DNA of 64,000 nucleotides from Pigoraptor vietnamica (Eukaryota > Opisthokonta > Filasterea): the NCBI GenBank assembly GCA_943704525.1, contig CALSCQ010002712.1, positions 28,907-92,906 of the forward strand, written 5' to 3'. The notes under the pieces were generated by a model that saw nothing but the letters and a program-made list of their open reading frames with translations, did no database searches and had not been told where the DNA came from. The position numbers and the translations under genes are program-made. How positions within the stretch are numbered: the first letter of the stretch is position 1; each line of letters begins with the position of its first letter. Below, piece after piece: positions 1-64,000 of the stretch.

Positions 1-3000
1 ATGCGCACGTGCGCGGACCGCTTCGGTTCGTTTGCGGCGTCCATCAAGTCGAGCGAGGTGGTCGATGACGCTGCGCTGGGCAAGACGGAAGCGCTCGTCA
101 ACTCAGTGTGCGCACAGTTTGTTGCTGATGCCACGGCGTCGGCGGACCAGCTCACGAAGGTGCGAAGGCGGCAGGCTCTGTTTCGGAGGCAGGGGCTGCT
201 TGCTCTCGTCGCGGACATACTCGACGCTCCTCAGGCACTTCGCCTGTCGTTGAACCGACGAGAGGAAGAAGGAGACATATCGGCCACGGCTGGAGACACA
301 CCCTTCCGGCGCGCCATCCGCGCATTTTACCGCCTGCTCGCTGCGGCCCTGCGCGGGAACGACGAAAGCTGTCTATTTTATTCGGAGTCGGGGCGCCTCG
401 ACCGGCTGTTTGAGCGCGCTGGGTATCAGCTGGACGTGATCGAGGTGATTGGAGTTCTTGTGGAGCATCCGGGCATCGTGCAACGCATCCGCGACTACCA
501 CGTCGCGTGCCTCGTCGAACTGCTCCGTAAGCACGGGCGCAGCCACCGCGTGATCGACCTCCTCTCGGCTCTGTGCCTGTGCCGAGGGCAGGCAGTGCGT
601 AGGAATCAGGAGCACGTGATGTCGGAGCTTATCGGGCGGCACCCGGACCTTCTCCTTCGCACGCAATTGGTCGCACACGTGGAGACCCTTCGGCCGAACG
701 TGAGCTTTGGTTACAGGGACGGCGAAGCAAGCAGCAGCCGATGGTACTACGAGGTCACTGTGCGCTCGCGCGAGGAGAAGTCGTGGATGTTGCGTGTTGG
801 ATGGGCGACGACAGGCTTTCAGCCACTCCCGAACGAGGGTGTCGCCGTTGGCGACGACCTGTTCTCGTTTGGTTTTGACGGCGCGCGCAAGTGGCACGCC
901 GGTCGTTCTGAGCGGTACGGTCCCGGGCGCGATTTGCAGGACGGCGATGTCGTTGGCTGCTATCTCGACCTGAAGGAGCGCCTCGTCTTTTTTGCGGTGA
1001 ACGGGGAGAGCTGCGACATCGCTTTTGGCGGATTCGACACGTCCGGCTCGTTTTACCCGGCGATCAGCGTTTCCGACGGCACGACCATTGGGTTGAACTT
1101 CGGCCAGGCGCGTCCCTTTTCGTACCGCCAAATGGAGGCGTACAGCGGCGTGCACGAGGCGCGAAGCCGCGGGCGCGACATGGAAGTGCACCCATGCCTT
1201 TTCACAGGAAAGCCGCAGTCGGATGGAGGTCGGCAGGTCGAGCGGTTCGAGCTCATTGGGCCCGGCGACTACGAGGAGCACGTGTCGTTTATTCCGAAGC
1301 CCGTCGATACGTCGCTCGTGAAGCTGCCCAGCGAGATTGTGCCGCTCACCGAGCTCATCGCCGAGAACATCCACGACGTGTGGTCGCGCGACAAGATTGG
1401 CGCGGGGTGGACGTGCGGAGAGCGGCGCAACGATGCGGCGAAGGTGCACAACCTCCTCAAGAGCTACGCGCAACTGACGGACAGGGACAAGTCGTACAAC
1501 CGCGACCTCGCCTTGGAGACGCTCAAGGTGCTGACACAGCTGGGCTATCGCGTGATTAGTACGGCAGCGCCGAGCGATGCGCGCCCCACGGTCGAGTTGC
1601 CCGAATCGTACCGCCTCCCGAACGGCTACAAGCCGCGCCCCATCGATACGGCACGCATCCAGCTGTCGGAGGAGCTCGAAGCGCTTGTCGGCATTATGGC
1701 GGAGAACTCGCACGACGTGTGGGCGCAGCAGCGCATCAAGGAGGGTTGGACGTTTGGGTTTTCGAAGGACGACCACAGCAAGCGCAACCCGATGCTCGTG
1801 CCATTCGACCAGCTCGATGCGCAGTCCAAGGAGAACAACTCGATGACTTGCCGCGAGATTCTCAAGACGATCGTCGGGTTTGGCTTTCTCCTCGAGCCGC
1901 CGCCTGTCATGGACGTTGGGAGGGAGAAGGGCCTTTCGCGCAAGATGGCTGGTATATGCAAGAATCTGCGCAGCTTTCGCGCGTCGCGTCGCTTTGCGCT
2001 CACGCGCCGGCGTTGGTACTACGAGGTCGACCTGCTCACGGACGGTTACATGCGCATCGGTTGGGCGACGGATGGGTTCTCTCCGCAACCCCGCCAGGGA
2101 CGCGGCGTCGGTGATGACAAGTTTTCGTTTGCGTTTGACGGGTACCTAGTTCGTAAGTGGAACGGCACGTCCGAGAACTACGGCCGCACGTGGCGTGCGG
2201 GTGACACGGTTGGGTGCCTGATCGACCTCGACGCGCGCCGCATCTCGTTTTCGCTCAACGGACAGCCGCTGCATACGGGCGACGAGCGCGCCGGGCCCGC
2301 GTACGCTTTCGAGGGGTTCGATGGGGGCCGCGCGTTCGTCCCTGCGATCTCCCTGGCGGCCAACCAGCGCGTGCGCGTCAACTTTGGTGCGGCGCCCATG
2401 CGCTACTTCCACCTGTACGGCCTGCAGGAGGGCTACGAGCCCGTGTGCAACGCGAGCGTGCACGACATTGCCATTCGGTACTCGAGCGACACGACCACCT
2501 TCCAACAACTCCAGGATTCGGACGGCATCGCTATGCGTCTTGTGCGGTCGAGCGAGACCTTCTGCGAGTTTGTGGCGCAGCAGACACGCCCATCGACGAC
2601 GACGTCCGAGCCTTCTGTGCTTCGCTTGAACATGGGCATTGCGGGCGAAGAGCGCGGTCGCTACTGCTTCGAAGTCGAAATCCACCCCGGGCAGGACGAG
2701 CGCAACCTGTTTGTCGGGTGGGCGACGTCGGCGTATCGTGCGAGCCCTGCCGAGAGCTCAATGGGCCTCGGTCGCTTTGCGTACCTCCTCGACGGCCGAG
2801 CACTCGCGGCGGCGCGCCCGAAGCGCACATACGACGACAAGCGCCGCGTTCTATGTGTGCTCGATCTTGACGAGGGATGGGTGCGGTTCGTTGTGGACGG
2901 CGAAGACCTCGGTCAGGAGGGCACGCCAGGCTTCACCGGCCAACATCGCATCGAGCGCGGGTTCCGCCTCTTCCCGCTCGTCTGCATTGCGCCGACGTGC

Positions 3001-6000
3001 CCAGAGCCCGTCAAGGTCCGCATTGGGCGAAACGCATCGATGAACTGCGAGTCCCTCTGCGCCACTCTGTATGGCTGCAAGAACACCCCCGGCCTCCTGC
3101 GTGGCGTCTCGCCTCGTCGCCTCGAGTTCCAGCGGCTCGTGTCCCCTGTGTGGCGACCGGTCGACCCGCCGGCGCATATTGTCACGTCGATTATTGACCG
3201 CGACCTTGTTGCCGACGCCGCCTTTGCCACGGCTGGAAAGGTTGCGGGAGATCCGTTGTCGTGCGCGCTGCACCCTTCTTCGCGGTCGCTTGTTGTGCGC
3301 ATCGAGGAGACCGACGCGGTTTCGCACCTTCCGAGCCTTTTCCGCGGGCAGCGTTTGACAGAGTACCATGTGTCCACTCTTCGACTCCTTTCGACGTTGT
3401 GCGCCGGCGGGAACATGCTCGGGCAGGACGTGCGACGGCGCTTTCTGGACGACCAGCAGCTCGTCCACTGCATCCGTCTTGAGCAACTGCCGTCGAACGT
3501 CCGCGTAGCGTACTTCGACTTTGCGCTCGCTCTCCGGGAGCCCCTCGAGAAGCTGACGGGCGAGGGCGCCGCGACCCAGTTCGTCTTCAATTCGGAGTCG
3601 GTCTCGACATTCGACGGGGACGGAGCGCTGGACCAGGTGCGGTCGGGCTCGCTCTACCGCAAGCTCAAGATGTACGTGCTCGCGTGGATGAACTATCGCC
3701 TCCACGCCGCGCCCGTCAATCCCACTGGCGCGCGCGGACACCACTGGATCAAGGACGAGTCGGTCGCCGTCGCGATGTTGCGGCTGTGCGCGGACATGAT
3801 TGCGCGCGGCGAGTTCTCGGACGCCGATATTGCGTGGCTGATGCACGCCATCGAGCCGAGCACGTTCTACGCCGCGCCTTGGGCGCCTGTCCCCGCGTCG
3901 TCGTTCATGGGCCTCATCAACCCCAACGTCAACGAGCCGATGCAACTCGAACTCTGCTCCGTGTTCCACGCCCTTTGCGACCGCCTTCTCGTGATGCGCA
4001 CGCGCGATGTCGTGCGGATGGCCGACTCACTCGTGCTCGGGTGTACCGCGGCTCAGGTGGCCGCCGAGCGTACGGGAAGGGGCCGCAGGTCGACGGTTGC
4101 GGAGCGCATTCGTATGTCCGTGGCGTTGAACGATCAGGTCGAGAAGATGTTGGCGGACCCAAAGAGTCCCAGCGTGAACAGGATGCACATGCGCGTGCTT
4201 GCCGCGTGCCGCGGCCTGGGCGAAGCTTTCAGCCGCGCGGGGACGAGCCAACGCACGTCGATCGACTGGGAGACGGAAGGGTGGCTCGCGAAGCATGCTG
4301 CGGTGCTGCACTCGTTCGTTCGCGACACTGTCCTCGGCTGGACCGAGCGGCAGATTTCGACACCCGCCCTCGTGCAATCGTCTGCTGGCCTCCTCTACCG
4401 GCAGTACGCCATCGTGGAAGAGCTGCAAGGAGCCCTTGAGTCGACGCGGTTCGTGAGGACCGTCGAGGGTGGCTCGTACATGACGCACGTGGTCGCCGCC
4501 CTGCGTGAGGTCGTGCGCGTGCGGATGGACTCGAAGACGATGGATTCGACGCGCGCGCTTATCGAACACCTTTACCAGCAGTGCTCGCTGCCCATGACGT
4601 CCGCACGTGCGTGCGCCGAGGTGCAGGACCTCCTTCGCGGCATCAGCGCGTACGAAGTCGTCATTCGCCTTATGGAGAACATTGTCTCGCCTGAGGTCCA
4701 CGCCTACGAGGCTGCGGCGAGCCTACCGGGACTCGAGCGTGACGTCCTCCGCAAGCTGCAAGCAACCCAGGCTCCCGGCGCGCACGCGTTGATCACCCAG
4801 GGTGCTGGGCGTCGCGGCAGCGTGCGCACCGTCCCCGTCATCAGCGAATATTCCGCTTGGCACGAGGTGCTTCGCGAGATGCAACAGGCGTCGCACTTTG
4901 CCAACGTCGAGGCGCATGAGGATGCGACTGGACACCTCGCCGTTCCGACGGCGGCGGACATGAGCGCCATCCATGCGTTTGCGGCTGCGGCCGCCGCGGC
5001 GAGTGCCGCTATGCAGGAGCTTGGTGACCTTCCCGTGGGTGAGACGCGTGATGCCGGCGAGCCCACGCCGACTGGCCGCGGACGCGCGCTTCTGTCTCGC
5101 ATCTATGCGCGTCTGGGGTTGTCCACGGTCGAGCAGCGCGCCGAGTTCCTCGAGTCCACTCTTCGGGAGTGGACGACGCCGCGGTGCGCTTCTGTTATGG
5201 ACGGGCCTTGGCTGCGCCCCGGCATGTCCCTCCCCGAGGCCGTCACGTGCTCGCGCGAGCTCTTTGCGACGTGCTGCCGATTCCTCGTGTACTTCTGCCG
5301 CAACAACAGGGCCAACCAGCGCACGGTGTTTCGGCACGTCGACTTCCTTCTCGGCCTGCTTGGGCGCTGCCTTCCCGTTGCGGAGACCATCGCCGAAGTT
5401 CTCCGAGGAAACGACGATCTCTACAACCTCATGGGCGATCGCCGCATAGAGTACGTGGTCGGCCACCTCGCACGCAACGTGCGTGCCGGGCTCTATGGTG
5501 ACCATCATCTGTCCATCCTCGGCCTGATCGTGCGCGGCGGCGACGCGCACACGGACACGAACGGCCAGTCGCCGTTTGACTTTGACAAGCCGAAGAGTCG
5601 CGGGCAGACGACGACGACGTCCGGAATTACAAACGCCGCGCTTGTGCTGAAGCTGCTCGTGAAGCGCCCCGAATGCCTCGTGCTCTCGACGAACAGCGAA
5701 AATCGGCAGCTTGTGGCCGCGACGCTCGGGTACGAGTCGCACTTCGGCTCCGGCGTGCTCCCGGGCGACATTGGCTACCACGTCGACTTGATCGAGTTGT
5801 TGGCCATGTGCGCGCCGGGAGGGTTCGAGTCACGCACGACGGCGGTGGCCTCGCAGGGCATCCTTCGCAGTCTCGTCTCCCTCGAAGACCTCTCGGCCGT
5901 TCTGTGCTCTCCTCTCACGCCGACGTTCGTGAAGCCGCCGTTCTTCCGATACCTCAACGACGTGTACGGCGTGACGAACCGCGCGCTCTTCCTGAGGCTC

Positions 6001-9000
6001 ATCGAGCAATGCGTTATGCGGGACCTACGACACATTGTGTACGCTACGGACGCGCCGCAGCGAGAGAGGTCCGCTCAGTACGTCTACATGGACCTCCTGC
6101 CTTTCCTCGCGGCCAAGTGCGACAACTTCCGCGAGAAGGACGCCGGCTCTGCGATGGTCTATCCGCTGATGAGCGCTGTGTACCAGCTCGGTCGCAACGC
6201 GCGCGGGGCGCAACTCACCGAGGTCACGTCATGCGTGGTCGCACACATGAAGCAGCTCTCGCCGCACATTTTCCTTCGGCTGCTCCGCCGCTGCGCGCAG
6301 GACCTCCTCCGCATCGTCCCGCACACGTCCGTGATCCTCAAGATGCTCTTTAACTTTTTCGAGCGCCACGTGGCGTACTTCGGCTTTGTCGGTGACCGTG
6401 CGTTCGGCATGGCGTCGAACGAGGAGCGGCAGGTCGCGGAGATCCTCTTTGAGCGACTCTACGTGCTTGTGTCCCGTGACCGCGAGGACCTCGAGGCGCA
6501 AGGCCTTCTCATCGACGCTCTTCGTGCGCTGTGCGCCATCGGCAGCCACCTCTCGCCCGACACGCTCACTTCGTCTGTCGACCGCAACTGGCTGCGGGAC
6601 GACGACGCGGCGTTCGAGGGTGCGCACGCGATCGCGTACCGCCCGTCGCCGCTCTTCACCGACCACATTCGCGTCCCTCCCGATCTCGCGCCTCTCATCG
6701 AGCGCATGGCAGAACACATGCACGAGACTTGGGCGTCGGAGCGGTACCTCCGGGCGCAGCGCAGCTACCTCGCCCAGCAGCAGCAGCTCCATCCCCCCGT
6801 GCCTCCGCAGCCGCACAGCACACCGCAACCGCCCTCGATGCAGCAACCCCCGACGGGCCACGAGCGCGGCCGTCCCTCCCTTCCAAGCCTCTTCGTGCCC
6901 TCCATGGGCGCGCCTGCGCCGCGCACCCGCAGCCCGTCCCCGGTCCGGGGGCCGTCGCTGTTTGTCACGCAGTCATCGCAGCAGGCGACGCAGTCGCCGC
7001 CACCGATTTCATCGATAGCATCGCCAATGCTTTCGGGCCTTCCAAGCCTTGCGGTCATTGTCCCCGCACTGCAGGCGCACGCCCTCCCCCCTCCGCGCGT
7101 CACCGGCACGCGCCGCCGCGACTACGTGCCGTGGAACGAGTGCACGCCCGCATACCGCGAGCGGCTTCTTGGGGAAGCGCGCGAGGCCGTTCGCGCCTTG
7201 CTTGCGCTCGGGTGCACGTTTGAGCGCGTTCGCGAGGGCCCTTCTGTGGTGCAGGCGTCCTTTATGGACAAGCGGCAGCTGAGTCACGCTAGCCAGCTCT
7301 CGACGTCGTCGTCGTCGCCAACTTCCCTCGGGATCAACTTCACTCCGAAGTACGCGTCCGACGGAGAGGCCACTCCTGAGGGCGACAGGACGCCGACGTA
7401 CAACCCCAAGCCCTTGAACCTCGCTGGCGTGCCCGTCCACTCGGCCCTGGATCCGATTGTCGAGCGTCTTGCCGACCACAGGCACGAACTGTGGGCCGCG
7501 GCGAAGCTCAGCTCCGGGTGGCGATACGGCTTGCGGCCGAAGGCTGGGAAGGTGGGGTTTGAATACCTTCGGCTTATTGATCGTGAGCTGCTACTTTGCC
7601 TCAATATCATTTGTGCTGATGACACCATCCATTCTTTCGTACAGGCTGTGCGGGAGAACCCACGCCTCGTGCCCTATGACATGCTCACCGATGCCGAGAA
7701 GCTGCCCGACCGCAAGTTTGCGCTGGACGCGGTTAAGGTAAGCGTCGGTGCACGACGTACACTAGTTCGTCGTGGCGTGTGGGCGGACGCTTTTGGCGCG
7801 TGATGCGCTTGGGCTTTGGGCGCGTGATGCGCTTTTGTGTTCATTCTCGATGCAGCGCCCTCATGCCCAATATTTCCTACAGCTTGCGACCGTGGTCGGT
7901 TTCGACATCAAGGTCGGTGCAGCCGTCGACGTCGAGACGACGCCAAGCGGGCCGGAGCAGCGCTTTGCGGCGAAGCTCCTGCGCATGGCGGAAGAGAGCA
8001 TCATTCTCGCCGAGCATGTCAAGTCGCAGTCGCTCAATGGCGGCGGCAAGCAGCATCTCGGCCGGTCGATTTCCGTCACTCCCTCGACCTCGTCCAAGCA
8101 GAACGGCACGCCCCAGGCGAACGGCGTGTCGCCGCATAGCCCACCTCCGCAGAGGAGGAGGTCCGCTGCGTCGCCACCGGAGCGACGAAGACGCGTGACG
8201 ATCGCCTCGCCTACAAGCAGCCCGCAGAAGCAGCCGCCGCCGCCAGTCACGCCTACGCCGCCGCCAGCAGCGACGCCGCCGCTCGCACAGAAACCGCCCC
8301 AGCATCCCCAAGGGTCGCCCGAGTTCGTTCTCCACGCACTCGTGCCTCTTCTCACGCAGTGCGTCGACATGCACCGCACGTACTTCCTCGGAACCAACGC
8401 CAACGGATGCGCGAGTCTGGTGGAGCGCCGTGCCGCGGAGGCCGTCTTCGACCGCCTGTTCCGCATGGCGCGTGCTCGCGTGCGGTCGCGTGACGTGGCG
8501 TGGTGCACGCTGGCCTCCCTGCGCGCCTTCAACTTCTGCTTCCAGTCGATGCTGCGCGCACTTGCGCCCGAGGCCTTCGCCAAGCACCTCACGAGCTGCC
8601 TTGACGACATTTGCCGTGCGGGCGAGTCCCCCGAGCAGGTGTTCTCCGTGGCGCTCCCTTGCGTGGCCGAGTTCTGCCGCCGCGTGCCCAAGGGCCGTCT
8701 CGGGGACGTCGCTGGCACGCGGCCCCTGCAGGAGCTTTTCCGCGCGACCCTTTGCCTGCTCGAGGGCCCCTCGATCGACATACCGCTCCGTCGCACGTGC
8801 ATTGGCTCGGCGCTCGAGGCGATGGTGGGCCTCCTGCCGCCGGATTCTGTGGCGAACGCGGACGTCTCCGTCGTGCCGTCAGTCGAGGCCGCTCTCGACC
8901 TTCTTCGTGAGGTTTCCGCTGGACGCAAGGACAAGCGGCGGGCGTTTGTTGTCGAGTCACTTATCCCCCTCGTGTGCGGTTACGCGAGTGCGCATGCGCC

Positions 9001-12000
9001 TGCGGGTCCGGAGGGGGAGGCGATGGTGGCAGATGCCTTTGGGTCGGTGGTACGCCTCATTGGCGGTAAGGACCGAGAGCTGAAGGTTCGCCCGCTTGTG
9101 CGAAGTGCCATGTCGCTCGTCGAGCGCCTGCCGCCCCCGTGCGTCGTGCGGCACTTTGACGTTGCGACACACCAAATTGCGACGGCTTTTAACATCTTCT
9201 CGCGCAACGAGGGCTCGCGCCTGGAGGGGACGGACGAAGATTCCGCGGAGAAGCGCTGGTTGTACGTCAGCATCGACGCTCTTGTCCAACTCTTCTCCCG
9301 CCATTTCGACGTCCACGAGTGGTTTTGGCGAGACGTCACGACCGCGCGGGAAGCCGCGCCGCTACGAACTGCGTCGGTGACGTCGATGTCTGCGCCTGCT
9401 CACCCGATTGTCGCGTCGGCGGACGAGTGGGACGCGTTCTCGCGGCTGTTCTCCGGGCTGGCCAAGCTGTTTAACCACCGCTTCGACGTCCGCGATCTTC
9501 CCACGGCCCGCGACAGGGACGAGACTGGAGTGCGTGCGTGCCTCCGCAAGATGGTGCCCATCAAAATGCAGCGCCTCGGCGCTTACGAAACGGTCGTTCG
9601 CATGGCAGTTGGCAAGCTGCTGCCGTCCGGGTCGGGGCCGGCGAGCGCGCATGTGCATGCGCAGACGCCTTCGCCGGCGACGACGACGGCCGTCAGCGCT
9701 AACGCGAGCACTGCCGGGACGGGGTCTGCGGCGAAGGGTGCGGCTGAAGAGGTCGTTGTGCCGACGCCGGACAAGGAGGATTTGTGCGAGTTTGTGCGCG
9801 CGGAAATTGCGCGCATCCCGCAGCCGCCCGCGCCCGCGCATGACTCGCGACTCACGGCGGCATTCGATGTGCTGGTGCCGACCGGCCTCTCGTCGTTGCT
9901 GGGACGCCGGCGGCGACTGACGGATGAGGAGGTGCGCAGGGAAGCTGAGCGCAGCGTCTGCGAGCTGGCGGAGCTGCTGTCCCGCCTGCAGCGCGAGCCC
10001 GTCGAGTCGCTGTGGAAGCGCAGCACGAGGGTGTATCTCCACCGCCACCGCTACAGCGAGATAGGCGGCTGGCTCCGCCAACTCGTGCGACGGCGCCACA
10101 TCAACTACACCGAGATGAGCGCGCACGACACGCTCGTCAACCTGGTCGTGCGGCGGTACGTGACGCTGTGGATCGCGCCACTGGCCGACACGGGCAAGGA
10201 CGCGATGATTGCCGACATGAAGCTGCACGAGAGGGGCTCCGCCGAGGCCGACCGCGTCCGCGTGCGGCAGATCATCGGCATGTTCCACGACGCGCCCCTC
10301 GACCAGGCCGCGGACCCTCTCTACCTCAACCTCGCGCGCATCCTGTCGCGGAGCTGCCAGCTGCAGGAGGCACCTGTTACCGACCCGACACCACTGTCTG
10401 TGTCGACGTCCGCGCGCGAGAGCGAGAACGACGAAGAGGAGGGTGAAGTGAGCTTCGAGGACAAGGAGCGCGAGAAGCGGGAGCTGCGATCGCGCCAAGC
10501 GCATCTGAGCGAGCGCGGTTGCGTCGAAATGGCGGTCCACCTCATCAGTGTCAGCTACGGCCGCATTACCCCGGTGAGTGTAGCTATTCTTCAAACTCTC
10601 GATTTTCGGGCTCGACATCGCGGTTGTGTTTGTGCACTCTTCCTTTCCCTCCCGCCATCTTGGATGCTCAAATGCAACCATCCCTACCACAGCTGCTTCA
10701 CGAGGTGATCCGGCTGGCGATCGCGCTCCTCGATGGCGGCAACGAGGAGGTCCAGGGGCGCATGCTGGCGTATCTGCTGAAGAGCAAGGACGCCAAATTC
10801 TTCTCGTCGGTGACGGGGCTCGTCACGCACTGCAGCGTGCTCGACCACGAGGCGTGGGGCCGCAAGGCGCTTGCCCTCAGCCTGGGCATGGACTACGACG
10901 AGTTTAGCGGCCCTCAGACGGAGTCGGCGTTTGCGTGCGATCTGTTTCGCTTCCTGCAGCTGCTGTGCGAGGGGCACAACCTCGACTTCCAGAACTACCT
11001 CCGCACGCAGCCGGGCAACACCAAGACGTACAACATTGTCGTCTCCACCGTCGACTACCTCCTCCGCCTGCAGGAGAAGTTTGGGGACGTCTACTGGTGG
11101 GTGTTTCTCCGGCTCGCAGTCGCTAAGAATAACGGCGTGCGTTGCGTTTTGTTGTCGTCGTTCTTGTCTTGCTATCGTGCGACGACAGTGCGCTAACGAA
11201 TGTCTTGTTCTCTTTTTTCAGGTTCTACCAGAACCGCAGCACCCTCGACGACGCCGGCTGGCGCCTCTTTTCCGAGTCCCTGCGCATCGCAAACCAGGTC
11301 TTCACCACGCTCACGGAGTACGTCCAGGGGCCTTGCCGCCTGAACCAGCTCGCGCTCGCAGGCAGTCGTCTCTCGGACGCCGTCAACGGGTTCTTCACAA
11401 TCTTCGCGGGGCTCTACCGCAAGCTGTCCGCGGACGCCGCGCAGGTCGAGCTGCTCCGCCAGTTCTGCGAGGTGCAGCTGTCACTAGTGCAGACGCTTAC
11501 GAGCATGCTCGAGGGTAACGCCAAGTCGGACCTGATCGCCCACCACATGATCGAAGCATTTAGCGAGGGCTTTGCGGCCATCGAAGAGACGCTGCGGTTC
11601 TGCGACGTGTACATTTCGCTGAACGACCTCGCCACGTCGGAGGTGTTTGAGACGTTCGACATCAACGGCGACGGGTGCATAAGGTGAGCAAGTCGTGCTA
11701 CTGCTCTTCAGTACCGTTGAACATTCGCACGAAGGCTGTTACTTACAATTTTCTCCTCGCGTCGCAGCGCATCCGAGTTCGAGACGGTCATGCGACGCCA
11801 CCTGACATACAGCGAACAGCAGATCCGGTTCCTTCTCACGTGCGCCGACGCGAACAAGGACGGTCGTCTGGACTACCGTGAGTTCACGAACCGCTTCCAC
11901 GAGGAGTCGCTCGAGATGAGCTTTATGATTGTCGTCCTGCTCAAGAGCCTCGGCGAGCTGAGCGGACGTCCGGACGCGTTCGCGGACAGCCCGGGATTCC

Positions 12001-14581
12001 GCCGCCTCGAGGAGTATTTCCGCAACAACCTGGGCCGTATCGAGATTATCGGGAAGAGCGGGAGCCCCGAGTTCATCTACTTTAAGATCGAGGACGACTG
12101 GAAGCGCCAGTGGGAGAAGCCGCAGGTGCAAGAGTCGAAGCGGCAGTTCCTCGCGGAGGTCATGACGGAACACTCGACGAAGCGCCTCGAGGAGTATGTC
12201 GGATTCTGCGAGGATACGATCTTTGAGATGCAGTACTCTGCGCGCGTGTTTGGCGAGGAAAAGACGCATCACGTGAGCCCGGACGAGGCGCGCCCTCCCG
12301 CGTCGCAGTCCATTGCCGCGGACGGATACCGCGTCGCCGCCAGCGCCGCCGATGCGATCACCTCCGTGGCAACGCTGCCCGTCACGATCGTGTCCGACGC
12401 TTGGCGTTCGGCGAACAGCGCGATTCGCTCGGGGCTGTCGCGCATTCGGACAGCGCTGACGCCGGTAGCGCGGGCAGCAGATGACCAAGCGCAGCGCGCG
12501 GTCTCTTTCGACGACTCGACGGCGCGAGGGCGGGCAGACTCTAGCGGGCGGGGCCTTCGCCGCCGCCGACAGGATACGATCTACCGCGTTGCCGAGGCCG
12601 AGCAGAGGCCTTTGGCGCGCGCGGAAGCCGAGCGAGCGCAGCAGCACGTGCCCCGCATTGAAATTGAGGCGACGAACGCCGCACCCGCAGCGCAGGCCGG
12701 CCAGCAGGGCCCCCCGACGGCGAGTGCGGCCCCGACGACGGAGTCGAACGCACAGGGTGCGGGAGGCGCCCCGCCGCCGCGTCGATCTGCCACGGCGTAC
12801 ACGTTCAAGTCGATCATGGCGCGGACGTACCACGGGGCGCGGAACGTGGCCTTTGCGACTACGGTGCTTCTTAACATCACGCTGCTGTTTGTGCGCGTGG
12901 ACGACATCACCGGAATGGGGACGATCGAGGCGGACGGCGACGAGTTTGTCATCGATGACGGGGTCGTGTTGCGCACGCAGCAGGTGCTGCCGTACGTGCA
13001 CTTTGCGGCGTCTGTGTGCATGCTGATCGGCTACTACTGCCTCAAGTACCCCGTCCACATCTTCCGCCGCGAGAAGGCGATCGTGCGCATGCTCGAGTGG
13101 GGCGGGATGTGGATCACGCAGCGCGAGCCGCCCGAGTGGACGGACGTGCTCTGGTACCACTGGGACCGCATGGCCATTGCGTGCAGGTCGTTCCCCTCGA
13201 ACTACTGGGACAAGTACGTCAAGCGCCGCGTGCGCGAGCGTTACGGCGAGGAAAAGGCGCAGGAGCTGTCAAACATTCTCGGGCCGGACGACCAGTGCGG
13301 CGAGCCGGTCGCGCCTCCTCGCAGCGTCCGCGGGCACATTGCGGCGTACGGTCGGCGCGCCTTCGTGTGGGTGCTGGCGACCGCCGGCGTGCACAAGCCG
13401 GAGGACATCGACGTTGTGTACACGATCTGGAAGGCAGGCGTGATCCTCGGCGGCCACGACTTCTTCTACAATATCCTGTACGTCGCCTTCAGTTTCCTGG
13501 GCCTGTACAGCCCGTTCTTCTACGCTGCGCACCTGCTCGACATTGCGGTGCGCAACAAGACGCTGCGGAACGTCCTGCGGTCGGTCACGTTCAACGGGTG
13601 GCAGCTGCTCCTCACCGTCATGATGATGTCGATCGTGATCTACATCTACACCGTGTTCGCGTTCACGTTCTTCCGCAAGTTCTACAACGTCTGCGACGAG
13701 GCGCACGACTGCAGCGTGGTGCGTGGAACCTCGCCGCTCTCGCGCACGCACCGTGAATTAGATTACGCATTGCACACTGTGATTGCTGACATCCTGACAT
13801 GTTGTTGTATTCGCAGATTGAGCACAAGTGCCACAGCATGTTCCAGTGCTTCATCTTTCACCTGTCGGTCGGCCTGCGCCAGGGCGGCGGCATCGGCGAC
13901 GTGCTCCAGGACGCCGACGGGGACCCGAAGGAGTCTTACCGCATCATGTTCGACCTCAGCTTCTTCCTTATCGTCATTGTCATTCTTCTCGCCATCGTGC
14001 AGGGTGCGTCCCGTGCGCGCAATTGCAGGGCTTGCTTTGTGCGTCTTGTCGAGTGTGCAAAGTTTGCCCTTGGCTATTCTTTTTTATTCTTTTCTTTTTT
14101 TTTCTTTATATATATATATTTATTTGCGATTTTGCTGCTGCCCTATTTGTTGAGCGCACTGTGGTCTCATTCACGGCCTCTCCCCTTCGCAGGTCTCATC
14201 ATCGACTCGTTCGGTGAGCTCCGCAACATCCAGAACGAGGTCACCATGGAAATGGAGACAAAGTGCATCGTGTGCGGCGCCTCGCGCGACACGCTCGACG
14301 CCGTCCCGCACGGCTTTGAGCGACACACGGCCGAGGAGCACAACCTCTGGAACTACCTCTTCTTCATCATGCACCTCAAGTATAAGCCCGAGACCGAGTA
14401 CACGGGCCAGGAGAGCTACGTCCACGAAATGCTCATCAAGCGCTGCATGGACTTCTTCCCCATCGGAAGGGGCGACTCGGCCGACGCCACGGACGACGCC
14501 GCCGGCGCTGCGCCGCGCGACGCCGACCTTGAGCGCGCCGTGGCCACGGTGATCAGCAGGATGCAGCAGGCGCGGAACTGA
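1..14581 (+). CDS. RYR: Ryanodine receptor Ca2+-release channel (5' partial)
   Basis: Large homotetrameric ER Ca2+-release channel. Proposed exons: <1-7551, 7645-7737, 7883-10573, 10693-11096, 11222-11683, 11768-13718, 13817-14003, 14193-14581, giving 4575 visible codons. Animal RyRs have about 5000 residues, so the N-terminal Ins145/MIR region probably lies upstream of base 1. Order along the visible protein: RIH-like helices (about 1-210), SPRY1 (225-372), two RyR repeats (433-625), SPRY2 (660-795), SPRY3 (860-1005), a second RyR-repeat pair (2214-2579), RIH-associated helices (about 3450-3700), two EF-hands (loops 3726-3737 and 3761-3772), hydrophobic TM segments and a pore with the RyR selectivity filter GGGIGD (4407-4412). 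The C-terminal tail keeps PHGFE, EEHNL, TGQESYV and DFFP, diagnostic of RyR rather than IP3R. The third RyR repeat is interrupted by a Pro/Gln/Ser-rich insert of about 110 residues. Introns at 7552-7644 and 14004-14192 are in frame and easily missed. Confidence 0.95.
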
Positions 14582-14934
14582 GAGCTTCTCTGCACACGCG
14601 ACTGATGCCTCATGTGGCGCTGCTGAAGTTTTCCCGATTTTGTTTGTTCTTTGAATTTTTGTTGCGTTGCAAAGCGTGTTGCGTTTCGCGCGTTGCGTGC
14701 GGTCGCGTGCCATTGATACACATTTACGCTCTATCACGTGTTTAGAACTGAACTAGGGCTACATGTCACGCACGCGCGCTGTGTTCGAAAAGCAGCCGCA
14801 AGAGGACGTCCAGGCGCACCTCTAGCGACCCGATACATTACGCGGCGGTCGTCCCTTGCGCTCAGCAGGACGACAAAATGACTATGTACATACATACGCA
14901 ACGACACGCACGCGCACACGCGCAGCCGACGCGC
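14582..14934. other. Convergent intergenic gap, RyR / UBE2J1
   Basis: This stretch lies between two facing stop codons and should hold both 3' UTRs. It is T-rich just after the RyR stop. I see no coding potential or RNA gene in it. Confidence 0.6.
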
Positions 14935-15383
14935 TCACAGCTCTGTCTTTTGCAAGGTTGTCTTCGCGTACTTTCGGAAGAGAAGCATGCACAGCGCAAC
15001 AGCGACGAGCACAATGACGGCGTTGACGGCCCACGCGTTGCGCGGCGGTGCAACGACGACAGTCGTTCGAGCGGATGCACTTCGTTGCGGAGCAGCGCGC
15101 GGTGCAGGGGGCGCGCGAGCCTGCTGCGTGTTCGCTGGCGCGGGAGACGACGCCGGCACAGACGCCGAAGCGGCTGAGGAGGACGGGGCAGACGGCGCAG
15201 GTGCAGCACTCGGCACAGCGCTCGCGATCGGCGTCTGCGATGTCGATGAGGCCGGCTCTTCCGCAGCCTTCCCCTTATCTATCCTCACGGGCGTCGGCGC
15301 GGCAGCAGCGGTGTTGCCAGCCTCCGCCGCAGGCGCCGCGGGTCCCACGGGTGTCGCGGGTGTCGCGGGTGTGGATGGCGCAG

Positions 15384-15436
<53 letters not shown>

Positions 15437-16165
15437 CCACCCGATCCTCCCGCGCCTTCGTCAGGCGCTCCTTTGAACGAGATTTGCGCAATGGCCTCCG
15501 CGTCGGCTTTCGAGAGCGTCGCATTGGCCGCGGGCGCATCCAGCAGCACGTCCTTGTTGCACGTTCCGCACGCCGAGCACGACCAGGACGCGGACTTCTC
15601 GGCGAGCTTCTTCCGCTCCTCGGTGGGGTAGTCCAGGGCGCCGATAGCGCCGTTGCCTTTTGTGGGCATGAACGAGATGATGGCAAGCAGCACGGTGCGA
15701 ATGCTCCACGATGGCTGCCAGTACTCGGGGTGGTGCGCCGAGACGCTCAGGCAAATCTTCTTGCCCACTTCGAAGCGGCCGTTTGGCGTGAGAAGCATAA
15801 TACTTGGTGGCCTGCAATGCACGCGGGGCGTCAGTCCAACAGTTGTCTCTGCTGGCTCAACACGCACACAAGCATGTCAGTGTCCTAAATTCACCCTAAA
15901 CACGCACACTCTCCAGAACGCACAGAGGCCGCACTCACTTGAACGGGTACTCGGGAGGCAACAGGATGCGCCCATGGTAAATCCCCCCCGTGAAATCAGA
16001 CTCTGGGGGGCCGCGCAGCGTAAAGTGCCATTCGAAAATGTTGTCCTCCATCGGCTGCGCATAGTATTGGTCCGTCGCACTCTGCATCTCGCGCACCTCC
16101 TGCAGAATGCGCTTGACGGCGCTGTTCTTGAGGTTGTAGTTGCCCTTCACCGGCGAGCCCTCCAT
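14935..16165 (-). CDS. UBE2J1: ER-anchored ubiquitin-conjugating enzyme E2 J1 (Ubc6-like)
   Basis: ERAD E2 enzyme that passes ubiquitin to ER-membrane E3 ligases. Two exons, 16165-15939 and 15811-14935 (intron 127 nt), give 367 aa. The N-terminus runs NLKNSAVKRILQE, then EDNIFEWHFTLRGP and YHGRILLPPEYPFKPPS, followed by GRFEVGKKICLS with the catalytic Cys at about residue 96. These match UBE2J1 rather than UBE2J2. A Cys-rich patch (CSACGTC) follows the UBC fold. The long linker is low complexity, with an alanine run encoded by a GCC repeat, and the protein ends in a single C-terminal TM segment (about 340-362), as expected for a tail-anchored protein with a cytosolic catalytic domain. I chose the Met just before the YNLK-like start because it matches the usual family start; an in-frame Met lies ten residues upstream. 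Confidence 0.93.
15386..15436. repeat. (GCC)n trinucleotide repeat inside UBE2J1
   Basis: About 17 uninterrupted GCC units. On the coding (minus) strand they read GGC/GCG/GCC depending on phase; in the UBE2J1 frame they give a polyalanine run in the linker. Length polymorphism would change the protein without shifting the frame. Confidence 0.9.
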
Positions 16166-16565
16166 TCTCTCGCCAATTGCGCCCACGCGCATACCCCACA
16201 AAACTACGGACGCGAAGGAATACGCCACAGGGTCGACCACAGCGAAAGGGTCGACCGTACGCCTTCGCCGCACAACAAGGAAAAAGTGGGCTGTTGGGAG
16301 TGCCTTGTGCTTTCTTCTGGCAGCGTCAACTGCGAAGGGGCGGGTGCCACGTCAGATTTGTCTTCGCATCCGGGGTAGCTCACGACTTGAATTGAAAGTC
16401 GGCCCCGTATTTATTCAATTTTCGGGGGTTGCATTTCAATTTGTCTGGCTCCCGCCAAAATGCGCGCCAAGTTCACCCACACGCGGGAAACTGAAACGTA
16501 CGGCACTCCTGTAACTCTGCGTCTGCGTCATGTTCTGACCTCGTGCGTCTCTGCGCTTTCAAAAA
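16166..16565. promoter_or_regulatory. Divergent promoter region UBE2J1 / EED
   Basis: About 400 bp between two start codons facing away from each other, so both promoters and 5' UTRs must lie here. I see no clear TATA box. The segment near 16380-16450 is locally A+T-richer than its surroundings. Confidence 0.5.
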
Positions 16566-19265
16566 ATGGCGCCGCCTAAGGGCAAGCCCTCGACGGGCGG
16601 ACGGAAACCTGCCGCGAGACGCAGAACATCGGATTCGGACGACACATCTTCTGACGATCACACTCCCAAACGCACGCGCTCGAGCGGGCCTACCATTGAG
16701 GTCGAGTCGCCTGCGGGACCGGCGTTGGAAAGCCGGCGCCCCGTAGAAGTGCCCGACTCGCAGTCGCAGTCGCACAAATTGCAGCGGTCGCAGCAACAAA
16801 AGCGTGAGAATGGCGGCGGTAAGAAGGGACCCGGGAAGGAGAGGAGAACCGCCGATGTCATCGACTTGCGGAGTTCGATGGGGAGTCCCGATGAAAGTGA
16901 CGAGCAGTCGCCGGGGCGACCGCGGCCTCCCCTTGGGCGGGTGGCGAGCGGGTCCGTCATCGACCTCCTCTCGGACGCCACGAGTTCGTCAGAGTCGGAG
17001 TCGGACGACACGGACGGAGAGTACGCTGCGAAGCCGAAGAAACGCAAGGCGAACGACGGGCATTCTGGTGCTGATGGGAGAAAGGGCGTGCGCGCGAAGT
17101 CGTCCGGTGGCGACAGTCGGAGGGGGGACGACCGTGACAAACGAAAGGAGGCGAAGCGTGCGCCGGAAGTCGCGGGCGGGAAAAGCGGCTCTGCTGGGGG
17201 CAAGGAACAGGACCCGAAGCGCCCGCAGATAGCCGGAAATGGGAAGCGCGAGAGTGCCGTCGCCGAGAAAGGCAAGGAGAAGGACGCGAAGCGCGCGCCG
17301 GCTGTCGAAAGCGGAAAGAGTGAGCGCGCTGGTGTCGATCTCGTCAAGGAAAAGGAGGCAAAGCGCACGACTACCGAAAGCGGAAAGAACGGACGAGCCG
17401 GTGCCGATGGCGGAAAGAAGGGGGCGTTGAAGCGTGCGCCGGAAGCCGAAAAAGGAAAGGGTACGCCCGCAAGTGCCGACAGTGGCGTGAAGAGGCCGAA
17501 GCGCGCATTGGACAGAGACAGCGGGAGTTCGCACAGCGACGACGACGGCAGCGAAATCAGCGAGCCCCCGAGGAAGCGTGCCAAGGACGATATCCCCGCG
17601 CCGAAAGCGAAGACGGCGCGCGATGGTTCGGACGCGGAAGGGCCGGGCACCGACGACGACGTGGACGTCGAGGGCAACGACGGCGATGGGCCAGGGAACG
17701 CGCCGATGGATGTCGATCGCGAAGGGGACATCCTCGACGATGTCGACGTGCCGGAGAACGACTATCGGACGTCCAAATTCACGCCATTCCGGTTCTCGTC
17801 GTATGCGAAAGAAGACCATAAGAAGCCTCTCTATGGCGTTCGATTTAGCCCGCACCACCGGACGCTTGGCGGAAAGGGCCACGTGTTTGCGTCTGTCGGC
17901 GGCGAGCGCTGCACGGTGTATGAGTGTCCCGAGGACGGCTCCCTGCGCGTGCTGCAGTGCTACGCGGACGAAGACAGCGGCGAAGATTATTACGCGTGCG
18001 CGTGGAGCTATGCGCCCCGACCGGGCGGAGGGTCGATGCCGGTGCTGGCGATAGCGGGACTACGTGGCATTATTCGCATCATCCACACCGAAATGCGCTC
18101 AATTGCGCAGGTGCGTGCTGTCTGCTTATGTGGTGTTTATGCGTCGTGCAGCGCGCACAACCCTTTCATTGCTGTGGACGGTCCCCTTGCGTGTCGGCAA
18201 ATTGTGACTGTTTTCTCACGTGCCGTCGCTGCAGTCACTTGTGGGACACGGCCACGCCATCAACGACCTCCGCTTTCACCCCCAACTCCCGCACGTGCTT
18301 CTTTCCGCGAGCCAAGACGTCTCTCTGCGCTTGTGGAATGTGCGCACGGGCGTGCCGATCGCCGTGTTTGCCGGCGACGGCGGCCACCGCGACCAAATTC
18401 TCCACGCCGTGAGTGCTGTTGCCATCGAAACTGTGTTGTTTAACATTCGCCTTGTTCGCGGCACATGTCATTTGCCTTTAGTGAGCGTCTCAGCCTATCC
18501 CTCTACATGAATGCACTCCCTCACTCCGTCACCAACCGCCCCACATCGCCAGGACTTCAACCTGGACGCCACGCGTATCGTGTCGTGCGGCATGGACATT
18601 GCTATCAAGGTGTGGGCAATCGACACGCCGCAAATCACCAGCGCCATTGAGCGCTCCGACGAGTACGACCCGGCGTCGTCTCGCTCGTACAGCTCGATGA
18701 TACTCGTGCAAGATCCCGTCTTTTCGACGCTCTCCGTCCACGACAACTACGTCGACTGCGTATCGTGGCTGGGGAATCTCGTGCTCTCAAAGTCCGTCGG
18801 CAACACGATCGCGCTGTGGAAACCCGACGACGGCCCCCGCAAGACGGTCGCCAAGCAGAAGGCGGCGTACACGGGCGATCCCGTGATGATTCTGCACAAC
18901 TTTGAGGTCAAGGACTGCGAGATTTGGTACATGCGCTTCTGCGTCGACCCCATGCAGCGGACGCTCGCCGTCGGGAACATACGGGGGAGCGTCTATGTGT
19001 ACCCTCTCGACGTGCAGCGACTTGCGGCCGCGCCCCACCAGACGCTTTCGCATCCAAAGTGTCGGACGGCAGTGCGCCAAGTGGCGATCAGCGCCGATGG
19101 AACGTGAGTGTTTTGTCGCGTCGTTTTAATGGCGTACTTGATAAGCCTGATGGCACGTTTCTCGTAACTGACGCTTTTGGGCTGCGTGGGCGTTGTTGTA
19201 GGTGCCTGGCGTACGTGTGCGATGACTCGACAGTATGGCGCTTCGATCGGTCGGTAAAGAAATGA
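16566..19265 (+). CDS. EED: Polycomb PRC2 WD40 subunit EED/ESC with long charged N-terminus
   Basis: EED is the WD40 propeller subunit of PRC2. It binds H3K27me3 and activates the methyltransferase EZH in the nucleus. Exons 16566-18110, 18235-18408, 18553-19103, 19202-19265 give 777 aa. The propeller starts near residue 420 and shows EED signatures in order: KEDHKKPLYGV, LAIAGLRGIIRII, VGHGHAINDL, GHRDQI, IVSCGMD, NYVDCVSWLG, DCEIWYMRF and the ending CDDSTVWRFDR. The first ~400 residues are unlike animal EED: acidic/serine stretches and basic Lys/Arg-rich segments with a loosely repeated pattern (EAKRAP, ESGKSERAG, ESGKNGRAG). They are probably disordered and may bind nucleic acid or chromatin. 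The ATG has a purine at -3. No other PRC2 subunit is in the window. Confidence 0.93.
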
Positions 19266-19301
19266 ACGAAGTTGTAGGTTCTCCGTTTCTGGCGGGATCC
19301 C

Positions 19302-19949
19302 TCACGAACCGCCCGGCGGAAGTGTCAGTGGCGCAAGCGACCGCCCGTACTTTGCATTCAGTGCCCGCAGAACCGTCCATTCTGCGGCGTTCATCTGCGA
19401 GTGGGCCCACTGCATCAGCACAAAGCCGGTGCGATCGAAGACTGCGTGGAACGACAGTGTAACACACCTTGCGCCAATCGTCAAGTTCGCTGTGATCGTG
19501 GCCCATCAAGTGGCACAGACCATGCGTTACCAGCACTGCAAGCCTGTCTTGAAGGCACACACGATCCTCCTCGCACTGTTTGCGCACGTAACGGAGGCCG
19601 ATAAACATATCTCCGAGTTCGTATGGCCCGTGTGCCGGCAGGTGACCACTAATCAAGTCCTGCGAATGGCCTTATCAGCGCCCGAAACACACGCTCATCC
19701 AAGCGTTACATATGATTAATCTCTGCATACCTCGTTCAATGGAAAGGAGAGAACGTCCGTCGGCCCGTCCACGCCGAGATGCTCCCGGTTGAGCCGCGCC
19801 ATGCGTTCGTCTGACGACATGATGATGTTGACGCTGAACTTGGCGAGATTGAGTGTCCCAATGCCGTCACATGCCTGGCGCAAAAAGAGAGCCCTCGACC
19901 ATCCACACCCATGGCGTACGCCGGAAAACGAGAGGCGCACAATGCCCAT
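19302..19949 (-). CDS. YBEY: YbeY-family endoribonuclease (rRNA maturation)
   Basis: YbeY proteins are single-strand-specific metal-dependent RNases for ribosomal RNA processing; in eukaryotes they act in mitochondria or plastids. Exons 19949-19731, 19659-19468, 19394-19302 give 167 aa, the length I recall for the human protein. Key features are PTDVLSFPLNE (about 63-73), then LGDMFIG and the metal-binding motif HGLCHLMGHDH with three histidines. The C-terminus YGRSLAPL resembles the human one. I use the Met at 19949; an in-frame upstream Met would extend the N-terminus into A+T-rich DNA. A 45-nt in-frame stretch starting GTACGC could be read as an intron, but keeping it gives the family length. 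Confidence 0.88.
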
Positions 19950-20414
19950 AGTTCGAGCTTCGCTGCAACGCGATGCTTGACGGCGCCGGTTTTCAGGTTG
20001 CAATGTAACAACACAGTTGCTACGTGACGATTTAATTTCCGTTATTTCCATACAAATTCTAATACATAATAAAATTCTGCACCGTTGTATTCAAATTATT
20101 GGCCTGCCCACTGTATAGTAGATATGCAATAAGTCAAATAGGCGAGTGCCGCCATGGCAACCCAACACAGCACCAGCCCGCAGCACACTTCCGACTCTCC
20201 TGTTTCTTCTTCGCATCCCTTGCATCTTCATGCCACGTGCATGCTCGCGTACACGTGTGGAGAAGACTTTCCGCCACGTTGCTGCTTACTGTTAGCGAAA
20301 CGCCCCGGCGGGATCCGCGTTGTTATTGGGGCCGCGTGCGTGTGGGCGACTTGGGACGCGCCGTTAGAAGAGCTCGCTCACATCTCTTTTGCGCACTAAG
20401 CGCCGGCGTTGAGA
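19950..20414. promoter_or_regulatory. Divergent promoter region YBEY / CFAP52
   Basis: About 465 bp between divergent starts. The part from about 20000 to 20140 is strongly A+T-rich compared with the rest of the window. No coding signal recognised. Confidence 0.45.
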
Positions 20415-23149
20415 ATGGCGGAAGCCGCAACGAACGAAACGCTCTCTCTCGAGCTTAAGTCGACCGTGGGGTTCGGAGGTGAGTTCAGCATCTAGCACAC
20501 AGAGGTTGTGGACTTATTGGAAGCGACTCACGGAACGTATGGCGCCGTAGGCAACGTCCATGGCGGCCTCAACATTCACCCCGACAAGAAGCATGTCGTT
20601 TATCCGCTGGGTTCGACGGTGATTGTGCGTGAGATTGGCGATGGCCACAAGCAGGATTTTCTCCAGGGCCACACCAACACAGTCTCGTGCGTCGCCGTGT
20701 CGAAGAGCGGGAGCCTCATTGCTTCGGGGCAGGTCACACACATGGGTTTCCAGGTGCGTGCCTGTTCAACGGCATCGCTGTGATCTATTCTTCGCACAGT
20801 TCGACCGCTGCACTGCTTCGTAATCATTCCGGCGCGCATGTAATTATTGTGCTGACACGTGTGTGTCTGGCACACTTCGGCAGGCGGAGATTATTGTGTG
20901 GGACTTTGCGACCCGCAAGCTCAAGTACAAGTTCTCGCTGCACAAGGTTAAGGTGCAGGCGCTCGCATTCTCGCCCAATGACAAGTACCTCGTCTCGCTC
21001 GGCGGCCAGGACGACAACTCGATCATCGTGTGGGACCTCGCGCACGGCCACGCCATCTGCGGCTCGCCCGCTGCGAAGGAGAGCAGCGGTACGGCGCTTG
21101 CTGTGGCATACTCGAACGACAACGACGACGTGTTCATTACTGGCGGCAGCTACACGCTTCGCGTGTGGGAGCTGGACCTCGCGAACCGTAAGATCCGCCC
21201 GACAGACTGCCAGCTGGGCCAGTTGAAGCGTGTCGTGCGCTGCATTGTCGTGGCGGACGACAACGAACACTTTTACTGCGGCACGACGAGCGGCGATGTG
21301 CTGCAGGTCAACCTTCGCTCGCGCCTCTTCAAGCACTCTGGGCCGCAGAAGGAGAAGTTGAGCATGGGCGTCCTCAGCCTCGCCGTGATTCCCAGCGGCG
21401 ACATTATCGTCGGTGCTGGCGATGGCACTGTCGCCGTCATCAAGGCCGGCAGCCTCAAGTTTGGATCGTGAGTGTCGTGTTTCGCACGTGTCTATCTCTC
21501 TTTATGTAGTGCTATTGCTCTGCGTCCCATTCGGTAACTGTGGCCACGCTGTCTGACGTATTTCCGCGTGCACTTGCTATGCGCCCTCAAAGGTCGACGA
21601 AGCTTGACGGCGCCGTGACGTCCATCTCGGCGCCGAGCGCCTGTGGCTCGTACTTTTTTGCCGGGACGTCGCAGTCGAACATCTATGAGATCACGTACTC
21701 GACGCTTGCTGCCTCCCTCAAGACCACGTGCCACTACGACGTGATCAACGATGTCGCGTTCCCCTAGTGAGTAATGCACGCGTGTGGCGGCTGAGTGTAT
21801 GTATGTGTGCGTGTGATATTGAACTGTTGCGAGTGCGTCCGCACCTTAGCTGACACGGACTCGATCACGTGCAGTGGCTACTCGGAGTGCTTTGCCACGT
21901 GCTCCGTCAACGACATTCGCGTGTGGAACGCGCGCGACAGCACTGAGCTCCTCCGCATCACTGTGCCCAATCTTGAGTGCCACGCCGTGTGCTTCACACC
22001 GGACGGCAAGACAATCGTCAGCGGTGCGTCGCGCGTGTGCAATGTGCGCAACAACCGCCATTTTTTCGCGGGTGTTTCCTTGAACTGTGGTGGCTGACTT
22101 GCGTTTGTGCCGTCGACAGGGTGGAACGACGGCAAGATCCGCGCCTTTGCGCCTCAGTCGGGTCGTCTCGTGTACGTCATCCACGACGCGCACAACAAGG
22201 GCGTCACGGCGATTGCGTCGACGCATGACTGCAAGCGGCTGATCTCTGGCGGTGGCGACGGGCAGGTCCGCGTGTGGCGCATTGGGCCGTCGACGCAGAC
22301 GATGCTGGGTGCCATGAAGGAGCACAAGGGTGCGTATTGCGTTTGCTTGTTTACAAGTGTCCGTCAGTTTATGCGTTTTGTCTCTTGTTCTCTCTATTGG
22401 ACGCACACACGTTTTTGAAACGTTTTGGACATTTGCAGGCCTCGTGACGAGCATCTGCGTGAGGAACAACGACGCCGAGTGTGTGTCGTCGAGCAACGAC
22501 GGCTCGTGCATCATCTGGGACCTCGAGCGATTCGTGCGCAACCAGGTCATGTTTGCCGCGACGATGTTCAAGTCTGTGTGCTACCACCCCGACGAGTGCC
22601 AGATTGTCACGGTCGGCACGGACCGCAAGGTGGGCATTGCGTCGCTAAACGAACCGCTGCGAAACTCACGTGCGTGTGCTCTCATTCTTCAGCGCGCTCA
22701 TCTCTGCTTCTTGTCTCGCGCAGATTGGCTACTGGGAGACGTTTGACGGCTCTCTCATCCGAGAACTCGAGGGTTCGCAGTCGAGCTCGCTCAACGGCCT
22801 CGCCGTGGCACCCGACGGCAACCACTACGTCACGGGCGGCAACGACAAGCTCATCAAGGTGAGGAATTGGCTGCAGTTGCATATCGCCTCTTGCTGTGTA
22901 AAGAGCATGCAGTGCACACCTTGTGCGTCACGACAACGTCATCTCATTCCATGGCACTCGTCTTCAATGCAGGTGTGGAAGTACGACGAGGGCGAGGTCA
23001 CGCACATTGGTGTCGGCCACAGCGGCGACATTCTCCGCGTGAAGGTGTGCCCCAACCAACGGCTCATCACATCGGTCAGCTCGGACGGCGCCATTTTCAT
23101 CTGGAGCTACCCCTACCAGCGCCAGAAGTCGCAGCCTTCGTCCCGCTGA
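20415..23149 (+). CDS. CFAP52: Cilia- and flagella-associated WD40 protein CFAP52 (WDR16)
   Basis: CFAP52 is a double-propeller microtubule inner protein of axonemal doublets. Nine exons: 20415-20478, 20551-20753, 20884-21467, 21593-21766, 21875-22023, 22120-22329, 22439-22629, 22724-22858, 22973-23149, giving 628 aa (human about 620). Conservation is high throughout: FLQGHTNTVSCVAVS, SGQVTHMGF, SPNDKYLVSLGG, RVWELDLANRKI, GQLKRVV, ATCSVNDIRVW, WNDGKIRAFAP, HNKGVTAIA, IISGGGDG-type blades, GTDRKIGYWE, TGGNDKLIKVW and EGEVTHIGVGHSGDI near the end. The first ATG opens with MAEAATNE, similar to the vertebrate start. Its presence implies that the organism builds motile cilia. Confidence 0.96.
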
Positions 23150-24337
23150 GATCCCGCGCGCGCAAAGCCGTCTCCCGCACTGCCGTCGCGTCTTAATGTT
23201 GCCTGCATCAATTCTCTCTCTCTCTCTCTCTCTCGCTTAACTGTTTTTCGTGTTCTGCTTTTGGCGTCGCAAGCGTGGCGTTGCACCACTGTATAAAATC
23301 GGTGAGAAAGAAGAAAGTACCAAACGAAGCCAAGGCAGTCGTTGAACTCGTTGTTGTTCTCCGCGACATTTAATCAGTCTATAATCCCGCAATTCGCACC
23401 CGAGCAAAACTATCGGCCGGTTTGCCGTCGACCTCACACTAACATTTGTTGGGCGTCGGGTACTGAGTTCTTGTCGTCCGCAATAGCTGTGGGAACTTGG
23501 TCGCGTCCCGTTTAGCCACTCTTGTTCCATTTACTCCATGCTTCGTTCTTCACGAACCCCCCAAAACCAGTTTCTCTCCAATGGCGGTCGGGAGTGCTGG
23601 TGCGCGCCCGCCCGCGTGCACGCAGACACACGCGGGCAGACTTGTAGAACACGTTGTTCGAGCCGGTTTGCGGTGGCTGCGTCGTGATTGGACGCCCTTG
23701 ACTATGGCACATTTCCATAGATTTGTCGATGGGTTCACTAAGGAAATGGCCATAGTGGCTGGTTTGTATGGAGGTCTGGTACTCGATGTCATTTAGGGTC
23801 CGAAAATGTGCGGTTGTCTTCGATCTGTATTGGCGGACTACTGGATATCTTCTTTTAAAAAATTGTAAGGAGTTAATTGCTGATAAGAATTATGTGAAAA
23901 TGGGACGGTGCGACTTCTACTTTATTACGAAATTGCAAAAACCTTTTAAGTCGAATTTTGAAAGCCCGAAATTGAATATACATTCAAATCGGAGTCATTA
24001 AGTACTAAAGTACTTCTATTACAGGGACGACAATGAATACATTTTGTATACAGCTTGTATTAAACCATGTGCCGCTTTTAAACTACTTAGTAACTGTATT
24101 TGAAATTATGTCAAAAACCGGTTTTTGGAGGGGCCGCCACCACACGCAACACCGCACACACAGCATATTCCAACAGGTTTCCATGGTCGTGTCATGTCCT
24201 CCTTGCCGTCTTTTCTTCAGCAAGACGTTCGCTGAGTCCTGTGCACGAAGAACACCCTGCACATCCCTCTGTGGAACGGAAACGAAGCGTAAGGCAGCTT
24301 GCAGCGGTCTGAGGCCGCGTGCACATCGCCACAAAAG
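23150..24337. other. Long intergenic region with an A+T-rich island
   Basis: About 1.2 kb between CFAP52 and the ABC transporter. It has a (TC)n tract at its left edge. From about 23780 to 24120 it becomes clearly A+T-rich, with a short perfect inverted repeat AAGTACT/AGTACTT near 24000-24016. A 77-codon open frame across the island (23768-24001) resembles nothing I know. The composition would fit a decayed insert. Confidence 0.5.
23213..23234. repeat. (TC)n microsatellite
   Basis: Eleven TC units shortly after the CFAP52 stop codon, probably in its 3' UTR. Confidence 0.9.
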
Positions 24338-29531
<5,194 letters not shown>

Positions 29532-30024
29532 TTTATGGTGTGAAAGTTGGCTTTCTGCCCTTTTGACTCTGCTCCTCTGCGTTGTTGTGCGTGCGCTCGA
29601 CGGCGTTTCGCGAGGAGCTATGGCTGTGTCGCCGCTGGGCGTTTTTTCTTCTTAGTGTTCTGCGCAAGTTCTTCGCTTTTTGTGCGTGCGTGCGTGCGTG
29701 CGCGGGGTTTTCGTGCCTGCTGCGTGACTCTCTTCGGGTGCTGGCATCATGGTGTGTCTGCAAGGCGGGCCGTGGTGGGGTTGCTGTCCCCATTATGCGA
29801 AGTGCAAATGTAAGCGAGTGCACTGTGTCTCACGGCCGAATAATAGACACTGTGGAACTGAGTCTGGACACTGAAATGTTCCACGCGGCTCAGCACGCGC
29901 TCCGCACACCGAATAACACTGCTCCCATTCGCTGCTTTTTACAAGGCTGGCGTGAAGTTGGACCATAGGACAGCCGTGAAGGACCCGCAGTTCCCCACAG
30001 TTTCAGTCTTATTAGCTTCAGCAG
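29532..30024. other. Intergenic region ABCC / Mpv17
   Basis: About 490 bp holding the ABCC 3' UTR and the promoter of the Mpv17 gene on the same strand. Short GTGC repeats lie at 29683-29703. No gene recognised. Confidence 0.5.
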
Positions 30025-31433
<1,409 letters not shown>

Positions 31434-31617
31434 GAATACATCACGTATGGCATGCACACACGCACAGCAGGACGCAGTCGAGTCGCTTTCTTCTTTACAT
31501 TTTTACTACGACGCGAGACAGGCGCTCCGCTGCGACGTTCAACGCACGCACGCGACAGCGCATCCCCAATATTCAATTGGCTCTCTTGATGTCGCTCCGT
31601 GTCGTATTGGCGCATGC

Positions 31618-34600
31618 TCACACCGGGTCCTTCGTGATCGTGAACGACTCGATCAAGTGGCAGCCGCCCGACTGCGGCGAATACCAGAGCGGGTTGCGGC
31701 AGTGCGCCGTGAGGACGTCTCGCGCGCCCATGTCGCTGATGGCGGGCCACTCCTTCTGCACGCTGTTGATGCCAATCGCCTGGGGGAGACAGCGGCGAGG
31801 GTGCGTGCGTCAAACGGCATCCCACAAAGCGGAGGCGCATAGAGACTCGGTTTGAAAACGCGCAATCCAACACACGCGCATTTGTGACTGTCGACAAGAC
31901 AAGCAGCAAACACAGCACAGAGTTGGCCATATCGTTCGCATTGCACATGAGCCACTCACATATACGGTGAGCGTGTGGTTCGTCGGGTCGATTCGCATGC
32001 GCACGAAGCTCTTGTAGTCCTCAATCTTGAGCGCGGCAAACGAGTCGTTGTCGTGCTTCCCCGCTATCCCGGCGAACGTCAGGTACACGCCCATAATCAT
32101 CGGACCCCCGAACAGCCCAAACAGAAACACGAGGACCTTGACCCATAGCTGGTGGTACACGCGTATCAGTCGTATCGCGTGATATCGGGGCAGGAGCACG
32201 GCATAGAACATGTAGTGGCCCGTCGCCGCCATCATCATGTGTGCGGCCGCGTGGAAGAACCCTATCAGCACGCCCCACAGCCGCGTGCGCTGTCCAATGT
32301 CCGTGAAGAAGCCGAGCACCGTCCACGCGATGAGAAAGATCGTCGACGACAGCGGCGACGCAAGCACGGCCGCGGCGAGGGCCTCTGCCGCGCTGCCGAG
32401 CTCGACGCGCTTCGCAGCTTCCGCGGCCGCTGCTGCCACCGACGCGACGCCAGACACGATGGGATCCGTACCGCACGCGTCGGGGTCGGCCGCGCACATG
32501 GCCATGGCGTCTTCGGACGGCGGCGCCACCTGGCACCGGTCCCAGATGTCGGCGGCCTGGAAGCCCATCGCGAGGAGCCATACCGCGCCAGTGACAAACC
32601 CAAAGCTGAAGTTCTTGAAGATGAACGAGATGGCGGCGAGCGAGTAGCGGAAGGAAATCTGGCTCGACGGGTACACGCTGCGGAGGTCGCAGTCCTTTGG
32701 CCGTCGCGTCGTCCCGGACACCTTGATGCGCGGCTCGAGAATGTGTGTTGGGTGAAGGAAGGCACTGCGTGTGGGCGAGGATTAGTGAACGCTCAATGTG
32801 CATGAAAGCACAACAATCGAGCCGAGCGTCAACGCACCCTCCGCCGCCGCACACGACGAGCTGCAGGTTGCCGTCGACGCGCTCGTATCGGCTGTAGTTG
32901 TGCAAGTCGCCCGCAAGAAGGAGGCGCAGGCGATCGCCGATCATCTTCTCAAAGAGGTACGTGATGGCCTCGCGCGGCTCACCGTCAAGGATCCAAAAGG
33001 GCCGGTGCATCGACTGAACGGGCGCCGTTTCAGCACACCAAAACAGCAGCTTCAAACACACGCGAACGGCCACACGTACTGGTGCGCTATCCTACAGAAA
33101 TGACTGCGCCTGCAACAAGCACTGCAACAAACAGAAAGAAGAGTGGAAACACGCAAGCGCGAGGATCTGTGGGACAGCACGCACACGCATACGCACCACG
33201 ATGACCCTGTCCGTGCGCGGCATCGACTCTGTAATGTCCCTAAAGTACTTGAGCTGTGCGTCGTCAATGTCGTACGTGAGCTGGTCGTCGATGCCAAACA
33301 GCCACCACCCGTCCGGCAGCCGCAGCGCAAAGTAGCTGTGTCGCTGGGGAAGCACCCAGCCGCCCAACCGCGTGCCGCCGCAGATGAGCCGCCGAAACGC
33401 GACGAGGCCGTCGAGCCAGTCGTGGTTCCCGGGGATGGCGTAGGCGTGCGGGTACGCAGGGTCGGGGATACCGGGATTGTCAAAGAAGGATTTGGACTCG
33501 CGCTCCGACCACAGGGCTGCGGCACAGGCAAATTACGGAGTGATCAGCAACGCAGGTGCGAGTGACATGGCCGGGCGCCAGAGAAAAACAACGGACACAG
33601 TGGAGAACGCGCATCGCTTCTTCTGCAACGTGTATGGGGCAGGTGCGACGAATGCTTTGCTCGCATACCGTGCTTGTACGGCTCGACAAAGCGCGCCTGG
33701 TAGTTGCGCGGCGAGGGATCCGGATAACAGAGGTCGCCGCCGAGAACAAGCACCTTGCCGCGCTCGAGGTACATGTGCGGTCGCCCGTCAATGCCCGCGT
33801 CTGCACACAGAGTCGTGAAAGTGAGCGACACTGGCATCGGATATGACTGTCACGCACACATTTCAGCGCTCTCGCACACCCACCAGGCACGGTCACTTTC
33901 AGGTGCGGCTGCGCGAGCGCGCGCGCCACGGAGAACGTCGGGTTCCACCCGTCACCCGTGTCCGCGGTGAAGTCAATGTAAAACTCGTTCTTCCCTTCCT
34001 CCAATTCGTAGCTGTGCCACGGCGTCTTCTCGGCACCGGACACGCGCTGTCCGCCAGTCGCTAGTGGCAAGAGCTGCGTGCGAGAGTTGGACGGCTGCAG
34101 GGGCGGCGGCCCAGTGAAGGCCTCCGCCAGCGACAACAATGGGCGCTCCGCCATGGGAGGAGGGGACGAAATGAGCGGCTTGCCGCCGTAGATGCCGAGA
34201 TCTTCGCGCATCGATTCGACTTGGTCGACGAGCGCGTAAAGCGGCCGCGTGTCTGTGCGCTCGCCGATGCATATTGTCACGAAAATGTTCACTATGGTCG
34301 AGAGGAGACTCACGGGATCGAACCTGCGGCGACAAAGTCCGTGCTCACGTAAGATTCCCACTGGTCAAAGAAAAGGAGAGTGTTGCATGGAGATATTGCA
34401 CAAACATACCATTGGGCCATGGGCATGTGCGCCACACGCTTGACGCGAAGTCCCCATTCTTCGGGCGTGCGCTGGAGGATTTTGAGGCGGAGATCCGACG
34501 GAGTGTTCGAAATGATGAGCCTGCCCAACGCATAACCATTGAGTGAGCCTACAGCGTGAAGGGCCTGCAATAGAAAAACCACATAGCTATCGAGCGACAA

Positions 34601-34797
34601 AACGACCGTGCGCATACGCACTTTTGGATGGCGTTGAAGTGGCGCTCACGCTCTGCATCCTCCTCCTCGTCGGGCAAATAGGGGTTGAGGACGGCGAGAC
34701 CGGGGTCGACGCGGCCAATCTGCCTGAAGCCGGTGAAGGAGCCGCGGTGCCCCATGGCCGCCGCCATCGTCCGCTCGCCCTTGTGCGGCGACGCCAT
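31618..34797 (-). CDS. Calcineurin-like metallophosphatase with C-terminal multipass membrane domain
   Basis: Exons 34797-34618, 34564-34410, 34323-33884, 33800-33669, 33516-33197, 33013-32838, 32764-31960, 31779-31618 give 789 aa. The metallophosphoesterase ligand series is complete: TADTGDGW (D233/D236), LGGDLCYPD (D281), PGNHDW (N333, H334), SMHRPFW (H412) and AGDLHNYSRYE (H447). It is followed by CGGGGAFLHPTH, typical of a eukaryotic membrane metallophosphatase family also found in plants. After residue 500 come four or more hydrophobic segments (for example SFGFVTGAVWLLAMGF, STIFLIAWTVLGFF, LWVKVLVFLFGLFGG). An active two-metal centre on a membrane is well supported; substrate and membrane are unknown. 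The donor of exon 1 is GTATGC and was chosen because it keeps the frame. Exon 2 joins to FDPVSLLSTIV through the acceptor CCGCAG. Confidence 0.85.
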
Positions 34798-34885
34798 GAC
34801 GACGGCTGCGCAGGGGTGCACGCAGCAGCACACACACCAATAGCGACTGCTCCGAACTTCGGGACGGCTTCGCAAGGATGCACGC

Positions 34886-34952
<67 letters not shown>

Positions 34953-35473
34953 AGAGAGACAGTGACTGCTCAGTGGCCCACGGCCTTCGAAGGGACGGCT
35001 GGCGAGAAAGAAAGAAAAGCGCCAACGTATGTTGCTGCCACATCTCGCAGCTCAGCTGTTTCCGGGTTTTGGGTCAGTTTACGGAACTCCCACCATACAC
35101 GCGCCTGTTTGTCAGCCACTGAATTGCCGAGACCTCGGTCACGCCACAAATTCACGTGACATCACGTGAAATTCGAAACTCGTAAACAGTATTTATTGCG
35201 CATGTGGACAGTCATACATTTTTCATAGTGAGCCGCATTTATATTCGTTTCCCGCCATTTTTCTTCTACGCGCGTTTTGGCGGGAGAGCGGCTCACCCCC
35301 ACAACACACTTCAACGTCAAAACGAATCGTGCCACTGCAAGCGCAATCGGCCGCGAGTACCACATAGATCCACGTGAAACGACAGTTCGCCACACGCGCT
35401 CTCGACTCAGAGTCACAGCTCCACTGGAACTGCGCAGCTTTCAATTCGTACCCGTACTCATCAAAGATTTGAG
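34798..35473. promoter_or_regulatory. Divergent promoter region metallophosphatase / CDC6
   Basis: About 675 bp between divergent starts, with a (CA)n tract on the phosphatase side. No coding signal or TATA box recognised. Confidence 0.45.
34890..34949. repeat. (CA)n microsatellite
   Basis: Thirty CA units upstream of the metallophosphatase start, where it could lie in the promoter or 5' UTR, followed by a short GA tract. Confidence 0.95.
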
Positions 35474-37669
35474 ATGGCGCCGCGCGGTCGCAAAGGTGTG
35501 TACCGACAAATGTCTTGCTCGTCGCGTTTGAGAGACATGTACTCACGAGGGAATCACGCTATCCAATAGCCGCTGTCGCTGCCGCCGTTTCTGTTCGGAA
35601 CATCGACAATGTGTTGCAATCGCGGAAGAGGAAAGGTTGGTTTGATTTGTGCCTTCACGGAGACACAAAATGCCCCCGGCACTATTCTTATGCGTACCAC
35701 TCTCCTTTTTTTTTTTTGCAGCGGATGATGTCCTTCACTCGGTTAAGCGTGCTCGAACGGCTGGCCCTCTCAGCCCCCTGAAGGTGCGTGTGTCATGATC
35801 GACACGTTGGTAGCCTTGCAGCGAACGACGTACCCCAATCCGCCGCCCAGACCGCCACTAATCACTGCCGACTATTCTCTCTGCAGATCCCCCTCGTTTG
35901 CAAGCAGATATTTGAGGATGACATTGTGAAAGAAGGTGAGTTGGTCGTCGAATTCGTCGTATTGGAGGAAGTTTTCTCAAGCCGTGGCCGCACGAACGCA
36001 GTTCCGTTCAACCCGAGTGATCCCGTCGCAAACGCGAAGCGGGTGTTGCATGTGTCTTCCGTCCCCGCGCACATTGTGGGCCGGGAAAACGAGCAGGCCG
36101 CTGTCCTCTCGTTCCTCACGCGCTGCGTGGAGCAAGACATGGCGGACAGCTTGTACGTGGCGGGCGCGCCTGGGACCGGCAAAACGGCATCGATGCGCGA
36201 AGTCACTGCGGACTTTTTGGCGTGGCTTGCAAAGGTTGGTCACATTTGCGTCTTGTTCGCACAGCTGGCGTTGAAGGCGCACAAAGGCACAGTTCACTCA
36301 CATGTTGTGCGTGCGTGACCTTGCAGAGCCGGCGGTCCGCCACGCGTGTCGTATATGTCAACTGCATGACCGTGAGGGAGCCCCGCGCCATCTACGCGCA
36401 CATTATTGAGTCGCTGGGCGTGGACATGTCGAGGGTGAAGACGGACGCGCAGGACACGCTGCAGCGTCTAGCCGTACCAGAGACAAAGGGCCAAAAGAAC
36501 CAGCCCGTGTGGTAAGCGCCATTTCGCAAGGCGCAGTGCCTCTTAAGAGGCTTATTCGAGAGCGTGGGCGTGCGTGCGTGGAGGGCGACTGTCTCGCCTC
36601 ACAGTTTGAATTGCCACGCAGGGTCCTCATTGCCGACGAGATTGACCAGCTTGCGAGCGCCGACCAGGAGGTCCTCTACCGCTTGTTTTCTTGGGCGAAA
36701 TTCCCCGGTTCCCGCCTCGTGCTAGTGGGGATCGCAAACGCGCTCGATCTCACGGAGCGCCTGTTGCCGCGCCTCAGCGCAAAGAAGTGTGGGTGCCGGA
36801 GACGCGGCAATACGCCGCTCCCTCTTGAGTAGTTGGCATTTTCTTGGCGTGAAGCCGTGTCTGGACAGCTTCTAACTGCTTGTTTCGGTGTCTGCGCGCA
36901 GGCGAGCCCTCGCTCCTCAATTTTGCGCCGTATTCGAAGGACGAGATCAAGGCGGTCCTGCTCGATCGCCTCTCGTGCATCGGCGATGCGGTGCTGGATC
37001 CCATCGCCCTCGAGCTCGTCTCGCGCAAGGTCGCCGCGCACTCTGGCGACGTGCGGAAGGCCCTCGACATTTGCCGCCGTTCGCTGGAATTGGCCGAGGC
37101 TGAGGCGCGTGCGGCTGGTGCGCAGGCGGGGAGGGTCGTGAAGGCGAGCGTCGCGCACATCAACAAGGTGGTGCAGGAAGTGTATGGCTCCCCTCACGTG
37201 GCCAAGATGCGCGCGCTCGGGCTGCACTCGAAGCTGATGCTCTGTGCGCTCTTCCTGGCCATCGACGGCAAGCAGAGGGACATCAACGGGAGCAAGGTGC
37301 GTCCTCAATGCGTGCGAGAGCGCGTCCTTGTGCGATGGGTCGTGTTTGCAGTCGTCTGACATTTATGCACGCACACTCGCGCAGCTGCACGAGTCCTACA
37401 TTGCGATTTGCCGCCGCCGCAGCATGACGCCCGTGAGCATGTCCGAGTTTGCCGATATCGCCGAGTGCCTCTGCGCGTCGGGAATTGTTACGCTTGCGGG
37501 CGGCCCGAAGCGCACGTTTGTGAGGGACATTCGTGCGTCGAAGGTGTCGCCGTCGGTGCACCCGTCGGACATTGAGTTTGCGCTGAAGGAGGCTCCGATG
37601 TTCAAGGCAATTATCGACGAGTGCAACGCCGACTCAGAGAAAGCCGCCAGTCTCGAGCTGGTCAAGTGA
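35474..37669 (+). CDS. CDC6: CDC6/ORC1-family AAA+ replication licensing ATPase
   Basis: CDC6 joins ORC at origins and loads MCM2-7 in G1. Exons 35474-35495, 35570-35635, 35722-35783, 35887-36234, 36327-36511, 36622-36788, 36902-37296, 37385-37669 give 509 aa. The short N-terminus is basic (SRKRK, SVKRAR) and ends in SPLK (S47), a CDK-type site. The AAA+ core has GREN, Walker A GAPGTGKT (143-150), Walker B VLIADEID (about 229-236) and sensor-like LVLVGIANALDLTERLLPRL, then NFAPYSKDEI. The C-terminal winged helix (HINKVVQEVYG, LHSKLMLCALFLAI, YIAICRR) matches CDC6 better than ORC1, and no BAH domain is present. The segment GELVVEFVVLEEVF could be a short retained intron starting GTGAGT, but no acceptor of the right phase follows at normal distance. 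Confidence 0.87.
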
Positions 37670-38533
37670 ATGCGACCGTGTCGTCTGTGTGTGTGTGCGC
37701 TCGCCGCGAGGTTTGTCCTGTCGCGCGGTCTGCCGCACGTGTGCTCTCGGCGTGCGATGGAGATTGCGCGTGGTTGTGTTGTACATAGTGCCCTGGCGCT
37801 GCTTGCTCTGGAAGCGGCAGTCCCACCAAAATTCATGCGCAGACGGCCCATTGAAAGGGTTTGTCGGGCGCGATTGCTTCACCTTTGGCCCCAAAACGAA
37901 TGATGGAAACTCGTAGAAGTCATCGGGAGTCTGCTGCAAACCGGCTTACCTGGCCACAGATTGTTTCAACCCATTGGTGAGCGCCTTGACCCCCGTCAGG
38001 CACGAGTGTTTGCCGTTCAAACCGGCACACACACAGATTGTTATAACCCCGGTCAGGCACGAGTGCTTGCCGTTCAAACCGGCACACACACAGATTGTTT
38101 CAACCCATTGGTGAGCGCCTTGACCCCGGTCAGGCACTAGTATTGGCCGTTCCTCTAAATGAGGCAAGCGACCTTCCGCCCAAGAACTCGGCAAATTGTT
38201 GGTATAATGTATTAGATACATTAATCCGCAGAAATTTTAGCAAAAAGACCAAATTTCTATCGCACACCGACATTGTCGGCTCAAGAGTCGCAGAGCACAA
38301 CACGCACGGCCAACGCGAGTCAGGCGAGACAATTCATTTAAGCACCGCGTGCGGCGCAGATGGCGTGACCTCAAAAGGATAGCGACGTTGTACGCGCACG
38401 AGGGTTGAACAGGGAAACGAAATTAATAACGAATATGTCAGACAGCAAACGGGCCCCGGCCAGCACACACTCCACACCAACGCAGCGTCACACTTCGAGT
38501 CTTCGCGCCGTCGAGGATTAGTGCGCGCCACGC
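37670..38533. other. Convergent intergenic region with tandem repeats
   Basis: About 860 bp between the CDC6 and WBP2-like stop codons. The centre holds three tandem copies of a 57-77 bp unit, followed by an A+T-rich stretch near 38190-38270. No coding potential recognised. Confidence 0.6.
37957..38153. repeat. Three-copy tandem repeat (77/57/63 bp units)
   Basis: Units begin with CAGATTGTT at 37957, 38034 and 38091. Units 1 and 3 share TCAACCCATTGGTGAGCGCC; unit 2 lacks about 20 bp of it. All contain GTCAGGCAC and a GCCGTTC core, and units 1 and 2 end in AAACCGGCACACACA. The third copy is truncated and more diverged. Confidence 0.93.
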
Positions 38534-40025
38534 TCACATGGGGTAGCGGTGGCTGCCGCCTTGTGTTTGGTTGTACGCGGGACCTTCGGCCTCCTGCCCT
38601 TCGTACGGTCCCTCGTAGTACGCCGGCGGCGGCTCGTTAAAGGCAGGCGCGCCCTGCACCGGCCGCTCGGCGTCGACCGATGCGGCTGGGCGATACGACG
38701 GGGATGATGTGCTGACGGTCGAGTGGCCGGCCTCGCGCGCCTTCACATCTGCGCAATTCGATGCAGGTAGTTGCTCAATCAGCGCGCTCCGCACACAATG
38801 ACAGGCTCTCAGAATGGCACGTGATTACCGCACGTCTGTGGGAAAAAGCACACAAGATCGTAAGGTGCAGCGAGATTCAGACGCGACTCACCCGCCGCAA
38901 TCTCCACCGGCGCGCCCTGAGACTGCGGGTACGCCCCTGGCGGATACGCGTTCGCAGTGTACGGTGGCGGCGCGGCGGCAGGGTAGGTGCCGTACCCTTG
39001 AGGTTGGTTGGATGACACGTAGCTCGGATTCGCTTCGAGGGGACGACGCCGCCCGCCGTAGCCGGCCGTGTTGCGGGTCATTACGCTGGGATGATTTGCG
39101 CCGTGTATGGGGGCAGGCTGTCCGTTCTGCTGGAAGATGCGCGTAACGTCCACCATCGGGGCCGCTTGCTGCGGGGGTCGCGAGGAATCTGCGCGTGCGC
39201 ACAGAAGGGGGGGATTGAGAATGGCGGGAGAGGGATGTGAGTGCCACGATGCAAGCGAACGCATGCATGGCGCCTAGAGGAGGCCAACGGGCATTACGAA
39301 CATACACGTGCCCAGCGACTCCACAGGCAACGGAGAGAGAGGGGCGACCAAAGACGGGCACAGCACCCACTCATGTGCAAATAAAGCGTCGCAAATTCGG
39401 CCGCGCCGCCGTTCTTGAACGTGAGCTTAAACTCGCCCGTTCCCGCCAAGCCGCCATTGGACACGGGGTCCACCTTCCCGGAAAAATTGTTCGCGCCAAA
39501 AATCGGCTGGTTGAGCTTGGCATCGTAGATGAGCTCGAACGGGAGCGCAAACGACTTGAAGACCTCGAGAGGCGGTTTCGTCACAAAGAGAATCTGCAGA
39601 GCGACACGTCACATGGTTGTGAGCGATAACAGCCGCAATGACCGCGAGACACGCGTCATGCATCTCCGGCAGGAGACAACAGGGTTCCGCTGTCAGCCCT
39701 CGCGACATTTGAACAACGACATCACGCAGCTCTCTCTCGTCGGCACGCCCACCCTTCGATCCGTAAGAATGACGTCGCCCTTGCCATAGTAGCTTCCCCC
39801 GTGGCCGGGATAACCGCCCGCACTCTCAATCGAAAACTGCACACCCGTCTGCGAGAACATCATCCTGCGCGCACTCCACCGTCATTCTCCATGCACACGA
39901 AGAATACTGGAAGTGGCGACGACACTGCGAACTAATCCTCAACGACAATCGAGTGAGCTGCACCTTTCGCCCGGAGGTATGATTACGCCACCCGTCGGCG
40001 TCACAGGAACGCCGTTGAGTGCCAT
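38534..40025 (-). CDS. WBP2: WBP2-type GRAM-domain coactivator with proline-rich PY tail
   Basis: WBP2 proteins have a PH-GRAM domain and PPxY motifs that bind WW domains (YAP, NEDD4-type ligases). Exons 40025-39964, 39864-39753, 39593-39371, 39188-38892, 38748-38534 give 302 aa. The start MALN matches the vertebrate protein. The GRAM domain shows GDVILTDRRILFVT, FALPFELIYDAKLNQPIFGANNFSG and FKLTFKNGGAAEF. The tail is rich in Pro, Tyr, Gly and Gln and contains AAPPPYTANAYPPGAY and EPPPAYYEGPY, of which APPPYT and PPPAYY are PPxY-like. An upstream in-frame Met exists; I chose MALN on family grounds. The combination suggests WW-domain (Hippo or ubiquitin-ligase) partners in this organism. Confidence 0.9.
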
Positions 40026-40518
40026 GTCTAATTTGAAAGGGAGCACGCCAAAATCGTTGGCAATATAAGTTCGAAACGGCAGCTGTGCTCGACCCACACG
40101 CACAGCACTTTCACACTTGGCCACGTCGAAAAAAAAAATTCACACCGTCCCTCAAGTGCAAAACCCAAACACAACACAAAACACAAGAGTAGTGAATATG
40201 CGGTTACGGAGAAGAGAAAAGGCTCTCTTGAGCAGAAGTAAAATCACGCGTGCGTGTGCGCCATCGTCACGCGATGCATGCGTGGCCGCAAAAATTAAGT
40301 CCGTCGCACACCACTGCCTCTTTGGGTGACGCACACAAATTGGGCGTGTGGGGCCTTGCCGTAGGGGTGGGTCCACTCGGGTGGATAATGTGACAGACGG
40401 GTGAAAAAGGGGCCAAAAATTCGCGGGCCCTTGCAATTCGGGCGCGGGAAGCAATCTGATTGGCTGCGCGTCAGCGCTTTCTGAGCTCACACATTTTACG
40501 TCGTATCGTAAAGTTCTG
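40026..40518. other. Intergenic region PPR gene / WBP2 gene
   Basis: Both neighbours are on the minus strand, so this holds the PPR 3' end flank (low side is the stop at 40519) and the WBP2 promoter. It includes A-rich DNA around 40125-40200. No gene recognised. Confidence 0.5.
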
Positions 40519-43500
40519 TTACTTCATTCGTTCGTCGCGCGGGAAAAGGCCGTGCATGGCCACCGCCTTCATCCACGCGTGCAGGCGTTTCTTCAGCCAC
40601 TTCCCCTTTGGCGTGTCCCACACACCAACGCCAACAACTTCCTCGCCCAATATCCAGTCCTGCGACCACTCCATAAACGAAGAAATGTCGATGGGAGCGG
40701 GACGAGTCAGCACCGCAATGCGCCCCTCGGCGCGCGTTCGGTCCTTCTCAATCGCTCGCAGCGGAGCCGCACTGGGATCACGAGCGACAGATTCGTGCGC
40801 CAAGTGGGAGCGAAACAACGCCGAGAAGCACCGCTCGTCCGGCACAATGCCGGCGTCCCGCATGCGACGGAACCACTGCGCGGCATTGTCGCGGTCGCCA
40901 ATACGGCCAAACGCGCTGATGAGGCCCGTGTAGGCGTGCAGGTCCAATGCGCAGTCCACATGCGGCGCCCTGCCTGTCAGCAGCGACGCAATCTTCGTAG
41001 TCGCGGCGTCCGCCGATAGCTTCACGGGTAGCCCGAAGCCAGCGTCTGCCGCATTGTTCACGAGCCAGGCGGCGAAGGCAGCGTTGTTGTACCTCAGCGC
41101 CGCCTTGAACGCGATGAAGAAGTCGCGCTGCCCCAGCGAAACGCGCCGCCACGCGCAAATCCACGCAACACTCTTCATGCCGTGCTTGTCATTTAACGCC
41201 GCGCACATGCGGAGCAGCGTGAATCGTATCGAAGGGTCGAGCCGCGGCACGTCTGATATTCGCTGCGGCCCCCTGCCATCGCCCGTGGGTCGCCGCCGCA
41301 TTCCCATGCGCACCTTAAACGCGTCGTGCGACATGCGTTCCCAAAGCCAGAGCACACGCCGAAACTCCTCGATGCCTTGCTTCTTATGCACAGCTTGGGC
41401 GGCGGCGAGCATGTCAGCGTCGGTCAGAAGAATGGCCGGCAAGTGCCAGTAAGGATCGGCCGAGTCGCGGGCGGATGCGACGGCGCGAATGGTCCCTTCA
41501 AAGAGCCGGAGGTCGCCGACGCTAATCGCCAAATTCACGTAGCTCTTTGCCACGGCCGTTGGGACATACATGTTCGCCTTCGCCATCCACGAGAGCGATT
41601 CGTACGCAGCCGTTGCGTTGGAAGTGGCGACGCACATCCGCCCGACATGCTCAAACACAACGGGGCTCACGGAGACGCCGTAAGACCTCAGCATCGCAAG
41701 AGCGCCGTTGAGGAAAGTCACATCGCGCCTGCCCAATGCAAGCACAAATCGGCTCGCGCCAGCGACGGAGGGGACCACCCCGCCCGCTATCAAGTGGGCG
41801 GCGACCGAAAGCGCATCCTCTTCGCGTCTTGCGCGGACGCACGACCTCGCCATGTGCGTCAGCAAATGCCCCGCGGTCAAATCTCCAAACGAGGCCTGAG
41901 CAGCACGAAGCAGCGCCCCAACATCGCCCGTCGCTACGGCGGCGTCAATGTGAGACAGCGCCGCGTCCGCTCGCTTCGATCGGGGCGCGTCCGGCGTATC
42001 GACGCTCTCGTCGACCGCAGCGGGAGCCTTCGAACTTGCAGTAGATGCTGCAACCGTATTGTGCGGCACCACGGCAACCGACTTCGCACTCCCGGATGTC
42101 GCAAGCGCCAAGGCACCAGCATCGTCCGCCGGCGGGGTTTTGCGCACGGTCTTGCGCGATTTCTCGCTCGCGGACGGCGTTTTCTCGCTCACGGACGGCG
42201 TTTTCTCGCTCACGGACGGCGGTTCCTCGCGGACGGGGGCCTCCGCAACAGCCCCGCTTTCCACGGCGTCGAAAATCGCCTGCGCTTTGTCGATGCCGGC
42301 GTCGAGGAGATTCGTCGCGATGGTCTTCCAAGTGGCGTCGTCCACCACCACGCCGGCTGCCTCCGCGCGCGCAGCGGCTCGCAGGAGATGTCCGCGCGGC
42401 GCCTTGTCCGCGCGCGCACTGGCAACCATGAGCGCCTTGTATGCCTCAGGAGGACACGTACGCCCCACCCGCAACGCATGGTCCAAGAACGCAGAAGCCG
42501 CGACCAGCGCTCGCACGGGCACCCTTGGTTTCTCCCCGCCTTGCTCCGCGCGAGGCGTCATGAGTCCCCGCAGAAAATGCGGCAGGATATCTCCCGAGCT
42601 AACATTCAGCGTGGCCGACGCCTGGTCCAGACGCGCGTGCATGCCCGGCAGCCATTCCTCGATGGGCAACTCCAGTAGTGAAGCCGTTGCACGCTGGCCC
42701 AGCCGCTCGACGTAGGTGGGCACAAAATCCCTGTCGGGGGCACCGAAACGCAGCAAGAGAGCTTGCAAAAACGCGCCCTCGCAATCATCAAGGCGACCGG
42801 TTACCGCTTCGATCACGCAACGCTGGAGCGTGGCCGCGGGAAATCGCGGGATGACCGCAGCACTCGGCGAGATGGACTCCTTTGGGAGTGGTGGGTCCAA
42901 CGGTCGCCGCATCAAGCGAAAAACGCGGATTACGCCCTCCGAGTCGCCGTTGCGGAGGAGCGCGTAGAGGGCAAGGGCACCGGACGCTTCGTGCAGCGTG
43001 TGGCTGTACCTCTCCATGTCTTCCAGGAGTCGCGAAATGCGCAGGTACTCTCGAGCACTGCGCAAAGAGACACGCGATTAGCAAAGAGCAAGAATGCGAC
43101 ACATGTGTCCCAAGACCACCGCGAGCGCATACAATTTTCGCACACACACGATCAGGAAGCCGGTATGCGAAATAAAAGCCTCAAAATCAGCAACGGTGGC
43201 GTCGAGCAGGGCGGGGACAGACGGAGTATTGGACACGCGCAACACAATGCAGACACGCACGCACCGAGCTGCAGACATGACCATCGTGCGATGCAGCGCT
43301 TCCGTCGGCGGGATATCGCCGCGCCTCAGAGTCGCGGTAACGGCCTCGAGTGCCTCAGTGCCCCATCCTCCACGCCGAGCGTCGCCGGATATGAGGGTCG
43401 CAAGCAACGATCCATCCACGTGCACGCCGTCGTGCACGAGCGAGTCGATCAGCTCCAGCATCTCTTCTTTGCCCTTCGGCGCAAACCACGGCCTCTTCAA

Positions 43501-45216
43501 GAGGGCCTTCACGCCGTTCGGGGACGGCGTAACGCCGAGGGATGACATGGACGACAGCACCTCGAAGACAGCGCGTGGGTCGTCGATCTCGGCGTATAGC
43601 TGAAGCAGGTTGTCGAGCATTTCCCCGTCCGCCTCGAAACCGTGCAGGCGCATCGCCGCGAGGACAGCCTCTGCGAACTGCGCGTCGTGGAGGCGGTGCG
43701 CGCAAGCGGTGAGCGTGCCGAACGTGCACAAGTCCGGCGCAAATTCTCCCCGCTTCATGCTGTCGTAGAGAGCCGGAATGGACGCGGCGTCGCCAGCACG
43801 CAGCGCGGCTCCCATCATGGCATTGTACGTGCGCGTATCCAAAGCGACACCGTCCTTCCCCATCTGCACCACCACGTGTGACGCGGCCGTCTCCCACTCG
43901 ACACCCTGCGCCGCGGTTTGCGTTATCATATCACCAGGAATCATGGACGCGCGACATCTCAAGCCATGAAGACACAAAGACAAACAAGACGAGCGCAGCA
44001 AATGCACAACAGCAGCTAGAACCCACTTGCTTTTGCAATGCCCCCAAGAGTGCAATGTAAGCCGCGCCTTCGAGCGCGTTTCCCCTCTCTTTTTTCCACT
44101 CGATAAACGCCTCGATCGCCTCCCCGTTCCCTGCGGCGCCGAGTCCTTTGCACACAACGGAGCATGTAACGACGTTGGGCGTACAGCCGACTGCCGCCAT
44201 GCGTGCAAGCGCGCCGCGCATATCCCCTTGTTCCAGCAAATCGCTAAACGGGGCGGGCTGTTTGCCTCCCGCGTTCGCCGGCATAGCGGAACGGACGAGG
44301 GATTGCCACGGGGAAGGCACGGGCGGATCGTACGCGTAAGTAGCGCCCAATTGATTGGCCGTTCCGTTCGGCGGCGCTTGAAGGAGGTGCTGTGGAGGAC
44401 AGTATGCGTGTTAAAGCACTAAAGCGTGCACACGCGCGCGCGCACGCACTCGCACTCGGACAAGCACATGAACGAGAGTTGAGCGCGCGTGGATAGATGT
44501 CGAGAGAGAAGGGCAGATAACAGAAGCATTGCACGCGAATGGCTTTCTGTGAAGCGTCACAACTCACGTTGACGTATATGTCCAACATGGCGGTAAACTG
44601 CCCAATCGTTGGCTGCCGTCCCCGCGCCAACACACCGGCCTCGATTTTGCGGACGAACCACGCGCGCCGATTTGGGTTAATATCCGCGCGGCCGATGTCA
44701 CTGAGGACTTCGTTCACGGTTTCCTCCGGCACAACTTCCATGGCAAAAATGTTCTCAATGCGCTACGGGAGCAGGGGTGGACGGGACCAGGATAAGAAAA
44801 GGAGGAGCGGATTCACGCACACACTGAAGCGACCCAACGGATACCACCACCACCAGTGACGACAAGCGCACCTCCTGCAGCGCCGGCCCCCAGGAAAACC
44901 CTCCCGTCGGTGGCTTGTCACGTGCGGGCGCGTGCGCGGTCGTCGGCGCATCTCGTCCATGGCGCGGGATACCGGCGCTTTTCGCGATGTTACTTGCCGG
45001 AGCGGCCGCGCCTAGTGTAGAATTGACGAAAACAGCAGCGGCTCCTCCATTCGCGTGGACGGACCGCACACGACTTTCTTGAGCAACTTCATCCTGCACC
45101 CCATGCCGAGCGACACTACTGGAGCTCGCCCTCGACGTTAACTGCGTGCGCACGCGCCTCGACACCACAACACCGCGCCGACATAGCGCAGCCAGAGGAC
45201 GGCGCAGCACCCACAT
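40519..45216 (-). CDS. Large pentatricopeptide-repeat (PPR) protein, probably mitochondrial
   Basis: PPR proteins bind organellar RNA and act in processing, stability or translation. Exons 45216-44872, 44762-44568, 44389-44027, 43905-43265, 43057-40519 give 1360 aa. The N-terminus (MWVLRRPLAALCRRGVVVSRRVRTQLTS, rich in Arg, no acidic residues) looks like a mitochondrial presequence. PPR-like helical pairs include MRGALARMAAVGCTPNVVTCSVVCKGLG, ALDTRTYNAMMGAALRAGD and, near the C-terminus, ALDLHAYTGLISAFGRIGDRDNAAQWFRRMRDAGIVPDERCF. A middle linker has a small tandem repeat of about ten residues (SVSEKTP, SVSEKTP, SASEKSR). I do not recognise a one-to-one orthologue. The true start is probably the ATG at 45216, since the slightly longer frame has no earlier ATG. 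Confidence 0.85.
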
Positions 45217-45971
45217 AGTGGCTGCCACGCAATTAAGGTGGCGCCCGTGACGACGCCATGCGATCCTGCAATAAAAATATAAGGGCAGTTATAAAAAAAA
45301 ACGCTTCGGCCACAAAAAACACACGTGAAAATGAAATGCGCTGTTACTGAATCGGAACTGAATCGAAAAATTAGCGTGTGTAACCGTAATCTATTTTTGG
45401 TTGTCCGCCCGTTGTTGTGGTCACGCCCCAAGTCACGCCACACTGCACGGCGCACACGTCGTGTCGGCGATTGAGATGCCGTTCGCACGCACGCGACCCC
45501 GCAAGTAGTCGAGACACACGAGGCAGCCGAAAAGGACTTCCTCTCTCCTCTTCTTCACCTTACGCACTCTCCTCAACACTTTCTCTATTGCGCACAGCTC
45601 GCGCAAACACGCATCTCGGTTTTTCCGTTGGAAGCTTCCGCGTACCTTGCAATTTTTTCCGTCGTCAACAGTCGGCAATTGCTTACGTTTTTTTCCGACG
45701 CGTCCTTCTCATTCTTGGACATCTCGAGAGAGAGAGAGAGAGAGAGAGCGCCTCCTCGCCTCATCCGTTTTGTTGGGGCCTGCGCCACACTCGTGCTAGT
45801 TGCGGACCCATGTCCGACTGGGGACGGAAGTTACGATGAGCGCGCCATCAGGTGGCGTGTGGTGCGGCACCTCGGCGTGATTGACACACCCGTGCGCACT
45901 TTTGCGCATCGAACAAAGCGCGTCGCGCCCTGCTGAGCCGTGTCGCCCCGCGGCGCTCGGCAGACGCGGCC
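45217..45971. promoter_or_regulatory. Divergent promoter region PPR / CLEC16A
   Basis: About 755 bp between divergent starts. It contains a locally A+T-rich piece (45270-45400) and a (GA)n tract. No coding signal recognised. Confidence 0.45.
45726..45748. repeat. (GA)n microsatellite
   Basis: About eleven GA units in the region upstream of the CLEC16A-like gene. Confidence 0.9.
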
Positions 45972-46858
45972 ATGTTTTCGCGCTTTTCGGAAGCCCTCGG
46001 GCGCTCCAAGAGCAAACTGTCGCTTGATCATCTCAAGTGGGTATTGGAGTGCGCTCTCGTGTCTCCATCTATGCTGTAGAAGAGGGGATGATGGCACAGT
46101 GAATCGCACTTTGGAGCGAAGTTCATGGGTGCTGTTTCGAGCGCCCTTATCCTCTCTGACGCTGCCGTTGTTAATGTTGTTGTGCCTTGCGTGTCCATAG
46201 GTACCTTCACACGGTGCTCGTCCGCAACTCGGTCGTCACGGATGGCAACAAGGCGCTTCTCGTGGAGACGCTGCGCTCCATTGCCGAGATACTCATCTGG
46301 GGCGACCAGAACGACAACCGCGTGTTTGAGTGAGTGGCGCAGCGTCATCATGAGCATCTGCCGTTCCGAATGGGTCTTGGGAATAAGTCTCGCTCCTCCT
46401 TTTCTTCGATGCTCGTGGAAATGCGTGCTTGGGCCGCAATGGCCTTTAGCTAGCAGTATTCTCCTCTCTGCGCCTGTGGGGATGTTCGCAGAGCAAGTGG
46501 ATCGCTCGCAGATTATATGTGAATCGCGTTGCAGAGGGTGCCAATTTCTCACCGCTGTATCCATTCGTTCCTCCTCCCCGATGCTCAGTTTTTTCCTCGA
46601 GAAGAACATGCTGTCGTTCTTTCTCCGCATTCTGAGCCAACGCACGGGGCGATACGTCAAGGTGCAGCTTCTCCAGACACTCAGCATTCTGTTTGAGAAC
46701 ATTCGGAACGAGACGTCGATATGTGAGTGGCTGCCGAGTGTCGCCGATTTGTGTATGGACCGCGCCGCCCGCCGTTCTCTCGGTTGACTCGCATTGTTAT
46801 TCTTTCGCACGACGCACTCACACATCTTCATACACGTACACACACGCGCGCACTCACA

Positions 46859-46916
<58 letters not shown>

Positions 46917-49900
46917 GACTACCTCTTGTCGAACAACCACATCAACGAGATCATCGTCCACAAGTTCGACTTTTCCGACGAGGAGGTGTTGGCGTACTAC
47001 ATTTCGTTCATCAAGACGCTCTCCCTCCGCCTCAACACGCACACGATCCACTTTTTCTTCAACGAGGTGCGTCGCACGTGCCCTCTTCCTGCTCTCAGCG
47101 CTTGCATTAACGGCGCACGGCGGGCGTGCATCAACGTTAGTCCCGCCGGTTCCAAACGGCCGGCTACAAACGGTTGTGTTCACCGCTCTAAGTTTTGTTC
47201 CACGCTCTCCGCGCAGCACTTGCACGATTTCCCTCTCTACACTGAGGCGATCAAGTTCTTCAACCACCACGAAAGCATGGTTCGCATCGCCGTGCGAACG
47301 CTGACACTCAACGTATACAAGGGTGGGTCTCGTGCAATGGGCGCGTGTGTCCGATGTTGTTTGCGTCGTGAGTCTGCGGGACCTCGGCTTCTGAGACGCG
47401 CGATGTAATCCGCAGTGGACGATACGAACATGCTGAGCTTCATTCTGAACAAGACGGCCGTGCCGTACTTTTCGAACCTCGTGTGGTTCATTGGTAGCCA
47501 AAGCCTGGAGCTCGACGAGTGCGTCAAGACGGACGCTGAGTGAGTGTCCGGTGTCACCACACTCCCCTTACCCCTCTACAATTACCCCCTCTTGCACTGC
47601 CATGTGTGTTTTGGGCGTTGTGGAAGCGGTTTGCACGTTGGCGTCGCATGCGATCGCTCACGTGACGGAGAAAAATGCGCGTGGCAGCGAATTGACCCTT
47701 GTCTCTCTCTGTTTATCGCAGCCACCTCAGGCGTAACAGGCTAGACGAACTCGTGGCGGAGCACCTCGACCATCTCCACTATCTGAACGACATCATGTCT
47801 TTGGGCATCGAACCGTTGAGCCAGTGCCTCTCGCACCACCTGCTGAAGAAACTGTTCCTCCCGCTCTACGTCTTCAACCTCGCGCGCCCGCAGCAGTCGG
47901 GCGATTCGGTTGGTGTTCCAATGGTGCATGGCTCTGCATATGCTATGTATCGGAGTTGAGGGCGATGTCTTATCAGCGTTTTCCCTCCGTGCAGGATCCC
48001 ACTGCGTCTCTGAGCCCATTGCTCTCCCTGTTCCTCCTCTCGCACGTCTTCCTCATTTTCACGTACCGACCACTCGTGTCGTCTTTGACCGACGCCATCT
48101 TGTGCGGTAACATGGACGCTGCGCCATGGACGCACGGGCGGTTGGAGGCGCCGTACGTTCTCGGCCGCACGCAGGCGACGCCGGACGAACGCGCGGCGCA
48201 AACTCCCGTGGACATTCCCATGACGCCCGTACCCAATTCGTCCGTACGCGCCCCTTCGTCGCTCGCCTCGAATTCGACGACGTCCATCACGTCGACACAG
48301 AGTTCGAAGAGAGACAGGGCAGTTTCCAAGCGTGTGCGTGACGCGCGCGCGGAGGCGAACGAAGCGAAGGATGCGCTTCCGGAGGAAAGCCTGGCGGCCC
48401 CCACCCCTCCCACGTCCATACCGTCGAGTGGGCTCGTGTCTTCGAGCGGCAGTGCGCTCGCGGCGGCCGCGAACGGCCTTTCCGCGACGTCGGAAGTGGG
48501 CAGTCCCGTCGTGAGCTTTGCGGACAGTGGCATATCGACAGCCGATGCGCCGACGGTACCGCCCAGTGCCGCGCCGCAGCCGCGTGGCGATTTGGAGGCT
48601 CCCCTCGTTGGCAAGATGGGCCGTTCTGCAAGCGATGGCGACAGCATATTGGTTGGGCGGACGTCGTTTGGGACGGTATTTCGCGACGCGCTCTTCCGCT
48701 ATCTCGACTGCAGCAGTGGGGACGTGAATGCGCTGTCGGCGCTCTGCCTTGTGTACTCGATGGTGCGCAACCAAGGCATCCCGCGGCAGCTGCTCGAGGT
48801 GGCGGAGATGTGCCCGCAGCGCCTGCGCAAGGCCAAAATGCTGCTGGTGGGTGTGCGCCGCTCCCTATCTGTCAAAAAATAGGCCATGCGATTGCCCCGT
48901 GAACGTAGCTTAAGTGTCGGGGCGTTTTTGCCGCACATGCATGTTAATCTCGTTTCCATTTGCAACGCGCAGGATGAGCTCACGTCGCGGTGTTCTTCGC
49001 CAACGATCTCGTTTATCGACGGCGACGACGGCGCCGAGAAGGCGAGCCAGAAGTCGGGCGGAAAGGAGGCGAAGGAGGCCCTTGCGGACGGGTCGGCCGC
49101 GGGTGGCGACGACAGCGAATCTAATGCCGCCGTGCGCGACCGAAGCGTGTCGGACTTTTCGGAGCAGCGCAAAGAGCGGGCGTCAATGGGTGGCGGCGAG
49201 GAGTCTTCCGGGGTTTCTAGGGTGCGTGTCCTGCCGAACCCGTCGCGCGAGGACCGTGTCGTCGTGTTTTGTGCGTGTTGTGCTAATCATTTCCGGAAAT
49301 GTTTGTACGCAGAGTCCGTACAACTCGGCGCTCGTGGAGCGTTTGTTACAGATACTCTACAGCGCAGTGGGCCAAGACAGCCGCGTGCGACTCGTGACGC
49401 TCGAGATGGCGATTGCCCTCCTCCAAGAGCTCGTCTACTTCAACGGCGCGTCGCCGTGCCTCAACGACGCCCACATGGGGCTTGTCGAGGTGTGTTTTGA
49501 GTGCATGCGCGTACCGTCCTCCTCCCATTTATTCGGAAGCCAGCACCCACCCTATCGTTGTTAAGAAGGATGAGTAGCCGTGCAATGGTGTGCTGACCCG
49601 CTTATCTCTGTGCAGGATGTTGTGGCGATGAGCACGGAGCAGTTGCGCGGCGTGTGCAAGGGCACCACCGACGACATGTTCCTCGACGTCTTTGAGGCCG
49701 AGTGGGCGGCGATGCGACCGGTGAACGTAGAGTATCTCATGATGGACCCCTCCATTCTCCTCCCGCCGGCCAGCACCCCCCTCACGCTGATCGAGTTTTC
49801 GAAGCGGCTCCCGTGCGGCGAGGTCGAGAAGACTCGGCGCGCCATTCGCGTGTTCTTTTTGCTGCGGAGGTTGCTGCTGACGCTGCGCCGGGCGAAGGAG

Positions 49901-50604
49901 ACCGAGCTGCCCCTCGCGGATGCCGCTGATCCCGTCAAGATCAACGATGTTCTCGATCTCAGTGAGTGTGGCGCTAGAGGGCGTGTGACGCGTCTCCGTG
50001 AAGTCAGGATTCCGTTGATACACACCTGCGGATTTCTGCTTTGAGTTGTCTCTCCAGCGTAGTTCTCTCCGGCGTTACTCGCTTAGCGTGCCCGCCACTG
50101 ACTACCCGCTCTCTCTCGCCGTCCACAGACAACAGCGACTTGATTGCGTGCCGCGTGACGGACGCAGCGCGACCGGGCGTCTCGGTCACTCGTTTTCTCG
50201 TCATCGACATGGCGCGCCTTATCCTCGTCGAACCGGACACTACGCGGCTCGGCTGGGGCGTCGTACGGTTCGTCGCATTCCTGCAGAACGTCGAAACGGC
50301 ATCGGATAAAGTGGACCCTCGTGTGCTCACCGTCACAGTCTACGCGGCCGCGCGCCCCACCGTAACGCCGACCCCCGGCGCGCCTCCTCCGCCCGCACCC
50401 GCCGCGACGTGGTCGGGCAGTTTGCTCTTCGACGACCACATTCGCTGTCTCGCCGCTCGCCAGTACCTTGAAAAGGGACGCAGCGAACTGCGTGCGCGGA
50501 AGATGAGGAAGGTCGCGAACCTCCTCGGCATTGAGGGGGGTGCCGTGCGCCACCCGTCGCAGCAGCAGATTCTGCTGGCGGAGGCCATGCAGGCGCCGCT
50601 CTGA
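45972..50604 (+). CDS. CLEC16A: CLEC16A/Ema endosomal autophagy and mitophagy regulator
   Basis: CLEC16A (Drosophila Ema, plant TT9) is a peripheral endosomal membrane protein needed for endosome-lysosome maturation, autophagy and mitophagy. Twelve exons: 45972-46036, 46201-46329, 46589-46722, 46918-47066, 47217-47322, 47416-47539, 47722-47908, 47995-48846, 48973-49221, 49313-49489, 49616-49961, 50129-50604, giving 997 aa. The N-terminal FPL domain is very well conserved: [87 protein letters not shown] and [15 protein letters not shown]. The centre (about 330-620) is Ser/Thr/Ala-rich and probably disordered. The C-terminal part shows helical blocks and LIACRV plus a proline-rich insert. There is no C-type lectin domain, as in all orthologues despite the name. 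Confidence 0.94.
46862..46912. repeat. (CA)n microsatellite in CLEC16A intron
   Basis: Twenty-five CA units directly before the acceptor CGCAG of the exon starting at 46918; here the repeat forms the pyrimidine-poor 3' part of the intron. Confidence 0.95.
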
Positions 50605-51024
50605 GATTGCACTCGTTGCGTTTCGTCTGTGCGTCGTGTCTAATCCGTTGCGTGCGCGCGCGTGCGTCTGCAGTCGTAGCTTGCGTTTGTCGTTTCGTTG
50701 GTCCGTATCGTAAGGTGCGCGTGCGTCCGTTGCTGGTCGCCGCGCAACCCGCTTTGTGGCCGTCGCGTGACGGTGGGCTTTTCTTTCGCTCTCACACACA
50801 CACACTCTTGTAATTTTGCATCGACTCGATGGATGACTGCCTATTGTACTGAGGTCTCTCGTACTCTGGAGCAGGAGAGAGATAAACAGTTTTTCGGAGA
50901 AAGCAAAAACGTTCTCACACTCTTTGTTGGGGTGCTATTGCAGGCATGCGATTCCACATGGCACGCTGCGCACCCCTCACAACCGTCGCCTACGACCATT
51001 CCAAAAAAAAAAATAGAAGACAAA
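50605..51024. other. Convergent intergenic gap CLEC16A / BIR gene
   Basis: About 420 bp between facing stop codons; both 3' UTRs should lie here. An A-tract at 51003-51013 lies just beyond the BIR stop. No gene seen. Confidence 0.55.
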
Positions 51025-51655
51025 TCACGCAACCAGGCCCTCGAGTTCGCTCCGCGTCGCCCTCGCAGTCTCCGCAAAGCGCGTGATGAGCGCCTCCGCG
51101 GCGGCCACGAGTCGCTCGCTCTCGGCGTCGCAGCGGCGCTTCAGATAGTCCTCGACCGTCTCGTTGGGCAAGGGCGGGAGATCGGCGAAGATTTCCGGCA
51201 GCCTCTGCTGCAGGGGGACTGTACCCACAGCCCGCGCAGGACCCGACGGGGCAACTGTCAACGTCGCAATGTATGCGCACGTGGGGGCGTGCTTCTTGTG
51301 CTCGGCGCTGTAGCGAGGACATTGTAGTGCCCGTGTCAGTTAGGTTTCGCGGGCGCGCGCACAGCACAGCGGTCACATGACACATACATGGGGTCGTCCT
51401 GCGGGTCCCAGCCATCGAGACCCTTCGCACACGAGAAGCACTGCACGAGATCAGGGGAATCGTCCGTCGGGCAGTGGAAGAAACCGGCGCGGGCCATCTG
51501 CGACAAACGCGAAGGGCATCTCACGTGAGTGAAAATGGCTCACTCTTCACACACTCGCTATCGGCCTTAACACTTACCGCGGCGGGAGTCACCTTGCAGT
51601 CCGGAGGCAGCGGCCAGCGCACAAACGACGCCAGGCGGCTCTTCTCGCTCGTCAT
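51025..51655 (-). CDS. BIRC5: Survivin-like single-BIR protein
   Basis: Survivin is the BIR subunit of the chromosomal passenger complex; it reads phospho-H3T3 at centromeres with INCENP, borealin and Aurora B. Exons 51655-51578, 51497-51388, 51307-51025 give 156 aa (human survivin 142). One BIR domain: [59 protein letters not shown], with the zinc ligands CxxC, H and C all present and spaced as in survivin. The C-terminus is a long Ala/Glu/Arg helix (DAESERLVAAAEALITRFAETARAT) like the survivin helix that bundles with INCENP and borealin. There is no RING or CARD, so a mitotic rather than an apoptotic role is more likely. The start Met is the first ATG of the open frame; a longer N-terminus on an upstream exon cannot be excluded. 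Confidence 0.85.
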
Positions 51656-52375
51656 GTCCTGCTTTGCATACAAGTAAGATTTTGTGCACCCCAACGCGCT
51701 CTCCCATTCCCATTTCACCGCGAAATAAAGCGCAAGACTTCAGTTCGACACCTCACCTTCATTCTCGAACAAGGCGCGTTGTTTCCGCCCCCCGCGAACA
51801 ACTACAGAGTGTGTGTTTTTTTTTTTTTTTTTATGCTCCGGCTCAATTTGCATGCAAACCATTTTCAAATCCAAAAAGACGCGCCGCAGTGCAAATTCGA
51901 CCGAGATCTCGGCACACAATATTCATCCGAGAGCTCGCTAATTATTCCTTAGCAACCGTCACCACCTGAGTCACCGTACACCGACTACACACATGTGCCG
52001 ATACACACGCGCAGCTCTGGGGGCTTGCAGCGTCCCTCTCGCTTTCAACTCGCACTGACACAGCAGCACCGCTGTCGTATTGTGCACGTGAGACCCTCGC
52101 TCACTCACACCCGTCCGCTGTTTCACTCTGCTAGACCGCTCCGGTCGTCGCAGCGGTCCAATCACAAACCCCCAGAACGCCCTCAAAAGGCTGTCTGCCT
52201 CGTTCACTGCGGCATCTAATTGCGGCGGCCTGCGGTGCGTGCGCGGCGTCTGTCGTTTTCCCCTAGGAATGCGCTCCGTGTTCGTCGTCGCCGACATGTA
52301 GGGACGCCGACAGTAGTCTTTGTGTGACGCGCGCTGCGGGCGGCCAGGCCTCGGCCGCGCTCTCCCGCGGGAAAA
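51656..52375. promoter_or_regulatory. Divergent promoter region BIR / WD40-HEAT gene
   Basis: About 720 bp between divergent starts, with a T17 tract at 51816-51832 and a mildly A+T-rich flank to about 51950. No coding signal recognised. Confidence 0.45.
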
Positions 52376-55300
52376 ATGGGACCGAAGACGCGCCCGGCCC
52401 CACCGGCACGCGGCCCGGTGCCGGCAAAGGGGCACAAAAAGATGCCGCTGATTCCGAACTTCAAGGCACTCAAGGCGTCGATTGAAGCGCTCGCGCGCGG
52501 TGCGTCGGGCGTGTCGCCGCCCATAACGATCCCGCATGGTTTTCAGCTCGTGAAAAAGATTCCCGCGCTGCGACCGCCGCGCGTTGTTGTGTACGACGCC
52601 GTGAACGCGGCCTTTGCGAGCGTGGACCTCAAAGCGGTCAATCTGTTCCGCGAGGACCGACACGCCAAGATTCAGCTGAGCAACAACGTCGTGTGCCTCG
52701 TTTTCAGCAAGCGACACCGGCTGTTCATCGGGTACACGCTCGACATGCGCGTCAAGATATTCTCGGACACGTTCGACGTGCTGTACGATGCCGCCACGCC
52801 AAAGGCCATGCTGTCGCTGGGGCTCGATGAGGCGAACGACGAAGTGATCATGGCGGGCGTCGGGACAGTGTCCTTTTGGAAAATTGTCGTCGCGAAATCG
52901 AAGGACTTCCGGTACCAGCTGCCCAAGAACAGCCGCTCGCTCCTCCCCACGCGGCCTCGCTCGGAAGAGTTTTCGCTGCAGTGCCGGCTCACGATCGACC
53001 ACACGCTGCCGATGGACTCGTTGTTGTCGACAATGCACGTCGATCCCGGCGAGGGGAAGCTGTACGTCGCGGTGGACACGACCGTGTACGTGTTTTCGTG
53101 CGCTGACGGCTCCAAGATCGAGGTGTTAAAGGACCGCCACGAGAATTCGCTGACTTGCATCGCGCGCGTGCCCTCGCACGAGTATATGCTGACGGCGTCC
53201 ACGGACGGGACCGTGCGTGCGTGGAACGCGACGGGGAGCCTCGTGCACACGTTCGCGGGGCACTCGTCGGCGGTGACTGGGATGGTGCTGTTCCCCGCCG
53301 AGCTCAAGTTTGTGACGTGCAGCACGGACGGGACGCTGCGCATGTGGGATCTCGAGACGTTCGAGGAGGCGTATCGGCTGGAAGTGCAGGAGGAGATGAC
53401 GGGGATGGGCATTATCGACGGCGCGCACTTTTACGTCTTTTCGCCCGCGGGCATTCAGATATGGAACAACAACCAGTACCTCCACCCCTTCACGACGCTG
53501 CGCTCGGACCTCACCCTCCTGCGACGCGTGGAGGCCGACGATGCTAAGCCCGCGCGCGTGCTGTCCCTGTCCGCGGACGGGAGCGTCCGTATCGTGTCGC
53601 CGGTGACGGGCGCCATCTTGTGCATTGCGTTTCCCGTCGTCGAAACGACGCCCCTCGTCGACATTGTGCTCGCGTCGCGCGAGGAGCGGCTCTACGCGCT
53701 GCTGGCGAACGGCGACATTTACGTGTTTTCGACAACGACGAACCCGTGCCAGCTGAAGGAGGTGATCCGGATGTCCGAGTCTCGGTCCGACACGGCGTGC
53801 ACGTGCATTGCCTTTTCGCGCGTCCCCACCGACGAGGACGAGACGAGCACCGTCCCTTCGCGAGGGGCGACGCCCGCGGCGCATTCGCCGGCGCCCTCCA
53901 TTCCCTCGCTCGATTCGGAGGAAGGGGAGGGCGGCGTGGGAGCGCCCAAGAAGAGCGCCGCGGTCCCTCAGGCCGTCGCAGCCGCAGGAGACCCCATATT
54001 GTTCGGTGGCCGGCGCACGGGTCAGATTGTCGTCATTTCGATCGAAGAGAAGGGAGCCGTCAAGCTGTGCGTGCAGGGTCACGCCAAGGGCGTCAACTCG
54101 CTCGTCGTCTCGGCGGATCACAAGCGGCTTGTCTCTCTCGGCGATGACTCTGTTGCGCGGGTGTGGCAGGTGGCGCGACCGGGCCCCGAACAGCGACACG
54201 CGGCGCCGGTTACATTCCTCGGTGGGCCTGCGCCTGTCCCACCGCCCGTATTGCTGACGTCGGAGAGGAGCATACGGTGCGAATCGCAGCCGCTGACGGG
54301 CTGCTATCTGGGGAGCCTTCTCTGCGCCATACACAAGGATAGGTCGCTGGTGTACTACCCGCTGGACGACAGCGACTCGCCGCCGATTCGCCACTCGGTC
54401 GACGAGGACCACACGGAGGACATCAACTCGATTGCCGCGTGCCCTGCGCTCGGCCTTGTGCTCACGTCGAGCGACGACAGTTCGCTGAAAGTGTGAGTGG
54501 CGTATTATCATATCGCAATCCAGGGACCGTGCTGCAATGCATTACTGTGTGTGTGTGTGTATATCTCTGCGTCTTCGTGGAGTGTGGTCGACTGATTGGA
54601 GAACTCCGCTGCGTCGCAGGTGGGACGTCGACAACTCGCTCGTGCGCGAAATTCAGCTCGGCCAGGCCATCAAGGCCGCCTGCTTCGTCTCGAAGCGCGG
54701 CGACATCATTCTCAGTACCGGCGGAAACATTGCCCTCGCGCGCGTAACGGATTATCTTCCCCTCCGACAGCTCTCTGCGCTCGCCGATCCCGGCGTCACC
54801 ATTGAAGATGACGCAATCGAAGAGCCGATCGCATTCGATGCGCACATTGAAGTGTGGAAGTTTGACGCGTCCTTCAAACCTTCGACCAGTCGCTCGGCGT
54901 CTGCGGCCGACGGGGCGACGGGGCCGCTGTCCGAAGTGTCGTCGAGCACGGACAACGACTTTGCGGCGGGCGCGCGAAAGAAGGCGCGCGACGTCGAGCA
55001 GAAAATGCAGCGGCGAAAGAAGGAGGCTGCCGCTGAGAAGGACACGCGGGAGTCTAAGCTTCAGCGGAAACGGAAGAGCGTGCGGATGCGCGCGGGAATG
55101 GACCTCCTCCGCCACATCGGCGTGTCCCTTCCCTCGAAGAAGGACGAGGAGTCCGACTCGAGCGACGACGACGTGTCGGTGGACGGCGCGCTTGCGGAGG
55201 CGGACTCGGCGTCGCTGCTACCCCAGGAGGACGCCGGCCCTGTAACGGGCGGCGGTTGGCCGTCGAAGCTCGAGGAAGAGCTCGTCCAGAAGCTGATGGA

Positions 55301-56843
55301 GGGCTCCATGCTAGCCCGGATGGAGAAGCACCCGGTGGCCCCCGACGGCATCATCCCCAACTCGATCGTCCTCCGCCTGTTCAAGAAGACGCTCGCGGCG
55401 AAGCCCGCCGAACAGCGATGGCGGCCGCGGCCCGTGCGCGGCATGCCACCCGCCCCGCCGCCCGTCGACGACTTTGACGCGGAGGCCATCACCGAGTGGG
55501 CGAGCGATGAGGAGCCTGCTCCGCCCCCCGAACCCGTGCCGGTGGCTGTTCCCGAACCGCCGCCGCCCGAGCCAAAACCACCGCCACGTCAGCCCGTGTT
55601 CAAGGTGCTGCCGCCGCCCGTAAAGCCGCCACCGCCGCCACCGCCACCGCGCGAGCCCACTCCGCCGCCCCCACGTGAGCCTACGCCAGTGCGTGAGCCA
55701 ACGCCGGAACCCCCGCGCGAGCCAACGCCGACGCCGCCGCCCAGGGACCCAACGCCGGAGCCGCCGCGCGAACCCACACCGGAACCACCGCCGCGTGAGC
55801 CGACGCCCGTCGTGGCCGAGTCTCCCGAACCCGAAGACCTGCCCGCTGTTATCAAGGAAGTCGTCGGGTTGGCGTGGTTCCCCTCAATGCCGCGCGTGCG
55901 GCGGACGGTGGACGGCGTGCTCGACCAGCTCGTGTCGCTGCTGTCGACGGGAGAGTGGACCATTCGACGAAGCGCGTGCGAGGCGCTCGGTCGCATCCAC
56001 GCGGAGATGGGCATCCCCGAGGCCTCGACGCGTGCGATCCCGGCCGTGATTCCGCTCGTGTCGCACCACAAGTGGGAGCTGCGCATGCAGGCGTGTCGCA
56101 CGCTCGGACAGATGGGAATTCGCACGGACGGCGCGATTGCCGCGCTTATTTCCCGCCTCGTAGACGAGGTCGCGGAGGTGGGAGACCAGGCCCGGCACGC
56201 GCTCTTTGTGCTGGCGGGCATCCGCGACAAGGAATCGCTGCGGAGGGAAATGGTGCGCCTCGGCCTCATGCACGACGACGGCGTCGGGAACGACAGGGAA
56301 GTGCTGCTCGAGCTGCGCGAGAAGGCGTTTGCCGAGCACGAGCGAGCCTTGATGCACTCCCTGCTGCCCGTGACGGCGCCCACGCAACGCGTCGCCAACC
56401 GTTTGCGCGGGTGGCTCGTGACTGTGCAGAACAGCTACGTTCCGGAGGGCCCCGAAGAACGTTCCTCGCTCCGCCGGCGGACTGCACCGACGGACGCTCT
56501 GCCCGGCATCGGGAAGGTGGAGAAGAAGGGGAAGCTTTCGCATGCCGGCAGCATGACGCTTTCGCACTCGTCGCTGCACCGTTCGTCTGCGCGCGTGTCG
56601 CAGCACCACCGCGGCGGCGGCGGCGGGGTCGTCATTCGCGTTCGGCAGGTCGTGCGCCGGATGGACGTTCTGCGAATGTACGTGCCGACCCACGAAGAGA
56701 GCCGCGGGTTCCTGCCGCCCATCCAACACTCTCTCACCGAGCGCACGGTTGGGGGTGGAGGCGGCGCACGAGACGAGGACGAGGATCCGTCGGCGTCGTC
56801 GCGTCTTGTCATGACTGCGTACGACATCCACGCGGCTCTCTAA
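52376..56843 (+). CDS. WD40 plus HEAT protein resembling WDR87/WDR97
   Basis: Exons 52376-54492 and 54620-56843 give 1446 aa. WD40 repeats fill residues about 60-730 (for example YMLTASTDGTVRAWN, HTFAGHSSAVTGMVLF, FVTCSTDGTLRMWDLE, LSLSADGSVRIVSPVTG, GHAKGVNSLVVSADHKRL, LTSSDDSSLKVWDVD), forming probably two propellers. A Lys/Glu-rich coiled segment follows (about 810-850). A striking proline-rich linker (about 1000-1106) repeats PREPTP and PPxPREPTP many times. The next ~140 residues contain HEAT-like helical pairs (WTIRRSACEALGRIHAEMG, WELRMQACRTLGQMGIRTDGA). This order is that of animal WDR87/WDR97, which are linked to cilia or sperm, but repeat proteins are easily confused, so orthology is tentative. 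Confidence 0.72.
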
Positions 56844-57268
56844 GCGCTCCAGGCTATTGTCGGTGTCTCTTTCGGCGTTTGCTTCTTCTGTAGAGTGGCG
56901 TGATGTCGCTGCGCGGGTGGGACGATCGGTCCCCTTCCGTGAGGTACAGCCGTGCTTCCGGCGAATGTGACGCCTGAGAGCGGCGCAGACACATTGTAGT
57001 ACATACATAATGAAATTAAATGCTATTGTGTCTGTGAGCCGTCTCTACTCCTGCTCCTCACGAGATAAGGTGAAGATTTTCTTACGGACGCAGTGTTTGT
57101 CTTGTTTATGTATACGAACAGGCTCAATCGAAGAGGGAATTGTCAACGCGGCGAGGCGAACGGAACGCACGCTACAAGCGCGAAATCACAGTAAGCACGC
57201 CAAAACATAGTCGCGCGCACTCAGGAAAGACTTTCCCGCGTGTGCGCACACGAGAGCGCACGTGCCGC
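56844..57268. other. Convergent intergenic gap WD40-HEAT / 7TM receptor
   Basis: About 425 bp between facing stops, partly A+T-rich around 57000-57100. No gene or RNA structure recognised. Confidence 0.5.
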
Positions 57269-60200
57269 TCATCCCGTGAGGTGTCTGTTGCCCGACGACA
57301 CCATCGACATGCGCATCTTCTCCATCTCTCCCATGAGACGGCGGACCTCGCTCTTGAGCTCCGTGTTTTCCTTGAGGAGCCCGTCGGACGACGACGTCAT
57401 GCCAAGCATCGTCCCGTCCGCCGCCATGCCGTGCGCGCTCGACGTCTTCCGGTCAGAGTCGCCGTAAATGTTCGTCTGGGCAAGCTCTCCCTTGCCGCGG
57501 AACACGAGATAGAGCTTGGGACCAAAGATAATGCCCACCATCACGCCGATCGTAAGCCACCTGCGCGAGAGGAAGGCCACAGTAAGCAACAGTATAGGAA
57601 CACTTGCGACATCGGCGTGCGAGGCCAACAAAAGGAAAGCGGCAAGACGGTGCACGGCAATCGAGAGCACGTGCACACAGCGAATCCCACGCCCACGCAC
57701 GCGTATGCGGTGCGGCCACTCACACAAAGAGGCAGTCGAGTGCGTAGGTCGTGTCGGGCTTCTCGCTGATGACGAGGCGCAGCACGATGAGGAGGACGCC
57801 CATGACGATCCAGTTGTAGATGCACGCGACGATGCCGCGCGACTCGTTGAAACCCGAGGGCGCCTTGCGAACGAGGAAGGACAGGAAGACGCCCGCGATG
57901 AGGAACACCAGCTCCGCGATAATGATCGCATTGTTCCACCACGTCCGCTTGCAGCTGCAAAACACAGGTGCGTAAGCAGAAGCATAGGAACAAACACGCG
58001 CGCATGCACTGCGCGTATGTAAGACAAGCACACGTGCGCCGCACACGGGAAGTGGGACCCACCGAATGTACTCAATGTCGCCGTCGATGACGTTCTCGAC
58101 GTCGCCAGGCTGCACAATCGTCCACACGATGAGGTAGATGGTCCAAATCGCGATAATGACGGCGAGGCGCTTGAAGAGGTCGAGGTCGCTCAGCTTGATG
58201 CCCCGCGCGTTGCGGACGTTGATGATCATCATGATACTGCGCAGGCACAGCGGTAAGCGACGGCATCCGAGAGAGTGTCGCAGGGCGCCACAAAAGTACG
58301 CATGCACATACCATGCGCACACTCAAGCAAGCACATATGCCCGAATATGTCAAGTGCACAGGCGCGTACAACGCGTTTGTACGGCAAGCACACACATAAT
58401 TACTGCCCGCAGTGCACGGAGAGCACACGCAAAACATACCGGTATGTCTTGTAGAAGATGGCGCCGAACGCGAGCACGAAACCGAGGTGAGAGAGCCAGT
58501 TGGACGCGGTGCAGAGCGAGTCGGTGAGGTCCTTCGGGAACGTGATGAGAATCTGCGGAGTCAAAAGTGCGTCAGACCACACGAAGGGCCACACGTGCCG
58601 TCGTTGCAAGCAAAACATCAAGAGCGAAAGACGAGCTTTCGCAACCCACCGAGATGAACGACAGAATGGCACCGAGGAGCGAAATGTAGAGGAACGTCGG
58701 CGAGGCGAGCTTGAAGATCTTTTGCTCCTGGTAGCGCCACAACAGACCGGCAACGACGAGCGTGCAGAACGTGAAGATGCACGTGAGGACGAGGAAGAAG
58801 AGGCGCAGCGATTCGTTGACGCCGTCGTCACCTGCGGGCAAAGCAAAAGAGGGGCGGTCGTGAGATTGAGTGTAACAAGACAAGAGTCTTGTAACAGCAC
58901 GATGTAAATGGACACTCACGGACGAGGCACGTGACCGAGCCGGGCGTCAGCGTGTACGAGCGCGCTGCACACGGAAAGCACGTCGAGTTCATGCCGTCCG
59001 CGGCGCCGGCCGAGAACGTGTTGATGGGACAGGGGCGGCACGTGGCACCCGAGGTGGCGTAGCCCGGCGGGCATCCGAACACGGCCGACACGTTCAAGGC
59101 GAGACCAACGGCGCTCGTGGCCTTGGCCGACGTGATCGCAACCGAAAACTTCGGCGCCATGACGTAGAAGGACGAAGGGACGGGGTCCGTCGTCGGGCTG
59201 AAGCGCGCAAGCTTCTCGACTGGCGAGGACGCCGTCGTGTCAATGTACGTGATCGGCTGAAGGGGATCGCTGGCGTAGAACACAACCGTCTCGTCCGACG
59301 CGAGCGCAAAGTTGCTGTTGGAGGTGACCTTCTGGAGGACGGGGTTGACGGGGACGGCACCGACGATGCGCTTCGCAGGGTTGAAGGAGACCGTGACGGA
59401 CGTCTGCCGGCGGTACGACGACGAGCACGCATCGCTCCACGACGTGCCGTTCGAGAACGCAACTGTGGTGGCATAGACGCAGTCGCCGACGACAGGGGCG
59501 GTCTCTGTCGGGGCGGCCGTTGCGCCCGTCACAAACCTGAACCGGCCCGTCGTCACGTTGTACGGACTGTTCTTGGCCATGTAGTTGACGGTGGCATCGA
59601 TAATGTTGCCGATCTTATCGAGGGCGTCGAGCACGACCGACGTCGACTGGAGCATCACGTAGCCGTCCTTGCCCGCGCGCACAAAGTTGTTCGTGCACAC
59701 GAAGTAGATGCCGGCGGGATCGATGTTGCGGGGAATGCCAAACTTGTCGATCACCATCGCCGACACGACGCGGATGGGCGCGGGAAGGTCCTTGTTGACG
59801 ACGAGGCGGAAGCGAGAGCTTAGCTGTGGACGGGGGCGTTATGTCAGCGCCATATACGCGCATATTCAAACGCACGCACGCGCAGGCACGCGCACAGGCA
59901 CGGTCACAACACATACGCACACATACGCACACGCACACACACAACGCACGCAACAATGCACGTGCCACACAGGCTCACCTGAAGGAAAGGCGACAAGCCC
60001 ATCTGCGACACCGACAGCTGGAGGATGTTGAGCAGGTCGGCACCGGGTATCTGAATCGCCGAAATGGTGTTCGTCGGAAAGCCGACGTCCTCGACGGTGT
60101 ACTGCAGCACCGTCCCAGTGTTGATGGGGGCACGGAATGTGCCCGTGTTGACAAACGCAATGTCGCACTGTCCGTTCGAGACGTCCACCAGAGCGTCCGC

Positions 60201-60760
60201 CATAAAATTGCCCAGCTCGCACTCGCCCAGAAAGCAGCGCGAGTGGTCCATGTTGGCGTAGTTAACACCAATGACGACGTTCGTCGAGTTGATGCTCGTG
60301 AGCGTCGTCGTAAGAATCGAGTCGAGAGCAGGGTCGGGGACGACGCAGCCGCCCGTCGGGTTGTTGTTGTCGGCGCACGCCTTCAGCATGTACGTGTTGC
60401 CCTTCGCGTCCAGCACGCGGCTGCCCACTGGGTTCGTCATGTTCACGTCGACCGTCACGTTGAGCCGGCCGTAGTAACGCGCCTGGCCGAATGTGCTGAC
60501 AAAGTAAACGGTTCGCTTGGCTGCGCGGGAAGGAAGGACGAGAGGAGATGGCGAGGTGAGATATGACGTATGCAAGCATGGCCGAGGGTTGACGGGCGTT
60601 CGATCGCACAAACGTGAAAGGGACATGTAAACCCACGGGTGACGATCTTGGTCGGATAGGGTCCGCTAGCAGCAGGGTCGACGCCGTTGGCGAGATGGAT
60701 GCCTCTGTAGGCAACAGAGAATGAGTTACCCACGCACGCACGCACGCACGCACGCACGCA

Positions 60761-60843
<83 letters not shown>

Positions 60844-61829
60844 GACATGCCCGCGCCAAAGATGCACCGACCTTCCGATCACCACGTCAATGCCGTCCAC
60901 ATCCGTCACCATCTGCCTGTCCACAGTGATGCCTGCGGCGCTGAGAGCCACGATGAGGTCCACCTTTTCGACGTTCCGGAGCTTTTGAACCTGCGACAAT
61001 CGTACATAAACAACGATCGTTCAGCATTTCGTAACCGGCATTCACGCACATAATTGAAAAAGCACACACCTCTGCGCGAACGGCCGTCGTTTGATCAAGG
61101 ATGCGGACGCGGAAGTCGCATTGCGTGCGGCCGCACAGGTCCGGGCGCGTGTATCCCACGACGCCGACCTTGAACTGCACGCCGTCGACCGTCATGTTTG
61201 CGACTGCGGAGCGCACGACGGTTCCGGCGAAGAAGTCGAGGCCGCGGTCGTCCATGCTTGCGACGACTCCCTTGAACGGCGCATTGAGAAGGAGCTGTCG
61301 CCAGTACGACGTGCCGAAGAAGAGATCGCCCGAGTTGAGCCTGCGGCGCAAATGAAGCTGAGCGACAGCATTGGGGGCGAGCAATGCGAGAGTGACTTGC
61401 ACTCACCCCATAAAGTCGTACTTGGCGTCCTCGGCGAACTTGCGAAAGATAGCCGTCCCATTCTTCTGGAGAAGGCGCGTGCTGCTGAGGAACGTGCCAG
61501 AGTCGACCGTCAGCACCTTGTTTGCGCCAAGCTCGGCGCGCACGGCGTCAAACGCCGACTTGATGCGCGCAGCACCGCCAACGACTGCCTGCGTACGACA
61601 ACACGGCATAAAGCAAAGTGGTGAGAAATTCATGTAGAGACACGGAGTACGGCCTGAATGGGCGAGGCGCACGCACATAGTTTGCCTTGTCGAAGGGGCT
61701 CCCATGCACTCCTTGGTCGAGCTCGTTTGTGTGAAGAATGGTGAAGGACACGGGCACAGCGCGCGCCCCAAGGGCAACGAGGAGGACGAGAGTGCACGCA
61801 AGCGCACTTCGAGCAGTGATGGACGCCAT
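57269..61829 (-). CDS. Class C 7TM receptor with degenerate 5'-nucleotidase ectodomain
   Basis: Twelve exons: 61829-61677, 61588-61407, 61340-61070, 60990-60872, 60704-60637, 60520-59979, 59823-58920, 58831-58650, 58552-58440, 58236-58063, 57954-57724, 57560-57269, giving 1076 aa. A signal peptide (1-24) is followed by a 5'-nucleotidase/UshA-like region (about 27-620), a Cys-rich stalk (CPPGYATSGATCRPCP and TCFPCAARSYTLTPGSVTC, about 690-745), seven TM helices (about 750-1000) and a heptad-like tail (LLKENTELKSEVRRLMGEMEKM). The 7TM part is class C/GABA-B-like: KLASPTFLYISLLGAILSF in TM2, CTASNWLSHLGFVLAFGAIFYKTYR in TM3 and GPKLYLVF after TM7. The enzyme fold is recognisable by FTILHTN, VGVVGYTRP, FVNTGTFRAPI and YFVCTNNFVRAGKDGY. 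All metal motifs are altered: DxH to ELD, GD to DSG, GNHE to LNSGD, LSH to LSA, GGHSH to GRGIH. Inferred role: a sensor rather than an enzyme, perhaps of nucleotides or nucleosides. Confidence 0.88.
60731..60841. repeat. (CGCA)n and (CA)n microsatellite in receptor intron 4
   Basis: A CGCA tract runs into a long CA tract inside intron 60705-60871; on the gene's sense strand it reads TG. Confidence 0.95.
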
Positions 61830-62450
61830 TGTCCCCGTGACCGTGCGTGACTATCCCACGCTTTCAAAACAACACATGAACTGTATACAGAAAACAAAAA
61901 AAAAAAACACCGAAAAAAAAAAAGGCGTAATCACGACAATCGCGGACAGTGCCTCAACGCGTGAAATGTCTCGGCGGAGAGTTTTGTGAGCAAGTGAGCG
62001 ACGTCGTGGAAATCAGCCACAGAGCGCGTGTTGTGTTCGTGTGTTGTGACTGTGGAGACGCCGCATTGGCCCAACACTCCCCCATAATGCCGTGCCAAAA
62101 AAAGCCATATAACCCTCACCCTACACTGCATCCGCGCCTTCCTACTGCATGCACTCGGGCGATTTACATTGAGCGAGCCCTCATTTTTGGCCCTCGTTTT
62201 GCCCCACCCTTCAAATTGCTCGGTGTCCGAAAGGGTAGCTGGTAACCGGACAAGTAAGTCCCCTGGACAGGCGCGCGACGGATAGGGCAAGCACGCGAAC
62301 GGAACCCGACGGCTTCGGGAGTGCCACGTGCCTTTCGCAACTCTTTCCGAGACAGGCGCGCAAACCGCAAACGCCCTCCTCGGAATGGACACTGCGTCCA
62401 CATCCGAGTGCGAACTTGCCAAATTAAAAAAAAAAAAAAATTGGGCTCTG
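61830..62450. other. Receptor promoter region and left flank of the A+T-rich insert
   Basis: About 620 bp upstream of the receptor start. It has A-tracts (61898-61924) near the start codon and another A run at 62425-62440 that sits at the composition boundary. No coding signal recognised. Confidence 0.45.
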
Positions 62451-62506
62451 ATGCCGTAGAGCCGACTCGGGGGACAAGCCCCCCGTCGTCCCTTACGGCA
62501 TATAAA
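62451..62506. promoter_or_regulatory. Inverted repeat with nested GC stem and adjoining TATAAA
   Basis: ATGCCGTA at 62451-62458 pairs perfectly with TACGGCAT at 62494-62501. Inside lies a second stem of about five G (62469-62473) opposite a C run (62479-62484). TATAAA at 62501-62506 touches the right arm and lies about 30 bp before the first ATG. It may be the promoter of the viral-like block or part of an element end. Confidence 0.5.
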
Positions 62507-62571
62507 GAATAGTGGGAAGGATTGTGTGTGGGAGAGTATGAAGCGATCCTTAAAGTACTTTATAAGGGCCT

Positions 62572-63006
62572 TTGCGATTTCATATTTCTAAAAATGAAGA
62601 CCCCAATCCTATCATTTTTGACCAGAAAATCTTTGATACGCTCGGCTTCAACCGAACAATTTACGCAGCTGCAGCAACGCAAACGAGCCCAAACATTGCA
62701 AATATGGCAAAGGAACCCTTTCTCTACGTGAAAAGCAAAGTGCTGGCCAATGCATGCAAGGGCGATGCATCTCTCTCTCGACCAACCCGTCTGAAAGTGA
62801 CGACATCATTTGCAAAATTCCCATCACCGCACTTCCTTTCGACATTCGATCTTCTTACAGTCCCAAGTCCGATGGCGGGCTATGACTTGGTTTCCGACAA
62901 CGCAAACCTTCACGAGATTGACTTTAGACTCTCCTTCCAGAAAAATAAGGCCATCGAAAATGTCGATGCTTGGCAGTTGACGCTTTCTCTCATTCAAAAC
63001 GAATGA
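62572..63006 (+). CDS. Viral-like minor capsid (penton-type, single jelly roll) candidate; 5' end broken or unclear
   Basis: The open frame gives up to 145 residues. Features typical of a widespread penton-like family in Polintons, PLVs and related insertions: a LGF motif (FDTLGF), a strand LYVKSKVLANA, and a C-terminal block EIDFRLSFQKNKAI followed by VDAWQLTLSLI. No ATG exists in this frame before an internal Met at about residue 46, and stops precede it. Short ATG frames in the other two phases overlap the start. The 5' end is therefore frameshifted, uses a non-AUG start, or is spliced; a damaged old copy is possible. Assignment is from remembered family pattern, not a search. Confidence 0.45.
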   Translation: MRFHISKNEDPNPIIFDQKIFDTLGFNRTIYAAAATQTSPNIANMAKEPFLYVKSKVLANACKGDASLSRPTRLKVTTSFAKFPSPHFLSTFDLLTVPSPMAGYDLVSDNANLHEIDFRLSFQKNKAIENVDAWQLTLSLIQNE

Positions 63007-63075
63007 ATCGAATGAATTATTAAAAAAAATTGTTTCATATCAGTAACTCACGATACGTAATATTAAAGGGAAAAG

Positions 63076-63396
63076 ATGGGCGTGCTCAGTCGATTTGGTG
63101 CAAAAGTGCGAAAGATTGGAAGCGGAATCCTCACGCGACTTGGTTCCGAGGCAAAATCTCAGGCGGCGCAGTTCCTCGACAAGAACAGGGACACCTTAAA
63201 CGAGTTGAAGGCTCAGGCGATTGATAGTGGAAAGCATGTGAAGGAGAAAGGTAAGGGCTTCCTTGCGAGCCTCATTTCAAAGCTGAAGAACAGGAACATC
63301 TCGTGGGACAGCATTCCCAAACCTATACAAGACAGCATTGTCAAGCTCACGTCGCCGGAATTTCTAACGGGGGTCGGCATCTCGCTCATCAAGTAA
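63076..63396 (+). CDS. Small basic amphipathic protein in viral-like block
   Basis: 106 aa, intact, starting at an ATG 70 bp after the previous stop and preceded by an A+T-rich stretch (TAATATTAAAG). It opens MGVLSRFGAKVRKIGSG, with Gly at position 2, and has two predicted amphipathic helices rich in Lys and Leu/Ile (about 5-35 and 55-75), then a hydrophobic end (FLTGVGISLI). I recognise no family. Position between two capsid-like genes, small size and amphipathicity would fit a minor virion or membrane-active protein; this is inference only. Confidence 0.6.
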   Translation: MGVLSRFGAKVRKIGSGILTRLGSEAKSQAAQFLDKNRDTLNELKAQAIDSGKHVKEKGKGFLASLISKLKNRNISWDSIPKPIQDSIVKLTSPEFLTGVGISLIK

Positions 63397-63465
63397 GTTA
63401 AGAGGGCCGACCGGAAAAATTAAAATATTTTCTCAGAGTAATATATATCCAAACGAAAACTGAAG

Positions 63466-64000
63466 ATGACGGACGCAAAGGTACTTCTCGACGTGATGCC
63501 CGAGTATCAGAGCTCGAAGATGATGGCCGTGTCGAATCCCATCGGACGACTTGAAGCAAATACAGGCAGAGTTCAGCTGCGAACGACTGCCCTCTCGCAG
63601 AGCGCTAAGGCAGGTCAGCAGATTACAATCGGCCCCGTTCCCACGCCCTTTGGGCAGGCGCTCGTGGGCCCTTGCTATCTCAACTTTGACATTGCGCTCG
63701 ATGCTGCAAGCGGTTTTGTGCCTACGGGGTCGACCATGCTGTTCAAGAAGAACATGTGGAATGCCAGCTCGCGTGTGCGCATCGTTGTTGGCTCACAAGT
63801 CGTCTACGACCTGCAGAATCCGGGCAAGATCTACTCGCTTTTCAATTGCTTTAGGACTGCCGAGTTCACAAACTCTTATGGAAAGCTGCTTGAACTTCAT
63901 GGGTCCGATGAAGTGAATCCAAATAACTTCTCGGTCGATTCGTCGGGTGCTGCACAGTATTGGAGCGATGAAGGGTATCGCAAGGCGGTCGTCGATGTGG
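63466..64000 (+). CDS. Capsid-like protein, truncated by the window end
   Basis: Starts at an ATG 70 bp after the small ORF, behind TATATAT at 63442-63448, and stays open to the last base (178 codons). The pattern is that of a jelly-roll virion protein: a leader, then ITIGPVPTPFGQALVGPCYL leading into a beta strand LNFDIAL, and SRVRIVVGSQVVYDL followed by an aromatic/hydrophobic KIYSLFNCF. Such an RVRI-GS-VV segment occurs in double-jelly-roll-type major capsid proteins of eukaryotic DNA viruses. The rest of the gene lies outside, so length and fold cannot be checked here. Codon use and composition differ from the host genes. Confidence 0.5.
   Translation, partial: MTDAKVLLDVMPEYQSSKMMAVSNPIGRLEANTGRVQLRTTALSQSAKAGQQITIGPVPTPFGQALVGPCYLNFDIALDAASGFVPTGSTMLFKKNMWNASSRVRIVVGSQVVYDLQNPGKIYSLFNCFRTAEFTNSYGKLLELHGSDEVNPNNFSVDSSGAAQYWSDEGYRKAVVDV

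Follow-up and report, generated by a model that had tools for sequence, protein, structure and literature searches.

A predicted class C receptor of Pigoraptor vietnamica with a 5'-nucleotidase-like ectodomain that lacks the catalytic residues

Gene model and domain order

The analysed stretch of Pigoraptor vietnamica DNA (the window, 64 kb) encodes on its minus strand, between positions 61829 and 57269, a predicted protein of 1076 amino acids. Splicing of the 12 exons results in a frame that is open from ATG to stop, all 11 introns are of the GT..AG type, and GC3 is 84% versus 56% GC in the gene's own introns. The continuous single-gene frame proposed in the initial annotation is therefore supported. 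Rfam and ARAGORN runs over the 64-kb window gave no matches. The predicted order of domains is signal peptide, full-length 5'-nucleotidase-like ectodomain, an extra middle domain, Cys-rich stalk and class C 7TM, and the features are as follows.

57269..61829, minus: whole gene, class C 7TM receptor with pseudo-5'-nucleotidase ectodomain (gene model, GT-AG introns, GC3)
61829-61677, 61588-61407, 61340-61070, 60990-60872, 60704-60637, 60520-59979, minus: exons 1-6
59823-58920, 58831-58650, 58552-58440, 58236-58063, 57954-57724, 57560-57269, minus: exons 7-12
61749..61829, minus: putative signal peptide, aa 1-27 (hydropathy segment 9-27)
60414..61748, minus: N-terminal metallophosphatase-like half, aa 28-300, catalytic residues gone (7qgm alignment; NCBIfam)
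61716..61724, minus: E36-L-D38, replaces CD73 D36/H38 (7qgm alignment)
61493..61504, minus: D80-S-G-T83, replaces DAGD with D85 (7qgm alignment)
61319..61336, minus: NSGDLF, replaces GNHEFD with N117, H118 and D121 (7qgm alignment)
60931..60942, minus: SAAG, replaces GHSG with H220 (7qgm alignment)
60695..60876, minus: GRGIH, interrupted by intron 4, replaces GGHSN with H243 (7qgm alignment)
59515..60323, minus: 5'-nucleotidase C-terminal (substrate) domain, aa 331-548; PF02872 core 60257-59647 (Pfam, 2.9e-21)
60132..60149, minus: NTGTFR; N389 and R394 kept, CD73 N390 and R395 (7qgm alignment)
59659..59685, minus: FVRAGKDGY; F492 and D498 kept, CD73 F500 and D506 (7qgm alignment)
59071..59514, minus: middle domain, aa 549-696 (about 150 aa), no Pfam match, similar stretches in C204 (Pfam and comparison)
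58921..59070, minus: Cys-rich stalk, aa 697-746, Ephrin_rec_like under cut-off (Pfam)
57515..58817, minus: class C 7TM domain, aa 752-995 (7tm_3, GPR158 match, seven hydrophobic segments)
57317..57397, minus: tail on the cytoplasmic side, aa 1035-1061, perhaps a short coiled coil (HALZ under cut-off, E 0.044)

The class C 7TM domain with its GPKLY motif (aa 993-997) was confirmed by 7tm_3, which matches aa 752-995 with an E-value of 7e-45 (154.1 bits, cut-off 33.5), so that 5_nucleotid_C and 7tm_3 are present together in one predicted protein. Hydropathy analysis (19-residue window, threshold set by us) showed one N-terminal segment and, after the large ectodomain, seven later ones. The 7TM had been described as GABA-B-like, but GPR158 (E 2e-21) and GPR179 (1e-19) are the solved 7TMs closest by sequence, followed by GABA-B2 (7.9e-16), and GABA-B was rejected as the nearest relative. 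The Cys-rich stalk reported to join ectodomain and 7TM was found as well; here Ephrin_rec_like matches aa 703-742 with an E-value of 0.0017, which is below the Pfam cut-off. The domain of about 150 aa between nucleotidase and stalk was missing from the earlier description. The proposed heptad tail can be aligned with the tail of the Capsaspora protein P0014, and the sub-threshold HALZ match makes a coiled coil possible. The Venus-flytrap domain ANF_receptor is absent from the Pfam matches of the protein up to E 1, which is no bar to class C membership because OpuAC, Cache and other ectodomains occur there.

Catalytic site and nucleotide pocket

Pfam identifies 5_nucleotid_C at aa 353-504 (E 2.9e-21). 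Two solved 5'-nucleotidases align with both halves of the ectodomain: 2z1a with aa 19-505 (E 6.3e-24) and 7qgm, which we take to be human CD73 since the residue numbers fit, with aa 13-548 (E 6.7e-23). At the level of sequence homology the ectodomain is thus of the two-domain 5'-nucleotidase/UshA type, as had been suggested. Of the expected domains, 5_nucleotid_C and 7tm_3 were found with Pfam, but Metallophos is not among the matches of the spliced protein up to E 1, and the NCBIfam SoxB/UshA-like matches to the N-terminal half are partial and far under their cut-offs. A structure prediction of exon 7 alone (with 13 homologues) reached a pLDDT of 42 and was left out of the evidence.

Eight residues, D36, H38, D85, N117, H118, D121, H220 and H243, are the metal-binding and catalytic residues of CD73, and none of them is identical in the window gene (0/8). 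According to the 7qgm alignment, read by hand, they correspond to E36, D38, T83, S115, G116, F119, A220 and G243, the last assignment hinging on an alignment gap. The claim that all five metal-binding motifs lack their ligands therefore holds for identical residues, while the exchange at the first metal position, D to E, is a conservative one. E36 and D38 could still hold a metal.

The residues of CD73 described as contacting AMP are R354, N390, R395, F417, F500 and D506 (PMC8677862). Four of the six are kept in the window gene; R354 is replaced by F361 and F417 by P413. The C-terminal nucleotide-side motifs NTGTFR and FVRAGKDGY thus persist as initially noted, but the pocket around them is kept only partly. 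With these two contacts altered (R354F, F417P), the pocket may well accept something different from plain AMP.

Related loci in the same genome

Altogether, 11 further loci with 5_nucleotid_C were found in the genome (C1273, C145, C822, C938, C877, C1118, C802, C204, C879, C853 and C243), which strengthens the proposal that an enzyme fold was converted into a receptor. An output kinase or cyclase lies above the Pfam cut-off in four of the 11: C877 carries a tyrosine kinase (PF07714, 1.2e-33 and 2.9e-40) with an apparent frame change, C145 a kinase-homology domain (4e-38) and Guanylate_cyc (1.4e-8 and 1.6e-18), and C1118 and C802 have matches of 6.8e-6 and 4.6e-6, respectively. Kinase matches below the cut-offs were obtained for three more, C204, C879 and C938. 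C204 also contains stretches similar to the middle domain and the stalk of the window gene; no bridge between ectodomain and kinase was found at this locus. As read from genomic sequence, the related domains are predicted to stand upstream of membrane segments and of parts that are polytopic or of the kinase, tyrosine-kinase or kinase-homology/guanylate-cyclase type.

In six paralogs the catalytic half gave a usable alignment, and none of the catalytic positions covered there is retained; D36 and H38 are never covered, and N117, H118 and D121 only in C243. C802, C822, C879 and C938 have no N-domain match and stand outside this count; C822 also lacks H220 when inspected by eye. C853, a doubtful member with 45 of 295 N-domain columns covered, keeps H220, the sole catalytic position covered there, and was left out of the totals. 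On this basis 1/21 catalytic positions is kept in the family, compared to 103/189 other N-domain positions that are at least 90% conserved in 13 enzymes (Fisher 8.6e-6, with cells that are not independent). The single kept position belongs to a fragment of the window gene that aligned out of register, the true residue being T83, and the H243 column holds H in just 77% of the 13 enzymes. The AMP-pocket positions are kept in 46/65 cases versus 163/249 for the other C-domain positions conserved to at least 90% (Fisher 0.46, cells again not independent). Inclusion of C853 changes the counts to 2/22 (catalytic) and 47/67 (pocket). The pocket is complete (6/6) in C1273, C145 and C938, and D506 is present in 9/11 loci counted (window gene included, C853 excluded). 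The idea that every paralog keeps the nucleotide site had to be discarded: C802 and C879 have 0/6 pocket residues, and nucleotide binding is therefore not universal among the loci.

No intact enzyme of the family was detected in this draft assembly: a search with the insect 5NUC P0005 gave at least eight matches on seven contigs (C1273, C145, C822, C938, C877, C1118 and C802; 13 candidates scored), and those listed were all at known loci. PF00149 gave at least 16 matches on 11 contigs, none shared with the PF02872-match contigs. Fusions from other species were not among the 13 matches of a first protein search, all nucleotidases (8000 most word-sharing candidates scored), nor among the eight matches of a second (7265 candidates), in which the class C receptors lacked PF02872, nor among five matches with the Capsaspora receptor P0016 as query (1907 candidates), one of which was P0016 itself. 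These searches require shared words of five residues, and missing fusion matches are therefore no proof of absence; the published Capsaspora fusion itself was not among the matches.

Proposed function, alternatives and known systems

We consider it probable that the window gene encodes a class C GPCR whose sensor is a full-length CD73/UshA fold that is no longer catalytic and is driven by a ligand like a Venus flytrap. The C-terminal domain would bind a small ligand from outside the cell, most likely one that resembles a nucleotide or nucleoside. The N- and C-domains would shift relative to each other, as the domains of CD73 are reported to rotate by as much as 114 degrees from the open to the closed form (PMC8677862). 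This movement might be transmitted via the stalk to the 7TM in Venus-flytrap fashion.

An alternative, which we regard as unlikely but the most serious one, is that the ectodomain has a structural, adhesive or protein-binding role and its pocket is a relic, with the receptor driven by dimerisation, mechanical pull or a protein partner. CD73 is a dimer, R354 and F417, which make a phosphate and a stacking contact, are missing from the window gene, and two paralogs have lost the whole pocket. Two counts speak against this explanation: pocket residues are retained at a rate close to that of the remaining conserved C-domain positions, and D506 is present in 9/11 loci counted. It is very improbable that the ectodomain is an ectoenzyme tethered to the receptor, with residual phosphoesterase or other hydrolytic activity and an unusual metal chemistry (E36, D38, D80, H245). 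Such an activity would fit with the first two metal positions being acidic and with H245, which adjoins the lost H243, but the catalytic His118/Asp121 pair has become G116/F119, D85, N117 and H220 are all replaced, and the catalytic positions covered in the six alignable paralogs are lost as well.

Even less credible is a misjoining of two adjacent genes, a secreted nucleotidase-like protein and a class C 7TM, over the intron at 58919-58832. Retention of this intron would lead to a stop at 58828-58830 and a soluble ectodomain. The intron is, however, in phase (GTGAGT..CCGCAG), exon 7 closes with the Cys-rich stalk, hydropathy reveals no second signal-peptide-like segment ahead of the 7TM, and in both C145 and C877 open frames, with one or two good introns, lead from the end of 5_nucleotid_C to a membrane segment and a signalling domain. 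The same domain pair has also been described elsewhere (PMC3251606, PMC12716839), and the separate-genes artefact was rejected on the in-phase intron and the paralogs. A decaying pseudogene or an assembly artefact is the least plausible reading of all, since the draft character of the assembly (1395 contigs) and the apparent frame change in the C877 kinase are opposed by 1076 open codons, 11 canonical introns, strong codon bias and a 7TM that matches Pfam well.

Beyond the ligand-driven class C receptor proposed for the window gene, we tentatively put forward, with somewhat less than even confidence, that the dead 5'-nucleotidase clamshell parallels the Venus flytrap independently. In one protist lineage it could be the general sensor for extracellular nucleotides, mounted on a class C GPCR, a receptor tyrosine kinase, a receptor guanylyl cyclase and further receptor kinases as well as on polytopic proteins, with no intact family enzyme left. 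If this is true, a further clamshell with many outputs would stand beside the Venus flytrap, and some unicellular eukaryotes would have a direct candidate for extracellular nucleotide sensing.

5_nucleotid_C on class C receptors has been published for Capsaspora in 2012 (PMC3251606) and for choanoflagellates and other animal relatives in 2025 (PMC12716839), the same pairing with 7tm_3 as in the window gene. Ephrin_rec_like is also listed for glutamate receptors of these groups, without specification of the same proteins (PMC12716839). In the text available, both sources give domain lists that are silent on lost catalytic residues, the N-terminal half and other receptor types, and the comparison is by description only; in the literature covered, the combination is so far listed without explanation. 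The architecture is thus not a one-off, being published elsewhere, and in this genome 5_nucleotid_C sits on several kinds of output. In the literature searched, mostly without subscription papers, we came across no receptor kinases or cyclases bearing a dead nucleotidase; the available parts of reports on holozoan tyrosine kinases (PMC8662651) and the Acanthamoeba genome (PMC4053784) gave no nucleotidase receptor, and the latter describes Acanthamoeba as lacking glutamate-like GPCRs.

The match to GPR158 (mGlyR) and GPR179, the closest solved 7TMs, extends into the Cys-rich stretch before TM1, but their ectodomain consists of Cache and EGF-like parts (PMC12716839), unlike that of the window gene. 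The likeness to CD73 and UshA covers the whole two-domain length by sequence and some of the AMP-contact residues, whereas identical metal ligands and the catalytic dyad are missing, and CD73 and UshA are GPI-anchored or periplasmic enzymes rather than receptors. The window gene also has a cysteine pair, C360/C365, at the position of the CD73 disulphide C353/C358. Natriuretic-type receptor guanylyl cyclases belong to the Venus-flytrap receptors, as do mGlu/GABA-B and the Venus kinase receptors (PMC4026697). In this class a two-lobed ligand domain is likewise reused across GPCR, kinase and cyclase outputs; it has a periplasmic-binding-protein fold, whereas the ectodomain found here has an unrelated, nucleotidase-like one.

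Gene model and domains of the receptor

61829 to 57269, minus strand: 12-exon gene of a class C 7TM receptor with a 5'-nucleotidase-like ectodomain
60705 to 60871: long TG/GTGC simple repeat in intron 4 of this gene
1 to 7800, plus strand: open frame of 2600 aa resembling a ryanodine receptor (RyR domain 2e-89, SPRY 7.8e-62, RIH 1.5e-37), in what is seemingly a unicellular eukaryote

Splicing of the receptor gene yields one frame of 1076 codons across the 12 exons, as the initial annotation had proposed, and all 11 introns are GT..AG. GC content is 84% at third codon positions and 56% in the introns; that of the window is 60.5%. Hydropathy analysis revealed a hydrophobic segment near the N-terminus (aa 9-27) and seven segments at aa 759-992, with none between aa 27 and 759 at the threshold used. 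The expected Pfam domains 7tm_3 (aa 752-995, E 7e-45) and 5_nucleotid_C (aa 353-504, E 2.9e-21) were found, whereas Metallophos was not reported by Pfam for this protein; Ephrin_rec_like matched aa 703-742 below the cut-off (E 0.0017). Alignments with solved 5'-nucleotidases span aa 13-548 (7qgm, which we take to be human CD73 and whose residue numbering agrees; E 6.7e-23) and aa 19-505 (2z1a, E 6.3e-24), which bears out the proposed two-domain ectodomain. The NCBIfam SoxB and UshA-like models match approximately aa 50-245, far below their cut-offs. Judged by these alignments, the N-terminal half clearly corresponds to that of a 5'-nucleotidase despite the missing Metallophos match.

The 7TM part had been described as GABA-B-like. 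A search of solved structures with the stretch from stalk to end does match GABA-B2 (7.9e-16) and mGlu2 (1.3e-14), but GPR158 (E 2e-21) and GPR179 (1e-19) rank ahead. The best 7TM match in the protein database is the Capsaspora class C receptor P0014 (34% identity), whose alignment extends into the tail; a second one, P0016, is 41% identical over a shorter stretch. Other class C 7TM receptors of the same genome carry different ectodomains, by eye kelch/filamin-like in C200 (L037), C471 (L035) and C1305 (L033) and repeat-rich in C100 (L034).

Catalytic site and nucleotide pocket

The eight CD73 residues that we take to be its metal and catalytic residues are all replaced in the window protein (7qgm alignment, by hand): D36 by E36, H38 by D38, D85 by T83, N117 by S115, H118 by G116, D121 by F119, H220 by A220 and H243 by G243, the first substitution being conservative and the last adjoining an alignment gap. 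The catalytic His/Asp pair is absent, and none of the metal-motif ligands is retained unchanged, in line with the claimed loss. According to PMC8677862, CD73 binds its metals in the N-terminal domain and its substrate in the C-terminal one, with AMP contacted at the base by F417 and F500, at the ribose by N390 and D506 and at the phosphate by R354 and R395. Four of these six contacts persist in the window protein (N389, R394, F492, D498), but R354 and F417 are replaced by F361 and P413, so that the reported persistence of the nucleotide-side residues holds in part.

A profile search of the genome (32.5 Mb, 1395 contigs) with PF02872 gave 16 matches on 11 contigs, the window's contig among them, and a search with the window protein added C879; at least 11 loci besides the window carry a nucleotidase domain. 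An HMM of 13 nucleotidases (P0001-P0013) was run on the six-frame ORFs of these loci, and residues were tallied at the functional positions of CD73 for every covered locus. The doubtful member C853, which retains H220, its one covered catalytic position, was omitted from the totals. Catalytic positions are kept in 1 of 21 cases, compared with 103/189 for the remaining N-domain positions whose conservation in the 13 enzymes is 90% or higher (Fisher 8.6e-6), and AMP-pocket positions in 46 of 65, compared with 163/249 for the equivalent C-domain positions (0.46); related sequences are not independent, and both values are a guide only. The sole kept catalytic position is due to a further fragment of the window gene that aligned out of register; the true residue there is T83. 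Catalytic coverage comes from C1118, C1273, C145, C204, C243, C877 and the window, mostly at D85, H220 and H243; N117, H118 and D121 are covered in C243 alone and D36 and H38 nowhere. The HMM found no N-domain match in the six-frame ORFs of C802, C822, C879 and C938. An insect 5'-nucleotidase as query gave 8 matches in the genome, every one on an already known locus, and therefore no intact 5'-nucleotidase of this family was detected by it.

Outputs of the other nucleotidase loci

Among the 11 other loci, four have a kinase or cyclase above the Pfam cut-off, three a weak match, two a polytopic part and two (C243 and C853) no assignment; their gene models were built from single exons and guessed introns.

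AMP-pocket positions kept and output part (Pfam E-values) per locus
Locus	Pocket	Output part
C145	6/6	kinase-homology, Guanylate_cyc
C1273	6/6	polytopic
C938	6/6	kinase 0.093 only; glycine-loop-like stretch by eye
C204	5/5	kinase pieces 7.5e-4, 1.2e-3, below cut-off
C1118	5/6	kinase pieces 6.8e-6, 2.7e-5
C243	5/6	reaches contig end
C822	5/6	polytopic
C877	4/6	PF07714
window	4/6	7tm_3
C802	0/6	kinase pieces 4.6e-6, 2.2e-3; Pkinase 5e-7, below cut-off
C879	0/6	kinase 7.6e-4, below cut-off

In C877, a canonical intron at 8309 to 8220 follows the end of the nucleotidase C-domain. Next come a stretch that by eye looks fibronectin-like (no Pfam report), one TM and the tyrosine kinase PF07714 in two pieces (1.2e-33 and 2.9e-40) with HRDLAARN and LPVKWMAPE. 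An apparent frame change, either an assembly error or real, separates these pieces between the DFG and APE parts. In C145, 5_nucleotid_C (8e-18) is followed by a sub-threshold EGF-like match, a TM, a kinase-homology part (4e-38) and, in this order, Guanylate_cyc pieces of 1.9e-7, 1.6e-18 and 1.7e-11. Six of the 12 steps between its anchors are open, three have a good intron and three are unconvincing (two within the nucleotidase, one within the cyclase); the chain is unbroken from the nucleotidase end into the cyclase. PF00211 (adenylate/guanylate cyclase) has 96 matches in this genome, counted per exon and thus representing fewer genes.

A bridge from ectodomain to kinase was sought in C204 and not found; strand and order are compatible with one gene. 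Among the loci compared, C204 alone has significant matches to the middle domain (aa 549-696) and stalk (aa 697-746) of the window protein (phmmer E 4e-5 and 3.1e-6, small database), and the three-part ectodomain is apparently common to the window 7TM receptor and this kinase-type receptor. In C822 (L040) and C1273 (L041, L060), the nucleotidase end precedes a weak EGF-like stretch and then a part that inspection and hydropathy mark as polytopic and that matches no Pfam family.

A proposed enzyme-derived sensor

The domain combination of the window gene is already known, since glutamate receptors with 5_nucleotid_C are described in two surveys: Capsaspora CASP_EFW44378.1 in 2012 (PMC3251606) and receptors of choanoflagellates and other close animal relatives in 2025 (PMC12716839). 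The latter survey also lists Ephrin_rec_like for the glutamate receptors of these groups, and neither domain for those of animals. 'Nucleotidase' occurs once in the main text of the latter, and the sections of both surveys consulted hold no comment on dead catalytic residues.

As far as sequence tells, the loss is concentrated on catalysis, with the fold signal kept and the pocket kept in most members. This is the pattern to be expected of an enzyme that became a sensor. The altered pocket of the window gene argues for a putative ligand other than AMP. CD73 changes between open and closed states by a swing of up to 114 degrees (PMC8677862), and such a domain swing would offer the receptor a ready mechanism: the ligand would sit in the C-domain, the N-domain would close, and force could reach the 7TM via the Cys-rich stalk.

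The Venus flytrap of class C GPCRs is likewise one module on many outputs. It is also present on receptor guanylyl cyclases, and on Venus kinase receptors as described in the abstract of PMC4026697. The nucleotidase module resembles it in that it, too, is joined to many outputs.
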